64,000 nucleotides of DNA from Lachnospiraceae bacterium AC2029 (GTDB lineage: Bacteria; Bacillota; Clostridia; Lachnospirales; Lachnospiraceae), in the NCBI GenBank assembly GCA_000703065.1, contig JNLK01000001.1, positions 682,001-746,000 of the forward strand, in the 5' to 3' direction. Made by a program: the position numbers and the translations under genes. Positions 1 to 64,000 of the stretch are shown in pieces. The notes beneath the pieces were generated by a model. The model was not told the origin of the DNA. It did no database searches and saw only the letters and a list, made by a program, of their open reading frames with translations. Position 1 is the first letter of the stretch. Every line of letters starts with the position of its first letter.

Positions 1-142
1 TCATGGTGGCATAAACCTCATGACCGGACATGTTGGTCCGGTAGATGGTTTTCCCGCATACCTGCTCTTCTTCCAACTCGGCACCGCTCTCAAGAAATGC
101 CTTCAACTCTGACTCTATTGCGATAATAATTCCAATCTTCAT
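1..142 (-). CDS. 5'-methylthioadenosine/S-adenosylhomocysteine nucleosidase-like protein (N-terminus only)
   Basis: The 47 visible codons begin MKIGIIIAIESELKAFLE, which matches the first beta strand and helix of MTA/SAH nucleosidase (Pfs) and related purine phosphorylases (usual start MKIGIIGAMEEE). The family hydrolyses methylthioadenosine and S-adenosylhomocysteine in the cytoplasm, feeding methionine and quorum-signal recycling. The start at 142 is supported by an AAGGAG box about a dozen bases upstream. The rest of the gene, including the catalytic Asp and Glu, lies outside the window. The usual G-A-M after the first strand reads I-A-I here, so another phosphorylase-superfamily member is possible. 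Confidence 0.6.
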   Translation of the reverse strand, partial: MKIGIIIAIESELKAFLESGAELEEEQVCGKTIYRTNMSGHEVYATM

Positions 143-284
143 ATCTGACTCTTCTCCTTCTCATAAATTCAGACAACAGATCCGGTACCATTTCAGGCAC
201 CGAATACGTTGTACACCGCAAGAAACATAATCATTCTACCACATATCCGAATTGAGGTATAGTTGCGAAATACAGAAATACACA

Positions 285-321
285 GAAAAACACCGGATCC
301 ATATTTCTACAGATCCGGTGT
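285..321 (-). terminator. Rho-independent terminator after the GGGtGRT gene
   Basis: A 10-bp perfect stem (290-299 pairing with 312-321) closes a 12-base loop. On the minus strand it is followed by a run of five T. It sits about 80 bases past the stop of the GGGtGRT gene and ends the NifU-like/GGGtGRT transcript. Confidence 0.8.
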
Positions 322-402
322 CGCATCTCGCCTTCGTGACATTAACCGAACATGCTGTATGTCCGTCCGGCTCATTGCCCTCGGCTATAATATTCAGTTC
401 TC

Positions 403-1422
403 TTAGAACTTGCCGGCCTTTGCAGCCTCTTCGATGGATACGGCAGTGGAAACTGTCATACCAACCATCGGGTTGTTACCTGCACCGATCAGACCCATCA
501 TCTCAACATGAGCCGGAACGGAGGAGGAACCTGCGAACTGAGCATCGCTGTGCATACGGCCCATGGTATCTGTCATACCGTAGGAAGCCGGACCTGCAGC
601 CATGTTATCCGGGTGAAGTGTACGTCCTGTACCACCGCCGGAAGCTACGGAGAAGTACTTCTTACCTGCCTCTACGCGCTCCTTCTTGTAGGTACCTGCA
701 ACCGGATGCTGGAAACGTGTCGGGTTGGTGGAGTTACCTGTGATGGAAACGTCAACGTTCTCCTTCCACATGATGGCAACACCTTCCTGTACGTCGTTTG
801 CGCCGTAGCAGTTAACCTTTGCACGCGGAGACTCCGGATCCTTGGAGTAGCACTTGCGGAATACTTCCTCTACCTCGCCTGTGAAGTAGTTATACTTTGT
901 CTCAACATAAGTGAATCCGTTAATTCTGGAAATGATCTGAGCTGCGTCCTTACCAAGACCGTTCAGGATAACGCGAAGCGGCTTCTGACGAACCTTGTTT
1001 GCCTTCTCTGCGATACCGATAGCGCCCTCAGCTGCTGCGAAGGACTCATGTCCTGCCAGGAATGCGAAGCACTCTGTATCCTCTTCCAGAAGCATCTTAC
1101 CCAGGTTACCATGTCCCAAACCTACCTTACGACGGTCTGCTACGGAACCGGGGATGCAGAATGCCTGAAGTCCGATACCGATAGCTGCTGCTGCGTCTGC
1201 TGCTCTTCTGCAGCCCTTCTTGATCGCAATGGCTGCACCAACGGTGTATGCCCACTTGGCGTTCTCGAAGCAAATGGGCTGAATGCCCTCGATCAGGTGA
1301 TATACATCGATACCTGCTGCATCGCAGATCTCTTTACACTCTTCAACGGATGAAATCCCATACTCCTTTAATGCTGCAAGGATCTGGGGCTCTCTTCTCT
1401 CATAAGATTCAAATAATGCCAT
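403..1422 (-). CDS. GGGtGRT family protein
   Basis: This is a 339-residue protein containing the signature GGGTGRTLHPDNMAAG, which names the GGGtGRT family of anaerobic Firmicutes. Its biochemical role is not established. The family is typically encoded beside a NifU-like iron-sulfur scaffold, as here: the partner ends 18 bases upstream. Features visible besides the signature are a Gly/Ala-rich C-terminus (GLIGAGNNPMVGMTVST) and several Cys in the N-terminal half. The start at 1422 (MALFESYERR) fits the GCGAGGA ribosome-binding site; the ATG two codons earlier is too close to it. A long antisense reading frame covers the gene but is only a shadow of its GC-biased codons. Confidence 0.85.
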   Translation of the reverse strand: MALFESYERREPQILAALKEYGISSVEECKEICDAAGIDVYHLIEGIQPICFENAKWAYTVGAAIAIKKGCRRAADAAAAIGIGLQAFCIPGSVADRRKVGLGHGNLGKMLLEEDTECFAFLAGHESFAAAEGAIGIAEKANKVRQKPLRVILNGLGKDAAQIISRINGFTYVETKYNYFTGEVEEVFRKCYSKDPESPRAKVNCYGANDVQEGVAIMWKENVDVSITGNSTNPTRFQHPVAGTYKKERVEAGKKYFSVASGGGTGRTLHPDNMAAGPASYGMTDTMGRMHSDAQFAGSSSVPAHVEMMGLIGAGNNPMVGMTVSTAVSIEEAAKAGKF

Positions 1423-1440
1423 TTTCATATCCTCGCTTTC

Positions 1441-2133
1441 TTATTCTTTTCTGGGATCGATCAGACGTACAGCGTCAGCTACACGTCCGTACTGTCCGGA
1501 TGCCTTCTCTACAGCTGTCTTCGGATCATCGCCTGCCTTGATGAAGTCCATCATCTTGCCGAAGTTGATGTACTTGTAACCGATGATCTCATCGTTCTCG
1601 TCCAGAGCTACATGTGTGATGTAACCATCTGTCAGCTCCAGATAACGCGGTCCCTTATCCAGTGTACCGTATGTGGTACCAACCATGGAACGTGCGCCCT
1701 TACCGAGGTCCTCAAGACCGGCACCGATCTGAAGTCCGTCCTCGGAGAAAGCACTCTGGGTTCTACCGTAAACGATCTGCAGGAACAGCTCACGCATAGC
1801 TGTGTTGATAGCGTCACATACAAGGTCTGTATTCAGAGCCTCCAGAACTGTAAGTCCCGGAAGGATCTCAGCAGCCATAGCTGCAGAATGTGTCATACCG
1901 GAGCATCCGATGGTCTCTACAAGAGCCTCCTGGATGATGCCGTCCTTAACATTCAGGGACAGCTTGCAGCAACCCTGCTGAGGTGCACACCAGCCGATAC
2001 CATGGGTATAGCCGGAGATATCCTCCACCTTCTTTGCCTGTACCCACTTCGCCTCTTCAGGGATCGGTGCGGCACCATGATGTACCCCCTGAGTTACAGG
2101 GCACATGTTCTTCACTTCTGTTGAGTAAATCAT
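1441..2133 (-). CDS. NifU-like iron-sulfur cluster scaffold protein
   Basis: This 230-residue protein is related to the NifU/IscU N-terminal scaffold domain. Conserved-looking cysteines occur in CAPQQGCC (about residues 49-56), in ETIGCSGMTHS (about 74-84) and in LVCDAI. The family assembles [Fe-S] clusters and hands them to apo-proteins in the cytoplasm. The start at 2133 has a near-perfect AAAAGGAGG site six bases upstream. It is the first gene of a two-gene operon with the GGGtGRT gene, a conserved pairing in anaerobic Firmicutes, which suggests the two products act together. The C-terminal part (GYITHVALDENDEIIGYKY) is an extension beyond the classical IscU core and could be a separate small domain. 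Confidence 0.8.
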   Translation of the reverse strand: MIYSTEVKNMCPVTQGVHHGAAPIPEEAKWVQAKKVEDISGYTHGIGWCAPQQGCCKLSLNVKDGIIQEALVETIGCSGMTHSAAMAAEILPGLTVLEALNTDLVCDAINTAMRELFLQIVYGRTQSAFSEDGLQIGAGLEDLGKGARSMVGTTYGTLDKGPRYLELTDGYITHVALDENDEIIGYKYINFGKMMDFIKAGDDPKTAVEKASGQYGRVADAVRLIDPRKE

Positions 2134-2199
2134 ATGATCCTCCTTTTCGATATGGTAATTTTGGTATTCACCACTAACTAATAGAATACAGTTTTTCGG

Positions 2200-2222
2200 G
2201 CATTTTTACAAGATAAAAATGC
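2200..2222 (-). terminator. Weak hairpin downstream of the PAP2 gene
   Basis: A 9-bp perfect stem (2200-2208 with 2214-2222) closes a 5-base loop about 10 bases past the PAP2 stop. The stem is mostly A/T and the following bases are not a clean T run, so termination here is plausible but weak. Confidence 0.4.
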
Positions 2223-2231
2223 AGTGATTTG

Positions 2232-2927
2232 TCATTCGGAAGCCTCCGCTCCGCCATCCTTCTTCGTCACCAGATCCTTCACTCCCGCATACGCGAACAG
2301 TAGGGCTCCGCTGATCAGAACGCCGCCGATGATATCGGTCAGCCAGTGAACTCCGCACAGCAGTCGTCCCAGCACCAGTGTCACGATGCAAATGATGCAG
2401 AGAAGCTCCAGCAACACCCTCAGACGTTCATTGCCGATATACTTCGAAAGCAGGAGCATCGTGCTTCCCAGCACCACGATCGCCAGCATGGTATGCGACG
2501 ACGGGAAGGAGGGCTCCACATGTGCGTCACCTTCCATGATCACCGGCCTGTAATTGATAGCAACCTTGTCAAATGCGACGTAGAGTCCCAATGTGATGAC
2601 ATACAGTCCTCCGAGTGCAAGGATCTCTCCGTCAACCTTCAGCAGGCTCTTTCTCCGGATCAGCTGTACCAGACCGACCAGCGCGAAGACACCCACCAGT
2701 GCAAGCGACGCATATCCAAGATATTCCGTGATCTTGAACAGCGTATCATTTTCTCCTGTCATATCATGAAAGGACTGATTCAGGTTCGACAGACCGATCG
2801 AAGTCCCTTCCGGACCGATATCGGCCACATCCACCTTCTTCACCAGCACGATCAGAACCAGGAATAAAACCAGGAACAGACCTGCCAGTAAGAATTTCCC
2901 TTTCGCCTTCAATGTTTCAACCTCCAC
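2232..2927 (-). CDS. PAP2-family membrane phosphatase
   Basis: A 231-residue integral membrane protein with the three phosphatase motifs of type 2 phosphatidic acid phosphatases in order: KVAINYRPVI (motif 1, about residue 126), PSFPSSHTM (motif 2) and GRLLCGVHWLTD (motif 3, with the catalytic His and the Asp). Five or six hydrophobic segments surround them. Such enzymes remove phosphate from lipid pyrophosphates or phosphatidic acid at the outer membrane face, for example in undecaprenyl-phosphate recycling; the substrate cannot be told from sequence. The N-terminal segment before motif 1 is longer than in minimal PAP2 proteins. It follows a DUF308-like gene by 12 bases, so it is probably the last gene of the 5113-2232 operon. 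Confidence 0.85.
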   Translation of the reverse strand: MEVETLKAKGKFLLAGLFLVLFLVLIVLVKKVDVADIGPEGTSIGLSNLNQSFHDMTGENDTLFKITEYLGYASLALVGVFALVGLVQLIRRKSLLKVDGEILALGGLYVITLGLYVAFDKVAINYRPVIMEGDAHVEPSFPSSHTMLAIVVLGSTMLLLSKYIGNERLRVLLELLCIICIVTLVLGRLLCGVHWLTDIIGGVLISGALLFAYAGVKDLVTKKDGGAEASE

Positions 2928-2939
2928 ATTTTCTAAAGA

Positions 2940-3473
2940 TTACATTACATAGACTACTTCTTCTTTTCGAGCGATCTTCAAGATCTCACCGGCTCCGCTC
3001 AGTATGATTCCGATTCCATAGACCCGGACCAGCGTGTCCACAGATTTGAAGAAGAAGAGACATGCAAGTACGATCGCCAGATTAAAGATGGCGTATACAT
3101 ATTTGAACTTCCAGGATCCGACACCATAACGACGTTCCTCATTGGCTCTCAGCAGACCGACTACGCCGGTAAATGCATGAGCAGCGATCAGGTACGCCAG
3201 GATAAAGATCTTGGACTGACTCACCATGGATGCCGAAACCAGTCCGAAATCCAGCAGGACCATATTCAGATAAAGGATCGATTTTCCGCCCACCATATGC
3301 TTGGCCATGGTGAAGTACAGAATGAGTCCCCGGATTCCGATAACAACCAGGATCAGTGACATAAGTGTCATGGCAACCTCAACGCCCTGTTCGGGAAGCA
3401 GGATCATTCCCAGACCCATGAGGATCAGATAGAGTCCCAACAGGAGATTGAGTACTTTCTTCATCTTGGTCAT
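2940..3473 (-). CDS. DUF308/HdeD-like membrane protein
   Basis: A 177-residue protein with about six hydrophobic segments in three pairs, resembling the DUF308 (HdeD-like) repeats: short loops, a conserved Gly-rich turn and LLPEQGVEVAMTLMS after the first helix. The molecular function of these proteins in Firmicutes is unknown. Its ATG overlaps the TGA of the upstream DUF6765-like gene (ATGA), which indicates translational coupling; a second Met three codons in is an alternative start. It lies in an operon with a metal-dependent-hydrolase-like protein, another membrane protein and a PAP2 phosphatase, hinting at an envelope-related role. Confidence 0.6.
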   Translation of the reverse strand: MTKMKKVLNLLLGLYLILMGLGMILLPEQGVEVAMTLMSLILVVIGIRGLILYFTMAKHMVGGKSILYLNMVLLDFGLVSASMVSQSKIFILAYLIAAHAFTGVVGLLRANEERRYGVGSWKFKYVYAIFNLAIVLACLFFFKSVDTLVRVYGIGIILSGAGEILKIARKEEVVYVM

Positions 3474-4591
3474 TCTGCATCCCCCTTTCCTTTCCCGAAT
3501 ACCTTCTTTTTCTTCTTGCGGATCTTCACGATACGATTACCGGATTCCGCGATACGGACGGTAACCAGCTGCTTCTGCGCAATGGCAGCCGCGAAGAACC
3601 GTCCCAGAACCGTCTCGTCCTTATTCTCGGCCTTCCGGTATTCATCCTTGTACTTATCCATATCAAAGTCCGTGATCTTCTGTCCGGAAAGCTTCTCGCC
3701 CAGCGTCTTCCATCCCAGGTCGGAGTCCACATCCCGAACCCGGAGAAACTCTTCGATCTCTTCCCTGTAGGGTTCCACAGTATCGTTAGCGTATACTTCC
3801 TTCTCAAACTTCGGGTGCTCGCCGCGAAGACATTTCAGTGCATAAACCATCTGGGTGAAGGCCTGATAGAATTCCACCGGATTATCCTTTACATACTCCT
3901 CGTAATTTGCCCAGGCCGGAAGATACCGGTATACGGCAAAGCTGTAATCCGGAAGATGTCCTGCCCGCCCGTGTCCGAGACTCATGACGGAATTCTCACT
4001 GATCTGGTAGATCGTATTTGTATAGGTACTGGTCTCCAGATCATCCGCTTTGGATGGGCTGTGACGGAAGTTCACTCTCCGGCTGACCACCGTATCATTC
4101 ATCGGAACATCCTCATAGAAATGGTAATTTGTATTATTGATCACCAGCGAAGGTGTTCCGGCAAAATACCGATGTGCCCAGGTGTCTGCCAGGATGTGCA
4201 TGGAGATACCCGCTGCCTCAAGGTTTTTATCCCTTGCCAGCTCTACCGTTTCCACCAGCAGGTCGCTGTTGGTATTACAGATCAGCCGGTATTTCTCCTT
4301 GTAACGGCGTCCGCCCTTCACCTCTGCATAAAGATCATAGGGAAGGAAATGAAATGTTGACCAGATCCGGGTGATCTCCTGTCTTCCGTATCGATCTCCC
4401 GGCATCTCCATCATTTCCATCTGAAGCATGGTCGTTGCTGCTTCCGCCGGTCCCTTCAGCTCTCTCAGAAAGGTAGCGGAACAGAAATCCACAAGTGCCG
4501 CGCTGTAGGCGATCTCCTCGCTCTCTTCATGGGAATAACCGGCCAGGAATGCAGCGCAATATGTAGCATAATAATGAAAATTTCTTTGCAT
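3470..4591 (-). CDS. DUF6765-like protein, possible zinc-dependent hydrolase fold
   Basis: A 373-residue soluble protein opening MQRNFHYYATYCAAFLAG, with internal ISMHILADTWAHRYFAG and VSRRVNFRHSPSK. Helical proteins with spaced HxxADxxAH motifs of this kind are related to the phospholipase C/S1-P1 nuclease zinc fold and in clostridia are grouped as DUF6765. I assign the family from this pattern only. The C-terminus (about residues 345-373) is strongly basic (IRKKKKKVFGKGKGD), suggesting contact with membrane phosphate groups or nucleic acid. The start at 4591 follows the previous stop by six bases. It is coupled by ATGA overlap to the DUF308-like gene. Confidence 0.5.
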   Translation of the reverse strand: MQRNFHYYATYCAAFLAGYSHEESEEIAYSAALVDFCSATFLRELKGPAEAATTMLQMEMMEMPGDRYGRQEITRIWSTFHFLPYDLYAEVKGGRRYKEKYRLICNTNSDLLVETVELARDKNLEAAGISMHILADTWAHRYFAGTPSLVINNTNYHFYEDVPMNDTVVSRRVNFRHSPSKADDLETSTYTNTIYQISENSVMSLGHGRAGHLPDYSFAVYRYLPAWANYEEYVKDNPVEFYQAFTQMVYALKCLRGEHPKFEKEVYANDTVEPYREEIEEFLRVRDVDSDLGWKTLGEKLSGQKITDFDMDKYKDEYRKAENKDETVLGRFFAAAIAQKQLVTVRIAESGNRIVKIRKKKKKVFGKGKGDAE

Positions 4592-4597
4592 TCTGCC

Positions 4598-5113
4598 TTA
4601 CCCCACTTTCTTCTTTTTCGTGTATTCAAATACCAGGCCTTCTTCCTTCATACGGCGTTTTACACGGAAGGACGCAGTTACAAGATCCCAGAGCATGAAA
4701 ATGCCCAGGATATCCATCAGGGTCGATACCAGGATCTCCTCGTCTAATTCTCCGGAGAACGCATCCACCACGCCAAGGCTCGACATGAATACCTGGAAGA
4801 ACAGCATCAGAATGGCCAGTATCCTGTATCTGCGCTTCTTCTTTCCCTTGCCTTCCGCTTTTGCAGCGAGACCCACATAGAGATTGAGCGCGAGGATTAT
4901 GAACATGAAGAATCCGAAAATGATCCATACTAACGTCATATAGAAGTCCTGCTCCTCCGGCGTGATCCCCTCTATTTGCTGCAAAAATGTGTCGCGGGAA
5001 TTAAACAAAATCATCGCACCCTTCAGCACGGTCCACGCACCGAAGGCTATGACGCCTGTCCCTGTAACGACCAGGGTGTCCTTATCTTTTCTGAATTTAG
5101 CATCCATTGACAT
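4598..5113 (-). CDS. Hypothetical membrane protein, four predicted helices
   Basis: A 171-residue protein I do not recognise. Hydrophobic stretches occur at about residues 15-33, 58-80, 97-115 and 128-147, with a basic cytoplasmic loop (KGKKKRR) between the second and third and a basic C-terminal tail ending KKKKVG. It is first in the apparent operon running to 2232, six bases before the DUF6765-like gene, so it probably works in the envelope with its neighbours. Nothing in it points to an enzyme. Confidence 0.6.
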   Translation of the reverse strand: MSMDAKFRKDKDTLVVTGTGVIAFGAWTVLKGAMILFNSRDTFLQQIEGITPEEQDFYMTLVWIIFGFFMFIILALNLYVGLAAKAEGKGKKKRRYRILAILMLFFQVFMSSLGVVDAFSGELDEEILVSTLMDILGIFMLWDLVTASFRVKRRMKEEGLVFEYTKKKKVG

Positions 5114-5194
5114 TCCCTCATTGTACTAAACCGCGAGTGACACCTTATTGTACCATAAATCCGCTGATTTCTCTACCTTTGGATGCAACATTCC

Positions 5195-5497
5195 TCACCA
5201 CCGTACTAGGAAGGCGACCCCGGACTCGCGTCTTTCGACGGAAATGTTCCAATCGTGGAGTTCAATGATTTCTTTGGCAAGGGCGAGGCCGATTCCGGTG
5301 TTTCCGTTTTTTCCGGTGTAGAAGCGGTCGAACATGTAGGTCAGTTCGTCTTCGGTGATTTCTTCGACGTCGTTCCAGATGGTCATGGCTGCAGTCCGGG
5401 TATTCTGCTCTGCCGCAAATGCGGGATAGCTTGCCAGTGCCAGTGTCGACATTGTTACTACTACGATCGCGCTCTTTCCTACCATTTTCTTCTTCAT
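5195..5497 (-). pseudogene. Signal peptide fused in frame to the last 60 residues of a histidine kinase
   Basis: A 100-codon open frame with an excellent AGGAGG site. Residues 1-29 form a classical Sec signal peptide ending at AFA. From about residue 40 the protein is the extreme C-terminus of a sensor kinase: the F box region MFDRFYTGKNGNTGIG, the G2 box GIGLALAKEIIELH and the final beta hairpin. The phospho-acceptor His, N box and G1 box are absent. The simplest reading is a deletion joining an exported-protein gene to a downstream kinase gene. The frame is intact, so a short exported product could still be made, but it cannot be a kinase. Confidence 0.75.
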
Positions 5498-5621
5498 ATC
5501 CGTATCCTCCTATGCTTTAGATGTACCGGTTTTCCCTTCCGGCTTATCTGTATGGTATCACCCATAGGAGAAAAAATACCCGTAATTCTGTAAGAAGAAT
5601 GTCACAGAAGTGTCATAAAGA

Positions 5622-6977
5622 CTACTCCCGGATGGAGTGCTTCATAAAAATGATCCCGGCGATCAGAACGTTCAGTGAATCCGCCACCAGCTGCGACCAG
5701 ATCAGACCCGTCCAGCCCCAGATGGAATTCATGAGCAGCATGATGGGGATGATCAGTACGATGTGCCGCACGATGGCAAGGATGAAGGAGATCTGCCCCT
5801 TGTTCACCGCATTCATGTAGTTGACGATATGATATCCTATCATCATGAAGGGAAGGGACAGGCATCTTGCCTGCAGGATCTCCGCACCCGGTGTGATCGT
5901 CGCCTCATTTTTAATGAAGAGCCCCACGATGGATTCCGGGAAGAACCAGAAGGCCGCCACGCAGATCAGGGAGAAGGCCAGGATCGAGATCCGGGCCAGG
6001 GACACGAATTTCTTCATTCGCGGGATGTTCCCTGCGCCGTAATTATAGGCCACCAGCGGCACCATTCCGAGGCAGATTCCCAGGCCCACATTGATGGGGA
6101 TCCGTTCCAGTTTCAGAACGATTCCCATGGAAGCAAGCCGGATGTCTCCGTAGGAAACGGTGATACGGTTGATGACGATGGTTACCAGGTCAAAGAGAAA
6201 TATACTGACTGCCGCGGGAACGCCCACCATATAGAGGGACTTGAGGCATCCCTTCTCAGGCCGTTCCAGCTTCCGCGGGATCGTAAGCACCGTTCTGTCC
6301 TTCAGCTTCCGGAACTTCACGATGAAGTAGGCAAAGGAACAGAAGCTGGAAATCATAGTGGCGATGCCGGCTCCCAGGACTTCGTCCCCTTCCGGAAGCA
6401 GGACAAACATAAAGAGCGGATCCAGCGCCACATTTAAAAGGCTTCCGAAGCCCACGCCGAAGCCCGACTCCTTCGCATAGCCCGCGTTTCGGAGCAGCTG
6501 CGACATGCACATGGACATGATGGTTGGGATCCCGCCGATCACGCAGGTAGTAAGCACATACTGCTTTGCATAGGGCATGGTATTCTCGCTTGCCCCAAGG
6601 AGCTGAAGAATCGGCTCCAGCAGGAACAGGATCAGAAGGCAGAATACGAAGCCGGATATGGCCGCCATGGCTATGGTGTAGGAAGCAACCTTCCTCGCGG
6701 CCTCCTCCTTCTTCTCTCCCAGCAGACGCACCATCAGGGCTCCACCGCCGACACCGAATACATTTGCCAGAGCTGTCTCCGCCAGATAGACCGTCAGGCC
6801 AAGGGAGGATGCGCCCACCATATAGGAGTTGTCCGTCCGGCCGATGAACCAGGTATCCGCCAGATTGTACAGCAGGATGATGAGCTGGCTTGCCACCGTG
6901 GGAATCGCCATGATCGCAAGCGCCTTCGCAGGTTTTGTGTTCTCAAACAGTTCGATCTTTGCATTTTTAGTATCCAT
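5622..6977 (-). CDS. MATE family multidrug/organic cation exporter
   Basis: A 451-residue protein with about twelve hydrophobic segments arranged as two six-helix halves, beginning with the typical N-terminal helix and NLADTWFIGR, a hallmark of the MATE fold (usual form DxxFVGRxG). Members export cationic drugs or metabolites using Na+ or H+ gradients across the cytoplasmic membrane. The length is normal for the family. The start at 6977 has GGAGG eight bases upstream. It is probably monocistronic with its own promoter (7017-7046). The substrate cannot be predicted. Confidence 0.9.
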   Translation of the reverse strand: MDTKNAKIELFENTKPAKALAIMAIPTVASQLIILLYNLADTWFIGRTDNSYMVGASSLGLTVYLAETALANVFGVGGGALMVRLLGEKKEEAARKVASYTIAMAAISGFVFCLLILFLLEPILQLLGASENTMPYAKQYVLTTCVIGGIPTIMSMCMSQLLRNAGYAKESGFGVGFGSLLNVALDPLFMFVLLPEGDEVLGAGIATMISSFCSFAYFIVKFRKLKDRTVLTIPRKLERPEKGCLKSLYMVGVPAAVSIFLFDLVTIVINRITVSYGDIRLASMGIVLKLERIPINVGLGICLGMVPLVAYNYGAGNIPRMKKFVSLARISILAFSLICVAAFWFFPESIVGLFIKNEATITPGAEILQARCLSLPFMMIGYHIVNYMNAVNKGQISFILAIVRHIVLIIPIMLLMNSIWGWTGLIWSQLVADSLNVLIAGIIFMKHSIRE

Positions 6978-7016
6978 GAGGTCCTCCAGGCTGTCGGTGT
7001 AATAAATATAATGTTT

Positions 7017-7046
7017 ATTTTACTCGCTTTTGAACGGAAAAATCAA
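7017..7046 (-). promoter_or_regulatory. Candidate sigma-A promoter of the MATE gene
   Basis: On the minus strand a TTGATT -35 (7041-7046) and a TAAAAT -10 (7017-7022) are separated by 18 bases, about 40 bases before the MATE start. Found by eye only. Confidence 0.5.
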
Positions 7047-7117
7047 TCCCTGATGGAAAGTGGCCGAGAAAAATCTTCTAAAAAACACGATTAATCCGTG
7101 ATGTCCAGGCGATTCTT

Positions 7118-7126
7118 TGATATAAT
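7118..7126 (+). promoter_or_regulatory. Extended -10 promoter for the 98-residue gene
   Basis: A perfect TATAAT (7121-7126) is preceded by TG one base upstream, an extended -10 element. No good -35 is present, as is usual for such promoters. It lies 33 bases before the start codon of the only plus-strand gene in the window, and AGGAGG follows at 7143. Confidence 0.6.
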
Positions 7127-7158
7127 AATATATATGACAAAGAGGAGGTTCTTAATAT

Positions 7159-7455
7159 ATGGATCTGATATTTCATATAATAGAGCGATTATTAGAAGAA
7201 CGAAAAAAAACAATCAGTACAGAACAAGAACAAGGGAAATGTGATTTTGTTCAACACTGCCTGGATTGCAGGCCATTATTCTATACTCTGAGTTTCACTG
7301 CTCAATGTGGAATGTTTAAATTTTTAGGAGTAGATGATACGAAAAGAATTAAGGAATATGTAGGGATTCTTAATTTACCGCAGCTTAGAGCAAAGTATGC
7401 TTATCGACATATTATTTATGCAGATCAACAGGATAATGATAAGAAATCGGAATGA
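7159..7455 (+). CDS. Small hypothetical protein (98 aa)
   Basis: The only gene on the plus strand. It encodes a soluble protein of 98 residues with three Cys near the middle (residues 28, 35 and 38) and a fourth at about 50 (AQCGMFKF). I recognise no family. It is a complete transcription unit: an extended -10 at 7118-7126, AGGAGG at 7143-7148 ten bases before the ATG, and a hairpin overlapping the stop codon. It is more AT-rich than the MATE gene beside it, which with its orphan orientation suggests acquisition. Confidence 0.7.
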   Translation: MDLIFHIIERLLEERKKTISTEQEQGKCDFVQHCLDCRPLFYTLSFTAQCGMFKFLGVDDTKRIKEYVGILNLPQLRAKYAYRHIIYADQQDNDKKSE

Positions 7456-7474
7456 GCCCTCATTCCGATTTCTT
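7441..7474 (+). terminator. Long hairpin overlapping the stop of the 98-residue gene
   Basis: A perfect 16-bp stem (7441-7456 with 7459-7474) contains the TGA stop of the 98-residue gene in its left arm. It is followed by ATTATCTCT rather than a pure T run, but it is likely the transcript end. It may also act for transcripts arriving from the right. Confidence 0.65.
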
Positions 7475-7509
7475 ATTATCTCTAAAAGACCATAGTATTA
7501 TAGAAAAAA

Positions 7510-7574
7510 TCACCTCGCGTCCAGCTTTCTGTCGGCTTATTCGGATTGGCTATTCGTAGGTACATTTTCAAGGT
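7510..7574. repeat. 65-bp direct repeat, copy A
   Basis: These 65 bases recur identically at 12017-12081. In copy B the minus strand of the repeat encodes the last residues of the orphan gene (NVPTNSQSE and stop). In copy A it lies downstream of the lipoprotein gene and is non-coding. It marks the 3' side of two otherwise different genes. Confidence 0.9.
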
Positions 7575-7618
7575 GGGTGTCAAAAGCTGATGCTTATTCA
7601 TCGACTTTTGACACCCAC
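7573..7618 (-). terminator. 14-bp hairpin after the lipoprotein gene
   Basis: GTGGGTGTCAAAAG (7573-7586) pairs perfectly with 7605-7618, and a smaller inner stem (GATG/CATC) sits in the loop. It lies between the lipoprotein stop and the 65-bp repeat. There is no T run on the minus strand, so it may stabilise the mRNA end rather than terminate strictly. Confidence 0.55.
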
Positions 7619-7634
7619 ATCATAACATGCGATT

Positions 7635-8324
7635 TTAATCATCCATATGCTCAGTAATAAAATCTACATCCATATATACGCCTTCGCTGTATCCCAATGC
7701 TTTTGCCTCAGCATCTCCCTTGATCGCGCGATTGATTCCGGTTAACGTGGAGTTAAAATTACTGTCTTCTTCCGTAGTATACAGAATTCCTAAGTCAGCA
7801 TCTGAGCTTGGGGTTATTGCAATTACATATGTGTCAGCATTTCCGCCCTGTTTATTCACTCCCGAGTACTGAACAAGGTAACAAATGGAACCGTTCTTGA
7901 AATCCGAGTAAGCCATTTCCAGTAGTTTAAAACTGGTAGGATCACTTAGTTTACCTCTGATTTCTTTGGCAATGATCAGCGCAAATTTCATATGCTTCTC
8001 ATTAAGCTTGGTCTCTAACTCTGCCTGTTCTTTTTCTTTTTGCTTTTGTTCTTCCTCATTTTTCTTCTTGATCAGAACGTCCAGAGAATCCTTGGCTTTA
8101 AGAAGGGTATCATAATTATTGACTGATTCCTTCTGCTTATCAGTTAATGTGGAATATGTTGAAATCAGATTGTTAATTGTATCTTCATCATCAAGTGTTA
8201 CTTCACCAATAGCATTGATATCGTCTATCATTTTTTGAGCAACTTCATCCGGTTTACTTTCACAACCGACTAAAAATACAGCCATAATAATCAACAGTAC
8301 CGCAGTTTTAATTCCTCTTTTCAT
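7635..8324 (-). CDS. Hypothetical lipoprotein
   Basis: A secreted lipoprotein of about 229 residues: basic start MKRGIKTAVLL, a hydrophobic core and the lipobox FLVGC, after which the mature protein begins CESKPDEV. A charged coiled-coil-like stretch rich in K, E and Q follows (about residues 80-120), then a C-terminal domain (KEIRGKLSDPTSFKLLEMAY onward) resembling small extracytoplasmic domains of unknown function. The start at 8324 is preferred because GGGGGG at 8331-8336 is six bases upstream; an ATG at 8330 is too close. The sequence around the start is shared with the unrelated gene at 12469, which marks this as one of two cassette genes. Confidence 0.7.
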   Translation of the reverse strand: MKRGIKTAVLLIIMAVFLVGCESKPDEVAQKMIDDINAIGEVTLDDEDTINNLISTYSTLTDKQKESVNNYDTLLKAKDSLDVLIKKKNEEEQKQKEKEQAELETKLNEKHMKFALIIAKEIRGKLSDPTSFKLLEMAYSDFKNGSICYLVQYSGVNKQGGNADTYVIAITPSSDADLGILYTTEEDSNFNSTLTGINRAIKGDAEAKALGYSEGVYMDVDFITEHMDD

Positions 8325-8366
8325 ATTCATCCCCCCGTTTGAACGTATTTCAGAAATATTGATTTC
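8319..8366. repeat. Shared 5' flank of cassette A
   Basis: These roughly 48 bases, covering the ribosome-binding site and the first start codons of the lipoprotein gene, recur with a few changes at 12469-12517 upstream of an unrelated gene. Together with the 65-bp 3' repeat they bracket both genes. Confidence 0.8.
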
Positions 8367-8444
8367 CCTAATTCCCCTACGAAGTGATTATATCATATAA
8401 TCTTTTCTCCGGGTATTCCATATTGGCACATGTTCAGGCACATT

Positions 8445-9677
8445 TCATGAAATATACCCGATCACCTCAGATACCACCGTCTTCACTCCTCCGCCTGCAG
8501 TCAGCTTCTTTCCCAGCGCAGCCGCGTTCTGCCGACTGCTTTTCGAGCGAGCCACCTTCTCCGCGATCACGGACAAATTTTCTTCATTGAAATTCCTGTA
8601 GGACAGGGACACACCAGCCTTATTCTCCATAACGCTCTTCGCATTGTACTGTCGTTCGAAGACCTTGCCCGGAACCATGATCTGGGGTACTCCGTGGATC
8701 AGTCCGTCCATGATGCTGTTCTGTCCTCCATGGTTGATGAAGAGTACCGCCTCATCCAGCAGGGTATCGAAATCCCAGCGGGGCGCCACATGCACATTCA
8801 GCGTCGTTCCCTCCGGAAGGTAGGATGACGCAATATACACCTCATACCCGGTTCCGCAAAATACACGGCTCACCACCTGCATGGTCTGCTTCGCCGACAC
8901 GGTGCCGTTCCCCATATAAACCAGGACCTTATTACGCTTCTTCTTTTGTGGTGCGCCACGATTGCTCTTATCGTCCGCCGGCGCCATACCTACTGCGCCG
9001 CGATTGCTCTCCCCGTCCGCCGGAGTCTTATCCAAAGTCTTCAGCGCTCCGACATAGCACACGTCCTCTCTGTCCATCGGCTCCAGCTCGCGGATGCTTG
9101 GGCAGAACGCCCTGTCCGCCCAGTCGAAGAGCTGCAGTGCCGATTCCACCTCGGGAAGCTCCAGTTCTCTCAGCAAGCGGTTCAATCCCTTCGCCAGGGA
9201 CGGATCATTTGCAAATGAATGCTGCGTCGGATAGCTCACCGTTGCGAAAAGCGGAAGCCCTTCCTTCCTGGCAGCAATCATTGCAGAGATATTGAACTCG
9301 GAGTACACCGCATCCGGCCGGAACTCCTTCACCGCCTGCCGCAGGGACTCCACACTCTTTCTCAGATATTTGTATTCCAGATTACCCGTGAACCGCAGCA
9401 CCTGATCGAAGCTGGTCACAGTCTTCCTCGACGTGATCCCAAGCTTCTGAGCCACCGGAAAGGTGCGTGTTGCTATCACCTTCGGCAGCCCCATGGGCAT
9501 CGGCACATCCAGGAAGTAATTCCGGACACCCTCGATCTCTCTGAAATTCACATCCTCCGCCGCACAGGTCGCCACCTCGATCCCGACCTCCCGGAATCCC
9601 TCCGCCAGAAGACGGATCCTGGAAGACGGGCCGCCCGTCTCGGCAAGTGCAGCCATAGGAGCCAGCAATATCTTCAT
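8445..9677 (-). CDS. GT1-type (UGT/macrolide) glycosyltransferase
   Basis: An approximately 410-residue protein with the two-Rossmann GT-B layout. The N-terminal acceptor domain starts MKILLAPMAALAETGG. The C-terminal nucleotide-sugar domain contains VYMGNGTVS and the signature FINHGGQNSIMDGLIHGVPQ (His-Gly-Gly-x-N/S loop), then PGKVFERQYNAK. Such enzymes move a sugar from an NDP-sugar to small lipophilic acceptors in the cytoplasm; macrolide transferases belong here. The start at 9677 is set by GAGGAAG six bases upstream, and the 20 extra in-frame codons are not typical. Between the domains two near-identical copies of a D-x-SNRGA motif (about residues 245-265) look like a recent short duplication. 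It follows the MBL gene by 10 bases. Confidence 0.8.
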   Translation of the reverse strand: MKILLAPMAALAETGGPSSRIRLLAEGFREVGIEVATCAAEDVNFREIEGVRNYFLDVPMPMGLPKVIATRTFPVAQKLGITSRKTVTSFDQVLRFTGNLEYKYLRKSVESLRQAVKEFRPDAVYSEFNISAMIAARKEGLPLFATVSYPTQHSFANDPSLAKGLNRLLRELELPEVESALQLFDWADRAFCPSIRELEPMDREDVCYVGALKTLDKTPADGESNRGAVGMAPADDKSNRGAPQKKKRNKVLVYMGNGTVSAKQTMQVVSRVFCGTGYEVYIASSYLPEGTTLNVHVAPRWDFDTLLDEAVLFINHGGQNSIMDGLIHGVPQIMVPGKVFERQYNAKSVMENKAGVSLSYRNFNEENLSVIAEKVARSKSSRQNAAALGKKLTAGGGVKTVVSEVIGYIS

Positions 9678-9687
9678 ATGATCTTCC

Positions 9688-10611
9688 TCATCGTCCCTTG
9701 ATCTCGATCCGGTCCAGGATTCCCTGCACACCCACATTTCTGTGCGTCAGATACATCCGGTTCACGTCCTCCACCAGCGTCGCATCCGCCCCGGTCTTCT
9801 TCCGGATCTTCTCCATGGACATTCCCTTATCGATATACTTCATGATCGTCGAGACCAATGTGTAGAGATCAGCATGTGCCATTGTCATGTCAGAACCAAC
9901 AGCCGCCATACTCCCGGTCCCGGCCTCATGCACAGGACCTTTCGCATCTTCATGCGTCTTCGCGCGAACCATCTCACCGCCGGCTGCCTCCTCACGCACC
10001 ACTTCACGAGCCATCTCTCCGTCTGTGCCTTTAAGCACCGCCGTCTTCGCGTGTCCGTAGTACACCCGCTTCGGCTCCAGTGCCAGCAACCGCTTCCAGC
10101 TTTCTCCGATCTCTGTTCCTGCATGCAGTTCCAGCTCATACAGCGGATTCAGGTCTCCTACAAAGAGCGACCCCTCATCCAGCCAGAGCGAGATGCTGTC
10201 ATCACTGTGTCCGGGGGTATGCAGGATCTCCCCCTGCAGTCCGAGTTCCTGCAGGAACCCGCGACTCTCTTCCAGGGTGATCACCCGCACCTTCTCATCC
10301 ACGATTGGCAGAAATCCGCCTCTACCGCTCCGCACCAGAACCTCATCCGCTCCATGCAGATACGGCAGCTGCAGATCCACCGCCACGATCACCGGCCCCT
10401 GCTCCGCAATCTCCTGAACGATTCCCATATGATCCGGATGATAGTGTGTCACCAGTATATAATCGATCTCCTGCAGCTTACGCCCCTTCTCTCCCATTTC
10501 CTTACAGAACGCCGGGAACGTCCCGGCCCATCCGGTATCCAGAAGCAGCGTGCCATGCTCACCGTCGATCAGGTATGTATTTGTGGTAGTATATTTCAGT
10601 TCTGTGATCAC
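9688..10611 (-). CDS. MBL-fold metallo-hydrolase
   Basis: A 307-residue metallo-beta-lactamase-fold protein with all metal ligands: THYHPDHMG (HxHxDH), HTPGHSDDS, the Asp in FVGDLNP and a final His in YYGHAKT. The family hydrolyses thioesters, lactones, phosphodiesters and similar substrates using two zinc or iron ions; the substrate here is unknown. About 55 residues after the last His (roughly 205-255) form a Glu/Ala/Met-rich low-complexity insert absent from typical members, before a helical C-terminal domain (KYIDKGMSMEKIRKKTG). The start is GTG at 10611 after GGGGAGA. It is operonic with the glycosyltransferase. Confidence 0.85.
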   Translation of the reverse strand: MITELKYTTTNTYLIDGEHGTLLLDTGWAGTFPAFCKEMGEKGRKLQEIDYILVTHYHPDHMGIVQEIAEQGPVIVAVDLQLPYLHGADEVLVRSGRGGFLPIVDEKVRVITLEESRGFLQELGLQGEILHTPGHSDDSISLWLDEGSLFVGDLNPLYELELHAGTEIGESWKRLLALEPKRVYYGHAKTAVLKGTDGEMAREVVREEAAGGEMVRAKTHEDAKGPVHEAGTGSMAAVGSDMTMAHADLYTLVSTIMKYIDKGMSMEKIRKKTGADATLVEDVNRMYLTHRNVGVQGILDRIEIKGR

Positions 10612-10721
10612 TCCAGTTCTCTCCCCACATCAAAGCCCGGTATCAGATCTGCCAGACGCTTCTCCGTCGCAGTCACCTGCATACTGGATTTCTTTGCCGT
10701 ACCTGTCTTCTTTGTGTTCTC

Positions 10722-11969
10722 TTACCCGATCAGTCCATTTGCTTCATATGTCCCGTCAGCACATATACCCACATTGTAAGCGTGGTCCGTGAACATCTCA
10801 TCAAGGCTGACCAGGACCATACCGGAGCCGTCAGGTGAAAGCCCTATATCAATGATCCCAAGCCTTTTCCTGAACTCGTCCCTGGTAAGCCTTACCTCGC
10901 CTTCCTCCTCGTCTTCCCAGGTCGGGATCATACCGTCTTCATCCACAAGGTCATTCACAACCGCATCATAAACAGCCTGCTCAAATGCTGCTTTGTCCCT
11001 CAGGATCTTAGTAAAATGTTCCGTTGCACGAGCCGCAGACTTCAGATTATCAGGATCGCATATGAGTGAAACGCCAACCTCCGTGTGTTCATCAGAAGGA
11101 TCCCAGAGGATAATTCCTGTTGCTTCGCCATCCTTCACATCAAAATCGTCTTCTCCGTCGATATGCCACTTCCCCGGTGTAAGCACTTCCTCATGAAGCC
11201 TCTTAAGCTCATCATCACTCACGTCCGCTTCAAGAAGCTTATCAAGTATATAGACTTCGGTCATATCACCCGAGATCCGCTTCCTTGCAGTGATCCTTAT
11301 GACATTTCCGGCCTTCAGTTTCAGATTCAGATTAGAACTGAAGTTCCTGTTATCATAAGGTATTTCAAGAAGTCCGACTATCATGCATGCTTTACCTGAT
11401 CCGGCATAACGGATCACGTTGAAGGATCTTACACAGTGGTTGATGGAATATGGCTTCCCCGATGCGCTCTTACCGAGATCGACATCCTTTCCGAGGATCA
11501 CTGATATCTCCTGCGCATTCGTTTCCGTATCCTTATAGTACTTCTCGAGTGCGTTCGCATAGATCGTACCGTCACCGCTCAGATCGACATCCGTCTCAAG
11601 CACCTCTTCAAGATAGAAGTTGCGATAATTCGGCCTGACTCTGACGCGTCCGGGTCTTACACGCAGGCGATATACCTTACCGGTCTTAAACTCAGGCTTA
11701 TATGGATAACCAAATGCGCTCTTCTTACAAAACCAGAAGATATCACCGTATTCTCCAACAACCCCTTCCGGATCATTTAACCACGGCACCCCATAATTGA
11801 AGCTGGCAAGCGACTCCTTCCCAAAACGCAGGAAAGGTCCATTTCCCTTCTGCCAGCAATACCTTGCTCTCACTGTGATCTCTACGCTCACATCTTCAAA
11901 CTGAGCCATAAACTCTTCTTTGGTTATGGTGTTATTCTTTATGAATTTACCATCTTCCGCTGCACTCAT
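10722..11969 (-). CDS. DUF2262-like C-terminal domain protein
   Basis: A 415-residue soluble acidic protein. The last 140 residues (LTRDEFRKRLGI, a strand with DGSGMVLVSLDEMF, then DHAYNVGICADGTYEANGLI) resemble the DUF2262 domain, which has no known function. The N-terminal 270 residues are beta-rich with repeated short strands (KVYRLRVRPGRVRVRP, VIRITARKRIS) and I do not recognise them. The start at 11969 has GGGAAAGAAG immediately upstream. It lies just beside the cassette at 12.0-12.5 kb, and bases upstream of it duplicate the 3' end of the RNA phosphodiesterase gene, so its left neighbour was rearranged. Confidence 0.5.
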   Translation of the reverse strand: MSAAEDGKFIKNNTITKEEFMAQFEDVSVEITVRARYCWQKGNGPFLRFGKESLASFNYGVPWLNDPEGVVGEYGDIFWFCKKSAFGYPYKPEFKTGKVYRLRVRPGRVRVRPNYRNFYLEEVLETDVDLSGDGTIYANALEKYYKDTETNAQEISVILGKDVDLGKSASGKPYSINHCVRSFNVIRYAGSGKACMIVGLLEIPYDNRNFSSNLNLKLKAGNVIRITARKRISGDMTEVYILDKLLEADVSDDELKRLHEEVLTPGKWHIDGEDDFDVKDGEATGIILWDPSDEHTEVGVSLICDPDNLKSAARATEHFTKILRDKAAFEQAVYDAVVNDLVDEDGMIPTWEDEEEGEVRLTRDEFRKRLGIIDIGLSPDGSGMVLVSLDEMFTDHAYNVGICADGTYEANGLIG

Positions 11970-11982
11970 CTTCTTTCCCTCT

Positions 11983-12021
11983 CTAACATGATTCTCCCGT
12001 CAAGATCACTCGCAGTTCACC
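11983..12021. repeat. Imperfect 39-bp direct repeat, left copy
   Basis: 33 of 39 bases match 12556-12594, which is the stop codon and 3' end of the RNA 2',3'-cyclic phosphodiesterase gene. The two copies bracket the orphan-gene cassette, as expected if it entered at that gene's end with duplication of the target, or by recombination between diverged copies. Confidence 0.75.
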
Positions 12022-12081
12022 TCGCGTCCAGCTTTCTGTCGGCTTATTCGGATTGGCTATTCGTAGGTACATTTTCAAGGT
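12017..12081. repeat. 65-bp direct repeat, copy B
   Basis: Identical to 7510-7574. Its minus strand supplies the last codons and stop of the orphan gene at 12044. Confidence 0.9.
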
Positions 12082-12469
12082 TTAATGAGATAGGCAATGT
12101 CACTACTTCTTCATTTAATGACATCATCATTTTGGCATGATAAATCTCATATTCTTCCTGTGAAAGCCTTTCTTCTTCCAACGAAAACAAATTATCTAAT
12201 GAGATGCTTCCCACAGAGGGAGAAGCATACCAGGAAATATCATATTGTTCAGATATAATAACAGGTTTTCCGTCTTTATTTTCACATAAATATGCCCAAT
12301 CAAATCCTACATCACCCTGACCTCCGATTGGATGAAAATCTATCAACCCAAGAACCTTGTACCTGTATTCTGAAAAATCTTTTTTTTTCCTAAGCTCATT
12401 TCCGTCAATGAAATATAACCGTATTGTCTGTTTTTTCTCTTTCAATTCTTCATTATCCCAGTTAACCAT
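12044..12469 (-). CDS. Orphan cassette gene (141 aa hypothetical)
   Basis: A soluble, acidic 141-residue protein of unknown family, with no signal peptide or membrane segment. Its last nine residues come from the 65-bp repeat. Its start lies two bases after the ATGAATATGAA shared with the lipoprotein gene, but in a different frame: the conserved ATG-AAT-ATG of the flank would give only a 12-codon peptide here. The gene is clearly more AT-rich than the phosphodiesterase gene next to it. Cargo of this kind (small, soluble, swapped between fixed flanks) is often an immunity or stress protein, but nothing in the sequence proves that. Confidence 0.6.
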   Translation of the reverse strand: MVNWDNEELKEKKQTIRLYFIDGNELRKKKDFSEYRYKVLGLIDFHPIGGQGDVGFDWAYLCENKDGKPVIISEQYDISWYASPSVGSISLDNLFSLEEERLSQEEYEIYHAKMMMSLNEEVVTLPISLNLENVPTNSQSE

Positions 12470-12517
12470 TTCATATTCATCCCCCTATTTGAAAGTATTT
12501 TCAGAAATATTGGTTTC
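12469..12517. repeat. Shared 5' flank of cassette B
   Basis: Near-identical to 8319-8366 (ribosome-binding site and start region of the lipoprotein gene). Confidence 0.8.
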
Positions 12518-12549
12518 TTTCCCAGCGCAGCCGTGTTCTGCCGACTGCT
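12515..12549 (-). pseudogene. Duplicated fragment of the glycosyltransferase 3' end
   Basis: 34 of 35 bases match 8506-8540, the codons for SSRQNAAALGKK of the GT1-type glycosyltransferase. The rest of that gene is absent here, so the cassette at 12.0-12.5 kb carries a scar showing it was copied from, or shares its origin with, the locus downstream of the glycosyltransferase. Confidence 0.85.
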
Positions 12550-12578
12550 CTTATCCTAACACGCTTCTCCAGTCAGGA

Positions 12579-13091
12579 TCACTCGCACTCCACCGCCCCG
12601 ATCTCGGTATACACCATCCCGCTCTTGCCTCGCTCGGACTTCATGAGGGAGATCCGCTTCACCGTCATTCCCGCTGCCCGGAGCGGTACATCCGGCAGCT
12701 TCTGCTGCGTCCGGTAGCTCACCTTCCGGATCAGCGTCACATGTGGCCGGAATTTCTTCCTGTCAAATGGGATCCCGGCCTCTGCCAGTTCATGCCTGAG
12801 GCGCTTTGCCACAGCTGTCAGCTTCTCCTCACCGGTCACGCCGACCCACAGGAGATCTCCGAAATTCCCGACTCCGTCCAGTCGGATCTCAAAGGGCTCG
12901 AACTCCACCTGCTCCAGGGCATCCAGAACCTCATCCGGATTCCCGTACTCCCCGACAAATGCCAGGGTCAGGTGCAGATTCTCCTCCCTGGTATAATTCC
13001 CCACAGCACCGATCTTCCGGAGCTTCTTCTGATACTCCGTCAGTGCATCCACCATTTGCTGCTCAAATAAAACTGCTATGAATAATCGCAT
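12579..13091 (-). CDS. thpR: RNA 2',3'-cyclic phosphodiesterase (LigT/ThpR family)
   Basis: A 170-residue 2H phosphoesterase. The two HxT(S)x motifs are seen as HLTLAFVG (about residues 41-48) and HVTLIRK (about 123-129), correctly spaced for the family. It opens 2',3'-cyclic phosphates on RNA ends to 2'-phosphates in the cytoplasm; older literature calls it 2'-5' RNA ligase. MRLFIAVLF is the canonical start. It is the last of a run of short enzymes (flavin reductase, ArsC/Spx-like, deformylase, ThpR) and ends nine bases before the deformylase-coupled region begins upstream. Its 3' end is partly duplicated at 11983. Confidence 0.9.
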   Translation of the reverse strand: MRLFIAVLFEQQMVDALTEYQKKLRKIGAVGNYTREENLHLTLAFVGEYGNPDEVLDALEQVEFEPFEIRLDGVGNFGDLLWVGVTGEEKLTAVAKRLRHELAEAGIPFDRKKFRPHVTLIRKVSYRTQQKLPDVPLRAAGMTVKRISLMKSERGKSGMVYTEIGAVECE

Positions 13092-13100
13092 ATCTCACCT

Positions 13101-13511
13101 TTAAATGATCTTCCCCTCCAGATGGTCCATCTCATGCTGCACGATCTCTGCCACAAATCCGCTGAACCTCTGGGTCTGCTCCTTGAACGCCATATCCTGA
13201 TACCGGACCTCGATCTCCTGATACCGGGTGGTCTTCCGCTTTCCGTCCAGCGACAGGCAACCCTCCTCCGTCTCATAGGGTCCCGACTTCCGCACCAGCA
13301 CCGGATTATGCATCACGATATCCACCGGTCCGGCCGACACGATGATCGTCCGCTTCCTGTACCCGATCATATTTGCCGCCATCCCGACACAGCCCGCCCT
13401 GTGTGCCGCCAGCGTATCCTGCAGATCCTTCGCCACCTGCAGGTCCATCACCGTGGCAGGCTCCGACTTCTGTCCCAGGAAGAAAATATCTCTCACGATC
13501 GGCTTTTCCAT
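13101..13511 (-). CDS. def: Peptide deformylase
   Basis: A 136-residue short peptide deformylase removing the formyl group from nascent proteins. All three motifs are present: GCVGMAANMIG (motif 1; the common GxGLAAxQxG form has Asn at Gln, as in several type 3 or clostridial enzymes), EEGCLSL (motif 2, metal Cys) and QHEMDHLEG (motif 3, HExxH). The metal is usually iron. The start at 13511 overlaps the upstream TGA (TGATG) and follows AAGGAG by eight bases; an in-frame ATG six codons earlier is within the previous gene. It is shorter than the housekeeping enzyme (about 150-190 aa), so it may be a secondary deformylase. Confidence 0.85.
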   Translation of the reverse strand: MEKPIVRDIFFLGQKSEPATVMDLQVAKDLQDTLAAHRAGCVGMAANMIGYRKRTIIVSAGPVDIVMHNPVLVRKSGPYETEEGCLSLDGKRKTTRYQEIEVRYQDMAFKEQTQRFSGFVAEIVQHEMDHLEGKII

Positions 13512-13852
13512 CAATCCCACTCCTTCCATACGTCAGGCTGGTATCCCACCGTCGCCTTCCTGCCGTTCCGCACGATGGGCTGCACCAGGATCTGCGGATT
13601 CTCCAGCACCTTCTCCAGCTTGTCCTCCTCGGCGGTATACCGGAGCAGCGTCACCGTCGCCTGATCCTTCGCCTTCTCATCGATCAGCCTGTCCAGCCCG
13701 CCGACCGCCTGCATCACAGAGGTCAGTTCACCCTTGCTGAGCCCCTTCTCCTTCAGGTCCACGTACTGAAACTTGATCCCCCGCTCCTTGAAGTATCGCT
13801 CCGCCTTCCGGGCATCCGCACTCTTCTTCGTTCCGAATATCTGAATGTTCAT
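13511..13852 (-). CDS. ArsC/Spx/MgsR family thioredoxin-fold protein
   Basis: A 113-residue protein with the ArsC/Spx layout: beta strand MNIQIFGTKKSADARKAERY, a helix, FQYVDLKEKGLSKGEL, then the cis-Pro region NPQILVQPIVRNG and a conserved C-terminal GYQPDVWKEW. The usual Cys-x5-Arg or CxxC active site is replaced by TKKSADARKA, so no redox Cys is visible in the N-terminal motif. It probably cannot reduce arsenate and may bind a partner instead. The start at 13852 is chosen from GAGGAG nine bases upstream. It is translationally coupled to the deformylase gene. Confidence 0.75.
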   Translation of the reverse strand: MNIQIFGTKKSADARKAERYFKERGIKFQYVDLKEKGLSKGELTSVMQAVGGLDRLIDEKAKDQATVTLLRYTAEEDKLEKVLENPQILVQPIVRNGRKATVGYQPDVWKEWD

Positions 13853-13944
13853 TCCACACTTACTCCTCTGAAGCTGCTGCCTCAACATGAAAAATAAGAG
13901 GATCGCAGCACATTTCCATCCCTGATCCTGCACGCAACAGCGGA

Positions 13945-14415
13945 TCACAGGATCTTCACTACCTCTCCGATATACAAGTCATGCGGGGCATCTCCGTCGT
14001 AGTACTGGCTCACGATCTCCGCCGGGATATTCTCCACAGCCAGCTGCTGGCGGAACATTTTCCTGCAAAGAAGCGTCACTTCCGCCTCGGCAAATGTAAC
14101 GCTGTCCCCGGCCTCCACCGCTGTCAGGCCTTCCACGTGCATCTTGTCCATGTTCCGTCCGGACTTGGATCCCAGAACCCCCAACGTCTTCCTAAACTCC
14201 TCCGGATAGAAGCTGACAGTAAAATACTCCGCCTCATCCATGAAGTCATGGGTATACCTGGACGTCCGCACATACACGCTTGCCACCGGCTTGTTCCAGA
14301 GAGTTCCAAGCCCTCCCCAGCTGATGGTCATGGTATTGAACTTCTCCATGGTCCCTGCCGTCAGCAGCGCCCACTTCTTATCAAACTGTTTGAAAATGTC
14401 GGTTGTAAATTCCAT
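13945..14415 (-). CDS. Flavin reductase-like (FMN-binding split barrel) protein
   Basis: A 156-residue protein of the flavin reductase/FMN-binding family: LLTAGTMEKFNTMTISWGG (the strand and FMN phosphate region), VYVRTSRYTHDFMDEAEYF and SFYPEEFRK are characteristic of small anaerobe members. These bind FMN and use reduced pyridine nucleotide or another donor; the acceptor is unknown. The start at 14415 follows AAGGACGAAGGA. It lies 92 bases before the ArsC/Spx-like start and likely heads the flavin reductase to thpR operon. Confidence 0.8.
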   Translation of the reverse strand: MEFTTDIFKQFDKKWALLTAGTMEKFNTMTISWGGLGTLWNKPVASVYVRTSRYTHDFMDEAEYFTVSFYPEEFRKTLGVLGSKSGRNMDKMHVEGLTAVEAGDSVTFAEAEVTLLCRKMFRQQLAVENIPAEIVSQYYDGDAPHDLYIGEVVKIL

Positions 14416-14573
14416 AATCCTTCGTCCTTTCTGAAAATCCAACTATCGTCTGACATACCCATCCCTTCACAACAAGGATCAGGCTCGATTTCAATGAAAC
14501 TCTGCAGTTCTGAGAATCTGCCGAATTTCGATCAAATGCAATATGCTCTATCGTATGCTCTATCTTCTATCGT

Positions 14574-14606
14574 CCTCTGTCGCATCCTCTGTCGCATCCT
14601 CTGTCG
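14574..14606. repeat. 12-bp tandem repeat downstream of the Nudix gene
   Basis: CCTCTGTCGCAT is repeated 2.7 times just past the Nudix stop, beside looser TCTATCGTATGC units (about 14547-14573). It is a short slippage-type repeat in non-coding DNA. Confidence 0.8.
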
Positions 14607-14618
14607 TTCTATATCGTT

Positions 14619-15248
14619 TTATGACCCGTCGCGGAGAAGTTTACATAACTCCGCAATGATCGTTCTGTCAGCCGGCAGCCACTCCACTGCATCCATTTCC
14701 TCCACAGCCAACCATCTGGCCGCCTCATGCTCCTTCAGCGTCAGCTCCCCGGACACGACACTGCAGAGAAAACAATCCATAGACAAATGAAACTCCGGAT
14801 AATCATACTCTATGGTATCGAAATACCGCTCCACCCGGATCTCCGTTGCAAGTTCCTCCCGGATCTCACGTACAATGGCCTGCTCCGGCGTCTCATCCGA
14901 CTCCACTTTCCCTCCCGGGAATTCCCAGCCATCCTTGAAGTCACCGTAGCCACGCTGTGTCGCGAACACCTTCGTAACACGGGACTCACCTGCTTTCATG
15001 GCACTGTCCGAGACCGGCATCTCCGCAAGGATCACCGCAGCGACTACATGAATCGCCTTCCTGACATTTCCGTCCTCACCGATCCAAATCTGCTTTCCTT
15101 CTTCAATCCCCTGTTCAGCAATCCAGCCCTCGGAAACCTCTATTCTCCTGTCATCCTCAAGAACCAATACCGCGTGGGGCCCGTCCGGCGGACACTCTTC
15201 ACAACCGTAATCCGCCTCAAGGATATCCCCTATTCTGTGTAAACTCAT
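14619..15248 (-). CDS. Nudix (MutT-like) hydrolase with N-terminal extension
   Basis: A 209-residue protein. The C-terminal 140 residues form a Nudix domain with the full box GGKVESDETPEQAIVREIRE followed by ELATEI, and DFKDGWEFPGG before it, typical of MutT/CTP pyrophosphohydrolase-type enzymes that hydrolyse damaged or surplus nucleoside triphosphates. The N-terminal 65 residues (MSLHRIGDILEADYGCEECP) form a small extra domain with a CEEC pair and a DG-rich turn that I do not recognise; it may bind metal. This is the last GC-rich gene before the AT-rich island. Confidence 0.85.
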   Translation of the reverse strand: MSLHRIGDILEADYGCEECPPDGPHAVLVLEDDRRIEVSEGWIAEQGIEEGKQIWIGEDGNVRKAIHVVAAVILAEMPVSDSAMKAGESRVTKVFATQRGYGDFKDGWEFPGGKVESDETPEQAIVREIREELATEIRVERYFDTIEYDYPEFHLSMDCFLCSVVSGELTLKEHEAARWLAVEEMDAVEWLPADRTIIAELCKLLRDGS

Positions 15249-15279
15249 CTATACCCCTTTCCAAAGAGTTCGCCATAAT

Positions 15280-15318
15280 TCCTTATTTCAGATTGTAAAT
15301 GACTTTCTGAAATAAGGA
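15280..15318. terminator. 12-bp hairpin at the left edge of the island
   Basis: A perfect 12-bp stem (15280-15291 with 15307-15318) closes a 15-base loop, 22 bases beyond the zinc-ribbon gene's stop. There is no T run on either side, so it may be a transcript-end stabiliser. It separates the hxs operon from the Nudix gene. Confidence 0.5.
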
Positions 15319-15339
15319 GCTCCAGAATTTGATTATATT

Positions 15340-15450
15340 TCAATTTCTCTTTTTGTCTTTCATATGATAGACAATCTTCCTCGTCACCGGAAACCCGCAG
15401 TTGTCACATACACCACCGGTCATATCTCCACCACATCTCGGACATTTCAT
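15340..15450 (-). CDS. 36-residue zinc-ribbon peptide at the end of the hxs operon
   Basis: A very short gene that standard length cut-offs miss. AGAGGAGGT lies six bases before the ATG, and the product contains two zinc knuckles, MKCPRCGG (Cys 3 and 6) and VCDNCG (Cys 15 and 18), ending in a basic tail. Spacing C-x2-C-x8-C-x2-C is a complete four-Cys zinc ribbon. It starts 22 bases after hxsA stops, on the same strand, before the hairpin at 15280. Its role is unknown; it could be an accessory factor for HxsA maturation, a regulator or simply a conserved operon passenger. Confidence 0.75.
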   Translation of the reverse strand: MKCPRCGGDMTGGVCDNCGFPVTRKIVYHMKDKKRN

Positions 15451-15472
15451 ACTCTTGTACCTCCTCTTTCAA

Positions 15473-16177
15473 CTAAGTTCCCTTGTTCTTATTATTTCCG
15501 CTATTCTGTTTCTTTTTACGATAAGCATAATAGCCACCGCCGGTTGCTGCAGCCGCCAGCGCAGTACCACCAATAGCACCGGCCACCGTTCCACCGGAAG
15601 AATCTCCACCAGTTGTGCCATCACTTACAGAATCCAAATGACGCACCGGCGCTTCTGTGGTAGATGTAGTTGTCGGTGCCTCTGTAGTTTCTGTCGTTGC
15701 TATCTTTGTCGTTGCCTCGGTCGCTTCTGTCGTTGCTACCTTTGTCGTAGCCTCGGTCGCTTCTGTCGTTGCTACCTTTGTCGTCGCCTCAGTAACTCTT
15801 GCACTATTACTGTGTGTTGAATGTGTTGCGTGATTCGAATGCGTCGAATGAGTACTGTGCGAATTCGAATGAGTACTATGCGAGCTATGAGAATTATGAG
15901 TGTTATGTGTCGCATGATTATCGTGTGTGCTATGTGAAGATGAATGGGACGAATGACTGCTATGCCCACCATTTGATGATCTGTGTGAAGAATGCGACCT
16001 ATGTGATGAGTGTGATCTATGTGATCTATGCGCAGCATACGCATCATCGCCAAGCAGCATTCCCAGCACTAAAAGCATGCCGCCAACTACTATCGCTTTA
16101 TTTCGCGTAACACTACCATCTTCATCTTCGAAAAAATCCATAATTGTTTTCTTTATCTTAGGAAATCTCTCATCCAT
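15473..16177 (-). CDS. hxsA: His-Xaa-Ser repeat protein HxsA (substrate of the hxs system)
   Basis: A 234-residue repeat protein, the presumed substrate of the radical SAM enzymes encoded just upstream. Residues 1-20 are a charged leader. Residues 27-43 are one hydrophobic segment directly after DEDG (18-21), as in Flp-type prepilins, and AYA at 46-48 could alternatively be a signal peptidase I site. Residues 50-125 are dominated by H-x-S and H-x-T triplets, about 25 His. Residues 128-177 are TEATTKVAT-type repeats (Thr/Glu/Ala). Residues 194-216 are a Gly/Ala-rich hydrophobic stretch followed by RKKK, a likely second membrane anchor. The 9-base gap to hxsB places it in the operon. The modification made is not known from sequence. 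Confidence 0.85.
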   Translation of the reverse strand: MDERFPKIKKTIMDFFEDEDGSVTRNKAIVVGGMLLVLGMLLGDDAYAAHRSHRSHSSHRSHSSHRSSNGGHSSHSSHSSSHSTHDNHATHNTHNSHSSHSTHSNSHSTHSTHSNHATHSTHSNSARVTEATTKVATTEATEATTKVATTEATEATTKIATTETTEAPTTTSTTEAPVRHLDSVSDGTTGGDSSGGTVAGAIGGTALAAAATGGGYYAYRKKKQNSGNNKNKGT

Positions 16178-16186
16178 AAAATGCCT

Positions 16187-17584
16187 CTATTCTAACCATG
16201 ACTGAAAAACCCGATTTATTGTATCATCATCTTTTCGAATCTGTTCAAAAAGAGTGTTCATAATGCCTTTATAAGCTGCACATCTGAAATCCTTTTTGTT
16301 TTTCGAATACAGATCATTCGTTGATGCATAATTCACGATAGGACATATTCCACAATATGGTTGATACACACAATCATTACACTTGGGAACGCCCTCAATT
16401 ATCGAAGATTTGCAAAGTGTCTTACAGACAGGCGAATTGACTAAATCAGAATAAGAATTCGAATGAACATCTCCCAGCTTAAACGAATAGTCATTCATTT
16501 CAGACATCATCCTGCCTTCATCGCATGTATAAACACTCCCGTCATAGTAATAACTCAATTGACCCAGCGTAGCGCCACATGGCGATCTTAACTCCATATA
16601 ATTGTATGAAAAATTCTGGAGTATCTTTTTCAAAAAATATAATGCATGCGTCTCAACAAATTTAACACCTTGAAGATTTAACTCCATAATATACTCGAAT
16701 ATGTTCCTATAAAAATCCAGAAACTCTTCCTCAGAATATCCAACATCTTCCCACGATGATTCAGCCAGTCCCAACGGTGTCAATGGTCTGATAAATACAT
16801 GATGAATCCCCAGTTTTCGATACTCATCAACAATCTCTTTGTAGTATTTCAGGCTTTTTCGAGTAGTAGTCTGAATTGCACTTACATTAATACCTTTATT
16901 CTGAATATATCGTATTTTATCTATGACATCAAAATAGCTTCCTCCTGAACGATCCCTATATGGCCGATTATAATCATGCACTATCTGCGGTCCATCAAGT
17001 GAAGTACAGATATTTACACCATGGGAACACAGGAAATCCAGCATTTCATCAGTCATTCTTGTTAGATTTGTAACAATTGTGTATTCGATATGCTTATCTA
17101 TATTCCTCTCTTCACTATATAACACCATATCCTTAACAGTGTCGAAATTAAGTAAGGGTTCACCCCCCTGAAACTCAAATGTGATCCACTTGTTCGGCGA
17201 TTGTAAAGCAACATCTATCGCTTTGCGTCCGGTTTCCGGATCCATCATACCATCTAAAGAGGAATCCCTGCTATGCGCCTGGCAGTATCTGCAATCCATA
17301 TTACACGCGTTCGTAACAGCAAATATATGAAGCGATGTACCGCTAAAACAATATGATTTCATATCTTGAATTTTCGCAGCCCATTGTTTAACAAAGGACT
17401 CTAATCCCCCATCAATGACAAAGCCTTTTTCGACCAACTCATAATAGAACTTATTGGCATTATTAATCCGATTTTTACACAAATCAGAATACGACTCATT
17501 GTCAATAAAAGCATACCTTCCAAAATCGTTCGTAATAAGGAAGCTCCCATCCGGCATTTTTTTAGAGTTAAAATAATGAATCAT
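16187..17584 (-). CDS. hxsB: His-Xaa-Ser system radical SAM maturase HxsB
   Basis: A 465-residue radical SAM/SPASM enzyme. The [4Fe-4S]-SAM motif is CNMDCRYC (Cys 94, 98 and 101), followed by EFQGGEPLLNF (SAM-binding GGEP at 140-143). The C-terminal SPASM region carries the auxiliary-cluster cysteines: SPCGATLGQ, YTCDEGR, VCKTLC, KCNDCVYQPYCGICP. The N-terminal 70 residues resemble the leader-recognition segment of this family. Length and architecture fit HxsB. It should modify HxsA in the cytoplasm through radical chemistry. Its start overlaps the 3' end of hxsC by 17 bases, so translation is coupled. Confidence 0.85.
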   Translation of the reverse strand: MIHYFNSKKMPDGSFLITNDFGRYAFIDNESYSDLCKNRINNANKFYYELVEKGFVIDGGLESFVKQWAAKIQDMKSYCFSGTSLHIFAVTNACNMDCRYCQAHSRDSSLDGMMDPETGRKAIDVALQSPNKWITFEFQGGEPLLNFDTVKDMVLYSEERNIDKHIEYTIVTNLTRMTDEMLDFLCSHGVNICTSLDGPQIVHDYNRPYRDRSGGSYFDVIDKIRYIQNKGINVSAIQTTTRKSLKYYKEIVDEYRKLGIHHVFIRPLTPLGLAESSWEDVGYSEEEFLDFYRNIFEYIMELNLQGVKFVETHALYFLKKILQNFSYNYMELRSPCGATLGQLSYYYDGSVYTCDEGRMMSEMNDYSFKLGDVHSNSYSDLVNSPVCKTLCKSSIIEGVPKCNDCVYQPYCGICPIVNYASTNDLYSKNKKDFRCAAYKGIMNTLFEQIRKDDDTINRVFQSWLE

Positions 17585-18701
17585 CTTTCACTTCCTTCTC
17601 GATTGGAAATACTTTGGGTTTATAGAAATCCTTCGTTGCCGTAAAAATACCACAACAGAATTCTTTCATATAACACTCTGAACACTCATCATAAAAATTG
17701 GATTTATATGCCGAAATACTCTTCTTTGCCAAAGGCCAGAATTCTTTTTTTATCATGCAATAAGGAAAATTATATAATGCAACATCAATTCCATTTTTCA
17801 TCAATAGTTTTATTGCCTGTTCTGCACTTGCAAATGCTTCCTGATATGAAATAACAACTTTATCACTGTTAACTGCACAATTCCCTCTCATTTCAAGCCC
17901 GATAAAGTGTACAATTCTAACCTTGTGAAAGAATCTGATGATCAATTGGGCTATCCCAATCATATCGTCCATGTTCAGTTTACTTATTACTACCCGGATT
18001 TCGAGTTCAATGCCGGCACTGATCACATTGGCAATTCCTCTTAGAGTTTGAGCAAACCCTCCCGGGGACTGTGTAATACTGTCATGTCTTTCCGGTGTAC
18101 TTCCATGAATCGGAATTGCTATTCTAAGGCGATCAGTTTTTTCTTTAACAAATTTTTCAAAAAAGCCTTTATCTCCAAGCGTTCTTCCATTTGTTAATAA
18201 TAGGATTTTCGCATCCTGGAAATGATCAACCGCTGTTCTGTAAACTTCAATAAAAGCATCATCACCAATCAGTGTCGGTTCTCCCCCGGTGATAGTGAAA
18301 AAATACAGATCTTCAGGCATATACTCTATAATTGTTTTAATGTGTTCTATCGGCATATCAACACGTCTACGTTCATTATCACCAGCCGGACACATGATAC
18401 AATTAGAGTTACACCTTGCTGTCGTAGCTATTCCCGCATCACCCTCTACATCCGAATACCATCGATAAATAAGTCCGTTTTCAGATATTTCAAGGACATC
18501 ATCCTCAGAAAAAACTTCAAAATCCTCCTGTGTCTGATCATCCATGTGGACTTTCAGGTCATCCGGATAAAAGGTGAACATACCTTCAGCTATCTCACCG
18601 ACACAGATTCCCAATTCTAATAACTTTGCTGTTTTTTCCTTTGATCTGGATACAACAAAGATCCTGTACCTATCATTATACCCTTTTAAAAACCTGACCA
18701 T
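17568..18701 (-). CDS. hxsC: His-Xaa-Ser system radical SAM maturase HxsC
   Basis: A 377-residue radical SAM enzyme with the cluster motif CNSNCIMC (Cys 97, 101 and 104), TITGGEPTLIG (139-143 GGEPT) and ISKLN strands of the partial TIM barrel. A Cys-rich C-terminus (YDECSECYMKEFCCGIF) may bind a second cluster. The first 85 residues form an N-terminal domain typical of HxsC, which differs from HxsB in being shorter and lacking a full SPASM set. It overlaps the prepilin peptidase gene by 16 bases and hxsB by 17 bases. It presumably acts on HxsA together with HxsB. Confidence 0.85.
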   Translation of the reverse strand: MVRFLKGYNDRYRIFVVSRSKEKTAKLLELGICVGEIAEGMFTFYPDDLKVHMDDQTQEDFEVFSEDDVLEISENGLIYRWYSDVEGDAGIATTARCNSNCIMCPAGDNERRRVDMPIEHIKTIIEYMPEDLYFFTITGGEPTLIGDDAFIEVYRTAVDHFQDAKILLLTNGRTLGDKGFFEKFVKEKTDRLRIAIPIHGSTPERHDSITQSPGGFAQTLRGIANVISAGIELEIRVVISKLNMDDMIGIAQLIIRFFHKVRIVHFIGLEMRGNCAVNSDKVVISYQEAFASAEQAIKLLMKNGIDVALYNFPYCMIKKEFWPLAKKSISAYKSNFYDECSECYMKEFCCGIFTATKDFYKPKVFPIEKEVKDDSLF

Positions 18702-19726
18702 TGCATATTCCTTATAATAAAGTAGCCAAAACCAATTACCATGAATACCACAAAAGGTATTTTCCTAACAACCAACAATTCATCCGAACCCCGATTTGTC
18801 TTTGACCATCTTTTAATACTTTCTATTTCTGACTCTTTGATCCTCGCTGACATATCCTCGCTGATATTATCGGGAAGTCCTTTTACTCTTGAATTTGCAA
18901 ACATCAATACCGATCCTGACGACAAGATCATTCCCGGCTGAAGTTCATCAACTTTTATCCTCTTGTAGTTATGTCTTCCCGCCCAAATTCTGAGAGCAAA
19001 CACCAAAAATGCAATTAAATAATTGCCCCATGCGAATTGAAAGTTATTCGCACTTCCATTCAATATTCGTACCAAGGCCACAATAACAAAAGCTAATATC
19101 GTTACTATCTTGATAACATTTGGAATCATTGTGATCGTTTTCCACATCAGCAGGACAAAGAAAACATTTGCATACAAAAAGACCACTTGGTAACTGACAT
19201 ATGCTTTGGGGAATATCAACCTGAACCCCCACTGCATTAAGCTGATCGATGCAACCAGAAACACCCAATTAAATAATTGAGTCCTAATATTCATTTTGGA
19301 AAAAAATCCAGTCTTTCGTGTCTCTGTATTGCCTTTAACCGATAAAACAACGCTTTCTATAACAATATAAATAAACGCTAACGAATATATATAAATCAAT
19401 ATATAAAAAATCGATGCATATGCCACCTCTTTATATGCGCTGAAAGGAACCATCATTGCCAGCACTATAAAAAGCTTTGTATCTCCTCCGCCCCATATTT
19501 TTAAGAAATACATAAAAAATGAGCATATACACGCCGCAATAACCTGTACCAGAAACAACGCGAGTCCTTCCCCTGACACCTGAATGAAATACACAATCTG
19601 AAGACACGTCGTAATAATAAAGGCGTACAGAACCAGGAGATTGGGAACCCTATATGCTTTAAAGTCATAAACTATACTTAGAATTCCGACCACAAGGAAT
19701 TCCATAACCAAAAAATACTCAATCAT
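18686..19726 (-). CDS. A24-type prepilin peptidase embedded in the hxs operon
   Basis: A 347-residue membrane protein with about nine hydrophobic segments. The two catalytic aspartates of A24 aspartic prepilin peptidases are visible: Asp21 in DFKAYRVPN and Asp82 in IWGGGDTKLF (the GxGD motif). Downstream of the peptidase core (about 1-200) is an extra C-terminal membrane part and a cytoplasmic strand-rich segment (KRIKVDELQPGMILS) resembling the tail of clostridial homologues. The start at 19726 (ATG) overlaps the upstream gene by 8 bases; a GTG one codon earlier is possible. No other pilus genes lie nearby, so its substrate is probably HxsA, whose leader looks prepilin-like. That is inference. 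Confidence 0.75.
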   Translation of the reverse strand: MIEYFLVMEFLVVGILSIVYDFKAYRVPNLLVLYAFIITTCLQIVYFIQVSGEGLALFLVQVIAACICSFFMYFLKIWGGGDTKLFIVLAMMVPFSAYKEVAYASIFYILIYIYSLAFIYIVIESVVLSVKGNTETRKTGFFSKMNIRTQLFNWVFLVASISLMQWGFRLIFPKAYVSYQVVFLYANVFFVLLMWKTITMIPNVIKIVTILAFVIVALVRILNGSANNFQFAWGNYLIAFLVFALRIWAGRHNYKRIKVDELQPGMILSSGSVLMFANSRVKGLPDNISEDMSARIKESEIESIKRWSKTNRGSDELLVVRKIPFVVFMVIGFGYFIIRNMQWSGF

Positions 19727-19940
19727 CACACCAGTCCCTGGACATATTCACCAGATCAATTACATAGTTTTCAAACTCCTTCATGGTTTTGGCAACTTCA
19801 TAAAGAGAATTTTCAAAAACGCAGATAAACCCCGTTTCATCCCGATTGATTGAAATACTGCAAATTGAGGAAAACGCTTTTACCGCATCCATTATATGGT
19901 TTTCTCTATATACATCTGATGTCAAATATAGTTTATTCAT
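19719..19940 (-). CDS. Small HxsD-like protein
   Basis: A 73-residue protein. Its pattern (a Tyr-containing first strand YLTSDVYREN, a helix, SISINRDE, a strand GFICVFEN, then KEFENYVIDLVNMS) follows that of HxsD but is shorter and lacks the C-terminal Arg-rich helix. It may be a paralogue acting as peptide-recognition partner for one of the two radical SAM proteins. The start at 19940 overlaps the stop of hxsD by 8 bases; a TTG nine bases upstream also opens the frame. It overlaps the prepilin peptidase gene too, so all three are translationally coupled. Confidence 0.55.
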   Translation of the reverse strand: MNKLYLTSDVYRENHIMDAVKAFSSICSISINRDETGFICVFENSLYEVAKTMKEFENYVIDLVNMSRDWCDD

Positions 19941-20286
19941 TCCGGTCAAACCAATCCTTCATCGCTGAATCATCATAAACATCCGTATCTATCTTCTCAT
20001 CATCACTATCATAAATCATGGACGAAGCCATTGCTCTTGCAAATAAGATCTCACGAATGTTTTTCGTCTCTTCAAAAACCAATTCCCTCATTGCCTGTTC
20101 AATAAGTTCATTGTGTATTTCCTTTTCAATATCGTCATCGTTCTCTTCATCTTTTGACTCAATTTCGATATAGTAATTATCGATATCCGAGGATAAATGG
20201 ACATAATAATCATCCGTGAATTTATAACAAGTTTTTAATAATACCTTTCTAGAATATAATTCTTTTTCTATCTTTATGCGCATCAT
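19933..20286 (-). CDS. hxsD: His-Xaa-Ser system protein HxsD
   Basis: A 117-residue acidic protein matching the HxsD pattern: LYSRKVLLKTCYKFTDDYYV (first strand with Tyr-x-Phe), YYIEIESK, then EIHNELIEQAMRELV and TKNIREILFARAM (the conserved helix with Ile-Arg and a terminal Ala). The family is always small and always accompanies HxsB and HxsC; it is thought to assist maturation, but its exact role is unproven. It is the first gene of the tightly overlapping hxs set, with GAGAGG eight bases upstream. An acidic tail (about 92-117) follows the conserved part. Confidence 0.75.
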   Translation of the reverse strand: MMRIKIEKELYSRKVLLKTCYKFTDDYYVHLSSDIDNYYIEIESKDEENDDDIEKEIHNELIEQAMRELVFEETKNIREILFARAMASSMIYDSDDEKIDTDVYDDSAMKDWFDRNE

Positions 20287-20358
20287 ACTAGTTACCTCTC
20301 ACATAATCGTGCTCCTCGTGTTATTTTCCTTTATGAAAAGACTCACATATACCAAGAG

Positions 20359-21657
20359 TTATCCTTCAACTCCATAATCCAATTCCACTCCGTTATCATA
20401 CTCTAGAATATCCAGATACAGAAAACTTGCCGCTTTAAGTAACTCCTTGCGATCATAGTATATCTCAGTCCTAAGACCCTTTATATAATCGCCATCAATT
20501 GGATAAGGTTTCAGGTAATCCGCCACACCTTCCTGGCATTCAAAGGTGTACTGCCTGCCCACTCTTTTCAGAATATCATCTTTCAGCCGATTAAAATCCA
20601 AATCCAGTAACTTGTGCTCATACCTGAAACCTATACGGCCTTTTTTCTTTGTTATAACCGGCCAAAGAAATACATCCTCATTCAGGCCCAACGCTTCTTC
20701 CGGGAAGAGTTTTGCATCAACCTCTCCTATCAACACATCGCCATGGTAGATCTTTGCAAACACAACACAACTCAAAACGGGATATGATTTAATCCTAAGA
20801 ACACTTCCATCCTTTAGCGCATCAACCGTTTTGGGATCACATTCCTTAAACCAGTCATACAGCGAGGAATCCTTATTCTTCAGGGCCTTATCATATTCCT
20901 TGATACGCAATACTGCATCTCGATATCTTCGATAGAGTCTTTTATTTCTGCGACTCTCTTCGTCCGAAAGTCCATTCATATAGGGTGATCTGTAATCCAC
21001 GTCAAAGAACTCACTAATCAGCACCGACAATGAATTATGCCCCTGTTTGGCAGCATCATCAATCAATCGATGTATGGTATCTGTATCAATCTCCACATCC
21101 GGTATCGGTTCCGTATATGCCCTTCTGCCCAAGGATTCAATACCCCCATGCTCACAGAGGACTTCCATACAAACATCCTCAAACTCGTCACTGCCGGGTC
21201 TGTACTGATAGCCAACTCTCTTCCAATTAACCGGAATGTTCTTCGCTTTTGCCGCCTCTTCGCATGCTTCTTTTATCAGGGAGTAAAAGACACTCGTACC
21301 AAAGACCTGATATCCATCTTGGCAATACTCTGCTTCCCCACAATATACAGTTTTCTCAATCGGATCATATAACTTTTCATAACGATTATATGCGTCACAA
21401 ATGGTATTCCCGTTTTCTCTTTCATAGAAGATTGCTGTATCACCAAACATTCGTTTTACAATAGCATAAACAATTTCCGAATCGTAACCATCCGGATACA
21501 AGCCATAATCATCCAATTTCAGAGCATAAAATCGTTCGACGATTTCGTCATATTTTTCTTCAAAATCAACACCAAAGCATTCCAACAGATTCTTTACCTG
21601 TTCTCTGTTCTTGGCATCGCAGCTAAAACCAATTTGACTATAATCCCACGAACCCAT
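20359..21657 (-). CDS. Hypothetical protein (432 aa), acidic
   Basis: I do not recognise this soluble protein. It has no signal peptide or membrane segment and is rich in Asp, Glu and Tyr. A YDPIEKTVYCGEAEYCQDG segment contains two Cys, and LRIKSYPVLSCVVFAKIYHG is followed by GEVDAKLFPEE, a beta-rich central domain. The first Met is supported by GAGGG upstream. It sits 72 bases before hxsD and 69 bases after the LRR gene, all on the minus strand, so it could belong to either the defence-like run or the hxs operon. No catalytic motif was found. Confidence 0.6.
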   Translation of the reverse strand: MGSWDYSQIGFSCDAKNREQVKNLLECFGVDFEEKYDEIVERFYALKLDDYGLYPDGYDSEIVYAIVKRMFGDTAIFYERENGNTICDAYNRYEKLYDPIEKTVYCGEAEYCQDGYQVFGTSVFYSLIKEACEEAAKAKNIPVNWKRVGYQYRPGSDEFEDVCMEVLCEHGGIESLGRRAYTEPIPDVEIDTDTIHRLIDDAAKQGHNSLSVLISEFFDVDYRSPYMNGLSDEESRRNKRLYRRYRDAVLRIKEYDKALKNKDSSLYDWFKECDPKTVDALKDGSVLRIKSYPVLSCVVFAKIYHGDVLIGEVDAKLFPEEALGLNEDVFLWPVITKKKGRIGFRYEHKLLDLDFNRLKDDILKRVGRQYTFECQEGVADYLKPYPIDGDYIKGLRTEIYYDRKELLKAASFLYLDILEYDNGVELDYGVEG

Positions 21658-21726
21658 ATAAAAGCCCTCATTCTTCTATCGACACAAATATGCGAACGCG
21701 TACTTCTACAGCGTCAGGTTATCTAT

Positions 21727-22593
21727 TTACAATTTCTCACATCCCATAAACGCATCTTCTTCTATCATTTTGATCTTTGGGGGAATATTGATACTCTTAA
21801 GATAACTGCAATTCTTAAATGCAGATTTTCGAATAATCCTCAGCGAATCCGGCAGATTCACCTTATGCAGATCACTACACCCCTCAAAAGCGCTTTCACA
21901 GATCCTCGTCACACCTTTAGGCACAGTTACTTCATAGACCGTCTCGTTATGATAAAATGCCCTTTTACCAATGGTTTTAACTCCGTCAGGTATAGTTACT
22001 GTGTCATCCCATCCGACATACCTGACCAGTCTAATCCCCTCTATCACAAAGTTATACAAATCTTCCCGGAATCCAGGTTCGCTTCCAGCATCGACCGAAT
22101 CATCCGAATCAAAAACGCTCTCATCATTCCATTCTTTCTTAAAGGGGAAACTGTATTTGACACTAGTTCTTCTCTTCGAGCCACTATGCGGGTCTACCGA
22201 AGTGTCTCTGTTCCTATAATCCTGAAACAGATCCCTGAAAGCTGCCATAGTGGTATCCCCATATACAGAACACGAACCAATTATTTCTCCTGATGAAATA
22301 TAGGAACATCCATATCCGGAAAAAACAACTGCAATACCCAGTTCACCAAATTCCGGATCCCCCTCAACAACACACGCAACCAGAACATTTGGATACTCAC
22401 TTATTATCTTTGCAATCGTTTCGTATCTTCCGGTTTCGATTTTGCAGGATGCTATGCCTTTATACTCAAACCTGTTTATGACTTTTAAATTCTCTTTATC
22501 AATTAGTCTGATAATATCTGCCTTACGTCCTTTTATGTAAGGACTATAACAATTCCACACTTCCTTAATCGGTGAATATTCGTTTATTTCCAT
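21727..22593 (-). CDS. BspA-type leucine-rich repeat protein
   Basis: A 288-residue protein. The C-terminal third holds about four LRR_5 (BspA-type) repeats, such as IPDGVKTIGKRAFYHNE, VPKGVTRICESAFEGC and LPDSLRIIRKSAFKNC. The N-terminal 180 residues form an unrecognised domain with a Gly/Ser-rich strand region (GIAVVFSGYGCSYISSGEI). There is no signal peptide, so unlike most BspA proteins it is predicted to be cytoplasmic, where LRRs would serve protein binding. The start at 22593 fits AAAGGA eight bases upstream. It ends abruptly after MGCEKL, mid-repeat, so the repeat array may be truncated. Confidence 0.75.
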   Translation of the reverse strand: MEINEYSPIKEVWNCYSPYIKGRKADIIRLIDKENLKVINRFEYKGIASCKIETGRYETIAKIISEYPNVLVACVVEGDPEFGELGIAVVFSGYGCSYISSGEIIGSCSVYGDTTMAAFRDLFQDYRNRDTSVDPHSGSKRRTSVKYSFPFKKEWNDESVFDSDDSVDAGSEPGFREDLYNFVIEGIRLVRYVGWDDTVTIPDGVKTIGKRAFYHNETVYEVTVPKGVTRICESAFEGCSDLHKVNLPDSLRIIRKSAFKNCSYLKSINIPPKIKMIEEDAFMGCEKL

Positions 22594-22629
22594 AAGCTTA
22601 TTCCTTTTCCAAAAAGGATGCACTACAAC

Positions 22630-23580
22630 TTACATTTTGTTCTTTGGAACAATCCTCATGTTCTTAAAATCCATAGTATGTGGTCCCATAAGCATTTCAT
22701 TCATTTTTCTTTGTTGCTGCTCTTCCATCAGTTTTTTCTCATTCTCTTTTATTTCTTCTTTTGTAGCAGGCCTTGTATAACTGCATTGATTGAAATCAGG
22801 ACACATTGCAAGAATAGGCCCGTTGTATCCGGAGATTCTAAGTTTACGTCCACACTTGGGGCAAACCCTCTCGTCACGTCTCTCGCCTTCCCGATGTACT
22901 TGTCTAAGGTGCTTATTCTTCAACTCCTCGTTATTTAAATATGCTTTAAACCCTTTTACATAGGCATCAACAATACTCCTCGAAAAGACCACACTTCTAT
23001 AATCAAGGTCTTTTAATACCTCTTTGATCATATCCTGCCTCTGAACAATCGTCAGATACATTTCATTTTCCGGAACCTTTTTCAACGAACATCGTTCCGA
23101 AAAAACAACATATGACATGACGTATTGTCTGGGCACCTGTGTCAGATTGCAGATGGCGTCACAATGCGTTCGATTCTGCATGATCGGATTATAGAAATGG
23201 TACTTCTTATTACTCGACAATGACTGTGTCCACATCTTCTGATCTTTGCTTCCGAAAATCCATCCACTGTAATTCTTGCTTTCAAAAACAAAAATTCCCT
23301 TTTCGTGTACCATCAAAACATCAACTTCCGTAGCAGTATCATTAATTGGCAGAATCAGGTTACGAATAACACGGAAATAACCCGGCACATTCTTTTCAAG
23401 AGCCTCAACGGTCAGCTGTTCTCCATAGGCTCCGGTCCCATCATAATCCACCTCATCCATCTGCCTATTCATTTCATTCAGCGTGAAATCATGAAGAAGG
23501 TCTTCACTTTTTTCGGGATTGGACATTATCCCCGAAAGCATATTAAGGATATTATTGATGTCACTATTTTTGTCTCTCAT
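22630..23580 (-). CDS. NERD-domain nuclease-like protein with C-terminal zinc finger
   Basis: A 316-residue protein. The central NERD domain shows the nuclease-related signature: TEVDVLMVHEKGIFVFESKN (Asp, then Glu-x-Lys), NYSGWIFGS and a trailing NQ-type helix. NERD is related to restriction-endonuclease folds. The C-terminus has CPKCGRKLRIS and, later, MCPDFNQCSYTRP, a topoisomerase-type zinc ribbon that binds single-stranded DNA. This pairing is known in DNA-processing and defence proteins. The start at 23580 is assigned at the first in-frame ATG; a TTG 11 codons upstream is possible because the strong AAAGGAG lies between them. It follows the PD-(D/E)XK gene by 42-75 bases. Confidence 0.8.
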   Translation of the reverse strand: MRDKNSDINNILNMLSGIMSNPEKSEDLLHDFTLNEMNRQMDEVDYDGTGAYGEQLTVEALEKNVPGYFRVIRNLILPINDTATEVDVLMVHEKGIFVFESKNYSGWIFGSKDQKMWTQSLSSNKKYHFYNPIMQNRTHCDAICNLTQVPRQYVMSYVVFSERCSLKKVPENEMYLTIVQRQDMIKEVLKDLDYRSVVFSRSIVDAYVKGFKAYLNNEELKNKHLRQVHREGERRDERVCPKCGRKLRISGYNGPILAMCPDFNQCSYTRPATKEEIKENEKKLMEEQQQRKMNEMLMGPHTMDFKNMRIVPKNKM

Positions 23581-23655
23581 CGGCCTCGCATTTATCTCCT
23601 TTAAGCAAAACAAACCATACTAAGCCAGGTATAGATAATCTTGAGCACATCCCAC

Positions 23656-24777
23656 TTACATTAATTTCAGAATAACAGACCTTAGTTCCTGCAGATCAGT
23701 TTTATTCTTTATTTCATCCAGCTGGATAATCTCCTTTACTTCATGCTTTTCATCATCATACATATATATTGCAATCTCATCGATAATCATCACTCTGTTT
23801 CCAACCACCTTATCCATCGGCGCAAGATGATTGGAATTTGAATTTAGAAACAGTTTGGAAAGACTGCAATAATTCCGGATCTGACCTATAATATCTTTTT
23901 CAATAGCTATATTTAGTTTCACTTCAACTGGCAGATACCGTCCGCCAATGATAATCACATTATCCACATACGCCGGATGAACTGATTCATTTTGAAGGCA
24001 GGGACACTCTCTATAGATTTCGCTCGTATCACATATGTCCTTTAACAGATAATCAACATAGAATGATCTAAACTGGCTTTCAAATCTGAATTTTCTCCCA
24101 TTCTCCATGCTGACCTTCAACCAATTAGTGGAATCAATCTCATACAATGGAAGCGCTACCGATTCAGAATCAGCATAGTATTCCGGTACATCGTTTACTT
24201 CCCATATAGCCTCTTTTAATCGCTCATATGCCTCGCCAAACAACGGCGTAATCGAAGCTTGCCTTACTATGGTGATATACTCACTCATTTCGTTGATATG
24301 TATTGGATCATCAAAAACCCAAACATCCTCGATTTGTGCCCACATGTTCATGTTGTAATGAACCACTCCGGGATTATCAAATTCAGAGGAACTAACGTAA
24401 TACGGATCTGTTGACAATCTTCCTACAGCAAGTATTCTTCCCCCAGTCTCCTTGAACAGCTGTTTAGCTTTTTCGATCCATACTGAGATTAGTTCTTTCT
24501 GATCATCACTATACTCTTCATCCTCTCTTAACTGTCTCCTGAGATTTGAAATTTTAACATTCCCTGTCTTCGCATGATAGAACAGAACAATATCACCCTT
24601 CCTTGCCCATTTAGGAACAGTCCACTCCAGATATTCATAATTCCCTGCATCCAATATTATTTCCACAGTAAATGAATCGTCGTTCTCAGCCAGATCAAGA
24701 ACTTCATCGATTGTTGTCGGGAAAGATACACAGCTTATGAAGGCCTGTACTTTTGCCAAATCCCTCTTTTCTTCCAT
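23656..24777 (-). CDS. Two-domain protein: EVE-like N-terminus, PD-(D/E)XK nuclease candidate C-terminus
   Basis: A 373-residue soluble protein. Residues 5-165 resemble an EVE/PUA-like fold (YLEWTVPKWARKGDIVLFY, the W...GD..fY pattern), a domain that reads modified bases in several phage-defence nucleases. Near residues 265-285, YVDNVIIIGGRYLPVEVKLN fits a PD-(D/E)XK core: Asp, then Glu-x-Lys on the next strand, followed by a helix with IGQIRNY (QxxxY type). Together these predict a modification-sensing endonuclease, but both assignments are by eye. The start at 24777 has GGAGG seven bases upstream. It lies between a large helicase and a NERD protein. Confidence 0.55.
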   Translation of the reverse strand: MEEKRDLAKVQAFISCVSFPTTIDEVLDLAENDDSFTVEIILDAGNYEYLEWTVPKWARKGDIVLFYHAKTGNVKISNLRRQLREDEEYSDDQKELISVWIEKAKQLFKETGGRILAVGRLSTDPYYVSSSEFDNPGVVHYNMNMWAQIEDVWVFDDPIHINEMSEYITIVRQASITPLFGEAYERLKEAIWEVNDVPEYYADSESVALPLYEIDSTNWLKVSMENGRKFRFESQFRSFYVDYLLKDICDTSEIYRECPCLQNESVHPAYVDNVIIIGGRYLPVEVKLNIAIEKDIIGQIRNYCSLSKLFLNSNSNHLAPMDKVVGNRVMIIDEIAIYMYDDEKHEVKEIIQLDEIKNKTDLQELRSVILKLM

Positions 24778-24828
24778 CAAATCACCTCCACCCCAGAATG
24801 TGCAAACACCTTTTCCCTTTCAGCAAGT

Positions 24829-27800
24829 TTACTGTGAAGTACTATATCTGTTCTCGTCCACCTCACTAACTATCACGGGTGTAAGCTGTGTTAACGCCCT
24901 CGTGAAAGCAATATACTTCTCATTATCAGTCATTTGGTTGGTTACCACATATGCCCTATCGAATTCGATGCCCTTTACTTCATCAACATACATAAGCGCA
25001 ATCTTTCCGTTCGTCATATCTTCACCAATCAATCTTACATTGGGCTTTTGCAACTTATCCTGGATCAGGAATTCTTTTTTATCATACTTTCTCGAAAGAA
25101 TAACTGCGATCCTTTCATCATTAATCTTCAGTTTTGATAACTTCTCTTCCAGATCAATCCTGGATATTTCTTTAACCTTCGGCCCATCCACGCCTGTCCT
25201 TCTAACATCCATTTGGAATGATCTGTTGCAGAAATCGGTAATCTGGTTTGTATTACGGTAATTCTCATTTAATACAAAAGTTTTTGCATGCAGGAATCCC
25301 TTCAATTCATCCCATGACTTCATTCCTCGCCCCGGCTTGAGTAACTGTCTTGTATCACCATATATATTCATTACCGGGTCATTATTAATTTCAGAAATTA
25401 GTCTATATTCGTTTAAGGTTATATCCTGTCCCTCATCTATACAGAAAAACTTTGATTCCCCTATATTCTTGCCATAGTATAATTGGCAGAATAACAATTT
25501 ACTGTATAACGTATACCGATATTCACCTCTGGGAACAGTTACCTTCTCTTCCCCATTAACTATCTCTTGAACAGCCGCTTTAAACACTCGCTGATATATT
25601 GCATTGACTTCATACGTTGCAAGTTCTTTTGTATATTGGTCGATCATCGAATTTTGTAAATCCGAGAACAAGTCCTGGATGTCTTCATCATGTTTTTCCT
25701 TTAACTGAATGATTTCTTGACTCACATCTTCCAGTTCTTTTCGGTCCTTATCAATTGATTCGGTCAATCTGTTCAAGAGATTAATCTCATTTTTGATCAA
25801 CGGACTATGATATTGAATCGTTGAATACCACTTAAGCACTTGGATTGTGTCATATCCGGAAACATCAAATCGATATATATCTTCATACTCTCGTAGTAGA
25901 CGCTCTTCCTGCTTGGATCGTTCCTCCAACTCAAACAGTTCCCGATCAAGCGTCTCCATACGTTTGTTTCTCTGCAACGCAATAAACTGTGAACGCAGTA
26001 TATCCTTCTTTTCGTTCACAACATTCATTTGACCTCGAATTATCTCTATGGATTGTCTCAGTCCATTAACCAGTTCATTGAACACTTGTCGCACACGTGC
26101 TACAGATTCTTCTTTCTCTTGATTCAATTTCTGTTCCGAGATCGGAATATGCTCAATCAGATATTCCCTTCTGGCTTCACGCCCCTTCAGGTTTTCATTT
26201 TCCTTTTCGAATTTATCCTGTCTTCTGTCTCGTTCCACTTCCAATTCATTAAGATAGTTCTTTACTAACTGAATAGAAATTGAATTTCTTGTTCTTGATG
26301 GCCTACGAGCAATCACACCAAGTTCCTTCGCCATATCAATCACTTTAGATTCCAGCGCCCTCTGCGTTTCCACCTCATGATCAAAGGCTTTTTTCAGATT
26401 TTCTTTAAACAGATCGGAATACACATAATCAACAAATCGCTGATCCACATATTCCTCAGGCTTAATTGTTTTATTCACACGTATACCCTTTGAATACTCA
26501 CTGATCAAACTCTTGTAATAATTCTCGATAGTAGACCTTCGAATGTAACCGATCTGAAGATCATCAGCTATATCCTTAATGTGCAAGTCAAACTTCTCAT
26601 TCGGAGTCAGAATCAACGTTGAGCTTTTATCAAAGCTTGTCGAATTATAAGAAAGCGAAGAAATTCGATGAAGAAGAACCATGGTCTTTCCCGAGCCGGC
26701 GCATCCTTGGACAATGATATTATTACCATACGGCTCATCAATAATAGCATTCTGGTTTTCCTGAATCGTTGCAATAATATCAATCAATCCGTGTTGTTTT
26801 TGGCGCAGTTTCAAAACCCGAACCAGAAACTGATCTGTGATTCCACGCTGGAATGACACATCTGCTGCGTTCAGTTGATCCAGGTAACCAAACAGATTCG
26901 CTTTTTCAATCTCATATCGTCGATTCAGTTTTATATTATATTTCTTTCTTCCAACCTTATAACTCAGAGTTCGTGTATTAACAACATCCCTCCAAAACGT
27001 ATTCTGATATGTTTCTACAACCTTTTCTCCCTCAATGACCACTTCCTGAGGACCTATGTAGTAAGTTACCTTTTCCTCTTTTCTCTCTGCATCCACACGA
27101 TAAACGTACGGACTATTCACATACGATTCAAGCTTCGATAATTCAGCAGCGTATTTATTAATACTTTGAGTTTTATCAAAATTGGCTTGTCCATCATCGT
27201 AACCCACTTCATTTGGCACATATATTCCTTTGTAATCTTTTGAAGAATATATTTCTTTTTTTCGATTCCGAATTCGGTCTTCCAATTTCTTTAGGTGATC
27301 AGTCTCCAGATCAAATATCTCACCCGAAGTAATCATGTATCCTTCATCGTCAATTGCATACCCCACCTGAACATCCGGGTGTCCTAATGCATAAATGCAC
27401 TTGTAATCAACAATGTCCACGTAATACTTCTGACAATCACTACAAAATCCGGCTTTCAAAACATACTTATCGCATTGACCATTCTTCTTGTCTACAATAT
27501 CTAATACTATCAGTTTTTCTTCTGTATCATGATCATCCACATCGCAGAATATGGAGTCTGAAATAACAATCGTGTCATCATGATCCAATTGAACTAAAAT
27601 CCCCGATTTCTGTAATTCCTTAAATCGGCCCTTTGTTTTATTTACTCTTTCAACTCTCCCGTCGTCAATAATGTGTTTGGGATTGATTTCTTTAATCTGA
27701 ACTATTTTTTTTACCGGAATTGGCTTAACCTGCTTTTCAAACCGAATCATCGGAATTCCTTTTCTTCCAAGTTCGTACTCCAGATCCGTCGAAAAGGAGT

Positions 27801-28524
27801 TACGGATAATCATGCGGTCACACTCAAAACAGTAATACACATCAAAGGAATGGATCCGGTCCTTATACTTCTTTTCTACGCATATTTTTTCAAGCTCCGC
27901 ATTGTGAATAACACACTTCTCTTTCCCTTCAATCCATTCGTCCTGAACGTACAGAACATCATTATCTGCAAGTTCCTTTGGTCTCATCACAGATTTCAAA
28001 TATGATTCTGATTCTTCCAAAGTATATATCGTACTATCAATACCCTTTTCTGCTAGTCTTTTTTCAATAATTGGTGCATTTTCAGATATAACAAATAACC
28101 TTTTACAGTCTTTACACAAAAACAAATCTACACCATATTTTGCCGACACAATGATTCCGTTGGGTTTATGCGAATCATATTTAAACTCATATCTCATCGG
28201 TGCCAGTTTTTTCATATGGGAAACACAAAACAACCGGTCTTTTCGTACAGATAATGCCTCCAATTTCCAAAGTCTGCCAGTTTTGATTAGTTCTTCAACA
28301 TTTCCGTCATAACCATCATTCTCTATACCACCTATTGAAGGACCATTCTCCTTTCTCCCCTCTTCTTCAGACATAATTAGAAACGAGAGATCCGGACGCG
28401 ATTCTAGGATAGCTTCCTTCCTCTCTGCTGAAGCATTTTGGAAGTATTGAACAAACTCCTCTGGGATGTTCTTAACATCAATTTTATCTATATAGGACTG
28501 ATTAAAGTTATTCTTAAGTGCCAT
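24829..28524 (-). CDS. UvrD/HelD-like superfamily 1 helicase with zinc modules
   Basis: A 1231-residue protein. The helicase motor is in the C-terminal half: Walker A GCAGSGKTMVLLHR, DEGQD-type Walker B CIDEGQDITLNEY, ENYRNTNQI (motif IV), VDEVKGIEFDRAYV (motif V) and YIAFTRALT (motif VI), the SF1A/UvrD order. A long charged coiled-coil insert (about residues 740-960) splits the motor as in HelD. The N-terminal 400 residues hold three repeats of a short module with a CxxC pair (FLCKDCKRLF, YYCFECDRMI, GFCSDCQKYY), possibly zinc sites. It probably translocates on DNA or clears polymerase. The start has AAGGAATC upstream, and the gene follows the GHKL gene by 20 bases. Confidence 0.75.
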   Translation of the reverse strand: MALKNNFNQSYIDKIDVKNIPEEFVQYFQNASAERKEAILESRPDLSFLIMSEEEGRKENGPSIGGIENDGYDGNVEELIKTGRLWKLEALSVRKDRLFCVSHMKKLAPMRYEFKYDSHKPNGIIVSAKYGVDLFLCKDCKRLFVISENAPIIEKRLAEKGIDSTIYTLEESESYLKSVMRPKELADNDVLYVQDEWIEGKEKCVIHNAELEKICVEKKYKDRIHSFDVYYCFECDRMIIRNSFSTDLEYELGRKGIPMIRFEKQVKPIPVKKIVQIKEINPKHIIDDGRVERVNKTKGRFKELQKSGILVQLDHDDTIVISDSIFCDVDDHDTEEKLIVLDIVDKKNGQCDKYVLKAGFCSDCQKYYVDIVDYKCIYALGHPDVQVGYAIDDEGYMITSGEIFDLETDHLKKLEDRIRNRKKEIYSSKDYKGIYVPNEVGYDDGQANFDKTQSINKYAAELSKLESYVNSPYVYRVDAERKEEKVTYYIGPQEVVIEGEKVVETYQNTFWRDVVNTRTLSYKVGRKKYNIKLNRRYEIEKANLFGYLDQLNAADVSFQRGITDQFLVRVLKLRQKQHGLIDIIATIQENQNAIIDEPYGNNIIVQGCAGSGKTMVLLHRISSLSYNSTSFDKSSTLILTPNEKFDLHIKDIADDLQIGYIRRSTIENYYKSLISEYSKGIRVNKTIKPEEYVDQRFVDYVYSDLFKENLKKAFDHEVETQRALESKVIDMAKELGVIARRPSRTRNSISIQLVKNYLNELEVERDRRQDKFEKENENLKGREARREYLIEHIPISEQKLNQEKEESVARVRQVFNELVNGLRQSIEIIRGQMNVVNEKKDILRSQFIALQRNKRMETLDRELFELEERSKQEERLLREYEDIYRFDVSGYDTIQVLKWYSTIQYHSPLIKNEINLLNRLTESIDKDRKELEDVSQEIIQLKEKHDEDIQDLFSDLQNSMIDQYTKELATYEVNAIYQRVFKAAVQEIVNGEEKVTVPRGEYRYTLYSKLLFCQLYYGKNIGESKFFCIDEGQDITLNEYRLISEINNDPVMNIYGDTRQLLKPGRGMKSWDELKGFLHAKTFVLNENYRNTNQITDFCNRSFQMDVRRTGVDGPKVKEISRIDLEEKLSKLKINDERIAVILSRKYDKKEFLIQDKLQKPNVRLIGEDMTNGKIALMYVDEVKGIEFDRAYVVTNQMTDNEKYIAFTRALTQLTPVIVSEVDENRYSTSQ

Positions 28525-28544
28525 ATGATTCCTTCCTTCTGAGA

Positions 28545-31500
28545 TTATTCATCGTTTGTCATTCGGAATACCGTTTGCATGGAAAGCAAATGCCTTGGTG
28601 AAAACTTTATATTAACATCCTCTCCCATTAACATAATACCTATGTATATAGGTTCCCTTGAGCCTGGTTCTATTACGTGATTTAACACTTGATCATACAT
28701 ACCTGAAATAAGCTTTGAAGAATAATTGTACTTTGCAGCACAATTCGGACAGAGGCAAAGAGAATTCCACGCAAGCCCGGCTGTTTCTTCCAGTTTTTCA
28801 TTGAGTCCGCCAAATTTAATTATGTTTATTGCTTCAAAATACGGACTCCCATCGTATTTTATTATATCACCGTCACAAATTTGACACCGTCCATGGTATT
28901 CCTTTTCCAAAAAATCACGCTCCTTAGGATTACTATGTTTGGTTGTAAAAGACAGTCTCCGATTTACAGTCATCATGTGATCCAATGACTCTCGAAACTC
29001 CTTCTGTATCTTCTCTTCTCTCCTGCTTAGGGCTTTTTCACTGATGGGATATACCTCATCACTATCTAAAGCGGCATCAGCTTCTCCGGTTTGTGTAGTG
29101 TCAGCCCCCTCCATCATTTCCTTTACGGACTTTTTCCTTTTTTCCTTTGCCGCAGCTTTGGCATCGGCCTTTGCCTTTGCTTCCGCTATCTGTACTAGCT
29201 CATTCGGATTATTCAACAATTTTTTCACTATGTTTTGATGATTAATATCGACTATCGTTGTCTCAACCCACTCAGTCATGGCATTTTTTACTTCTCTAAA
29301 CGGAAGCATATCAAACAGTCTTTTTGACGCATCATATTCGGGTCTTAAATCATCCCGATCTACCTCTAATACGGAGTGCGGTTTATCATCGGATTTGATA
29401 TAAATCCACTTTTCATAGCACAACTGTACACCCAACATTGTATAACCAAACACAGTCCCTACATGCTTCCCGTCAAAATGCTTGTCATCTGCACCAACTA
29501 TATCTCCGGAAATATCGATTTCTGAAATGTGTCCATTTAAAAACCTGGCAATGTTTTGGGATCGTTTAAAATCCATTTTTTTAAAAACACCAGGAAAGCC
29601 TTCATAGTTACTGCTCCAATCCGGTTTATCTAAAATATAGTTTTTAGAGAACACAATATTCTTTAGTGCAGTATATGCCTCAGCACCGCAATACTTATTT
29701 ACACTCGAAAGGTACTTATCTTTTGTCACCCGAACACGTCTAAGCCCATATGCGCATCCGATCGCCCGAAATACTTTTCGATCAAGTATCACACTCAAAT
29801 TAGTATCATCAAAATAAAAGCTGGCCAAAAAACGTATGTTCAGGATTCCTTCGACAAGTCCGTATCCCAATCTCTTGTCACCAATTCCTTCCGGAGGAAT
29901 ATATAGTTCTTCAGGCTGATACCATCCTTCTCCATCGGTTACTATATGGTACTCTTTCAACAATTCAACGAGACTGTGATTCCTTTGAGTGGCTTCATAA
30001 ATCACTTTAAGATCAGCCATATTTTCCTTAACCGGATTATCTGATTCAAAAGCAACCTTTGATGTTTTATATTTGGGGAGAATAAAATCTGTAACCTGAG
30101 TTTGTACATCATACAAGCTGATTCCAAGGACACTCGATAAGAACCCTTTTATTACTCCGTTCTGGATAAAGTCGCTATGTATCTTTAACTGACAGAAATC
30201 AGGATTATTAATATACACCTGATACTTCCCATCAGAATCCTTAGCCATCACATGCTTACCATTCTGAAGACGAACAAAAGGGATTCTCTCCGCATTAATA
30301 TAATGACTATCCTTTGGTCCCCTTTTGGTACATGCAGAATGTATATTTCTCATCAGTTCCTCGAACCACTGAACCTTCTTCTTTTCAAGAAAAGACGCAT
30401 CCAGTTTTGAAACCAAGTCCCTCCACTCATAGGTCTTGATAGAAAAGTTACGCATAAAGTAGTTCTTCAATTCAGCATATGCATTACTTTGAATCAGCTT
30501 ATTCATCCAGAATAATCTCTTATTCCCAGATAGTGTCTGTAAATCGTCGTCATTAAAAACCGACACCATCTCCATGTTTGATGGGATGCAGATATCTGAT
30601 ATCTTTTTGAACTTATCAGGAATATTAGTCGGAATAATGGGTTCTCCACTACTTAGATATCGATGTGTGTTCACATAGATAGGATATAACACATCATCTT
30701 TTTCATACTCATAGATTGGCAACACTTTAGAAAACCCATCGAAGGTAAGGAAGCCATTGTCTCTTAACCACCCCAAGCTAAACTGAATCAGTTCACACAG
30801 ATTGCTGATTAGTTGGATGTTATGCTTTCCATACTCCTCACCCTCTTTGAAGTTGTCTCTTGCGGGAGTCGTATCAAACGGAGCATGAATCAAAAAGCTT
30901 TGGTGAGCTTCCTTTGCAGTTGGAAAGAATGCATATATCTTACTGTTCCGAATTTCATCGAGTCGGTTATCATTATCCAACCTGAATACAATAGAGCATG
31001 CCTCTTCCTCCGCATCCGTAAAAAACAGATAATTACTATCTGTTTCCTGTTTTTTATGCGAACGGGAATCTATACGCGTTGTGTATAAACCGACAGAGAA
31101 AACATTTCCATCGCCCTTATCAAGGGAATTTCTAATCATTTCAATCTTCGTAATTATCGGATCACCATCAATCTCAAACTGATAATCTTGGAGATTGTTC
31201 AGCATAATAATGCTTTCCGCATTCATTTTCTTACGAAGAGCTTCTCCTATTTCCTTAAAGGCGACCTCTCGTTTTACATCTTCTTTATTAAACGGCAGAA
31301 CGAAACATGTTGTTCCATCATCCACATCTTTTCTTTTCGCAATTTCCTCCGGATAAATGTAATCAACGATTCGAAAATGGTATTCATTTGAATAAATCTC
31401 AGGAGTATCCGTATAGCTATAAACTGATTTAAATCCTATGCCAAAATGTCCTATCCTTGTTCCATCTTTTTTTGTGCCGGCCGCTATTCCACATACACCA

Positions 31501-31727
31501 ACAATATCTTTCTGATTAAATGGCCTCCCATTATGAAAGATTTCCAATCGATCCGGATATAAAACAAAACGTATTTTCGTTGCATCTGCATCTTCGGCGT
31601 TCTGTAGAATTTCATAGATAAAATGGGTTCGATCACTATATTGATCAATAATTATGCGCATATAATCTGCATTTTTTGTCCCATAGTAACCAACGTTATC
31701 ATCCCTTATTTTTTGATATACACTCAT
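28545..31727 (-). CDS. Sacsin/Hsp90-like GHKL ATPase with HNH-like C-terminus
   Basis: A 1060-residue protein. The N-terminal GHKL ATPase shows the N box FIYEILQNAEDADAT, LEIFHNGRPF (G1 region) and GHFGIGFKSVYSYT (G2), the sacsin/DUF3883 form of the Hsp90 ATP site. A long middle region has no recognised motif. Near residue 870 there is a basic Ala/Lys-rich coiled coil. The C-terminal 130 residues carry CQICDGD and, about 45 residues on, CLCPNCAAKY, a zinc-binding pair laid out like HNH nucleases but without an obvious catalytic His. Such proteins recur in prokaryotic defence loci. The start has GAGGAGG seven bases upstream. It is the second gene of the five-gene run. Confidence 0.75.
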   Translation of the reverse strand: MSVYQKIRDDNVGYYGTKNADYMRIIIDQYSDRTHFIYEILQNAEDADATKIRFVLYPDRLEIFHNGRPFNQKDIVGVCGIAAGTKKDGTRIGHFGIGFKSVYSYTDTPEIYSNEYHFRIVDYIYPEEIAKRKDVDDGTTCFVLPFNKEDVKREVAFKEIGEALRKKMNAESIIMLNNLQDYQFEIDGDPIITKIEMIRNSLDKGDGNVFSVGLYTTRIDSRSHKKQETDSNYLFFTDAEEEACSIVFRLDNDNRLDEIRNSKIYAFFPTAKEAHQSFLIHAPFDTTPARDNFKEGEEYGKHNIQLISNLCELIQFSLGWLRDNGFLTFDGFSKVLPIYEYEKDDVLYPIYVNTHRYLSSGEPIIPTNIPDKFKKISDICIPSNMEMVSVFNDDDLQTLSGNKRLFWMNKLIQSNAYAELKNYFMRNFSIKTYEWRDLVSKLDASFLEKKKVQWFEELMRNIHSACTKRGPKDSHYINAERIPFVRLQNGKHVMAKDSDGKYQVYINNPDFCQLKIHSDFIQNGVIKGFLSSVLGISLYDVQTQVTDFILPKYKTSKVAFESDNPVKENMADLKVIYEATQRNHSLVELLKEYHIVTDGEGWYQPEELYIPPEGIGDKRLGYGLVEGILNIRFLASFYFDDTNLSVILDRKVFRAIGCAYGLRRVRVTKDKYLSSVNKYCGAEAYTALKNIVFSKNYILDKPDWSSNYEGFPGVFKKMDFKRSQNIARFLNGHISEIDISGDIVGADDKHFDGKHVGTVFGYTMLGVQLCYEKWIYIKSDDKPHSVLEVDRDDLRPEYDASKRLFDMLPFREVKNAMTEWVETTIVDINHQNIVKKLLNNPNELVQIAEAKAKADAKAAAKEKRKKSVKEMMEGADTTQTGEADAALDSDEVYPISEKALSRREEKIQKEFRESLDHMMTVNRRLSFTTKHSNPKERDFLEKEYHGRCQICDGDIIKYDGSPYFEAINIIKFGGLNEKLEETAGLAWNSLCLCPNCAAKYNYSSKLISGMYDQVLNHVIEPGSREPIYIGIMLMGEDVNIKFSPRHLLSMQTVFRMTNDE

Positions 31728-31783
31728 ACAGCAACCTCCTCGGGACTAATTATCACATCGGCATAACCACATCACCTACTATC

Positions 31784-34700
31784 TCACCCCACACAAATAA
31801 CACCTTTTACTAAAAGCGTTGCCTGAATATCAGCCTTCCCAACCGCATCATAGATTTCTTTCTTCTGATCTTCTGCTTTTCGAAGAATATTGTCCAACTG
31901 CGACTTTCTCATTCGGATAATTTTCTCATCCGACGCAGACGCAATCTGCTTTCGGACAAAGGACTCATTCTGATTCACTCTATGCGTTAATTGGTCTAAC
32001 CGGAAATCACACTCTGCCTTTACTTCTGCCGTGTATTCCTCTCTCGCCTTTGACCAACGCTCATAGTGTATGGAGTCCATATTCTCCCATGCGGTATTAT
32101 GATTGATTTGATCCCCCTCATAATCGGAAGCATATTGAAGTACCGAGAGAATATTAGCCTCAACCATTTCATTTTCCGCTATGGCGACAAGCTTTACATC
32201 CGGCTTAAGGCCATAGTACTTCCAAACATATACTGAGAATTCATACCTTCCGGAGGGAAGCATGCTATCGGATACACGCACCGCAACCTCATACGGATAG
32301 TCCTGCCCCTCATACCTTGCAGCCTGAAGCACCAGGGGATGCATCTGCGTCAGGAACTGAGTCTTTCGATTATCCCTTGCGCATTCACCATCAAATGTCA
32401 CTTTCAAAATCGGTGTACTGGATTTCAAATAACTCCTCCAAAGACGATTCGCCTCATTGCTTACCATCGGAAGATTTAAGGTTTTGAACTCATCCAAAAG
32501 AAGTCTTCGTTTGTCTTCCGAAATACGAAGGCTCTTTTCGCCTGACTTTCCAAGGAAATACTCGCCTTCCCCCAGATAATCATTCAGATATAAATCAACC
32601 AATGACTGTAAGCTATTGGGGGATATCCATTCATTCTCAGCCTTCTGTACATCCTTATTTTGAATATAATTAGACAGATCGAATCCATACAACGATTTTT
32701 CCTGCTGTTCCAATCGTTGAAGCTCTTGGACCTTCATAACCTCATTATCTGCCAATTTTTCAATTTTCATTTTCCGTTCTGCTTCATTTAGTTCAGGATC
32801 GAACATTATCTTCAGTATCTGTTCACTGATATCTCCCAAAATCTCAGAACAATCACCGATACTCTGTTCAAACACACCAATCTTCATAAGACAACGATCA
32901 TAGATTGTTGCATCGATCGTGTCGTTGGTGATCATATTGTAAATCTTTACGATTTCACTTCTCTGTCCACGGCGATCAATACGTCCTATTCTCTGCTCAA
33001 TCCTCATTGGATTCCACGGAAGATCATAATTGACCATGGTATCACAGAACTGATAATCCAATCCTTCACAACCAACCTCACTGAATAAAATCACATCAAG
33101 CGCAGCCTCTTCTTCGCGAGGAAGAAGAAACCTCTCTCTGAGTCTATACCGTTCTTCATCCGGAACAGAACCATCAACACGTCCCACTCGAAGGCCGGCT
33201 TTTGTAAGCTTCTCCTCCAGGTAATATAGTGTATGTCTAAATGAACTGAAAAGAATTACTCTATTATTTTCTTCTGTCTGTTTTTGATTAAGCACTTCCA
33301 TCAGTTTTTCAAACTTCGGATCCTCAACCGGCAATCGCTCAGCCATCTTGGTAATGGAATCCGCAAGTTCAAGTATGCTATTCTGATCCTCAGTGTTTAA
33401 TGTGAAATCAAGGTCATAAAATTCCTCTTCCTCATTGAGTCTTGTAAGATTTCTTGTAACAATTCCATTCATAAAAGGCGCCAGTCCATATATGCAACTT
33501 GCTGCCTGTCGCATGATTGTACACATCATAAATCGAACGCTCTGCGAACCATGTAACATAGTCAGAACTTGTCGCTGGAAATCCATCAAGGAATCATAAA
33601 GCTCTTTCTGTGCCTCCGTAAAGTGAACCTCAACGGTCAGATTTCTCCTAATGCAGAATTTCTCAATATCCTTACGTCTCGTGCGATTTATTATTGTGTT
33701 AAAAGAATGAAGTTTTTCAACTCTTGAGACCATTTCCATTCTTTGTTCTCTGCTAAGCTCGGCAAGGTCAAGAAATTCAAATATCTTCTCAAAATCCGGA
33801 CTATGTTGAATTACATTTCTCCCCCAACTAGTGCTAAGAATCCCCGAGATATCCGTTCGGCATCTTTCCTTCCAATCATCGCCATATACTCTTACTGCCC
33901 TTAGCATGTCATTTATATACTTGTTGGGTTCTGCCATTGTAAAGAATGTATCTTTATCAAATATCAAATCCGGTCGAAGCACATGAAGTAATGAATACAG
34001 ATCATCATTACTATTCTGAAGAGGGGTTGCAGTAAGGAATACAACTGCATCAGCATTTTCACAGAACAATTCCACAGCTTTATGCGCCCATGTCCCTTCA
34101 TTTCTGATATTATGTGCCTCGTCCACAATCACCAGGTCAAAATGAGGTGCCGGATCCAGTTCCCGCAAGCCCACTGTCTTCTTCTTTTTCTCAGATGTTG
34201 AATTAAGCCCCTCGACACTATCCTCATTGAACAGCGAGTATGGAATTATAGTTTTACTGTGCCTCTCCGGCCACTCTCCATCACGGTCCGTTTCGATGAT
34301 ACACTCAGCAAATGCTTTCCCGTCCAACTGCGTAAAATTCTCATCGAAACGCTTCATTTCCCAAAACCATTTTTTCTCGGCTACCAACGGGCGAGGACAT
34401 ATTACAAGAACCGAATACAGTTCCTTACGAGCCTCCATCTCCTTCAGGATAAGGCCAGCCTCAATAGTTTTACCAACACCGACATCATCCGCAACCAAAA
34501 TCCGGGGAACATCCGATTGAATCATCTTAAGAGCCGGACGGAACTGATACGGCACAAAGTCGATTCTTGCAGAATTAAGTGAATACAGATTACTTGTGCC
34601 TGGGTTATTGATCTGAAAAGCAGTCAATGCAGATCTAACTCGATTTACCGGAAGGAATTTACTCTTCACAGTGCTTTGTTTCAACTCAATCTGCTCGGCG

Positions 34701-35380
34701 TAATATGTCTCAACCGCTCCGTTCACGAATACGGAATACTTATTTCCGCTGATCCCAATAACCGCACCAGACTTCGATGCACTCCTCTTAATGGAGACAA
34801 CACTTCCAATCTCAATCACATTCTCTGTTGCCACAGACGCCTGAAGATCCTTGTCTTCCTTTACGACAGTATCATCTTTCTTATCAAATGTTTCAACACT
34901 AGTACCATCCGCAGCGGTGATTTCATCTATCTTTTCAACATCCAAAATGAAATCACTGATTTCACGAGTCTCCTTCATCGATGCATCTAATTGCTGAAGA
35001 AGATTCAAAATAAGCTCTGCATCTTCAAGCGTTTTCTTTTTGGTAACCACATTAGGAGTAATATGTGCCCAATCATTACGCACATTTTGCATGTTGCGAA
35101 TATCTTCTCGTACGCGAGGATTCACAAAAGTAGCATTGGAGATAACGAACCAGTTTCTATCAAACACACGAAGTAAGGACGCAAGATCAAGGCCTGTGAT
35201 ATCGGTCACCCCGGACTCAAACACCTTGTTTCTTTGAAGCGCACTAAGATTACTGATCACCAATTCCTGCCACCAATCATCAGTGATCCGAGGTGCTATT
35301 TTCCGAAGCCACTTCCCCATCTTTTCACTCAACTGGAACATAAAGCCATTCATCTTGCTAATCACTTCAGTTGTGTTCAT
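31784..35380 (-). CDS. SNF2-family helicase with N-terminal Swt1-type HEPN domain
   Basis: A 1198-residue protein. Residues 1-125 resemble Swt1-family HEPN domains and include NVRNDWAHITP, which carries the R-x4-H RNase motif. After a variable region, the SNF2 ATPase spans about residues 285-850: DDVGVGKTIEAGL (Walker A), VIVDEAHNIRN (DEAH), FLTATPLQNS (motif III), LFSSFRHTLYYL (IV), VGCEGLDYQFCD (V) and RIGRIDRRGQ (VI). A long C-terminal helical part follows. It could be a DNA-tracking motor coupled to an RNA-cleaving effector, as in drmD- or Zorya-type helicases. GGTGGAGG precedes the start. It heads the five-gene cluster. Confidence 0.8.
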   Translation of the reverse strand: MNTTEVISKMNGFMFQLSEKMGKWLRKIAPRITDDWWQELVISNLSALQRNKVFESGVTDITGLDLASLLRVFDRNWFVISNATFVNPRVREDIRNMQNVRNDWAHITPNVVTKKKTLEDAELILNLLQQLDASMKETREISDFILDVEKIDEITAADGTSVETFDKKDDTVVKEDKDLQASVATENVIEIGSVVSIKRSASKSGAVIGISGNKYSVFVNGAVETYYAEQIELKQSTVKSKFLPVNRVRSALTAFQINNPGTSNLYSLNSARIDFVPYQFRPALKMIQSDVPRILVADDVGVGKTIEAGLILKEMEARKELYSVLVICPRPLVAEKKWFWEMKRFDENFTQLDGKAFAECIIETDRDGEWPERHSKTIIPYSLFNEDSVEGLNSTSEKKKKTVGLRELDPAPHFDLVIVDEAHNIRNEGTWAHKAVELFCENADAVVFLTATPLQNSNDDLYSLLHVLRPDLIFDKDTFFTMAEPNKYINDMLRAVRVYGDDWKERCRTDISGILSTSWGRNVIQHSPDFEKIFEFLDLAELSREQRMEMVSRVEKLHSFNTIINRTRRKDIEKFCIRRNLTVEVHFTEAQKELYDSLMDFQRQVLTMLHGSQSVRFMMCTIMRQAASCIYGLAPFMNGIVTRNLTRLNEEEEFYDLDFTLNTEDQNSILELADSITKMAERLPVEDPKFEKLMEVLNQKQTEENNRVILFSSFRHTLYYLEEKLTKAGLRVGRVDGSVPDEERYRLRERFLLPREEEAALDVILFSEVGCEGLDYQFCDTMVNYDLPWNPMRIEQRIGRIDRRGQRSEIVKIYNMITNDTIDATIYDRCLMKIGVFEQSIGDCSEILGDISEQILKIMFDPELNEAERKMKIEKLADNEVMKVQELQRLEQQEKSLYGFDLSNYIQNKDVQKAENEWISPNSLQSLVDLYLNDYLGEGEYFLGKSGEKSLRISEDKRRLLLDEFKTLNLPMVSNEANRLWRSYLKSSTPILKVTFDGECARDNRKTQFLTQMHPLVLQAARYEGQDYPYEVAVRVSDSMLPSGRYEFSVYVWKYYGLKPDVKLVAIAENEMVEANILSVLQYASDYEGDQINHNTAWENMDSIHYERWSKAREEYTAEVKAECDFRLDQLTHRVNQNESFVRKQIASASDEKIIRMRKSQLDNILRKAEDQKKEIYDAVGKADIQATLLVKGVICVG

Positions 35381-35858
35381 AATGCTTCCTCCACCTATTA
35401 ACTCATCTGTCTTCTATGATCAAAACATCTCTCCAGTAAATGTTCATTGTGGTCACTTTTTTATTCATTTCATATCCAAGGGCTGTCAGTTAATTGTAAC
35501 TCGTTCAAAACTGGATCCAGACAGAATACCTCACGCTAGAGCGGTAGTTTACGAATCGACAGGAGTAGTATTGATCTTGTTGATTCAATCCAAGATAGCC
35601 TCTGCAAGCGGGCTGTCATCACCGCAGAGTTGATCATTCCAGCCGCTGGGATCATGCTGTGAATAGAAAATGATGGATGAACGCTAGTTACGAGTTTTTT
35701 AGAGCCTCTCAAAAACCGGGGTTGGCCTGGAGGGCGAGTGATTTGACGTATACGGAAAGCGTGCTGTAATTCATCTTACAACATACTCTCGGCGATCGGA
35801 ATACATAACCGAAAAATGATTTCTATTCTTTTATTTTTCCCATTAAACAATGTAACCG
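35381..35858. other. 478-base gap between the HEPN gene and the SNF2 helicase
   Basis: No convincing gene was found. The minus strand holds a 21-codon frame (about 35759-35694) ending SLALQANPGF, and another 21-codon frame immediately before the SNF2 gene. Both look like scraps or leaders. A promoter for the five-gene cluster is expected here, but no clear -35/-10 pair was seen. The central third (35520-35760) is visibly more GC-rich than its surroundings, which would fit a deleted gene. Confidence 0.5.
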
Positions 35859-37145
35859 TTAACACCTTTCCAGCAATGTAAGCCAATTATAATACAGTAA
35901 AAATAATTGGTTGCAATCCCTCTTTGTAACACGTCTTGTCAGCATACCATGAGCAAGAAAATTACGGTTTATCACTTCAGGTTGCACAACAAAATTATTA
36001 CCTTTCTCAAATAGTTTCTCCAGGCAAGAATATACATTCTCAAATCGCAATATTGTAAAAAATCTATTTTTAATGTCAGATTCGTTTAAAATCTTATCCT
36101 TAGATTTATCAACTGCTCTTTTCCCAACATCTCTACGTAATAATACTCCTTGATCCTTATCAGTCTGCATCCTGATAAGTTTTGCGTCGATCAAAGAAAA
36201 CAAAATACATGCACAAGACTTATATCTTTTGTCTTTATAGTTATCAATTGCCTCATAATAATCACTTTTCTTAACGCCGCTAAAACTCTGAGTTTCGTCA
36301 AATATCTTTTGCATATATGTTTTATTGCAATACTTTGACGCTATAGCATTTGCCTCTTTAACATCATTTGGTTTCTTAAGAAACTCACTTATTTTTGCAT
36401 TTTCAGGAATTGTCCACCCGTACTCCCCCCAGCATCGTAGGGTACTGCGCATCTCCTCTATTTCAACTTCAGAAAATGATAGTGATGGCAGTTGTGATAA
36501 TGCCCTTGCAGCCTGTTTTGCAATCTCAGCCACATATGACCGTTGCATTTTAATAATAGGCTGGAAATTTTCGAAAATCACATTTGCGATTCCCTGAGTA
36601 TTAATGAATGCCTTAGTAATCCCAGCCAAGCAGTCGGCTACAATACCCATATCTGGAATGAGATGTTTTATATTATAATACCCCTTAGGTATCTGTATTG
36701 CTGGCGAGTGTTGAAAAACCCACTTTGGAACGGATATCTGCGGAAACTTTAAGTTGGCAATACTCTCCTTTATTACATCTAATTCATCATTAAGATTTTC
36801 TTTTACAGAAATCAAAAATCGTTCATAAGTATTATCAATATTTGAATGTTTTTCGTACTGTGACCTTATCTTCACAGAATCTGCCGTTATTTCTTTGATA
36901 TAGCGGATAAGCAACACATCTGGCAACATAGATGCTGTCAGCACGCCGCTATCCCCATCACACAAATGTTTAAGGACAATCTTTGCTACGATGTTTTTAT
37001 ACTGTATATTCTCATTTTCGAGTTCAGATATGACAATTTCATAATCCGAGAGCGATAATAATGCAATAAATTTATATTCAGTTCCCTCTATTACAGCCGA
37101 TATCTTTTTCTCTTTAGGAAGATGGATTTCGATATATTCGTCCAA
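35859..37145 (-). CDS. HEPN-motif protein, probable abortive-infection RNase
   Basis: A 428-residue soluble protein. Near the C-terminus, RNFLAHGML carries the R-x4-H motif of HEPN ribonucleases, preceded by a helix with CLEKLFEKGNNF and followed by RDCNQLFLLYYNWL, as in HEPN proteins of abortive-infection and toxin loci. The first 250 residues are an unrecognised, mostly helical domain. I read the start as TTG at 37145, with GAGAGGA eight bases upstream. A candidate TTGACT/TATAGA promoter lies 25-55 bases upstream. It is isolated, with an IS110 element on one side and a 478-base gap on the other. It may belong to the BREX locus or be a stand-alone defence gene. Confidence 0.65.
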   Translation of the reverse strand: MDEYIEIHLPKEKKISAVIEGTEYKFIALLSLSDYEIVISELENENIQYKNIVAKIVLKHLCDGDSGVLTASMLPDVLLIRYIKEITADSVKIRSQYEKHSNIDNTYERFLISVKENLNDELDVIKESIANLKFPQISVPKWVFQHSPAIQIPKGYYNIKHLIPDMGIVADCLAGITKAFINTQGIANVIFENFQPIIKMQRSYVAEIAKQAARALSQLPSLSFSEVEIEEMRSTLRCWGEYGWTIPENAKISEFLKKPNDVKEANAIASKYCNKTYMQKIFDETQSFSGVKKSDYYEAIDNYKDKRYKSCACILFSLIDAKLIRMQTDKDQGVLLRRDVGKRAVDKSKDKILNESDIKNRFFTILRFENVYSCLEKLFEKGNNFVVQPEVINRNFLAHGMLTRRVTKRDCNQLFLLYYNWLTLLERC

Positions 37146-37259
37146 AAGTAAGTCCTCTCGTCTATAATTCTTCTCTCCATATAGTCAAGTGTTTTCTTCA
37201 GTAAATTCAATACTTTTTGAGTCCTCATAATGAATGATGCTAAGGTTATGGAGTGATCT

Positions 37260-37605
37260 TTACCTCATACAGGGCAGATATATAGTGTTAATGGGTATAC
37301 CAAATAAAACGTCATCACTAAACGATTTTAAATGGCCTCGATGTAATACCCATCCCTATATGGCAGCTCACCTCTCATGTCCAACAGGATCATCCCAACT
37401 AGGGGAGTCCTCACTTCCTTCGTTCTGCCTGTCCATAACCAGGGTGCCAGCTTAGCTATTCATCAGGGTCATGCCCTCCGGAGAAAATTCCTGCCGGCTA
37501 CCAGCTCATTCTTTGTAACTACACTACTGATCCAAACACTTGCATTACAGCACCTTTCGGCGGACGCTTCCCGTAATGGTCATGGTTGTTTCATCTTATG
37601 GGAAC
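37260..37605. other. Non-coding right end of the IS110-family element
   Basis: About 350 bases without a coding frame of note. Small inverted repeats are present, for example ATGGGTAT (37291-37298) with ATACCCAT (37346-37353). In IS110-family elements one non-coding end encodes the bridge RNA that selects donor and target, so this is one of two possible locations here. Confidence 0.45.
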
Positions 37606-38898
37606 CTATGCCACCTTTCGGTCAGCTGCTCCCGGATGCCGGATATCTCCGAGCATTTTTGATGCATCATAGTCTACGCCTTTTGTAAGGATCACATGGA
37701 ATACTCTTATCAGCTTACATGCGACTGCTATGAGCGACTGCATCTTCTTTAACGGATTGTTATCTCTTGTGGTGTAATACTGATGGATTTCCTTAAACTC
37801 ATCATTCTTACCGATCACTGATACCGCAGCTTGCACGAGCAAATATCTAAGCCTCTTGCGTCCCCGCTTGCTTATTTTTGTCCTGCCGTTATGCTTGCCG
37901 GAATCAGCAGACACAAGCTCCAATCCAGCCAGTTTCTGAAGCTCCTTGGCGTTACCAAAGCGCGTGATATCGCCCACCTCAGCAATAAACCCAGCTACTG
38001 TTGTTATTCCTATGCCCTTGATCTCAAGTAGCTTATCTACATACCTGATCTGTGAGCAGAGGTTCTTGATCAGGTCATTGACCCGTTCAATACGTTTTGT
38101 TTGGAGTTCGTAATCCTCAATCAGATCCAAAAGCTCCATTTTAGCCTCTTCAAGGCCTTCTTTCAGTCCGATGCTATTGGTGGCCGCAGTCACTATCTGC
38201 ATTGCCTTTTTGAAACCACTACCGCGTAGTTTCGCATCTTTCCAAATCTGTTGTATGCCATCTACACCGCGCTTTACTATATCGTCCGGTGTTGCAGCCT
38301 TCTTTAATACCATCAGGCCACCCTTGGCATCTATATGTGTGTAAACTCCCTTGTATTCCGGGAAATATACAGCTATCCACTTCTGCAGGCGGTTCTTTGC
38401 CCGCGTATGCTCTTCCATAAGTACAAACCTGCGATTGGACGCATTTCTTAATTCTGCATACACGCCGGTAGGCATATATGTGTAAAAATATCTTCCGTCC
38501 TTAACCAGGTTCGCTATGATATGTGGATCCTTACGGTCATTCTTGGACGGGCTGTTGTCATCCAGCTCCTTGGTCTTGTGCACGTGATGCGGATTTACCA
38601 TTACGAACTTGATGTTCTTACCGCTCAAAAACTGACCAAGATTAAACCAGTAATGCCCTGTAGGCTCAAAACCCACGAGAGCCTCCTCTAGATGGTTGTT
38701 TTCCATCAGCTCTATCACAGCCGAATGAAACATATCAAATCCCGCCATAGAATTGGAGAATGGGATAGGCTTTCTGGTGAGTTCGATCCCCCTCCAGTTA
38801 AAAGCCCTAAAATAGTGCTTTTCGCTGCCGACATCAACGCCGACAATCATTGTTGTTTCTTTTACTTGCTCAATCTTCTTATTTTGTGTAGACTTCAT
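37606..38898 (-). CDS. IS110-family DEDD transposase (recombinase)
   Basis: A 430-residue intact recombinase. The N-terminal RuvC-like DEDD domain shows Asp in VGVDVGSEKHYF, Glu in VGFEPTGHYWFN, and Asp in SKNDRKDPHIIANL. The C-terminal Transposase_20 domain contains IKGIGITTVAGFIAEVGD and the serine region LVSADSGKHNGRTKISKRG. Such enzymes excise a circular intermediate and insert it at short targets guided by a bridge RNA encoded in the element. Length and start (AGAGG upstream) are normal, so it may still be active. Its sequence differs clearly from the transposase at 58467. Confidence 0.9.
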   Translation of the reverse strand: MKSTQNKKIEQVKETTMIVGVDVGSEKHYFRAFNWRGIELTRKPIPFSNSMAGFDMFHSAVIELMENNHLEEALVGFEPTGHYWFNLGQFLSGKNIKFVMVNPHHVHKTKELDDNSPSKNDRKDPHIIANLVKDGRYFYTYMPTGVYAELRNASNRRFVLMEEHTRAKNRLQKWIAVYFPEYKGVYTHIDAKGGLMVLKKAATPDDIVKRGVDGIQQIWKDAKLRGSGFKKAMQIVTAATNSIGLKEGLEEAKMELLDLIEDYELQTKRIERVNDLIKNLCSQIRYVDKLLEIKGIGITTVAGFIAEVGDITRFGNAKELQKLAGLELVSADSGKHNGRTKISKRGRKRLRYLLVQAAVSVIGKNDEFKEIHQYYTTRDNNPLKKMQSLIAVACKLIRVFHVILTKGVDYDASKMLGDIRHPGAADRKVA

Positions 38899-38904
38899 TG
38901 TGTA

Positions 38905-38970
38905 GATACCTCTCTTTTCTGTTTATTACCAACTTCTCAGGGTCAGTAATGACAGTTTAGCTGAGGTATC
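38905..38970. other. Hairpin just upstream of the IS110-family transposase
   Basis: GATACCTC (38905-38912) pairs with GAGGTATC (38963-38970) around a 50-base loop that itself could fold. It lies between the element's left end and the start codon, overlapping its ribosome-binding region, and may regulate translation or be part of the guide RNA. Confidence 0.4.
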
Positions 38971-39024
38971 TCTTTTTGTTAAGTCTGGCTTACCTATTGT
39001 CTACACTTTGAATTATACAGGAAG

Positions 39025-41199
39025 CTATTCAACCCCCAGTGCCTTAAACACCGCATCATCTGCACTCTGATAGAACACCAAGCTGAAACTGCTCATAAGT
39101 TCCGCCGGTACCGTACCGAGATCCACTGCCGATGTCTGAGGCAATAATATCTTCTTCGCTCCGCTATCAAGGCATACCTGCAATGTACTTGCAAGGTTCT
39201 CTGCCTTCATTATTGTTCCACCTATGCTGAAATCACCAATAACAGCCATAGAACTCTGTACCGGTCTTCCAAGGGCAATAGAACATAAAGCAATAAGCGT
39301 AGGCAATGCCAATTTCTTCGTCATACCTATGCCTTGCAAATCCTGATAATTAATCACAAAGTCCTTGTTCATCATAGCCAGAGATCCGCTGATTCTGTTT
39401 CCGTTTGCCTTCAGGAAATTAAACGCTGTATCCACAGCTTCTTTGCACTCACGATCACTACCCAGACCAGTCCTATCGAACTTGCCATTTCCCGGAAGCA
39501 TCTGTGATTCCAAACGGAACACGCCAATCATGTCAGACTTACCGTGCGATATCGTATATACCTGTCCGGGATTGCACATACCCTCAGGGATCAGCTTGCC
39601 GCCACCCTGCTCAGGGACAGAAACGTAATGCTCTCCCATATCGTCCAAGTCGATGTAAGAGAAATTGACATCATAAAACTCCATGCCTCCAAGCTTTTTA
39701 AGCTGCTCTTTGACACGCCTTCTCATTTCAAGTGCAATCTCCAATACTTCTGCCACTTCTTCTTTGCCGAACTCTCCATTCGGATAGAGAAGTTTCAGAT
39801 AACCATCTACCATCCTGCGAACAGCAATTGTATCACGCTGGTTAAGGTTCTTTCCCAGTCTGAAATACTTATCTATAGCATCGCCAAACTGCTCTTTTCT
39901 GAGTTCCCGAATGAACCCGGCAAGATAGTCAGTGATAAATCCATAATCATTTGTAAAATGTTCTGGTCTGAACTTAGGAATCTCCCATCCTGGATTGTAA
40001 CAATGCATACGGTCAAGGAATGCCGTATCGGTTCCCATCTCAGGCGGGAACGGATCAAAGAGACTATATGTTTTAAGAAGCACTTCCACGCTCTGGTTGA
40101 TATTTCCTACAAAAACCATCGATGCGGATGCTGCTTTCTCTTCCTTGCCTCTGGCGAAGGATCCGGAAGCCATATAATCCTTCATGATCTGGATGCCATC
40201 TTTATCCTTGAAATGAATACCAGCAACCTCGTCAAAAGCCACAACATCCCATAGTCCGACCAATCCCATCGTTTTTCTACTCATGTTGTAGAACAGATTG
40301 GCTACAGTGGTCTGCCCTCCGGACACAAGAATACTGTTCGGAGATATCTCTTTATATAAATGAGACTTACCAGTTGATCTCGGTCCCAGTTCACAAAGAT
40401 TAAAGTTGTTTTCAACCAGAGGAAGCATACGTGTCAACAGAAGCCATTTCTCACGGTATGTAAATTCATCAGGTTCCATTCCTGTAGAACGAAGCAACAA
40501 ATCAATCCACTCATTTTTGGAGAAAGCCTTTCTCCCCTCCTTCAGCTGTTTCATATCGACATTCGGCATCTGAATCGGTATAAGCTTTGTAATGGATACT
40601 GGTGAGATATCTTTTTGCTTTGACTTTTTTGAACGTAGTTCACCACCATCAACCCCGATAATACTGAAATCATCCGATTCATCTCCGCCATATTCAAGCT
40701 GAACAATACACCATATGCCGCCGCAAAGGAGCCTGTCATACTGTTCCGGATAATCCTCTGATACAGGTATCCTTGTAAGACCAAGATTTGAAAAAGATGC
40801 TTCATACATATCCAGTTTCATATTCAGTTCAACCGTAATGAGATCGATGACCGTATGAGAACCTTTCTTTCGAAGCACTGACAGCACCTTCTGAGCCTCA
40901 TCAGGGCGCACGTAATTATTGGTCAGAATACTCTTTACTGTTTCCACACCACGTCCAATGACAAGCTCATCATCCGAATTACAATACTGTCCGAGAAGGT
41001 ATTCCAAAACATAAATAGGAACATTAGCACCTTCTTTGATATGCTTTGTCAGGTCTTTACGAACTATCTTTCCGTCGAAAGTGTGACGAAGTTTTCTATT
41101 CAATTCCTCGCGATTGCCAGAAGACGTTTTCTTTGCTTCACTTGCTGTAGAATTTCCCAGTCGTTCCGTCTGTCCGTTAAAGCCATCCATGTAATCCAT
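39025..41199 (-). CDS. brxL: BREX Lon-like ATPase/protease BrxL
   Basis: A 724-residue protein. The AAA+ part contains the Walker A CELGPRSTGKSHLYKE and WDVVAFDEVAGIHFKDK (Walker B). The C-terminal part resembles the Lon protease domain (QSSMAVIGDFSIGGTI, then LDSGAKKILLPQTSAVDL with the conserved Lys region). BrxL is the last core gene of type 1 BREX. It forms ring assemblies on DNA and is needed for phage exclusion; proteolysis is doubtful in the family. It follows pglZ by 15 bases. Its downstream neighbour is an IS110-family insertion, so the end of the operon may be altered, but the brxL frame is intact. Confidence 0.9.
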   Translation of the reverse strand: MDYMDGFNGQTERLGNSTASEAKKTSSGNREELNRKLRHTFDGKIVRKDLTKHIKEGANVPIYVLEYLLGQYCNSDDELVIGRGVETVKSILTNNYVRPDEAQKVLSVLRKKGSHTVIDLITVELNMKLDMYEASFSNLGLTRIPVSEDYPEQYDRLLCGGIWCIVQLEYGGDESDDFSIIGVDGGELRSKKSKQKDISPVSITKLIPIQMPNVDMKQLKEGRKAFSKNEWIDLLLRSTGMEPDEFTYREKWLLLTRMLPLVENNFNLCELGPRSTGKSHLYKEISPNSILVSGGQTTVANLFYNMSRKTMGLVGLWDVVAFDEVAGIHFKDKDGIQIMKDYMASGSFARGKEEKAASASMVFVGNINQSVEVLLKTYSLFDPFPPEMGTDTAFLDRMHCYNPGWEIPKFRPEHFTNDYGFITDYLAGFIRELRKEQFGDAIDKYFRLGKNLNQRDTIAVRRMVDGYLKLLYPNGEFGKEEVAEVLEIALEMRRRVKEQLKKLGGMEFYDVNFSYIDLDDMGEHYVSVPEQGGGKLIPEGMCNPGQVYTISHGKSDMIGVFRLESQMLPGNGKFDRTGLGSDRECKEAVDTAFNFLKANGNRISGSLAMMNKDFVINYQDLQGIGMTKKLALPTLIALCSIALGRPVQSSMAVIGDFSIGGTIMKAENLASTLQVCLDSGAKKILLPQTSAVDLGTVPAELMSSFSLVFYQSADDAVFKALGVE

Positions 41200-41214
41200 A
41201 CTTACAGCATCTCC

Positions 41215-43836
41215 TTAATTGAAAAAACCAAAATCATCTACCGCAAAAGCAATATCAACCTGGAATTCTATCCTCTGTGGCAGATCGGTACTATCCACCT
41301 GCTCTATAATCAGATAGTAGGTTTCCTTATTATCATAAGCCTGCGACTTCAAGCTAAAGTTGCATCTAAATGTTCTGTCCTGAGCATCTTCACTGGTTTT
41401 ATCCGCAAAGATCTTCTGAACATCCGATATCTTCTTTCCAGTCGAATCTACAAAGTAGGTGTCATAAACTGCCTTCTCTCTGTTACCGCTTACAGCATCC
41501 TTTTGATAGAAATTCAAAGAGAAGATCATATTGGTAAGCTTATGATTTGCCGATAAAAGCATAACCTCCACAGGTTTCGTATCATACTTATCTTTATTCT
41601 TCTGGTATTCCTTTGAGCTGTTGCGCAAATGCTTATACTCGATAAGCGGAACGCACATTTCCTGAAGGCTCACACCACCGTGCACAAAGTTCATTCCAGA
41701 ACCGGCGCTTGTCTTGATGCGTATATCACCTCTTGGAGCATAGCCGTAATAATCCGTCTTTCCGTCCATGAATTTTATAGGAAGCAGATACTCCGGATCC
41801 TCACCCTTGGTAAGGATTGCGAATCTTCTTGCGTACTCAACTATCCTATGAACGAAATCAGACTTCGCTGTTTTCGACTCCTCCGTCAACGGACTGTATG
41901 TATATAAGAATCCGTGATCAGAAGTGATCATAATGTTGATACCGCCAAAATCATTTACAATGGTTCTGACAAGCGTAATGATCTCTCCTATCGTCTCTTC
42001 ACAGGCATTAAATACCTTTGTCTCTGATGTGTGGCTTGTCTCATCAATCGTATCGTGATAGATGTACACAACATTCTTTCCTTTAACAAGCTCTGAACGC
42101 TGTGCTCGGCTTACCGCCATCAAATCCTTTGCTTTTACAGCAATACTCTCCGGATTAGAATCCTTCAGGAGATTCTCCCTGTTAATACTGTCAGAAGACT
42201 GACCATCTGCAAGTACTTTAAGGGTCTTCTTACCAGAGTCCGATTCCTTCAGCTCAACAGATAGTTCCTTATGCGGAAGTAGTGCTGCCATTCCAAATTT
42301 GGTCTCAGTCGGGAATATTCCCTGCATGCTGGAAAGTTTTACCTTCCCCTGCATCTCACGGCTGAGTTCCTCCTTAAGAGAAGCTGCGACCTCATATCTC
42401 AGTGCATCTGATATGATGACATATACCTTACTATCAGCATTCCTTATCTTCTTCTCGTAGAATTTTTCCTGACGATCGATACTTTCAATGTAGCCCTTCT
42501 CCGCAAGCTCAGCAGCCGCCTCTTCAGACCAATTATGTCCAAGACCATCAAGGAACCAGTTGGAATAGATCCTTTCCACCTTATCGCAAACAGCTGTAAA
42601 CAGATCCTGTAGGTCACCGCCATATGTCTTTTTGCTGTTCTCATAACTCATATGGAACCGCCTATAGTAGGTATCCATTTTGTAATAATCGGTTGTATAA
42701 GCATTCCAGATATTCTTTGCTCCCACAAGATGGAACCCTGCCGCATTTTTCTTATAAAAATCCTCCATCTTTGCAAGCGCCACGATGCCCTCATAATAAT
42801 CCTTATAATCTGCGAACCATACAGCTGATCTGCGTTTTTCGGCGATAGCATATATCTTTTCCGGCTCTACAATTTCATTCTTAATATCCGTCATAATCTT
42901 TGACAAGATAATCTTATTTATGGAAGGCAGGATCTCGGTATCAGCAAGGTCAATAGTGCTTTGCTTTGACAATCGCTTTACAAGATGCATCTCTTCCTCG
43001 ACATTTTCAGCCACAACCATGTAAGAAGAGGCATCATCGCTGTGAACCCAATCAGATACCAGATCGCCGCAATATGCCTGTAGCTGTCCATTTGATGTCA
43101 TGAAATCTTTCAGCCCATCAAATACTGCATCCGGAAGTGTCCTATTTGCTGCCGTAAGAATAATGTGTGCCGCAAGCTTTCCAAGATTATGATCCACATC
43201 ACTGTATCCTGTGATACGGGATACCATGCTCCAGAAAAGTTCGGAGGCATCATATTTTACAAATTCCTGATATAGGTAATTATCATCCGTATTGAGTCCT
43301 GCCTTCAGTACAGATTTGATGATTGCTATAGGATCTGTTCTCCCTGCCTCACCAATGGCTGCCATCACAGCAAGCTGAAGCTTCATTGGCGAATCAAGTC
43401 CGTCAGATATCTTTACCACATCATCCCTTCTGGTCTTTGCATTAAGGAACTTACGGTATCTCTTCACCTGATTACGAAGGGCGATGGATGATGGGATTCC
43501 CATTTCATCCATCCAGATGGCAATAAGATCCGCTCGGAACTCCTCGCTGTATAATTCCACATCAAGAAGCCAGTTATCCTCCACCTTCTCGTAATTAATA
43601 GGATTATATAAAAGGAAATTTTGCGTTGGTTCATCCACCGCAAGGATTCTCTTTACCTCAAAAAAGTTATTGCCGGTTATGCAAAGAACCTTTGCATTTT
43701 GAAGTTCAAGAGCTCCTATCTGATCTTCAAACTCCTTCTCTTCGTCATACCAGACAACGATCCTTCTCTTATAAAACTCCGGCAATGGAGCAGCAAAACG
43801 CTTATTTAATTCCTGGCTTATCGTTGCTAAATCCAT
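41215..43836 (-). CDS. pglZ: BREX phosphatase-like protein PglZ
   Basis: An 873-residue protein of the PglZ family (alkaline-phosphatase superfamily). Visible metal-site motifs are VYVIISDALRYEVA (the first Asp) near residue 465 and MITSDHGFLYTYSPL (Asp-His) near 640, with the usual N-terminal (about 1-450) and C-terminal beta extensions. PglZ is the signature protein of BREX types. It is essential for both methylation and exclusion, acting with PglX and BrxC on DNA. It lies between pglX and brxL with gaps of 12 and 15 bases. No truncation is seen. Confidence 0.9.
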   Translation of the reverse strand: MDLATISQELNKRFAAPLPEFYKRRIVVWYDEEKEFEDQIGALELQNAKVLCITGNNFFEVKRILAVDEPTQNFLLYNPINYEKVEDNWLLDVELYSEEFRADLIAIWMDEMGIPSSIALRNQVKRYRKFLNAKTRRDDVVKISDGLDSPMKLQLAVMAAIGEAGRTDPIAIIKSVLKAGLNTDDNYLYQEFVKYDASELFWSMVSRITGYSDVDHNLGKLAAHIILTAANRTLPDAVFDGLKDFMTSNGQLQAYCGDLVSDWVHSDDASSYMVVAENVEEEMHLVKRLSKQSTIDLADTEILPSINKIILSKIMTDIKNEIVEPEKIYAIAEKRRSAVWFADYKDYYEGIVALAKMEDFYKKNAAGFHLVGAKNIWNAYTTDYYKMDTYYRRFHMSYENSKKTYGGDLQDLFTAVCDKVERIYSNWFLDGLGHNWSEEAAAELAEKGYIESIDRQEKFYEKKIRNADSKVYVIISDALRYEVAASLKEELSREMQGKVKLSSMQGIFPTETKFGMAALLPHKELSVELKESDSGKKTLKVLADGQSSDSINRENLLKDSNPESIAVKAKDLMAVSRAQRSELVKGKNVVYIYHDTIDETSHTSETKVFNACEETIGEIITLVRTIVNDFGGINIMITSDHGFLYTYSPLTEESKTAKSDFVHRIVEYARRFAILTKGEDPEYLLPIKFMDGKTDYYGYAPRGDIRIKTSAGSGMNFVHGGVSLQEMCVPLIEYKHLRNSSKEYQKNKDKYDTKPVEVMLLSANHKLTNMIFSLNFYQKDAVSGNREKAVYDTYFVDSTGKKISDVQKIFADKTSEDAQDRTFRCNFSLKSQAYDNKETYYLIIEQVDSTDLPQRIEFQVDIAFAVDDFGFFN

Positions 43837-43848
43837 CTTCTCATTCCT

Positions 43849-46800
43849 TTACTTTATTTTTGCAAGCACATCCTTGAACAGATCATAGTTATGCTTCACG
43901 CCGTCATCCAAGTCTATACTGATCATCTGATCCGCAAGATGATGAATCTTTTCTTCGTAGCTATGTATCTCATCATCCTGTGCCCTTAAAGTATTCAATT
44001 TCTTTTCCAGCTTGATCTTATCTGAACCGGATGTACTCTCTATCCTCTTTTCAATCTCTTCAATAGCTGTACGATAGCGCGCCTGCTGTTCATGTACATA
44101 ATCGGTACGGATACGTGCAATTGTATCCGGCTGGTACCGATGCATATAGATCAGGCACTTAAAACCATTCTTCTTTCCAGAATCAAAGAGCCAGTATATC
44201 GGCCTCTTCTGATATACCTTTACATGATCATCATAAAAGTCATTTATGAAATAGTTACGGATGACTTCACGAGATGTTCCGTTTCCGCCAAGAGCATCAG
44301 CAATGAACTTAAGGTTATCTTCAACCGTATCCTTACCAAAAACCACCTCAACGAATTTTACAAAGCGGCCAACAATGTCATCTTCAAAATACTCATCATC
44401 ACAGATAGGAATGATAGCATCCACGTCAGCTTGGAAGGTCTTATACTTGGATATATCCCAGTCACCACCTGCATAGACAAGGCCCGGAACATCAAGTGAA
44501 TAACGTCCAAACATGCATCCTACTGAATATGATAACAAACTTCGAATTTCTCTTTGTAAATCAGCTTTTCTGACGACAACATCGTTATCTTCTACATCTG
44601 GCACTAGTTCTTTTTGCATTTTGTATATGTCAATAAAAATACGATTCAAAGACTCTTCATTTGATTTTAACCTTGCAAATAATTCATACTTATCATCAGA
44701 CCATCTTTTATATATATCTGCCAAATATAGATTATCTCCCGGAATGGCTGCATACGAAATCAAAGGATGTCTTGAAAAATCCCAAGATGTTTCGAATTCA
44801 TCCCAATCGCGTTTAGCGATATCTACATTTTCTAATACTATGCTTTTTATCTCAGCCTCCCTATCCATTATAACTGGGAGGCTTTTAATATTGCCAGCTT
44901 GATAGTTGACTGTTGGATTCAATATTTTCAATATTTCGTTACATACAGATGAAGATAAGAACCCTAATAAGTAGTACAGATATTCATCACTCGTAAACAG
45001 CGCAGATCCAGCCACATCAAAAAGGCATCCAGTAGGCATCAAACGAACACCAAATTTTGAAGTTCCAATAAAATTCCATGTGATTCCTTTTTTAAAGTAG
45101 CCGTTACGTCCACCGTTTTCACGGTGTCCAGACATAGAAAACATTTTCTTCCTACCTGCCTCGTTGTACCATACCACTTCCTGAAGGTTACCGTACCATC
45201 TCCTATAATCTCCACCCTTATTGTATGGAAAATATACTCCGTTACTATCTTCTAGATCTTCAAATCTCTTTAGCGAAAAATCTATCTCATCAAATAAAAC
45301 TTCCCACCACTCGCGTACAAAAACTTCATTTTTACCTGTCCCCATTCCTATTTTGACGCTTGCAATATCATCTATTAAGACACCATTCTCAAATGCTGAA
45401 ATTTTACTATCACTCGCCCAATAAGCTATAGGTTCACCGGGTATTTTAATAAAGTCCGTCTGCTGCGCAATATAATGATTCTCACCATTGAAAAACTCTG
45501 GCTCTTTTTCGTCACGTCTTGAATAACAAAAATCAACCAATCTGACAGAGTGTATTTTTTGATCTACTGTACAGTTTCTTGTCACCCACGATGCAATAGG
45601 TAAATGCCCGATTTTTCCATCAAATAATTCTGTTCCATAATCAGTCAAGCAAACGAAATTGCTATCAGATACCATCTTCTTTCTAAATTTTTCAAAGCTT
45701 TTCAGATACATCCATGAAACTGTTGAAATACCCGAACTATAGCCATTTTCCTTTGTGAACCCCCATGTAACTCTATTAAGCATAGCCATCGCAAGATCTG
45801 CCTTTTCATCCGGATAATTCTTCTTAATGAAATCACTCATATTAGTATTCATTCTAGAATTACCTAAATATGGTGGATTAGTCACAGCTACATGATACTT
45901 TTGAACCAGTACTTCTGCTATTTCCAGGAGTGGTAAAAATCTATCTTTAAGCATCACTGCATTTAATTGTTCCACAATATCCCCACTCGAAGATGTTTCT
46001 ATGATTTCTTCTACTTTTCTTTTTATTGCATGCACCTGTTCTATTTGAAGGTTTAGCTTAAGTAAACTTCCATACTCCTTCGCATCTTTCAGACTATCAA
46101 TTATCTCTTTTACAGTCTCTTTCTCTCTATCCAAGAGTTTTATGACATCTTCAGATAATCCATTGCTTTCTTTTATAGCATAAACATGTGGCTGAATATT
46201 CTTTGAAAAGAATCTCCTATCATACTGACGAGCCTTCATCATAATTGCAAAATATGCCAATTGTGCCGCTCTCTCATCGATATCCATTCCCCAGAGATTT
46301 TTCTCTATTATGCATTTAACTGCATCACGAGTAACATAACCATAGTCTTCATAAATGTTTATGAGAACATCAAACATATAACATAAAATATGACCAGAAC
46401 CCATACAGGGATCTATACAAAGTATTTCTTCCGGTTTGAGATCAGCGTAACTCTTTTTTATATGATTGATCTTTATTTCTACTTCTTCGTCTTGATCAAC
46501 TTCTTCGAGATAAAACCTCCATTTCTTTTTCAATTCTGCATTATTATGGTTATCAAGCCATAACCTTCCGAGAGAATTGTCTACCATAAATCTAACAGCC
46601 CAATCAGGTGTAAAGATTTCTGTTGCAGCCGGTATCAGAGCCTTTGTAACCTTTTTTCGAGACATATCCCCGTCAAAAATACTATCGAATGTCTCGGTGT
46701 TATAAAACTGATATAACCAACCAATAATTTGTACCTGATCCATCCAGTCGGATTCAGGTATGCCATTAGTTGGATTAATCATCACTTCGATTACGCTTCC

Positions 46801-47340
46801 CTCTCTTAGAAGATAATCCGGAAGCAACAATTCAGTATAATCCTCTATCTTTTGAAACATTTGTGGCAATATTTCATTCAGTGCATTACATTGAACCATT
46901 AGAAGATATTTGAATAGATCTTCCTCATTGGCTTCGTCCTTGTACTGCATAACCTTGTCCATATCCAGCCCAGGCAGATCTAAATGAATTGCCTCTGCAA
47001 GTATTTGAGGCTTAAATGCACCATTTTCATCTGAAAACACTCTTATATGGCTCGGCAAATAACCGTTCACTTCCATGAAACGTATTGCAACAAAACGGTT
47101 AAACCATGTGTATGCTACTTCTTCCATAACCTGACTGTAACCGTCTGTTTTTATTTTTTGTATAAGCGCTTTTCTTTGCTTTATTTCTGTTTCGGACAGC
47201 ACTTCACCATTGATAATCTCAAGCGAACCGTCCATCTCCTGACCATCAACGATCTGATATTTAACGGCTCTTGCAGTAACTTTTTCTATCAGCTGCTCTC
47301 TTGCCCAAACTGCGTACTTCTTTATTACATTCTTATCCAT
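43849..47340 (-). CDS. pglX: BREX adenine-specific DNA methyltransferase PglX
   Basis: A 1163-residue N6-adenine methyltransferase of the BREX-1 type. Motif I is DPCMGSGHILCYMFD (310-324) and motif IV is TNPPYLGNSRM (488-491 NPPY). Target recognition lies in the C-terminal half. It methylates host DNA at an asymmetric site and is required for self/non-self discrimination. The central part (about 44510-46900) is visibly more AT-rich than the two ends of the gene: two sampled 60-base lines gave 42% GC at 44041 and 32% at 44521. That would fit exchange of the recognition segment. The start follows brxC by 14 bases. Confidence 0.9.
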   Translation of the reverse strand: MDKNVIKKYAVWAREQLIEKVTARAVKYQIVDGQEMDGSLEIINGEVLSETEIKQRKALIQKIKTDGYSQVMEEVAYTWFNRFVAIRFMEVNGYLPSHIRVFSDENGAFKPQILAEAIHLDLPGLDMDKVMQYKDEANEEDLFKYLLMVQCNALNEILPQMFQKIEDYTELLLPDYLLREGSVIEVMINPTNGIPESDWMDQVQIIGWLYQFYNTETFDSIFDGDMSRKKVTKALIPAATEIFTPDWAVRFMVDNSLGRLWLDNHNNAELKKKWRFYLEEVDQDEEVEIKINHIKKSYADLKPEEILCIDPCMGSGHILCYMFDVLINIYEDYGYVTRDAVKCIIEKNLWGMDIDERAAQLAYFAIMMKARQYDRRFFSKNIQPHVYAIKESNGLSEDVIKLLDREKETVKEIIDSLKDAKEYGSLLKLNLQIEQVHAIKRKVEEIIETSSSGDIVEQLNAVMLKDRFLPLLEIAEVLVQKYHVAVTNPPYLGNSRMNTNMSDFIKKNYPDEKADLAMAMLNRVTWGFTKENGYSSGISTVSWMYLKSFEKFRKKMVSDSNFVCLTDYGTELFDGKIGHLPIASWVTRNCTVDQKIHSVRLVDFCYSRRDEKEPEFFNGENHYIAQQTDFIKIPGEPIAYWASDSKISAFENGVLIDDIASVKIGMGTGKNEVFVREWWEVLFDEIDFSLKRFEDLEDSNGVYFPYNKGGDYRRWYGNLQEVVWYNEAGRKKMFSMSGHRENGGRNGYFKKGITWNFIGTSKFGVRLMPTGCLFDVAGSALFTSDEYLYYLLGFLSSSVCNEILKILNPTVNYQAGNIKSLPVIMDREAEIKSIVLENVDIAKRDWDEFETSWDFSRHPLISYAAIPGDNLYLADIYKRWSDDKYELFARLKSNEESLNRIFIDIYKMQKELVPDVEDNDVVVRKADLQREIRSLLSYSVGCMFGRYSLDVPGLVYAGGDWDISKYKTFQADVDAIIPICDDEYFEDDIVGRFVKFVEVVFGKDTVEDNLKFIADALGGNGTSREVIRNYFINDFYDDHVKVYQKRPIYWLFDSGKKNGFKCLIYMHRYQPDTIARIRTDYVHEQQARYRTAIEEIEKRIESTSGSDKIKLEKKLNTLRAQDDEIHSYEEKIHHLADQMISIDLDDGVKHNYDLFKDVLAKIK

Positions 47341-47354
47341 CTATTGAATCTCCC

Positions 47355-50300
47355 TTAGTTGGTAATCTGGATTCCGTCGCTTCCCTGCAGGTACTGTTTC
47401 ATCTGCTTGCGTATATTCTCCACATATGCATCTATTTCCTCATCTGTCTTAAGCACTCTTGCCGGGAACATTTGCTGTCTTGCTACTTTCTTTATGATCT
47501 CTTTCTTAGGCGGCTTACTTTCTCCACCTGTCACAGGCTTTACAGGTTCCACAGCTTTTGGCTTCATAAATGCCTCTATAGAAAGTGTCGCCTGATCCTT
47601 ATATGACCACATAGGAACTGACAAACCATCCAGCAAAGCCAAACTCTTCTCTGCAGCAATCTGTTCCTTTTTCTGAGAATAGAAAATGTCGGCCTTATCA
47701 GATACTGCCTTTGTCTGTTCATTTGCATTTGCATTCTTATGGATTTCTTCCATGCAGGAACGTACTATCTCATAAAGTGCTGCTCTCTTTTCTTCAAGCA
47801 TCTTGTTATGAGACTGCTCAACTGTACTCTGAAGTCCCTTCAGCTCGGATATTCTCTTATAGTCATATGTCTTGCCGTCAAATACAGTTGTTATAAGCCT
47901 CATCTGATTTAAGGCATTTTTTGCTTCTTCGTCACCATCTATGTAGTCAAGGTCATTACGCATACTCTCGACATAGTTTGCAGCTGCATCAAACAGGGAT
48001 ACTTGTGTCTTAAAGAAGTCTTCCACGTTCTTAAGACTATCCTGCATCCTGTAAAGTGCGTCCTCGCTGCCTACTACCTTTTCGATAAGTGCTATATTAT
48101 CGCTCTTCTGTGAAAGAACATCCTTTACCAGTCTCACAGCAGCAAGCACAAGTTGCTGATCCGGATACTTTCTTCCTTCATAATTCTGATTTAGTGAATC
48201 ATAGTGCGCTTCCAATGCTGTAAACTTCTCAATGATGAAAGATATCAGTCCGTCCTCATCTGCCGGAACGTCCATTACATCAAGGAAGTCTCTGAGAAAC
48301 TCCCTTGCTTCCTTCATCTTAGTCGGATTTACAACATGTCTCTTTGTAATCTCAGTCTTACCAACCTCACTCTTCTTTCTAAGCATATCCGGAAGTTTGG
48401 GATCATTAGGCTGAATGGTCATACCGCCATACTTGATAGTAACCTTCTGCTCATAGATAAGAAGCGCCACCACTGCAGCAATATCAATCTCTCTCCAACC
48501 GCTCGGAATAGCCTGGTACCTACTCTGGATATCCGACATCTTGGTAGTAATATGCTTCATATCCTGCATTTCCAAATACTCTTCAATCTTATGAGCAGCA
48601 CCACTATTGGGATGCATCCCCGGAACATAGGTCTGCATACCCGTAAGTATGGTTAGAATATCCGAGTCATCATTTGCATTTTCTCCAACAAGTTCTAGAT
48701 CGTAATACACATGGGTAACCAGATACTCTAACGCCTGATCCAGCTTGCTCTTAGCGTCGCCACCCTTGATCTCAATATGCTCTCCATCCACATAGAACTC
48801 AGCTGATTCTATCGCTCTCTTTATATAATCAAGCGCATCATTCTCATACTTTGTTGCCTCATCCTGCTGAGCGCGGATAATGTCCTGCACTGATTTTGGT
48901 AGCTGTGCGATATTCCTTGTCTTTACATACTTTCTGATCTTCAAGGCATTTTTTATGCTATCATAGTACTTGCCGTCGCCAAGCACGACGATTACCTGCC
49001 CCTTTGAATTGGTCTGCAAGCGAAGTTCCTGCTTTTGATCATCATCCGTTGCTATGGAATAGATTTGAAGCTTCATTCCTCCCGTCACGGTGCCGATAGC
49101 TGTACCGTCAACGTACTGATCATAAGGGAAGTCATAGATCTGATAACGGTACTTCTTTTTATCATAAAGAGTTCCAAATACCAACTGTCCAATTCTCTCA
49201 ATAATCTGAGCATTATCAACCGGTGTATCCTTGATATCCCTTGCGATGTCCTGTTCCTCATCAGTAAGGAAGTTGTATGTATTTCCATTTCTTCCGATAT
49301 AGTTCTGGTTGAGAAGGCGGTCTAAAGACTCTCTTACCTGCTCCCTCATCTTTATCTTGTCCAAATTGATATTATTAGCCATCAGGATAACGATAGAATC
49401 CAATGTGGATTTAATATCAGAGTCCACATAACGAATAAGGTAAAGCAACTTAAGTACTTCTACGTCCTGCTGTTTAATTCCTCTGTCTTCTTCTGCCGCG
49501 GTCTGGCATCTTTCGATAACACGGCGAATAGCACTATCCAAAGACCCATGAACAGTGTCATAGAAAAGATAAAATGGCGCAAGTTCATACTCATCTTTTT
49601 CTTTTATTCTCTTAACAGCTTCTTGAAATCCGGAAAGCATGGATCGCTCACCACCAGTCTGGTGCTTACCAGCATTTCCATGTTTTCTTATCTCATTATA
49701 GACCTTCTGAAGCAAAAAAAACTGATATGGTACAAACGGAAAATCTTTTGCAAATTCTTGCGGAGACTCAAATCCCCTAACATCAAGTAATGCATCATCC
49801 CTATTAAACTTCAGAAGATTATTCAGTACAGTGGCATTTTCATTATATATTTCCTCCAACTTTTTTTCCGCTTCCGGAGTCTTTGAAAGTATCCTCTTCT
49901 GGATAACCTCATCTGCTGACGTAGATGACAACGAAAGTCTCGTTTTAAATCTTGCTTGAATACGAGAAAACTCATCCTGTCTGGTCCTGATAACTTCATC
50001 CATTGCTTCCTGTCCGGTACACATAACCCAAACCTTCCCCTCACACTTATCTCCAATATCCTCGATAAGTGACTGTAGATTGAGCAATCGATCTGTATTA
50101 TCACCAACATACTGTCCAACCTCGTCAATCATGAATAACAATCTATAATTGTCTGGTTTTGTATCTACATAATCCTTTATTTCAGATACAAGTTGAGCAA
50201 TACTCATCTCAACGATTTCAGTTCCATTAAACCAATTGCGAGCAGCCCCTTCACTCATACCCAACACAGTTGTTAATGTTTCTACAATATCATCCTCAAA

Positions 50301-50903
50301 AAAAGCAAAATCTTTTCTAGTGTTTATCCATCTATCTCCATTGATTTCTTCAAATACCCTTCTGAATTCCTCTGTTTTACCTTTCTTTTCAACGAATTGT
50401 TCAAGTTTAGCCACCTTTAGATCTTCTCCATAGAATCCCAGATGCTTGTAGAACATTTTTGCAAATACACGAAGAACTGCTGTTGCATCCTTGTAGATAG
50501 ATCCCTCGATATCGATATCGAAAAGGATAGTGTCTGTCTTCCCTTGAGTTGACTTATCAATAAGCATAAATGTAGCTGGATCATCCTCAAACTTACTTCG
50601 AAAGCGCTCCACTGTTTTGATACCATCTACTTCTCTATTTTCGAGAATATATGACAAAATTTTTAGGAAGTGAGATTTACCACTTCCAAAAAAACCTGAT
50701 ATCCAAACACCAACACCGTTAGTCTTCTTATCAAAGGCCTCACTGTAATTGTTAAAAAATGTGATGAAGTGTTTCTTCAATTCATTTGTAACAACGTATT
50801 CATCTAACTCTTGGACAAGAATGCGCTCCGTTTCTTGCTCTACATCTACGACACCATTAATGGTTCTGTTAATGTCGTTCATAAACATCTTCTCAATTAT
50901 CAT
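47355..50903 (-). CDS. brxC: BREX ATPase BrxC
   Basis: An 1182-residue protein. The Walker A WISGFFGSGKSHFLKIL lies at about residues 67-83, with FMIDEVGQYVGDN as Walker B near residue 270. The family (DUF499-related, P-loop) couples ATP hydrolysis to BREX function with PglX and PglZ. The C-terminal tail (about 1120-1182) is basic and Pro/Lys rich. It starts at the last base of brxB (shared base at 50903), so the two are translationally coupled. Length is typical for type 1. Confidence 0.9.
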   Translation of the reverse strand: MIIEKMFMNDINRTINGVVDVEQETERILVQELDEYVVTNELKKHFITFFNNYSEAFDKKTNGVGVWISGFFGSGKSHFLKILSYILENREVDGIKTVERFRSKFEDDPATFMLIDKSTQGKTDTILFDIDIEGSIYKDATAVLRVFAKMFYKHLGFYGEDLKVAKLEQFVEKKGKTEEFRRVFEEINGDRWINTRKDFAFFEDDIVETLTTVLGMSEGAARNWFNGTEIVEMSIAQLVSEIKDYVDTKPDNYRLLFMIDEVGQYVGDNTDRLLNLQSLIEDIGDKCEGKVWVMCTGQEAMDEVIRTRQDEFSRIQARFKTRLSLSSTSADEVIQKRILSKTPEAEKKLEEIYNENATVLNNLLKFNRDDALLDVRGFESPQEFAKDFPFVPYQFFLLQKVYNEIRKHGNAGKHQTGGERSMLSGFQEAVKRIKEKDEYELAPFYLFYDTVHGSLDSAIRRVIERCQTAAEEDRGIKQQDVEVLKLLYLIRYVDSDIKSTLDSIVILMANNINLDKIKMREQVRESLDRLLNQNYIGRNGNTYNFLTDEEQDIARDIKDTPVDNAQIIERIGQLVFGTLYDKKKYRYQIYDFPYDQYVDGTAIGTVTGGMKLQIYSIATDDDQKQELRLQTNSKGQVIVVLGDGKYYDSIKNALKIRKYVKTRNIAQLPKSVQDIIRAQQDEATKYENDALDYIKRAIESAEFYVDGEHIEIKGGDAKSKLDQALEYLVTHVYYDLELVGENANDDSDILTILTGMQTYVPGMHPNSGAAHKIEEYLEMQDMKHITTKMSDIQSRYQAIPSGWREIDIAAVVALLIYEQKVTIKYGGMTIQPNDPKLPDMLRKKSEVGKTEITKRHVVNPTKMKEAREFLRDFLDVMDVPADEDGLISFIIEKFTALEAHYDSLNQNYEGRKYPDQQLVLAAVRLVKDVLSQKSDNIALIEKVVGSEDALYRMQDSLKNVEDFFKTQVSLFDAAANYVESMRNDLDYIDGDEEAKNALNQMRLITTVFDGKTYDYKRISELKGLQSTVEQSHNKMLEEKRAALYEIVRSCMEEIHKNANANEQTKAVSDKADIFYSQKKEQIAAEKSLALLDGLSVPMWSYKDQATLSIEAFMKPKAVEPVKPVTGGESKPPKKEIIKKVARQQMFPARVLKTDEEIDAYVENIRKQMKQYLQGSDGIQITN

Positions 50904-51484
50904 TAAAGCTTTTCCCCCTTCCCGATTATATTAAACGCTCTATAATAACCTATTTTAGGCAGCCTCCCAAAGAGCTGAACAGTGCTATCAACAAAGATTC
51001 CTGGATATAAAACCACAATTGGAACACTCCCTATATCTTGTGATCGCATATTATTTAGGATGTCGTGAGATCTGATAAACGGAAACGCTTCACCAACGCC
51101 TGTTATCATCAATACATCCCCTTCTGAAAAACCTTCCTTGAATATTTCATTAACAAAATTCCTAGCTGAAGCAGTCCCACTTTGCAGATTCCTAAGAATA
51201 AACTCTGGGCCTTTTTTCTTTTCAATTCCTGGTAGTCGGTCTATCAATCGACTGTCCTCACATAATTTAAGAAATATCTTATATAGATTAATTTCTTTTA
51301 CATGGCACTTTAGCTCCTGATCTGATACAATTTGCTCTGTAAAAAATCTCACCGCCATCTCATCCTCTGGCTCATAACAAAAGACATTGAAATTCACCTC
51401 ATTGCTTAATCCTTCTCCTTTGAGAAAACCCTCATCCTGTATTCGTGTTTTTAGTTTATCTAATCGTTCCAATATATCACTCAT
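50903..51484 (-). CDS. brxB: BREX protein BrxB (DUF1788)
   Basis: A 193-residue protein matching BrxB/DUF1788: a first helix MSDILERLDKLKTRI, VNFNVFCYEPEDEM, then VLMITGVGEAFPFIRSHDIL and VPIVVLYPGIFV in the conserved strand block. BrxB is small, of unknown catalytic role, and part of the core DNA-bound complex of type 1 BREX. It follows brxA by 18 bases and overlaps brxC by one base. Confidence 0.9.
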   Translation of the reverse strand: MSDILERLDKLKTRIQDEGFLKGEGLSNEVNFNVFCYEPEDEMAVRFFTEQIVSDQELKCHVKEINLYKIFLKLCEDSRLIDRLPGIEKKKGPEFILRNLQSGTASARNFVNEIFKEGFSEGDVLMITGVGEAFPFIRSHDILNNMRSQDIGSVPIVVLYPGIFVDSTVQLFGRLPKIGYYRAFNIIGKGEKL

Positions 51485-51502
51485 ATATTAATCTCCAATC
51501 CA

Positions 51503-52126
51503 TTAATAAAAACAGTTAAACGCCGGAAGAGCCATTTCATCCCCGTTTGCCCTGATTGCATTTTCAACTTCCGTACACAATATCACCGGATTAAGCTTTT
51601 TCGCTTTTGTCCCATTGATATATTCATTCTCCACAAGCACTTTATTGAGCACTTGCTTTATCCTGTTTACTGTGGATTCGCTCCACTTTGCCACCTCATC
51701 ATCTTGCTCTTGTATTCTCATAAAGAATATATTCAAATCAACGCGGCCATAAGAGAAATCTTGCTCTCTGTACTTTGCTCCGATTACAGTGATCATATAA
51801 TCCCAGACCAACCTATATTGCTTCATCATCGCATACAAACATGCCTGCTTTGCATTCTCCGTCGAACTGTGTGCTATAGTCTTCACAAGATCATCGTTAT
51901 TAAGACATCTAAGCCTTCTAAGACAACCGGACACTATTCGTTTAATGCTCTTTTCAGTCGGAAACTGAAACAGATTTTCATCCATTATTCTTTTTATAAT
52001 TTTTTCATCATCCAATCCATCGTCTACCATTAGTTTTGCAACAGTCTTGGTTTCGTAAAATAGAAACCTTTCCCGCGTAATTTGTGCTGACCCTTTATAA
52101 GGACTATCTGATCTTCTTATACCCAT
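51503..52126 (-). CDS. brxA: BREX protein BrxA (DUF1819)
   Basis: A 207-residue protein of the DUF1819 family, the DNA-binding first component of type 1 BREX. Mostly helical, with conserved-looking segments KLMVDGLDDEKIIKRIMDEN and FQFPTEKSIKRIVSGCLRRL, and VDLNIFFMRIQEQDDEVAKW near the C-terminus. It resembles the related NusB-fold anti-phage and BREX inhibitor-linked family members. It heads the BREX operon, 123 bases downstream of the DUF3427 helicase. A small hairpin (CTACAT/ATGTAG) and an AT-rich region lie before it, where its promoter is expected. Confidence 0.88.
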   Translation of the reverse strand: MGIRRSDSPYKGSAQITRERFLFYETKTVAKLMVDDGLDDEKIIKRIMDENLFQFPTEKSIKRIVSGCLRRLRCLNNDDLVKTIAHSSTENAKQACLYAMMKQYRLVWDYMITVIGAKYREQDFSYGRVDLNIFFMRIQEQDDEVAKWSESTVNRIKQVLNKVLVENEYINGTKAKKLNPVILCTEVENAIRANGDEMALPAFNCFY

Positions 52127-52249
52127 TTTCTCTCCTTATATTCCTTATTACCCTTTATATGACCAGTCCCTAAAGTATATAACACCTCTACATTCCAAGA
52201 TGTAGGGTGCCCACTTTTTCTAGTTGATGAACATACATCTGATCATCCA

Positions 52250-55200
52250 TCAGCCTATCAACATCTTCCTTGTTTGCTTTATATACTTAGCCGGGATCTC
52301 ATCTGCAAGCCTCCACACCACATTTATAGGCTTGCTCCCCGTATGTTGGACATAATCTACAAACCCAAGTACACTATAGGGTGCTGCATTTCCCCAGGGA
52401 TCCTTTTTATCCTCTCTTACACAGAGAAGGACTTTGCTTCCTTGTGTCCCATGATTAATGTAGCGTTGTCCTGTTGGAGAAGAACTACTCGTTGTACTCT
52501 GACTTTGCCAATGGAACATTGTTTCGTTAATTGAATAATCATTGTACATTGTTGTAGGTGAATAGTCTTTATTGGATTTATTCAAGGTTACAAACAGAAT
52601 ATCAATCTTCTTATCCCGCAACCACTTTACACCCTCGCGTACCGTCGAAGGTTTCATAAAGTCCATTGCTACGAGCAATTGATCTCTTGAATAAGTGCAA
52701 TGAAGATCAATTGGGCAGTCAAAATCAAAACCTATCTTTTTGTCAACAATGTCAATGTTTTCATACAAATATTTAAACAATTCTTTTATCTCATGAAGCA
52801 TAGTTTTACTGCACGCCAAAGACTTCAGCTTTTCATATGCAACATTGGGATTATCATAATCAATCACATTCTTCCATATACTCACATAAAACATTTGCAG
52901 CATCCGTTTTTGACCATCATTCAACGACTCAAAACTAATATCATTAATATTATCCAGCATTTCCAGAACAAAACTTAATAAACGACGCGAATCAATAGAT
53001 GCCAATCTTGGAAGCGCCTTAGTAATGTCCTTTTCCAGTGGTTCATTGAAATCATCTAAAACCCCAGCACTAACACACAATCTTGAGAAATTGTCCTTTT
53101 TATATAAGGCTCTTGGATCCATTCGATAATGTCTCAGGAAATTTACCAACGTCAGTTCTTTCCCAGTATCATTCGTGAATGATGCTATTTTGCTTACGAT
53201 ACCGTTCTTTGTCTCTATAGAACTCTTTATATTCTTGAGCACATATTCACTTGCCTTCTTTTCAAGGTGTATATAACACCCTTTTGGTACGGACACAAAT
53301 CCCTTCTTTAATTCGTACTCCACACTGTGTTTTGTATTAGCCAAAAGAGCAGCAAACTTCTCTTCATAGTTATACTTCTTGTTTGCCTGGCCTACAAAAT
53401 CCAAAACCGTCAGACAGTCCTTACTATCATCTAAGCGCAAACCACGTCCTAACTGCTGTAAGAAAATAGTGAGTGACTCCGTAGGACGTAAAAACAAAAC
53501 CGTATTCACGGATGTAATGTCCACGCCCTCATTATAAAGGTCCACAACAAAAATAGTTTTTATTTCCCCTTTTTCCAACCTTTTCTTTGCAGAAGCACGA
53601 ACTTTTTTACTGGAATCAGAATCCAGTTCCAATGACGCTATACCTTTTTCATTGAAAAAATCCGCCATAAATCTTGCATGTTCCTTCGACACGCAAAATC
53701 CTAAAGCTTTCATTTCTTCTATAGATGCCGTGTATTTTTCAATGTTTCTGATTACACTTTCCGCTCTCTTCTCTGCTATCTTGCCGCTAAAGGAAAAAAG
53801 GTTACTCAGTTCCCTCCTATCATAACCACCGCGGACCCATTTGACCTTTGACAAATTCACATCATCAGATATACCAAAATAATGAAATGGACATAGTAGT
53901 TTTCTGTCAATTGCTTCAGGTAAACGTATTTCTGCTGCGATTCGTCCATTAAAGTACTGCAGAATATCTTCCCCATCCATTCGTTCAGGGGTAGCTGTTA
54001 ATCCAAGAAGAATCTTAGGCGACAGTTTATCCAGTGGTTCATAATATATCGGTGCTGCCGCATGATGAAATTCATCCACAACGACAAAATCATAGTAATC
54101 ACGCGGCAATTTATCATAGATTTTTTTTGAATTCAATGTTTGTATGGATATAAACAAATGTTCAAGCGACTCCGGCCTATGCCTCCCCACCCACAGATCA
54201 CCAAAGTTAGGATCTTTCAGTACACCACGAAATGTCTCAATACTCTGTTCAAGGATTTCTTCTCTGTGTGCAACAAACAATAATCTGTTCTTTTGCCCCG
54301 GATTCATCGTACAGAATCTTGCGTAATCAAAGGCTGAAATAACAGTCTTTCCGCATCCAGTAGCAGCAACAACAAGATTTCTGTAATATCCCAACAACTC
54401 TCGTTCAACTTTCAGTTTGTCTAATATCTCTTGTTGATATGAATATGGATGAATATCAAATACAAACTTTCTATCTTTTCCTTCTCCAATATATTTTTCA
54501 TTTTTAAGAGCCTTGATTAACCTTGTTTTCTGCGAGGCATCATACAAAACAAACTCTTTATCATTCCAATAAGTGTCGAAAGTTGCTGCTACCTTCTGTA
54601 TCGTTTCTGCAAGGTCTTTTTCTGCAGCTTTGACATTCCATTCCAACCCACTTGTAAGCGCGGCATTCGACATGTTGGATGATCCTATGTAAGCAGTCGT
54701 AAATCCTGTCTCTCTATAAAAAACGTAGGACTTTGCATGAAGTCTTGTTCTTTTTGTATCATAAGATATTTTGATTTCTGTATTGATAAGCTTACTTAAT
54801 TCCTCTATAGCCTTTACATCCGTTGCACCCATATAAGATGTGCAAATCACCCGCAGTCGGCCACCATTTCCTGTAAAATCCTTAAGTTCCTCCAGCAATT
54901 CTCTTAACCCGCTCCACTTGATAAAGGATACAAGCATGTCTATCCGATCTGCAGACGCTATTTCTTTCTTTAGTTCGTTAAGCATCTGAGGTTCTCTAAC
55001 TGCACCCGTAAACAAGCTGCTAAAAGCCATAGATGTCTCTGGACGTATTATATCTATTGCCTTCCTGCCCAGCAGCAAGCGCTCGTCCTTATCACTCATA
55101 ATGGACAGAAGCTGTTCTCCTGACAGTTCGATCATATTTTTATCTTTTGAATCACCATTAATAACACTGATAACTTTGTTAATATAATCTATCTGCTTAC

Positions 55201-55393
55201 TTAATGCCTTATCCCCAGATGATTCATAAATGCTATCCATTTTACGTTGTAGCAGTTCCGCAACGTAAGTAGACAACACTTTGGATGCCTCTGCCGAATC
55301 TACTTTTTCTTGGTGTTTACAATCGGTCGGAATCTTCTCCAACTCAATGTTCATTTCTTTGTTTATTATCTGCTCATATATTCCCGGTTTCAT
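52250..55393 (-). CDS. DUF3427 helicase with N-terminal PLD nuclease domain
   Basis: A 1047-residue protein. Residues about 140-300 form a phospholipase D-like domain with TRLHAKSYVFYRE (HxK) and AYIGSSNMSNAALTSG (the GSxN motif), a nuclease type seen in restriction enzymes. An SF2 helicase follows: AATGCGKTVISAF (Walker A), FVVVDEFHHAAA (DEFH), LLGLTATPERMDG (III) and FLQQLGRGLRLDDSKD (VI). The C-terminal DUF3427 region ends INVVWRLADEIPAKYI. This architecture is widespread in prokaryotic defence islands. The start at 55393 is chosen from GGGAG upstream. It is immediately upstream of BREX and possibly co-transcribed with it. Confidence 0.85.
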   Translation of the reverse strand: MKPGIYEQIINKEMNIELEKIPTDCKHQEKVDSAEASKVLSTYVAELLQRKMDSIYESSGDKALSKQIDYINKVISVINGDSKDKNMIELSGEQLLSIMSDKDERLLLGRKAIDIIRPETSMAFSSLFTGAVREPQMLNELKKEIASADRIDMLVSFIKWSGLRELLEELKDFTGNGGRLRVICTSYMGATDVKAIEELSKLINTEIKISYDTKRTRLHAKSYVFYRETGFTTAYIGSSNMSNAALTSGLEWNVKAAEKDLAETIQKVAATFDTYWNDKEFVLYDASQKTRLIKALKNEKYIGEGKDRKFVFDIHPYSYQQEILDKLKVERELLGYYRNLVVAATGCGKTVISAFDYARFCTMNPGQKNRLLFVAHREEILEQSIETFRGVLKDPNFGDLWVGRHRPESLEHLFISIQTLNSKKIYDKLPRDYYDFVVVDEFHHAAAPIYYEPLDKLSPKILLGLTATPERMDGEDILQYFNGRIAAEIRLPEAIDRKLLCPFHYFGISDDVNLSKVKWVRGGYDRRELSNLFSFSGKIAEKRAESVIRNIEKYTASIEEMKALGFCVSKEHARFMADFFNEKGIASLELDSDSSKKVRASAKKRLEKGEIKTIFVVDLYNEGVDITSVNTVLFLRPTESLTIFLQQLGRGLRLDDSKDCLTVLDFVGQANKKYNYEEKFAALLANTKHSVEYELKKGFVSVPKGCYIHLEKKASEYVLKNIKSSIETKNGIVSKIASFTNDTGKELTLVNFLRHYRMDPRALYKKDNFSRLCVSAGVLDDFNEPLEKDITKALPRLASIDSRRLLSFVLEMLDNINDISFESLNDGQKRMLQMFYVSIWKNVIDYDNPNVAYEKLKSLACSKTMLHEIKELFKYLYENIDIVDKKIGFDFDCPIDLHCTYSRDQLLVAMDFMKPSTVREGVKWLRDKKIDILFVTLNKSNKDYSPTTMYNDYSINETMFHWQSQSTTSSSSPTGQRYINHGTQGSKVLLCVREDKKDPWGNAAPYSVLGFVDYVQHTGSKPINVVWRLADEIPAKYIKQTRKMLIG

Positions 55394-55453
55394 ATAACAT
55401 CTCCCATAAAAATGCCTGTACCTGCGATACATTCACATAAATATCCCGCCATG

Positions 55454-55711
55454 TCAATTCAGTTCATCGTTGCTCTCCGTATATTTCACATCCTCCCCCA
55501 CAGGATCCAGCTTGCCATCGTCATTCCCCCAGGGATAGCCGGTGATCACATTTCCTTCGTTCGCCATGTCCTTATACCGGAGGAAGGTTCTCGCCATGTT
55601 CTGGCAGCACTGCAGAGATTCCTCTGCAGACATATGATGCCACTCCGAATCCCATTCCGCGATCTTACGCAGGACAAATACAGCACGTTCATATCTTTCC
55701 TCAATCGTCAT
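55454..55711 (-). CDS. Small hypothetical protein (85 aa)
   Basis: An acidic 85-residue protein with no recognised family; it has one CC pair (LQCCQNMA) and an acidic tail (DPVGEDVKYTESNDE). GAGGTG lies eight bases before the start, and that site belongs to the end of a decayed peptide gene at 55718. Its base composition is GC-rich like the right flank, so it marks the first gene outside the island on this side. Confidence 0.6.
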   Translation of the reverse strand: MTIEERYERAVFVLRKIAEWDSEWHHMSAEESLQCCQNMARTFLRYKDMANEGNVITGYPWGNDDGKLDPVGEDVKYTESNDELN

Positions 55712-55717
55712 GGTTTG

Positions 55718-55842
55718 TCACCTCGCAGTCTGCCGGCATGAGGAGCAGTTCTCAAGGCCACCTTCGCCACATTTCAGCGAAGGTGCGGGGCACTCCTCAC
55801 AAAGTTTCTTTTTGTGGTGTCATTGATCAGAATCGATCACAC
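55718..55842 (-). pseudogene. Decayed copy of the Cys-rich MRSILIKDTTKEERE peptide gene
   Basis: The minus strand matches the intact gene at 60556-60783 over its start, KEERE region and the stretch encoding CGEGSCENCSSC. The start reads GTG followed directly by TGA, and indels break the frame. The right half still encodes KCGEGGLENCSSC. It ends at TGA 55720, whose GAGGTG doubles as the ribosome-binding site of the next gene. Confidence 0.8.
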
Positions 55843-55925
55843 GATTCCCCCTGTAACTATAAGCTTCGTGAACAATATCAACCGTCACGAAAACCTTGCA
55901 AACCCCGCATACCATTATAACATAA

Positions 55926-55960
55926 GAAGCTGACAAATTGGGCGTTTCTTTGTCAGCTTC
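55926..55960 (-). terminator. Terminator after the DEDDh exonuclease gene
   Basis: A perfect 12-bp stem (55926-55937 with 55949-55960) closes an 11-base loop just past the exonuclease stop at 55967. On the minus strand TTATGTTATAATGG follows, only loosely T-rich. Confidence 0.7.
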
Positions 55961-55966
55961 CTAAAC

Positions 55967-56632
55967 TTATGCACACACAATCGCCGAAAAATCAAAGAGG
56001 TCTCCCAGGGTGTCTCCGATCTCCTTCGGCTCCATGGCTTCCTTGATCAGTCTGAGCGTCTTGTCGAACAGATCTCTATCCTTGAAGATGTGAAGAAGCT
56101 CTGCTGTATTTCTCGCATCATCCAGCGCATCATGTGCCCTGCCCGCAAATGCAACTCCCGCCATATCAAGGGCCATACTGAGGGACAGCCGCCTCTCAAA
56201 TCCCAGATACGAATCAAACTCTTTCTGGAAATCATCCCACACATTTTCCAGAAGTGGTCTCTCTGCATCAGTTATCTCATACTGCTTTGCCAGCATTTCG
56301 CCGAAAATCTGATTGTAATCCGAATCGCTCCATGCATAGATCTTCACCTCGTCCCCTGTACCGCGACACCATGTGGTAAACATCCGCAGGGCTTCCCGGA
56401 AGGACGGCGCATTTGCAACCATATCATCTGTGATCCCCGTGAGCTCGGAGATCTTCTTCCTTATGCCATCGCTGTATTCCGGTTTTACATAGGTTCGAAA
56501 TGACGCGATCTCCTGCAGCTTTTCATCCAGCATGACTGCACCGATTTCTATGGTTTCCATTTTGAGGTTTCTTTTCACTTCTGATTTACGGGATGTATAG
56601 TTCATTTCCAGATCCACTACGACGTATTTCAT
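55967..56632 (-). CDS. DEDDh 3'-5' exonuclease (DnaQ/KapD-like)
   Basis: A 221-residue exonuclease-domain protein. The metal residues are visible: Asp and Glu in VVVDLEMNYT (ExoI), Asp in YAWSDSDYNQIFG (ExoII) and the His/Asp pair in GRAHDALDDARNTAELL (ExoIII). It degrades DNA or RNA 3' ends in the cytoplasm; related stand-alone proteins include KapD and Sda-regulated exonucleases. The start at 56632 (MKYVVVDLE) has AGGAGG five bases upstream. It lies next to the IS30 insertion and probably forms a single-gene transcript ending at 55926. Confidence 0.85.
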   Translation of the reverse strand: MKYVVVDLEMNYTSRKSEVKRNLKMETIEIGAVMLDEKLQEIASFRTYVKPEYSDGIRKKISELTGITDDMVANAPSFREALRMFTTWCRGTGDEVKIYAWSDSDYNQIFGEMLAKQYEITDAERPLLENVWDDFQKEFDSYLGFERRLSLSMALDMAGVAFAGRAHDALDDARNTAELLHIFKDRDLFDKTLRLIKEAMEPKEIGDTLGDLFDFSAIVCA

Positions 56633-56920
56633 ATGCACCTCCTTGCAAACCAAACATTTATCGTCTACAACACCCTCGTCATTTTGGGGTGGTAGTGTTC
56701 CCCTTGAATGAAAAACTCATTGCAAAATCTGTGAATTATCTCAATTCAAATTCATGTTTTTTCTATTTTCAGAGTGTTTTTTATGATATAATCCGTTTAA
56801 AACTGTTGAAAAACGCTTAATCGTTTACATGCCAAAACTGCGACTTGCATTTTCTTCTGCAAAAGTTAATGCAACCCACCTGGTGATATTTATGGATGAT
56901 TAACTATCTGCTTTTCATTC

Positions 56921-58081
56921 TTATTTATTACCTAGAAGTTTTGGACTTAAACATATCTCGTCTGCGGGGACTGGTGACATGTTAAGCACTTCCAACAGTT
57001 TTTTCATTTCTTCAGTTGTGGCAAGATCATATGGACTTTTATAACCAAGCCCTGGTCTCACTGTACTGTTGATATGATTTGCGGTCAGCGTCATTTCTTC
57101 TTGGGTGTAAACGCTTAGAGTTTTCCCTTTTGGTATTACATACCTTATAAACTCATGATTCTTCTCTATGTGAGGTTTCTGCCAGGAGGCTTGTGGATCA
57201 CAATAAAACACTTTTGTTCTTGGAGATCCACGCTTGGTATACTCCATTCCTAATGCATCTTTGAAACAGCCTCCATTATCCGTTAAAATCACCGGGAAGA
57301 GTTTTCTGAATCTTCGGATCCCCAAGGTTTTAGTCAGTCCATCAAACACTTTAAGTACTTGCTCTATCGTCTCTTCTTCCAATAAAATCATTAACATAAC
57401 AGAGTTTTTATTAAACATGATCGTCAGAAGAACCTGTTCTTTTTTAAGCTTTCCTTTTACGGTATCCATCTCAACAACCGGCGTATCTGGATGCTCCTCC
57501 ATATACTTCTGGAAGTCATCATACGTTCTCCCCTGCCGATAGCTTTGCTTGTTACATTTAATCTCACTCTGTTTCTTTCGACGCCGTTTATATTTCACCT
57601 TGCGCCTTAAATCCAGATTGCAGATTGTCAATTCCCCAGAATCTATATAATTATAGATACTCCTCTCAGAAACCTTTATCTCATCACCATGTATTTTACA
57701 GATATGTGATAAAGGCTGTCCCTGACGGATCAGAGGGGATAGGATTTCATCCAATTCCTTAAGCTCTGACTTACTCAATCTCGGTCCTTCTCTGGATTCA
57801 GAACGGAGCTTCTTGGCTTTTGCATCAGCTTTTTCAGCGAAGTAATAATACTTGTCGTAACGACATGATTTTTTCTTCTTTTCGCTGCAACTATCGCATA
57901 CAAACGGAGGCTTTTCTGTTTTAGGGCAAGTATGCGTTTTGTGTTCGCTACAGTACTCCGTACAATTAAAGTCCCTACATGTACGACAGCGTATTCCACA
58001 TTCCTCATCACCACAAACTCCTTTTACGCTGCAATGAGCTGCAAGGATGCAGTCTTTTTGTAAAAGGTACGCACCTCTGTT
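56921..58081 (-). pseudogene. IS30-family transposase, C-terminal part (interrupted)
   Basis: 386 codons of an IS30 transposase. The first third is the Cys-rich linker seen in clostridial IS30 enzymes (for example CILAAHCSVKGVCGDEECG, CRTCRDFNCTEYC, FVCDSCSEKKKKSC), read in the correct frame before residue 57778. The DDE domain follows: Asp in VVEMDTVKGKLKK, Asp-Asn in ILTDNGGCFKDALG, and Glu in QKPHIEKNHEFIRYV. No Met precedes it because the HTH-bearing N-terminus lies beyond the nested IS1111-type element at 59733-59888. It is therefore inactive. Confidence 0.85.
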
Positions 58082-58153
58082 ATGAAGTGACCTTTGTCAA
58101 GGGGTAAATTTCTCATCCGGAAACTTTTTCTTGACGGTCACATTTGTTTGTTT

Positions 58154-58354
58154 CTGTCAGCACCTGTAAGAAGCTCTGATTTAACAGTTCCCGGCATATG
58201 GCCACTCTGTTATTCGTGGATTGGCTACCGACAGGCTAATGGTTTCGCCGAGAGCGCTGCGATCTAAAAGCGTGGTTCACCGAAGTGCCAACATAGAGGT
58301 GTCGCAGATCACTCAAACCCTACAGTGATCACAGCTTCTTACAGATACTGACAG
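58154..58354 (-). ncRNA. Candidate bridge RNA region of the IS1111-type element
   Basis: A 22-base inverted repeat with three mismatches brackets the region: CTGTCAG (58154-58160) plus CTGTAAGAAGCT (58164-58175) pair with 58333-58344 and 58348-58354. The 160 bases between contain a smaller hairpin (CGCT/AGCG around 58256). It lies in the non-coding end of the element. Bridge RNAs of IS110-family elements are about 150-200 nt structured RNAs in a non-coding end. Strand is assumed to be that of the transposase. The target- and donor-binding loops cannot be assigned by eye. Confidence 0.5.
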
Positions 58355-58466
58355 ATATTCAGTTACTTTTTGTTTAGGCAGCAAGCTGCAGTTTACTGCT
58401 GATTGCTGCTTGATTGTGATTTACATCAGGGACGGTTGACTGTCAAGGGCCGCGAAGCGGTGCATT

Positions 58467-59630
58467 TTACCCTTGACTGACAGCCGGAGCTGATGTACCT
58501 CCAGAGGCTATGTTGATATTTCCGGTCATCATGCCCCATATGAAACATGCAAGTTCCCTTGCAACTGCAGCCACTGCCACATTTTTCTTTTTTCCATGGC
58601 GAATCATTTTATAATACTTGCTACGAAGCCTGGTATTCGCTTTGTCGGCATAAGCAATAACTTCAGCTGACTGTCCGTTCTGCCTGGAACGGAGTGCTTT
58701 GGACTTATGACCGATTGCGCCTTTGCAGATGCCCTTTGCTGCTTCAATTAACAAGCAGCGGAGATGTGCATTCCCTGCCTTGGAAATACCAAGTCGATTT
58801 ACATTTGACGAACTGGAATGTTCACCAGGTGCAAGCCCCAGGAATGCCGCGTAGATATTCCCTTTGGCAAAGCGCTTGAAATCACCTGTTTCAACGATCA
58901 GAGATAATGCTGTGTGTGTCCGGATCCCAAGGAAGCATCCCAATTTTTCGGCTTTTTCCTTGTAACGCATCTCAGCAGAGATTTCTTCAATCCTTTTATC
59001 GTAACGCTCGATCTTTGCCTCCTGCTCCTCATATGAAGCCATGTATTCATCGAGAGTTTCCCTATACATCGGATTAAGATCCAGCTTTCTCAGCCAGGCA
59101 ACATGCTTAATAGTCCATTTGGTTCCTGTATACTGGTATCCGTGTCGAAGTACAAATGCGTTGATTTGTTGTTTCAGTTTTTTCAGTGCAAGCTTATGGT
59201 CATCTCTCATCCGGAGATATTCCTTTACCGCATCATCTTCGCCGGTAGGAATATAAACCGGATGGTATCCACCATAACACAGACAATGAGCGATTAAACG
59301 TGCATCACGTTTGTCTGTTTTGATGCGCTGTCCCTGTTGAGTAAGCATAGTTGTCGGTGCAAGAATAACACACTTGATTCCGGCATTGGTAAGCTGGTGA
59401 TAGAGAGTATATCCGAGGCAACCCGCCTCGTAACCGCATTCAATAGAATAATCATCATTAAGACCAAGCTTCTGTTTCAGAGTTTCAATAAAATAGATGA
59501 CTTCTTTGTAGTCCGGTGCAACCTGCACCTCTCCAAAGATACGGTCTTCGGATCCGATAGTAGGCTCCATTGCGCATAATGTGAAATTTGTACTATGGAC
59601 ATCCATTCCAATTTTGAGTATTCTATTCAT
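58467..59630 (-). CDS. IS110-family (IS1111 subgroup) transposase
   Basis: A 387-residue intact DEDD recombinase starting MNRILKIGMDVHSTNFT (first Asp), with ECGYEAGCLGYTLY (Glu), IKTDKRDARLIAHCL (Asp region) and C-terminal FLGIRTHTALSLIVETGD, followed by GLAPGEHSSS and the serine region RLGISKAGNAHLRCLLIE. The start at 59630 follows AAGGAGGTCACC, which overlaps the left inverted repeat region. Compared with the transposase at 37606 it is shorter and of a different branch. Confidence 0.9.
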   Translation of the reverse strand: MNRILKIGMDVHSTNFTLCAMEPTIGSEDRIFGEVQVAPDYKEVIYFIETLKQKLGLNDDYSIECGYEAGCLGYTLYHQLTNAGIKCVILAPTTMLTQQGQRIKTDKRDARLIAHCLCYGGYHPVYIPTGEDDAVKEYLRMRDDHKLALKKLKQQINAFVLRHGYQYTGTKWTIKHVAWLRKLDLNPMYRETLDEYMASYEEQEAKIERYDKRIEEISAEMRYKEKAEKLGCFLGIRTHTALSLIVETGDFKRFAKGNIYAAFLGLAPGEHSSSSNVNRLGISKAGNAHLRCLLIEAAKGICKGAIGHKSKALRSRQNGQSAEVIAYADKANTRLRSKYYKMIRHGKKKNVAVAAVARELACFIWGMMTGNINIASGGTSAPAVSQG

Positions 59631-59732
59631 AGGTGACCTCCTTTTGTATGCGGTAATCCCTGTTACCAATGATCTTGACAATCAAAGTATACAGGTAAAT
59701 CCACGTTGCTGCAAATGTGAGGTCACTTCATA

Positions 59733-59888
59733 TTATCTAACCCTAATACGATTATTCTTTACTTCTCTTGTAATACTGGATGTACTTCTTCCAATCTCCT
59801 TAGCGATTTGAGCAAAGCTTTTACCTGCATAGATACCTGCTTCGATCCTCAATCTTTCTTTATATGTTATTCTGTTGTATTTGTTCAT
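59733..59888 (-). pseudogene. IS30-family transposase, N-terminal HTH fragment
   Basis: 51 codons with ribosome-binding site AGGAGT and start ATG at 59888. The product MNKYNRITYKERLRIEAG then AGKSFAQIAKEIGRSTSSIT is the IS30 helix-turn-helix. The frame ends in TAA directly at the edge of the nested IS1111-type element. The matching C-terminal part is at 56921-58081. Confidence 0.85.
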
Positions 59889-60341
59889 TTGACTCCTAAC
59901 CGCAGATAGTAATCAAACGAAATAATAACACAAGTACATCCACATAATACAATGTAGATGCAATAGCCGGACGCTGCCCAGACCCGCAAGGGCGCTACAG
60001 ACCCGTGACTCCGTTCCCACTCCGACGAAAGAGTATTCTAAAATACACCTTTCTGCAAAAGTTATTGCAACGCATTTTTCTATTTAATGGGATTTTTGTT
60101 GCGTTAAATTTTTCAATTAAAGGTGGTAGTGTTCCCTACAATACCATCGTAAACAAAAAGGTGGGTGATTGTATGGACAGCATTTTCCTAAAAAAATGGT
60201 GGAGAGCGTCAGCTCCCCACCATTTAGTCTACAGTCTGAATCTCAGAATCCTATACTTCTGCGATTCCTGCTGTATTATACCATTACGTGGAATATGATC
60301 ATACTCCAAAACTCTACTTGATAGGCCCATCATGTTACCCA
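59889..60341. other. Gap holding the IS30 right end and a terminator
   Basis: No gene was seen. It contains the IS30 end (to about 60139), a possible short IS-external segment and the terminator at 60190-60225. Confidence 0.6.
60190..60225 (-). terminator. Rho-independent terminator of the Cys-rich mini-protein operon
   Basis: AAATGGTGG (60194-60202) pairs with 60217-60225, and on the minus strand the stem is followed by seven T. An inner GAGC/GCTC pair extends the stem. It lies 117 bases past the 67-residue gene. Confidence 0.85.
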
Positions 60342-60545
60342 TTACCGGTTCTTATATTCGGCTATTACAAGTTCAAAACTCTCTCTACCCTCAATATACT
60401 CCCTGAATGCCAGCTCCGGATCTTTTCCATGGAACACCTTACACAGCCCGCACATATCACAGTCCGAGATACAGGGATATCGTTTCTTAATATAGTCTCT
60501 CCGCTCTTCTACAGTGGATGCGGATAATGCCGGTGGTTGTTCCAT
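60342..60545 (-). CDS. Cys-rich mini-protein (67 aa)
   Basis: The annotated frame starting 168 bases upstream is too long; the real product begins MEQPPALSASTVEERRDYI at 60545 with GTAGGAGT just before it. It has a compact Cys cluster CISDCDMCGLC (C-x3-C-x2-C-x2-C) that could bind zinc or a cluster, and the motif FREYIEGRESFELVIAEYK, which resembles the tail of the 75-residue neighbour (YIDGKREIREINMEYNERY). The two probably arose from one family. It follows the 75-residue gene by 10 bases. Confidence 0.7.
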   Translation of the reverse strand: MEQPPALSASTVEERRDYIKKRYPCISDCDMCGLCKVFHGKDPELAFREYIEGRESFELVIAEYKNR

Positions 60546-60555
60546 AACTCTACTC

Positions 60556-60783
60556 CTACCCACGGGTGATGCGGCCGTGGAGATACCGCTCGTTATACTC
60601 CATGTTGATCTCACGGATCTCACGCTTGCCGTCGATGTAATCCTGGTAGATCTCCCAGGGATTTCCGCCGCCCAGCCAGCAGGAGGAGCAGTTTTCACAG
60701 CTGCCTTCGCCACAGTTCAGCGAGGTGCGGATGATCTCCTCACGTTCTTCTTTTGTGGTATCCTTGATGAGAATCGATCGCAT
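60556..60783 (-). CDS. Cys-rich mini-protein with MRSILIKDTTKEERE leader (75 aa)
   Basis: A 75-residue protein: N-terminal MRSILIKDTTKEEREEIIR, a Cys block CGEGSCENCSSCWLGGG (four Cys in C-x4-C-x2-C-x2-C spacing), then YIDGKREIREINMEYNERY. I recall similar proteins in Lachnospiraceae, function unknown; I have not verified this. The N-terminal leader is shared with the orphan at 60952, and a decayed copy lies at 55718. The Cys spacing suggests a metal or cluster site. Confidence 0.75.
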   Translation of the reverse strand: MRSILIKDTTKEEREEIIRTSLNCGEGSCENCSSCWLGGGNPWEIYQDYIDGKREIREINMEYNERYLHGRITRG

Positions 60784-60951
60784 GGCACATTTCCTTTCTT
60801 ACTGAGAGAGTCAAAAATGTATAAACTCAAATCGTAATATTCGAATACCCGGAGAGCTATTATACAGCACCCCGAATCCTGGGATTTCCGATATTCCAAC
60901 CCCTTCGGCGCCTCCCGCGGCGTTTCATTTCCGTCATTTCCTGCATGCCGC

Positions 60952-61983
60952 TCATAAAAACCTTAAAAGCGGAAATGCCAGGATCAGCATCAGCAATTCC
61001 TCTTCCATCGATCCGCGGATAATGTATGCGTCATAGCATGGTTCCAGATCATCCCCGGATCTGTCCGGTACGGACGGATCCTGCTCCTTCGCCTTTTCAA
61101 TGAACGCGATCTGCACATCTCCTGCGAAGAAGCTGTAGGTATCGATATCGCAGTACACGTCGATGGAATCACTTAACTCATACCTTCCTCTTTCGCGGTA
61201 GACAAGCTTTGCAGTAACCTCTCCTGCATCCGGATTCCTGACATACCGCGTGATACCGGGCCCGATGGTGCAGTCCTCAAATTCACTTTCCCATCTGGCA
61301 TCCGGGCTCTCTATGTTCAAAAAAGAGTTCGGCCGCGGATGATGATACAGCTTGCAGATCCGCACATTTTCCTCGTTGTAGAACTCATATTCCGAAACGC
61401 CGGTAAGACTGCGTTTATAGCCGACCACCCGCCGGCTGTTCTGAAACACATCCCGCACATTCAGATGGTCAGTTATGTGTTGGGGATACTGAATCACTGT
61501 AGGTGTTATTGTAAATATGGGGAAATTACAGTATTGCGCCAGTTCTTCTGCCAACTTGACAAATGCGTCCGGGATGGGAATCGATCTTACATCGATGCCG
61601 CCCTGGATCGGTACTATACTGGAAAAGCTCAGATCTGCCCCCTGATAATTTATACTCATCTCCGCCTGCGGGCATGCACCAGCGGGCATTGCGTAATCTT
61701 CCCTTGATGCAACATGCAACGCGGGAATAAGGTCACGAATCAGTCCTTCGATCACCAGTAGCCCGTCCCGGTCGATAACTGTTTTCCTTTCATCAAAGTA
61801 ACCATCCGGGAACAGCGAGTCGCCGTCTTTGTGGAACCTCACGTTTTTGTATTTAAGAATACCGGTATTCATATCCAAAACATACCGATGACCATAATAC
61901 AGCAGCCACATGGGAGACCCAAAATCGTTGTTGGTCTCCTCACGCTCTTCCTTCGTGGTGTTTTTGATCAGAAACGATCGCAT
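60952..61983 (-). CDS. Orphan with the MRS..LIK.TTKEERE leader (343 aa)
   Basis: A 343-residue protein. Residues 1-16 match the start of the 75-residue mini-protein, but after KEEREE the sequence changes completely to a beta-rich body (for example RYVLDMNTGILKYKN and TIGPGITRYVRNPDAGE) I do not recognise. It ends in a short hydrophobic tail (LLMLILAFPLLRFL, about 330-343) that may anchor it to a membrane. GGGGG lies just upstream of the start. The chimeric N-terminus suggests that leader and ribosome-binding site were captured from the mini-protein family. Confidence 0.65.
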   Translation of the reverse strand: MRSFLIKNTTKEEREETNNDFGSPMWLLYYGHRYVLDMNTGILKYKNVRFHKDGDSLFPDGYFDERKTVIDRDGLLVIEGLIRDLIPALHVASREDYAMPAGACPQAEMSINYQGADLSFSSIVPIQGGIDVRSIPIPDAFVKLAEELAQYCNFPIFTITPTVIQYPQHITDHLNVRDVFQNSRRVVGYKRSLTGVSEYEFYNEENVRICKLYHHPRPNSFLNIESPDARWESEFEDCTIGPGITRYVRNPDAGEVTAKLVYRERGRYELSDSIDVYCDIDTYSFFAGDVQIAFIEKAKEQDPSVPDRSGDDLEPCYDAYIIRGSMEEELLMLILAFPLLRFL

Positions 61984-62032
61984 GATATACCCCCTTTCGT
62001 AGCTTCATCCGTCATGTTGATGGCCGGATGCC

Positions 62033-62320
62033 CTACTCGATCGGTATCCGTTTGTCCATTCCCATGGTCTTGAGTATCCCCAGGATATTCTCCGGTACGT
62101 TCCGGAGCACCATCTTTCCGTTTAGCTTTTTATAGGTGGCGACAAACTGTCTGAGTCCGAAGGAAGCCACATACTCCAGTTCGGCCAGATCAAGCACAAG
62201 GCTTTTATCCTCCTCCAGCTTATCCACCTCTTCCTTCAGGTCCGGGGCTGCCTTGGTATCCAGCCAGCCCACCAGCTTCATAGTCACTTCATTTCCCTGT
62301 TCCGTTTTGATAATTTCCAT
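62033..62320 (-). CDS. STAS-domain anti-sigma factor antagonist-like protein
   Basis: A 95-residue single STAS domain starting MEIIKTEQGNEVTMKLVGWL, with LVLDLAELEYVASFGLRQF, where the Ser in ASFGLR is the usual phosphorylation site, and ending GMDKRIPIE. Such proteins switch partners with a kinase or phosphatase to control sigma factors or signalling. The start at 62320 is chosen from GGAAAGGAAG; the 15 codons upstream are in-frame but atypical. It overlaps the end of the PP2C gene by 32 bases, so it is translationally coupled to its likely phosphatase. Confidence 0.85.
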   Translation of the reverse strand: MEIIKTEQGNEVTMKLVGWLDTKAAPDLKEEVDKLEEDKSLVLDLAELEYVASFGLRQFVATYKKLNGKMVLRNVPENILGILKTMGMDKRIPIE

Positions 62321-64000
62321 AATCGGTCTTCCTTTCCATTGTATTATATTCGCTGACGTCTTCATCCTGTCCTACAAGGTCAGTCCATGTCGCGTCTTTG
62401 TTCTTCTTCTGTTTGAATACCAGCGTTACCACATTTCTGCACTCAACACGTTCATACCGGATCTCGGTGCAGAGATCCCTGATCATCCGGATGCCCATAC
62501 CTCCGGTATCCAGGTCTTCAAATGCCTTCTCCCCGATATAGGTCGTCGGATCAAAGGGAATACCGTCATCGGCAAAGGTTACCTTGATCAGCCGGTTTTC
62601 ACGGACGATATCGAAGAGGATGCTCTTGGCCTGAGAATAAAACATGATATTCACAAACCATTCCTCGGATGACATCATCACATCCTTTGCAAGCTCCTGA
62701 TCCTCCACGTTGCTCATAACACACTCCTTCAACAGATCCAGTTCCGAAAGCTCCGGTACCATTCTGATCCACTGAACACCCTGCCGCTGGATGGCGATCA
62801 TGGTGATGTCGTCAAAGATATGATTCTCTCCTTCAAAATCCAGCACATTATTACGGATCGTATTGACGATCTTCTTCGAATCCGGCTCTATCCCGGAAAC
62901 CTGTTCCAGAAGGCGATCCAGTCCATAGGCCTCACGCCGGGGATTCAGCGCCTCCGTAACACCGTCCGTATAAAGAAGAATTCCCTCTCCTATCTCCAGC
63001 TCCATCGTTTCATTCTTGAAATAGGCGTCGTCATAAAGTCCCAGGACATCTCCCGGAAGCACCGGGATTTCCTCAACCTTTGTACCGAATCGGACCGGCG
63101 GATTATGACCTGCATTTGCATAGGTGAGTTTACCGCTCATGGGATCCCAGGATGCCGCAAAAACAGATGCAAAAAAGTCCTCCGTGTTTTCTCTGCAAAT
63201 CTCATCATTTGCCCTTTTCAGTGCCTTTGCCGGCAGCATACCAGTGCGTAGACGTTCCCGTACGATACGGTGAACAATCGACATGAACAGAGCTGCTCCG
63301 ATCCCCTTTCCGGAGATATCACCGATCAGGATTCCCACCTTTCCCATGGGTAGATCGAAGACGTCGTAAAAGTCTCCACCCACCTCCAGCGCCGGACGCA
63401 TGATCGCATATACCGAGCAGCCCCGGCCAAAGTATCCCTTCTCGGGAGGAACCATACCATTCTGGATCCGCCTCGCCAGTTCAAGCTGCACATCCGACTC
63501 CGCCTTCTCAGAGGCCATTCTCTGAATGTCATCCACATAATTCGACAGATCCTTGGCCATTTCCCGGAAGGACGTCTCCATATCCGATATCTCGTCCTGA
63601 AAATGGGACTTACTCTTCGGAAGGCGGAGCTCCTTATCCTTCTTGAACGCCTGCAAATGGCGGGACAGCACTCCGATGGGCCGGAGTACCCAGATATGGA
63701 TCATGATCAGAACCAGGAAAAATGTGATCAGGATGGCGGACAATCCGATGATCAGAAGGTAGGCGTTGTCCTTCCTCATATTCGTCATCAGTATCTCCAT
63801 ATCATAATCCGCTCCGATCATGCCGATCAGCTTACCTGTCTCATCATAATAACCCATGACGCAGTTCACGACATGTCCGAATTCGTTATCTACTTCCTGA
63901 AGAGCACTGTCTTTTGTACGATTCAGCACTTCCTTTTCATTTTCCTGGAGAGGCAATTCCATATCCTGGTCATAGTGTTGAATGTAATCTTGCAGATTAT
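62289..64000 (-). CDS. PP2C (SpoIIE)-type phosphatase with sensor, HAMP-like and ATPase domains (5' end outside window)
   Basis: At least 570 residues; the frame continues past base 64000. In order: extracytoplasmic sensor end (VNCVMGYYDETGKLIGMIG), a membrane helix (LLIIGLSAILITFFLVLIMI), a HAMP-like helix pair, the SpoIIE phosphatase (EVGGDFYDVFDL, GDISGKGIGAALFM, LTYANAGHNPPVRFG, LYTDGVTEALN, DDITMIAIQ) and a C-terminal HATPase domain (FADDGIPFDPTTY, TGGMGIRMIRDL). It dephosphorylates partner STAS proteins, in partner switching. The downstream STAS gene, overlapped by 32 bases, is the obvious substrate. Confidence 0.9.
   Translation of the reverse strand, partial: NLQDYIQHYDQDMELPLQENEKEVLNRTKDSALQEVDNEFGHVVNCVMGYYDETGKLIGMIGADYDMEILMTNMRKDNAYLLIIGLSAILITFFLVLIMIHIWVLRPIGVLSRHLQAFKKDKELRLPKSKSHFQDEISDMETSFREMAKDLSNYVDDIQRMASEKAESDVQLELARRIQNGMVPPEKGYFGRGCSVYAIMRPALEVGGDFYDVFDLPMGKVGILIGDISGKGIGAALFMSIVHRIVRERLRTGMLPAKALKRANDEICRENTEDFFASVFAASWDPMSGKLTYANAGHNPPVRFGTKVEEIPVLPGDVLGLYDDAYFKNETMELEIGEGILLYTDGVTEALNPRREAYGLDRLLEQVSGIEPDSKKIVNTIRNNVLDFEGENHIFDDITMIAIQRQGVQWIRMVPELSELDLLKECVMSNVEDQELAKDVMMSSEEWFVNIMFYSQAKSILFDIVRENRLIKVTFADDGIPFDPTTYIGEKAFEDLDTGGMGIRMIRDLCTEIRYERVECRNVVTLVFKQKKNKDATWTDLVGQDEDVSEYNTMERKTDYGNYQNGTGK

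Follow-up and report, generated by a model that had tools for sequence, protein, structure and literature searches.

A prepilin-type A24 peptidase encoded in a variant His-Xaa-Ser radical SAM operon and its possible role in trimming the HxsA3 leader

The operon and its A24 peptidase

Six genes at positions 15473–20286 on the minus strand of the window, that is, of the whole 64,000-nucleotide stretch analysed here, form one operon. They are listed below with their profile scores and the corresponding cut-offs.

19933–20286, minus strand: hxsD, 117 aa (TIGR03976, 89.1 bits, cut-off 50)
19719–19949, minus strand: hxsD-like gene, 76 aa (NF038315, 61.4 bits, cut-off 41)
18686–19729, minus strand: aspartic peptidase of the A24 (prepilin) type with two domains, 347 aa with the GTG start or 346 aa with the ATG start (PF01478, 35.4 bits, cut-off 26.5)
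17568–18701, minus strand: hxsC radical SAM maturase, 377 aa (TIGR03977, 274.4 bits, cut-off 267.9)
16187–17584, minus strand: hxsB radical SAM/SPASM maturase, 465 aa, with Radical_SAM and SPASM domains (TIGR03978, 520.8 bits, cut-off 370)
15473–16177, minus strand: hxsA3, His-Xaa-Ser repeat protein, 234 aa (NF038309, 108.5 bits, cut-off 65)

Successive genes from hxsD through hxsB overlap by 11–17 bases, and a gap of 9 bases separates hxsB from hxsA3. NCBIfam names the components of the His-Xaa-Ser (Hxs) system HxsA/A2/A3/A4, HxsB, HxsC and HxsD; adjacent HxsB and HxsC, together with HxsD and an HxsA-type repeat protein, all scored above the curated cut-offs here, which places the locus in this system. 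These matches confirmed the sequence-only reading, which had proposed an operon of HxsD, two radical SAM maturases and a repeat protein that also encodes an A24 peptidase. That reading had not listed the hxsD-like gene separately, and its start coordinate, 15340, took in a 36-aa zinc-ribbon ORF. The AlphaFold2 model of HxsD (pLDDT 81.5) adopts a strand-helix-strand-strand-helix arrangement. When the model was considered as a RiPP recognition element, its best Foldseek matches were mostly de novo and ferredoxin-like folds, with E 0.03 or worse.

The peptidase carries the following features.

19664–19666, minus strand: codon of the first catalytic Asp, D22 of DFKAYRVPN
19481–19483, minus strand: codon of the second catalytic Asp, D83 of WGGGDTK
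18686–18970, minus strand: C-terminal domain and last helix (alignment A4)

Both catalytic residues are kept in all 29 hxs-linked peptidases whose sequences cover the two regions, a count that excludes the L047 peptidase, which lost them to a contig end, and the second sits in GxGD in every one of the 29. The pair is the one numbered earlier as Asp21 and Asp82; counted from GTG, it becomes Asp22 and Asp83, the ATG start lying one codon later. PF01478 was matched at E 1 or better by 12 of the 13 peptidases of alignment A5, including that of the window, and the thirteenth, L047, is cut at its contig start. Among seven further relatives, L160 and L088 scored above the gathering score, L084, L123, L152 and L143 scored below it (19.0–24.9), and L062 gave no PF01478 match at E 0.1. 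Arc_PepC_II (PF06847) was matched weakly by 4/13 peptidases (best E 0.00063), FlaK_Arch by three and EppA by one; L062 reached 14.2 bits against PF06847, below the gathering score of 29.9. The window peptidase matched neither PF06847 nor any NCBIfam family at E 1. The closest solved fold to its structural model was FlaK (3s0x), with a VIA-align Z of 11.9 over 164 residues. For helical models the VIA-align notes set a level of about 13, which this value does not reach, but it stands well above the next row (5.0). Foldseek returned nothing for the model at E 0.001.

Linkage of the peptidase to Hxs loci

The peptidase gene adjoins hxsC in 15/15 distinct HxsA3 loci (the window, L044–L055, L062 and L084), L047 being counted with only the C-terminal part of the peptidase on its contig. 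HxsB/HxsC neighbours encoding such a peptidase, for which the sequence-only reading had proposed a search, were found at all HxsA3 loci examined, and this linkage ruled out a chance insertion. A lack of the peptidase at other hxs loci, which that reading had named as counting against the pairing, was seen at loci of the classical type, namely 15 of 15 plasmid loci and the hxs locus of G869, but not at the 15 HxsA3 loci, nor in 68 of the 76 HxsB-bearing genomes sampled from the Elusimicrobium phylum. In addition, the distances among HxsB proteins and among peptidases are correlated (Mantel r 0.87, with 0 of 5000 permutations as high). The Actinomycetota locus L051 groups with L084 in both trees with moderate support; the trees conflict elsewhere, the window and L044 being joined by L062 in the HxsB tree (93/94) and by L052 in the peptidase tree (81/88).

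Co-occurrence was then counted genome-wide. Across 398 genomes of the source phylum, the peptidase C-terminal domain and HxsB were confined to the same two genomes, one of which, G000, had contributed to the A4 profile, itself built from hxs-linked peptidases. In the Elusimicrobium phylum, 294 genomes were searched, and HxsB (E 1e-60) was found in 76 and the peptidase domain (E 0.001) in 71; 68 genomes carried both, eight HxsB only, three the domain only and 215 neither (Fisher p 1.5e-53, ignoring phylogeny). Alignment A7, like A4, was built from hxs-linked peptidases, and all 15 of its rows were taken from HxsB-bearing members of these 294, so both co-occurrence tests carry a bias. The two lie less than 5 kb apart in 35 of the 68. 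The proposal first made from the letters of the window, that the His-Xaa-Ser system and a prepilin peptidase are functionally paired, is strongly supported.

The peptidase gene might nevertheless be a passenger in stable linkage, its product acting on the pili of its genome and not on HxsA, and systems can share or exchange prepilin peptidases (PMC6668835). The window holds no match to the pilus ATPase family PF00437, in line with the earlier remark that no pilus genes are near, and no second A24 match. Elsewhere in the source genome there is one further A24 peptidase, and PF00437 scored above cut-off at four places, around which the gene sets resemble type IV pilus and Tad loci by eye. A pilus ATPase above cut-off was found in 13 of 16 distinct hxs genomes, G869 included (15 of 18 handles, two genomes standing under two handles). 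The remaining genomes, those of L044, L048 and L049, gave no T2SSE ATPase above cut-off, two of the three being MAGs, and their sole A24 peptidase is that of the operon. In many other hxs genomes, further A24 genes lie apart from the operon. Because of the correlated distances and the single-A24 genomes, a passenger maintained across the clade is unlikely. The 15/15 linkage, the three genomes without a pilus ATPase above cut-off and the separate A24 genes likewise speak against a passenger that serves the pili, which we regard as extremely unlikely.

Design and predicted processing of the HxsA3 precursor

HxsA3 of the window is divided as follows; the assignments below were made from its sequence.

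16115–16177, minus strand: residues 1–21, leader ending in E-D-G, with the predicted peptidase site after Gly21
16034–16114, minus strand: residues 22–48, six mostly polar residues, a hydrophobic segment and A-Y-A, with a predicted signal peptidase I site
15797–16033, minus strand: region of His-Xaa-Ser/Thr repeats, the predicted target of the radical SAM enzymes (its end is approximate)
15521–15583, minus strand: small hydrophobic C-terminal segment before RKKK, possible membrane anchor

The leader reads FFEDEDG-SVTRNK, followed by a hydrophobic stretch and then DAYA-AHRSH, and so has DEDG before the hydrophobic stretch and Asn-Lys at positions 5–6, as had been noted. All 13 aligned HxsA3 proteins, the window included, matched NF038309 at E 0.001, and Glu19 and Gly21 are invariant among them; a similar hydrophobic C-terminal end was seen by eye only in L048. 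An E-x-G leader end with a hydrophobic segment is present in 15/15 HxsA3, and in each of them exactly 27 residues lie between the two predicted sites, the one after E-x-G and the one after an A/V-x-A/G motif. Judged from sequence, these motifs agree with a Sec signal peptide, with A or V at −3 and A or G at −1 after a hydrophobic core in all 15. The residue after the predicted cut is N, S or T in HxsA3 and mostly K in Elusimicrobia.

Among the 15 classical plasmid loci, no HxS protein with a leader of the E-x-G type was seen, although the start of L196 could not be judged. A regular-expression match in L036 called EEG is really S-D-D-A, preceded by a start that resembles a signal peptide, and was left uncounted. 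Precursors of classical loci seemingly have signal peptides too, with about 30–60 residues, by eye, between the signal peptide and the repeats.

In Elusimicrobia, a SEEG/SEEA leader with a hydrophobic segment was present in 30 of 40 stretches, which were high-scoring HxsB places and not a random sample, many of them cut by contig ends; L134 also has such a leader. The pairing and the precursor design recur in distant bacteria of at least three phyla. No peptidase lies inside the fetched stretch in 24 of the 31 leader-bearing cases, nor in L058, and L137, L138 and L146 bear the SEEA variant. These observations would suit a role of E-x-G as a maturase docking motif only, with the peptidase cutting a different substrate, or HxsA at a different position. 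However, the peptidase domain occurs somewhere in 29 of the 30 genomes behind the 31 stretches, and A24 cleavage sites accept G and A at −1, which both leader variants offer, making docking alone quite unlikely. In G1191 (L146, SEEA leader), the domain was unmatched across the draft genome. Seven Elusimicrobia stretches contain HxsB and the peptidase, and such a precursor was not found within them.

Flp prepilins have DEEG directly before a single hydrophobic helix, and in prepilins the fifth residue behind the glycine of the cleavage site is Glu. The sequence-only reading had likened HxsA to Flp-type prepilins; the leader layout is as it described, but pilin identity was not supported, since no pilin family was found among Pfam matches of the window HxsA3 at E 1, Glu5 is found in 0/15 HxsA3, and a pilus ATPase above cut-off was missing from three hxs genomes. 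A pilus operon with HxsA3 as its pilin was rejected as the main reading on these grounds. HxsA3 might still be pilin-like in the looser sense that it is cut at E-x-G, retains its helix and, as a modified repeat protein, becomes part of a filament or is carried on one; this would be consistent with the leader layout, the A24 family and the pilus-like and Tad-like gene sets of the source genome. The same three negative results, together with the conserved A-x-A behind the helix, make it very unlikely.

The reading that we prefer, and consider probable, is a variant Hxs maturation operon that has its own two-domain A24 membrane peptidase as a core component, an enzyme that would cut off the HxsA3 leader after E-x-G. 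In the cytoplasm, HxsB and HxsC, with HxsD, would modify the repeats, and the N-terminal segment of HxsA3 (approximately FPKIKKSIxxFLxDEEG) may serve as the recognition leader for these maturases. The A24 peptidase, working on the cytoplasmic side of the membrane, would then cleave behind E-x-G, removing the leader before or during export. The remaining 27 residues, a short polar or basic stretch, a hydrophobic core and A-x-A, resemble a standard Sec signal peptide and could act as one. Cutting by signal peptidase I would then set the repeats free outside the cell; if left uncut, the repeats would stay membrane-bound. Computation shows the operon and how well it is conserved, the fold of the peptidase with its catalytic pair, the occurrence of the peptidase together with this precursor design, and the fixed spacing. 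From these we infer the cleaved bond, the succession of the steps, the maturase-leader function of the front segment and the modification itself. The arrangement suggests an undescribed route of trimming and exporting a modified protein. We further speculate, with the balance leaning somewhat against it, that leader removal is a licence for export, the leader ahead of the Sec signal holding the precursor with the radical SAM enzymes until the A24 cut exposes the 27-residue signal.

The A-Y-A site had been put forward earlier as a cleavage site that would speak against a role of the peptidase. A/V-x-A/G is indeed as conserved as E-x-G and lies at a fixed distance from it, but the two sites are not an either/or choice. 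Since A/V-x-A/G is kept in 15/15 HxsA3, signal peptidase I alone could process the protein. Alternatively, signal peptidase I might cut at A-x-A first, leaving the A24 enzyme, a GxGD protease, to clear the leader-signal remnant from the membrane like signal peptide peptidase. The small residues at −3 and −1 in all 15 HxsA3 would fit this order, as would the modelled resemblance to FlaK, itself a GxGD protease. Yet remnant clearing leaves the fixed distance to E-x-G in 15/15 HxsA3 unexplained, and the 15 classical loci have no peptidase even though their precursors seem to have signal peptides; we regard it as unlikely.

Several observations weigh against dedicated cleavage after E-x-G. The E-E-G motif may serve maturase binding instead of cleavage, the A-x-A site is equally conserved, the domain occurs without HxsB in three genomes and is missing from G1191, and the residue after the cut and positions 5–6 differ from those of pilins.

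Comparison with known systems

We know of no earlier use of a prepilin-type peptidase as the leader peptidase of a radical SAM-modified protein. A dedicated leader peptidase would predict the exact bond to look for and would allow asking which form of the precursor the radical SAM enzymes act on. It would also help to tell apart the precursor design that has a leader ahead of the hydrophobic segment from the design that has none. If the proposal is true, the known substrates of prepilin-type peptidases would reach beyond filament subunits to modified peptides and their maturation, and a cytoplasmic-face protease would be on offer for leader removal in engineered peptide pathways.

The Hxs system is credited to Haft and Basu (PMC9062424). 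Among the matches listed from CC-licensed PMC text, including the available portion of PMC9062424, no described product of the His-Xaa-Ser system was found, and none of the listed matches connected a prepilin peptidase with Hxs or with any other radical SAM system that acts on peptides. The operon resembles RiPP clusters with leader peptidases in that a protease gene lies within a radical SAM peptide-modification cluster; a review of such peptidases (PMC10885120), searched by word, contains neither "prepilin" nor "A24".

The locus shares HxsB, HxsC, HxsD and HxsA3, above NCBIfam cut-offs, with the Hxs radical SAM system, whereas the fixed extra A24 peptidase sets it apart from the 15 classical plasmid loci. 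With the archaeal preflagellin/prepilin peptidases FlaK and EppA, the enzyme shares the A24 domain, the catalytic Asp pair and the FlaK fold (Z 11.9, under the helical-model level given above), but it is encoded with radical SAM maturases in bacteria and not with archaellin or pilus genes. Finally, HxsA3 and its peptidase recall a Flp/Tad prepilin and TadV in the D-E-E-G leader directly before one hydrophobic helix. Unlike such a prepilin, HxsA3 lacks Glu5-Tyr6 and a pilin family match, carries A-x-A after the helix, and has His-Xaa-Ser repeats in place of the pilin body.

Linkage of the peptidase to hxs genes in Gram-positive bacteria

The analysis establishes the gene content, linkage, catalytic residues and precursor design of a peptidase-bearing Hxs system. 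In the window (G000:C1:682001-746000; genome size 3.86 Mb), a compact minus-strand operon encodes hxsD, an hxsD-like gene, an A24 (prepilin-type) peptidase, hxsC, hxsB and hxsA3; the Hxs genes exceeded their NCBIfam cut-offs and the peptidase its Pfam cut-off. Directly downstream of hxsA3 lies an ORF of 36 aa that contains two CxxC pairs of zinc-ribbon type (window:15340-15450, minus strand), and a single pattern search of the other 14 HxsA3 loci detected no small ORF of this kind.

HxsB was over the cut-off in 3 of 295 genomes of the window's order (the window genome, G277 and G249), and in all three the peptidase gene lies directly upstream of hxsC. A scan of a genome-contig collection with an HxsB alignment yielded 16 loci (L044-L059). 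The peptidase was present in 12/12 Gram-positive loci (L044-L055, including the G277 and G249 loci as L054 and L055, respectively), L056-L058 contained HxsB and no directly adjoining peptidase, and L059, a distant radical SAM match with 21% identity, was excluded. Two extra loci, L062 (G437) and L084 (G695), also carry the peptidase. The sequence-only reading had paired the Hxs maturation system with a prepilin peptidase, and the survey of hxsC/HxsB neighbours bore this out: the peptidase adjoins hxsC in all 15 distinct HxsA3 loci (window, L044-L055, L062 and L084), with L047 counted though its contig holds only the C-terminal part of the peptidase. The L049 peptidase ends early (319 aa), hxsA3 precedes hxsD in L053, and a separate HxsD-like gene was not seen in L053 and L055. 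The single Gram-positive HxsB locus lacking the peptidase, L087 in G869, has an hxsB broken by an in-frame stop, and the ORF beside it resembles, by eye, the C-terminal part of classical HxsA, not HxsA3. This broken locus, classical in look, also holds a short hxsC-like ORF (by eye). Among 398 genomes of the window's phylum, searches for HxsB (E 1e-60) and for the peptidase C-terminal domain (alignment A4) each picked out the same two genomes.

For 14 loci, the HxsB tree and the peptidase tree agree on the starred pairs window-L044 and L045-L046 and on a four-locus Butyrivibrio group, although L062 and L052 are placed differently and the window peptidase forms a long branch. Patristic distances in the two trees were correlated (r 0.87), a value reached in 0 of 5000 permutations. 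The Actinomycetota locus L051 (Eggerthellaceae) pairs with L084, from the genus of Butyrivibrio MC2013, in both trees (85/88 and 93/92, not starred), which hints at operon transfer between phyla.

Of the 14 Gram-positive loci compared, 8 have homologous putative MORN-repeat proteins, labelled by eye and pattern, next to hxsA3, but the window has none there; the eight are:

L044:5370-6365, putative MORN-repeat protein
L047:3755-4612, putative MORN-repeat protein
L049:6123-7424, putative MORN-repeat protein
L051:5414-6238, putative MORN-repeat protein
L052:4259-5176, putative MORN-repeat protein
L053:2965-3771, putative MORN-repeat protein
L055:5446-6387, putative MORN-repeat protein
L062:5321-6214, putative MORN-repeat protein

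A second common neighbour gene occurs near hxsA3 in 3 of the 14 (L044:6934-7956, L055:8053-9114 and L062:2925-4034).

HxsA3 precursor and peptidase fold

All 15 HxsA3 proteins share one layout, consisting of an N-terminal segment (approximately FPKIKKSIxxFL), E-x-G, six mostly polar residues, a hydrophobic segment from +7, A/V-x-A/G and the repeats, and in every case 27 residues follow the Gly up to and including A-x-A. The HxsA3 C-termini of L045, L046, L050 and L054 contain a common domain in which motifs of the F-Y-A or Y-Y-A type recur, whereas the window protein ends with a hydrophobic segment followed by RKKK.

An AlphaFold2 model of the window peptidase (pLDDT 82, built from 13 sequences) matched FlaK (3s0x) best in the PDB, with Z 11.9 over 164 residues and rmsd 3.2, the next row having Z 5.0. 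PF06847, the archaeal A24 C-terminal family, was matched weakly by 4 of 13 peptidase copies. From these two results, the hxs peptidase appears to be a bacterial A24 enzyme of archaeal type. NCBIfam gave weak matches to FlaK_Arch in three of the 13 aligned copies and to EppA in one, and no family for the window copy (E 1) or the L152 copy. A passage on EppA describes an archaellin that became its substrate once residues -2 to +2 were swapped (PMC4390842), and part of another paper derives Tad systems from an archaeal system resembling an EppA-dependent pilus (PMC6668835).

Elusimicrobia and the pilus machinery

In L056-L058, HxsA has an N-terminal leader that reads FLTSEEG or FLNSEEG ahead of a hydrophobic segment, and in the L056 genome (L088) a 406-residue two-domain A24 gene overlaps a radical SAM gene of the same cluster, 7.3 kb from hxsB. 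Therefore, 294 genomes of the Elusimicrobia phylum (that of G689) were searched: 76 had HxsB, 71 the peptidase C-terminal domain and 68 both, leaving 8 with HxsB only, 3 with the domain only and 215 with neither. Among the HxsB matches listed, the two lie within 5 kb in at least 35 of the 68 genomes, within 15 kb in at least 46 and on one contig in at least 52. HxsB is common in this phylum (76/294), often in 2-4 copies per genome, and some loci contain many radical SAM genes.

Forty stretches (39 genomes) were fetched around high-scoring HxsB places, and the two-domain peptidase occurred in 14, one copy being cut at the stretch end. In alignment with the Gram-positive enzymes, these peptidases share both Asp motifs and have similar motifs in the C-terminal part. 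In L153 the gene overlaps radical SAM genes on both flanks, whose best NCBIfam matches, below cut-offs, are HxsC and HxsC4. In 30 of the 40 stretches, an ORF encodes a SEEG or SEEA leader plus a hydrophobic segment (SEEA in L137, L138 and L146), and L134 has this design within a longer ORF. At A24 cleavage sites glycine is usual at -1 and alanine sometimes occurs. The 31 leader-bearing stretches represent 30 genomes, 29 with the peptidase domain (absent from G1191), and the peptidase is inside the stretch itself in only 7 of 31. Seven stretches with HxsB and peptidase (L140, L149, L151, L152, L153, L157 and L159) yielded no SEEG/SEEA-leader ORF, and L121 and L132 neither peptidase nor such an ORF.

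PF00437, the pilus-type ATPase, was over the cut-off in 15 of 18 genome handles (13 of 16 distinct genomes, classical-type G869 included). In the genomes of L044, L048 and L049 all PF00437 matches fell below the cut-off, and each has one A24 match, located at the hxs operon; those of L048 and L049 are MAGs and may be incomplete, whereas that of L044 has no MAG label. The window genome has just one further A24 peptidase gene, at L035:5469-6266, away from the pilus-like locus L071. That locus encodes a 139-aa protein without an A24 domain (L071:12840-13259), which we take to resemble the N-terminal cysteine domain of PilD.

Predicted processing and comparison with classical Hxs loci

HxsB and HxsC would modify the repeats, with the front segment of HxsA3 acting as leader. 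The A24 enzyme would then cut after E-x-G, leaving what looks like a normal signal peptide, which signal peptidase I may cleave at A-x-A. That the peptidase removes the leader at the predicted E-x-G site seems to us reasonably probable; the bolder proposal, in which this cleavage acts as a licence for export of the modified protein, is a tentative suggestion that we would not yet favour.

The Hxs parts have family names in NCBIfam. Neither 'prepilin' nor 'A24' came up in a word search of a review on RiPP leader proteases, and no report of an Hxs-prepilin peptidase pairing was among the literature matches listed, a search that did not take in the founding Hxs paper. The pairing is likely new to the literature.

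Profile pep17 (E 1) found no peptidase in 15 plasmid hxs loci from Proteobacteria, Cyanobacteria, Bacteroidota and a spirochaete, examined out of 544 plasmid records with an HxsB-like match, in stretches extending only 4-5 kb on each side of the locus. In contrast to the leader design of HxsA3, the HxS proteins of these classical loci show, by eye, a signal-peptide-like start, a spacer and then the repeats (the start of L196 was not judged).
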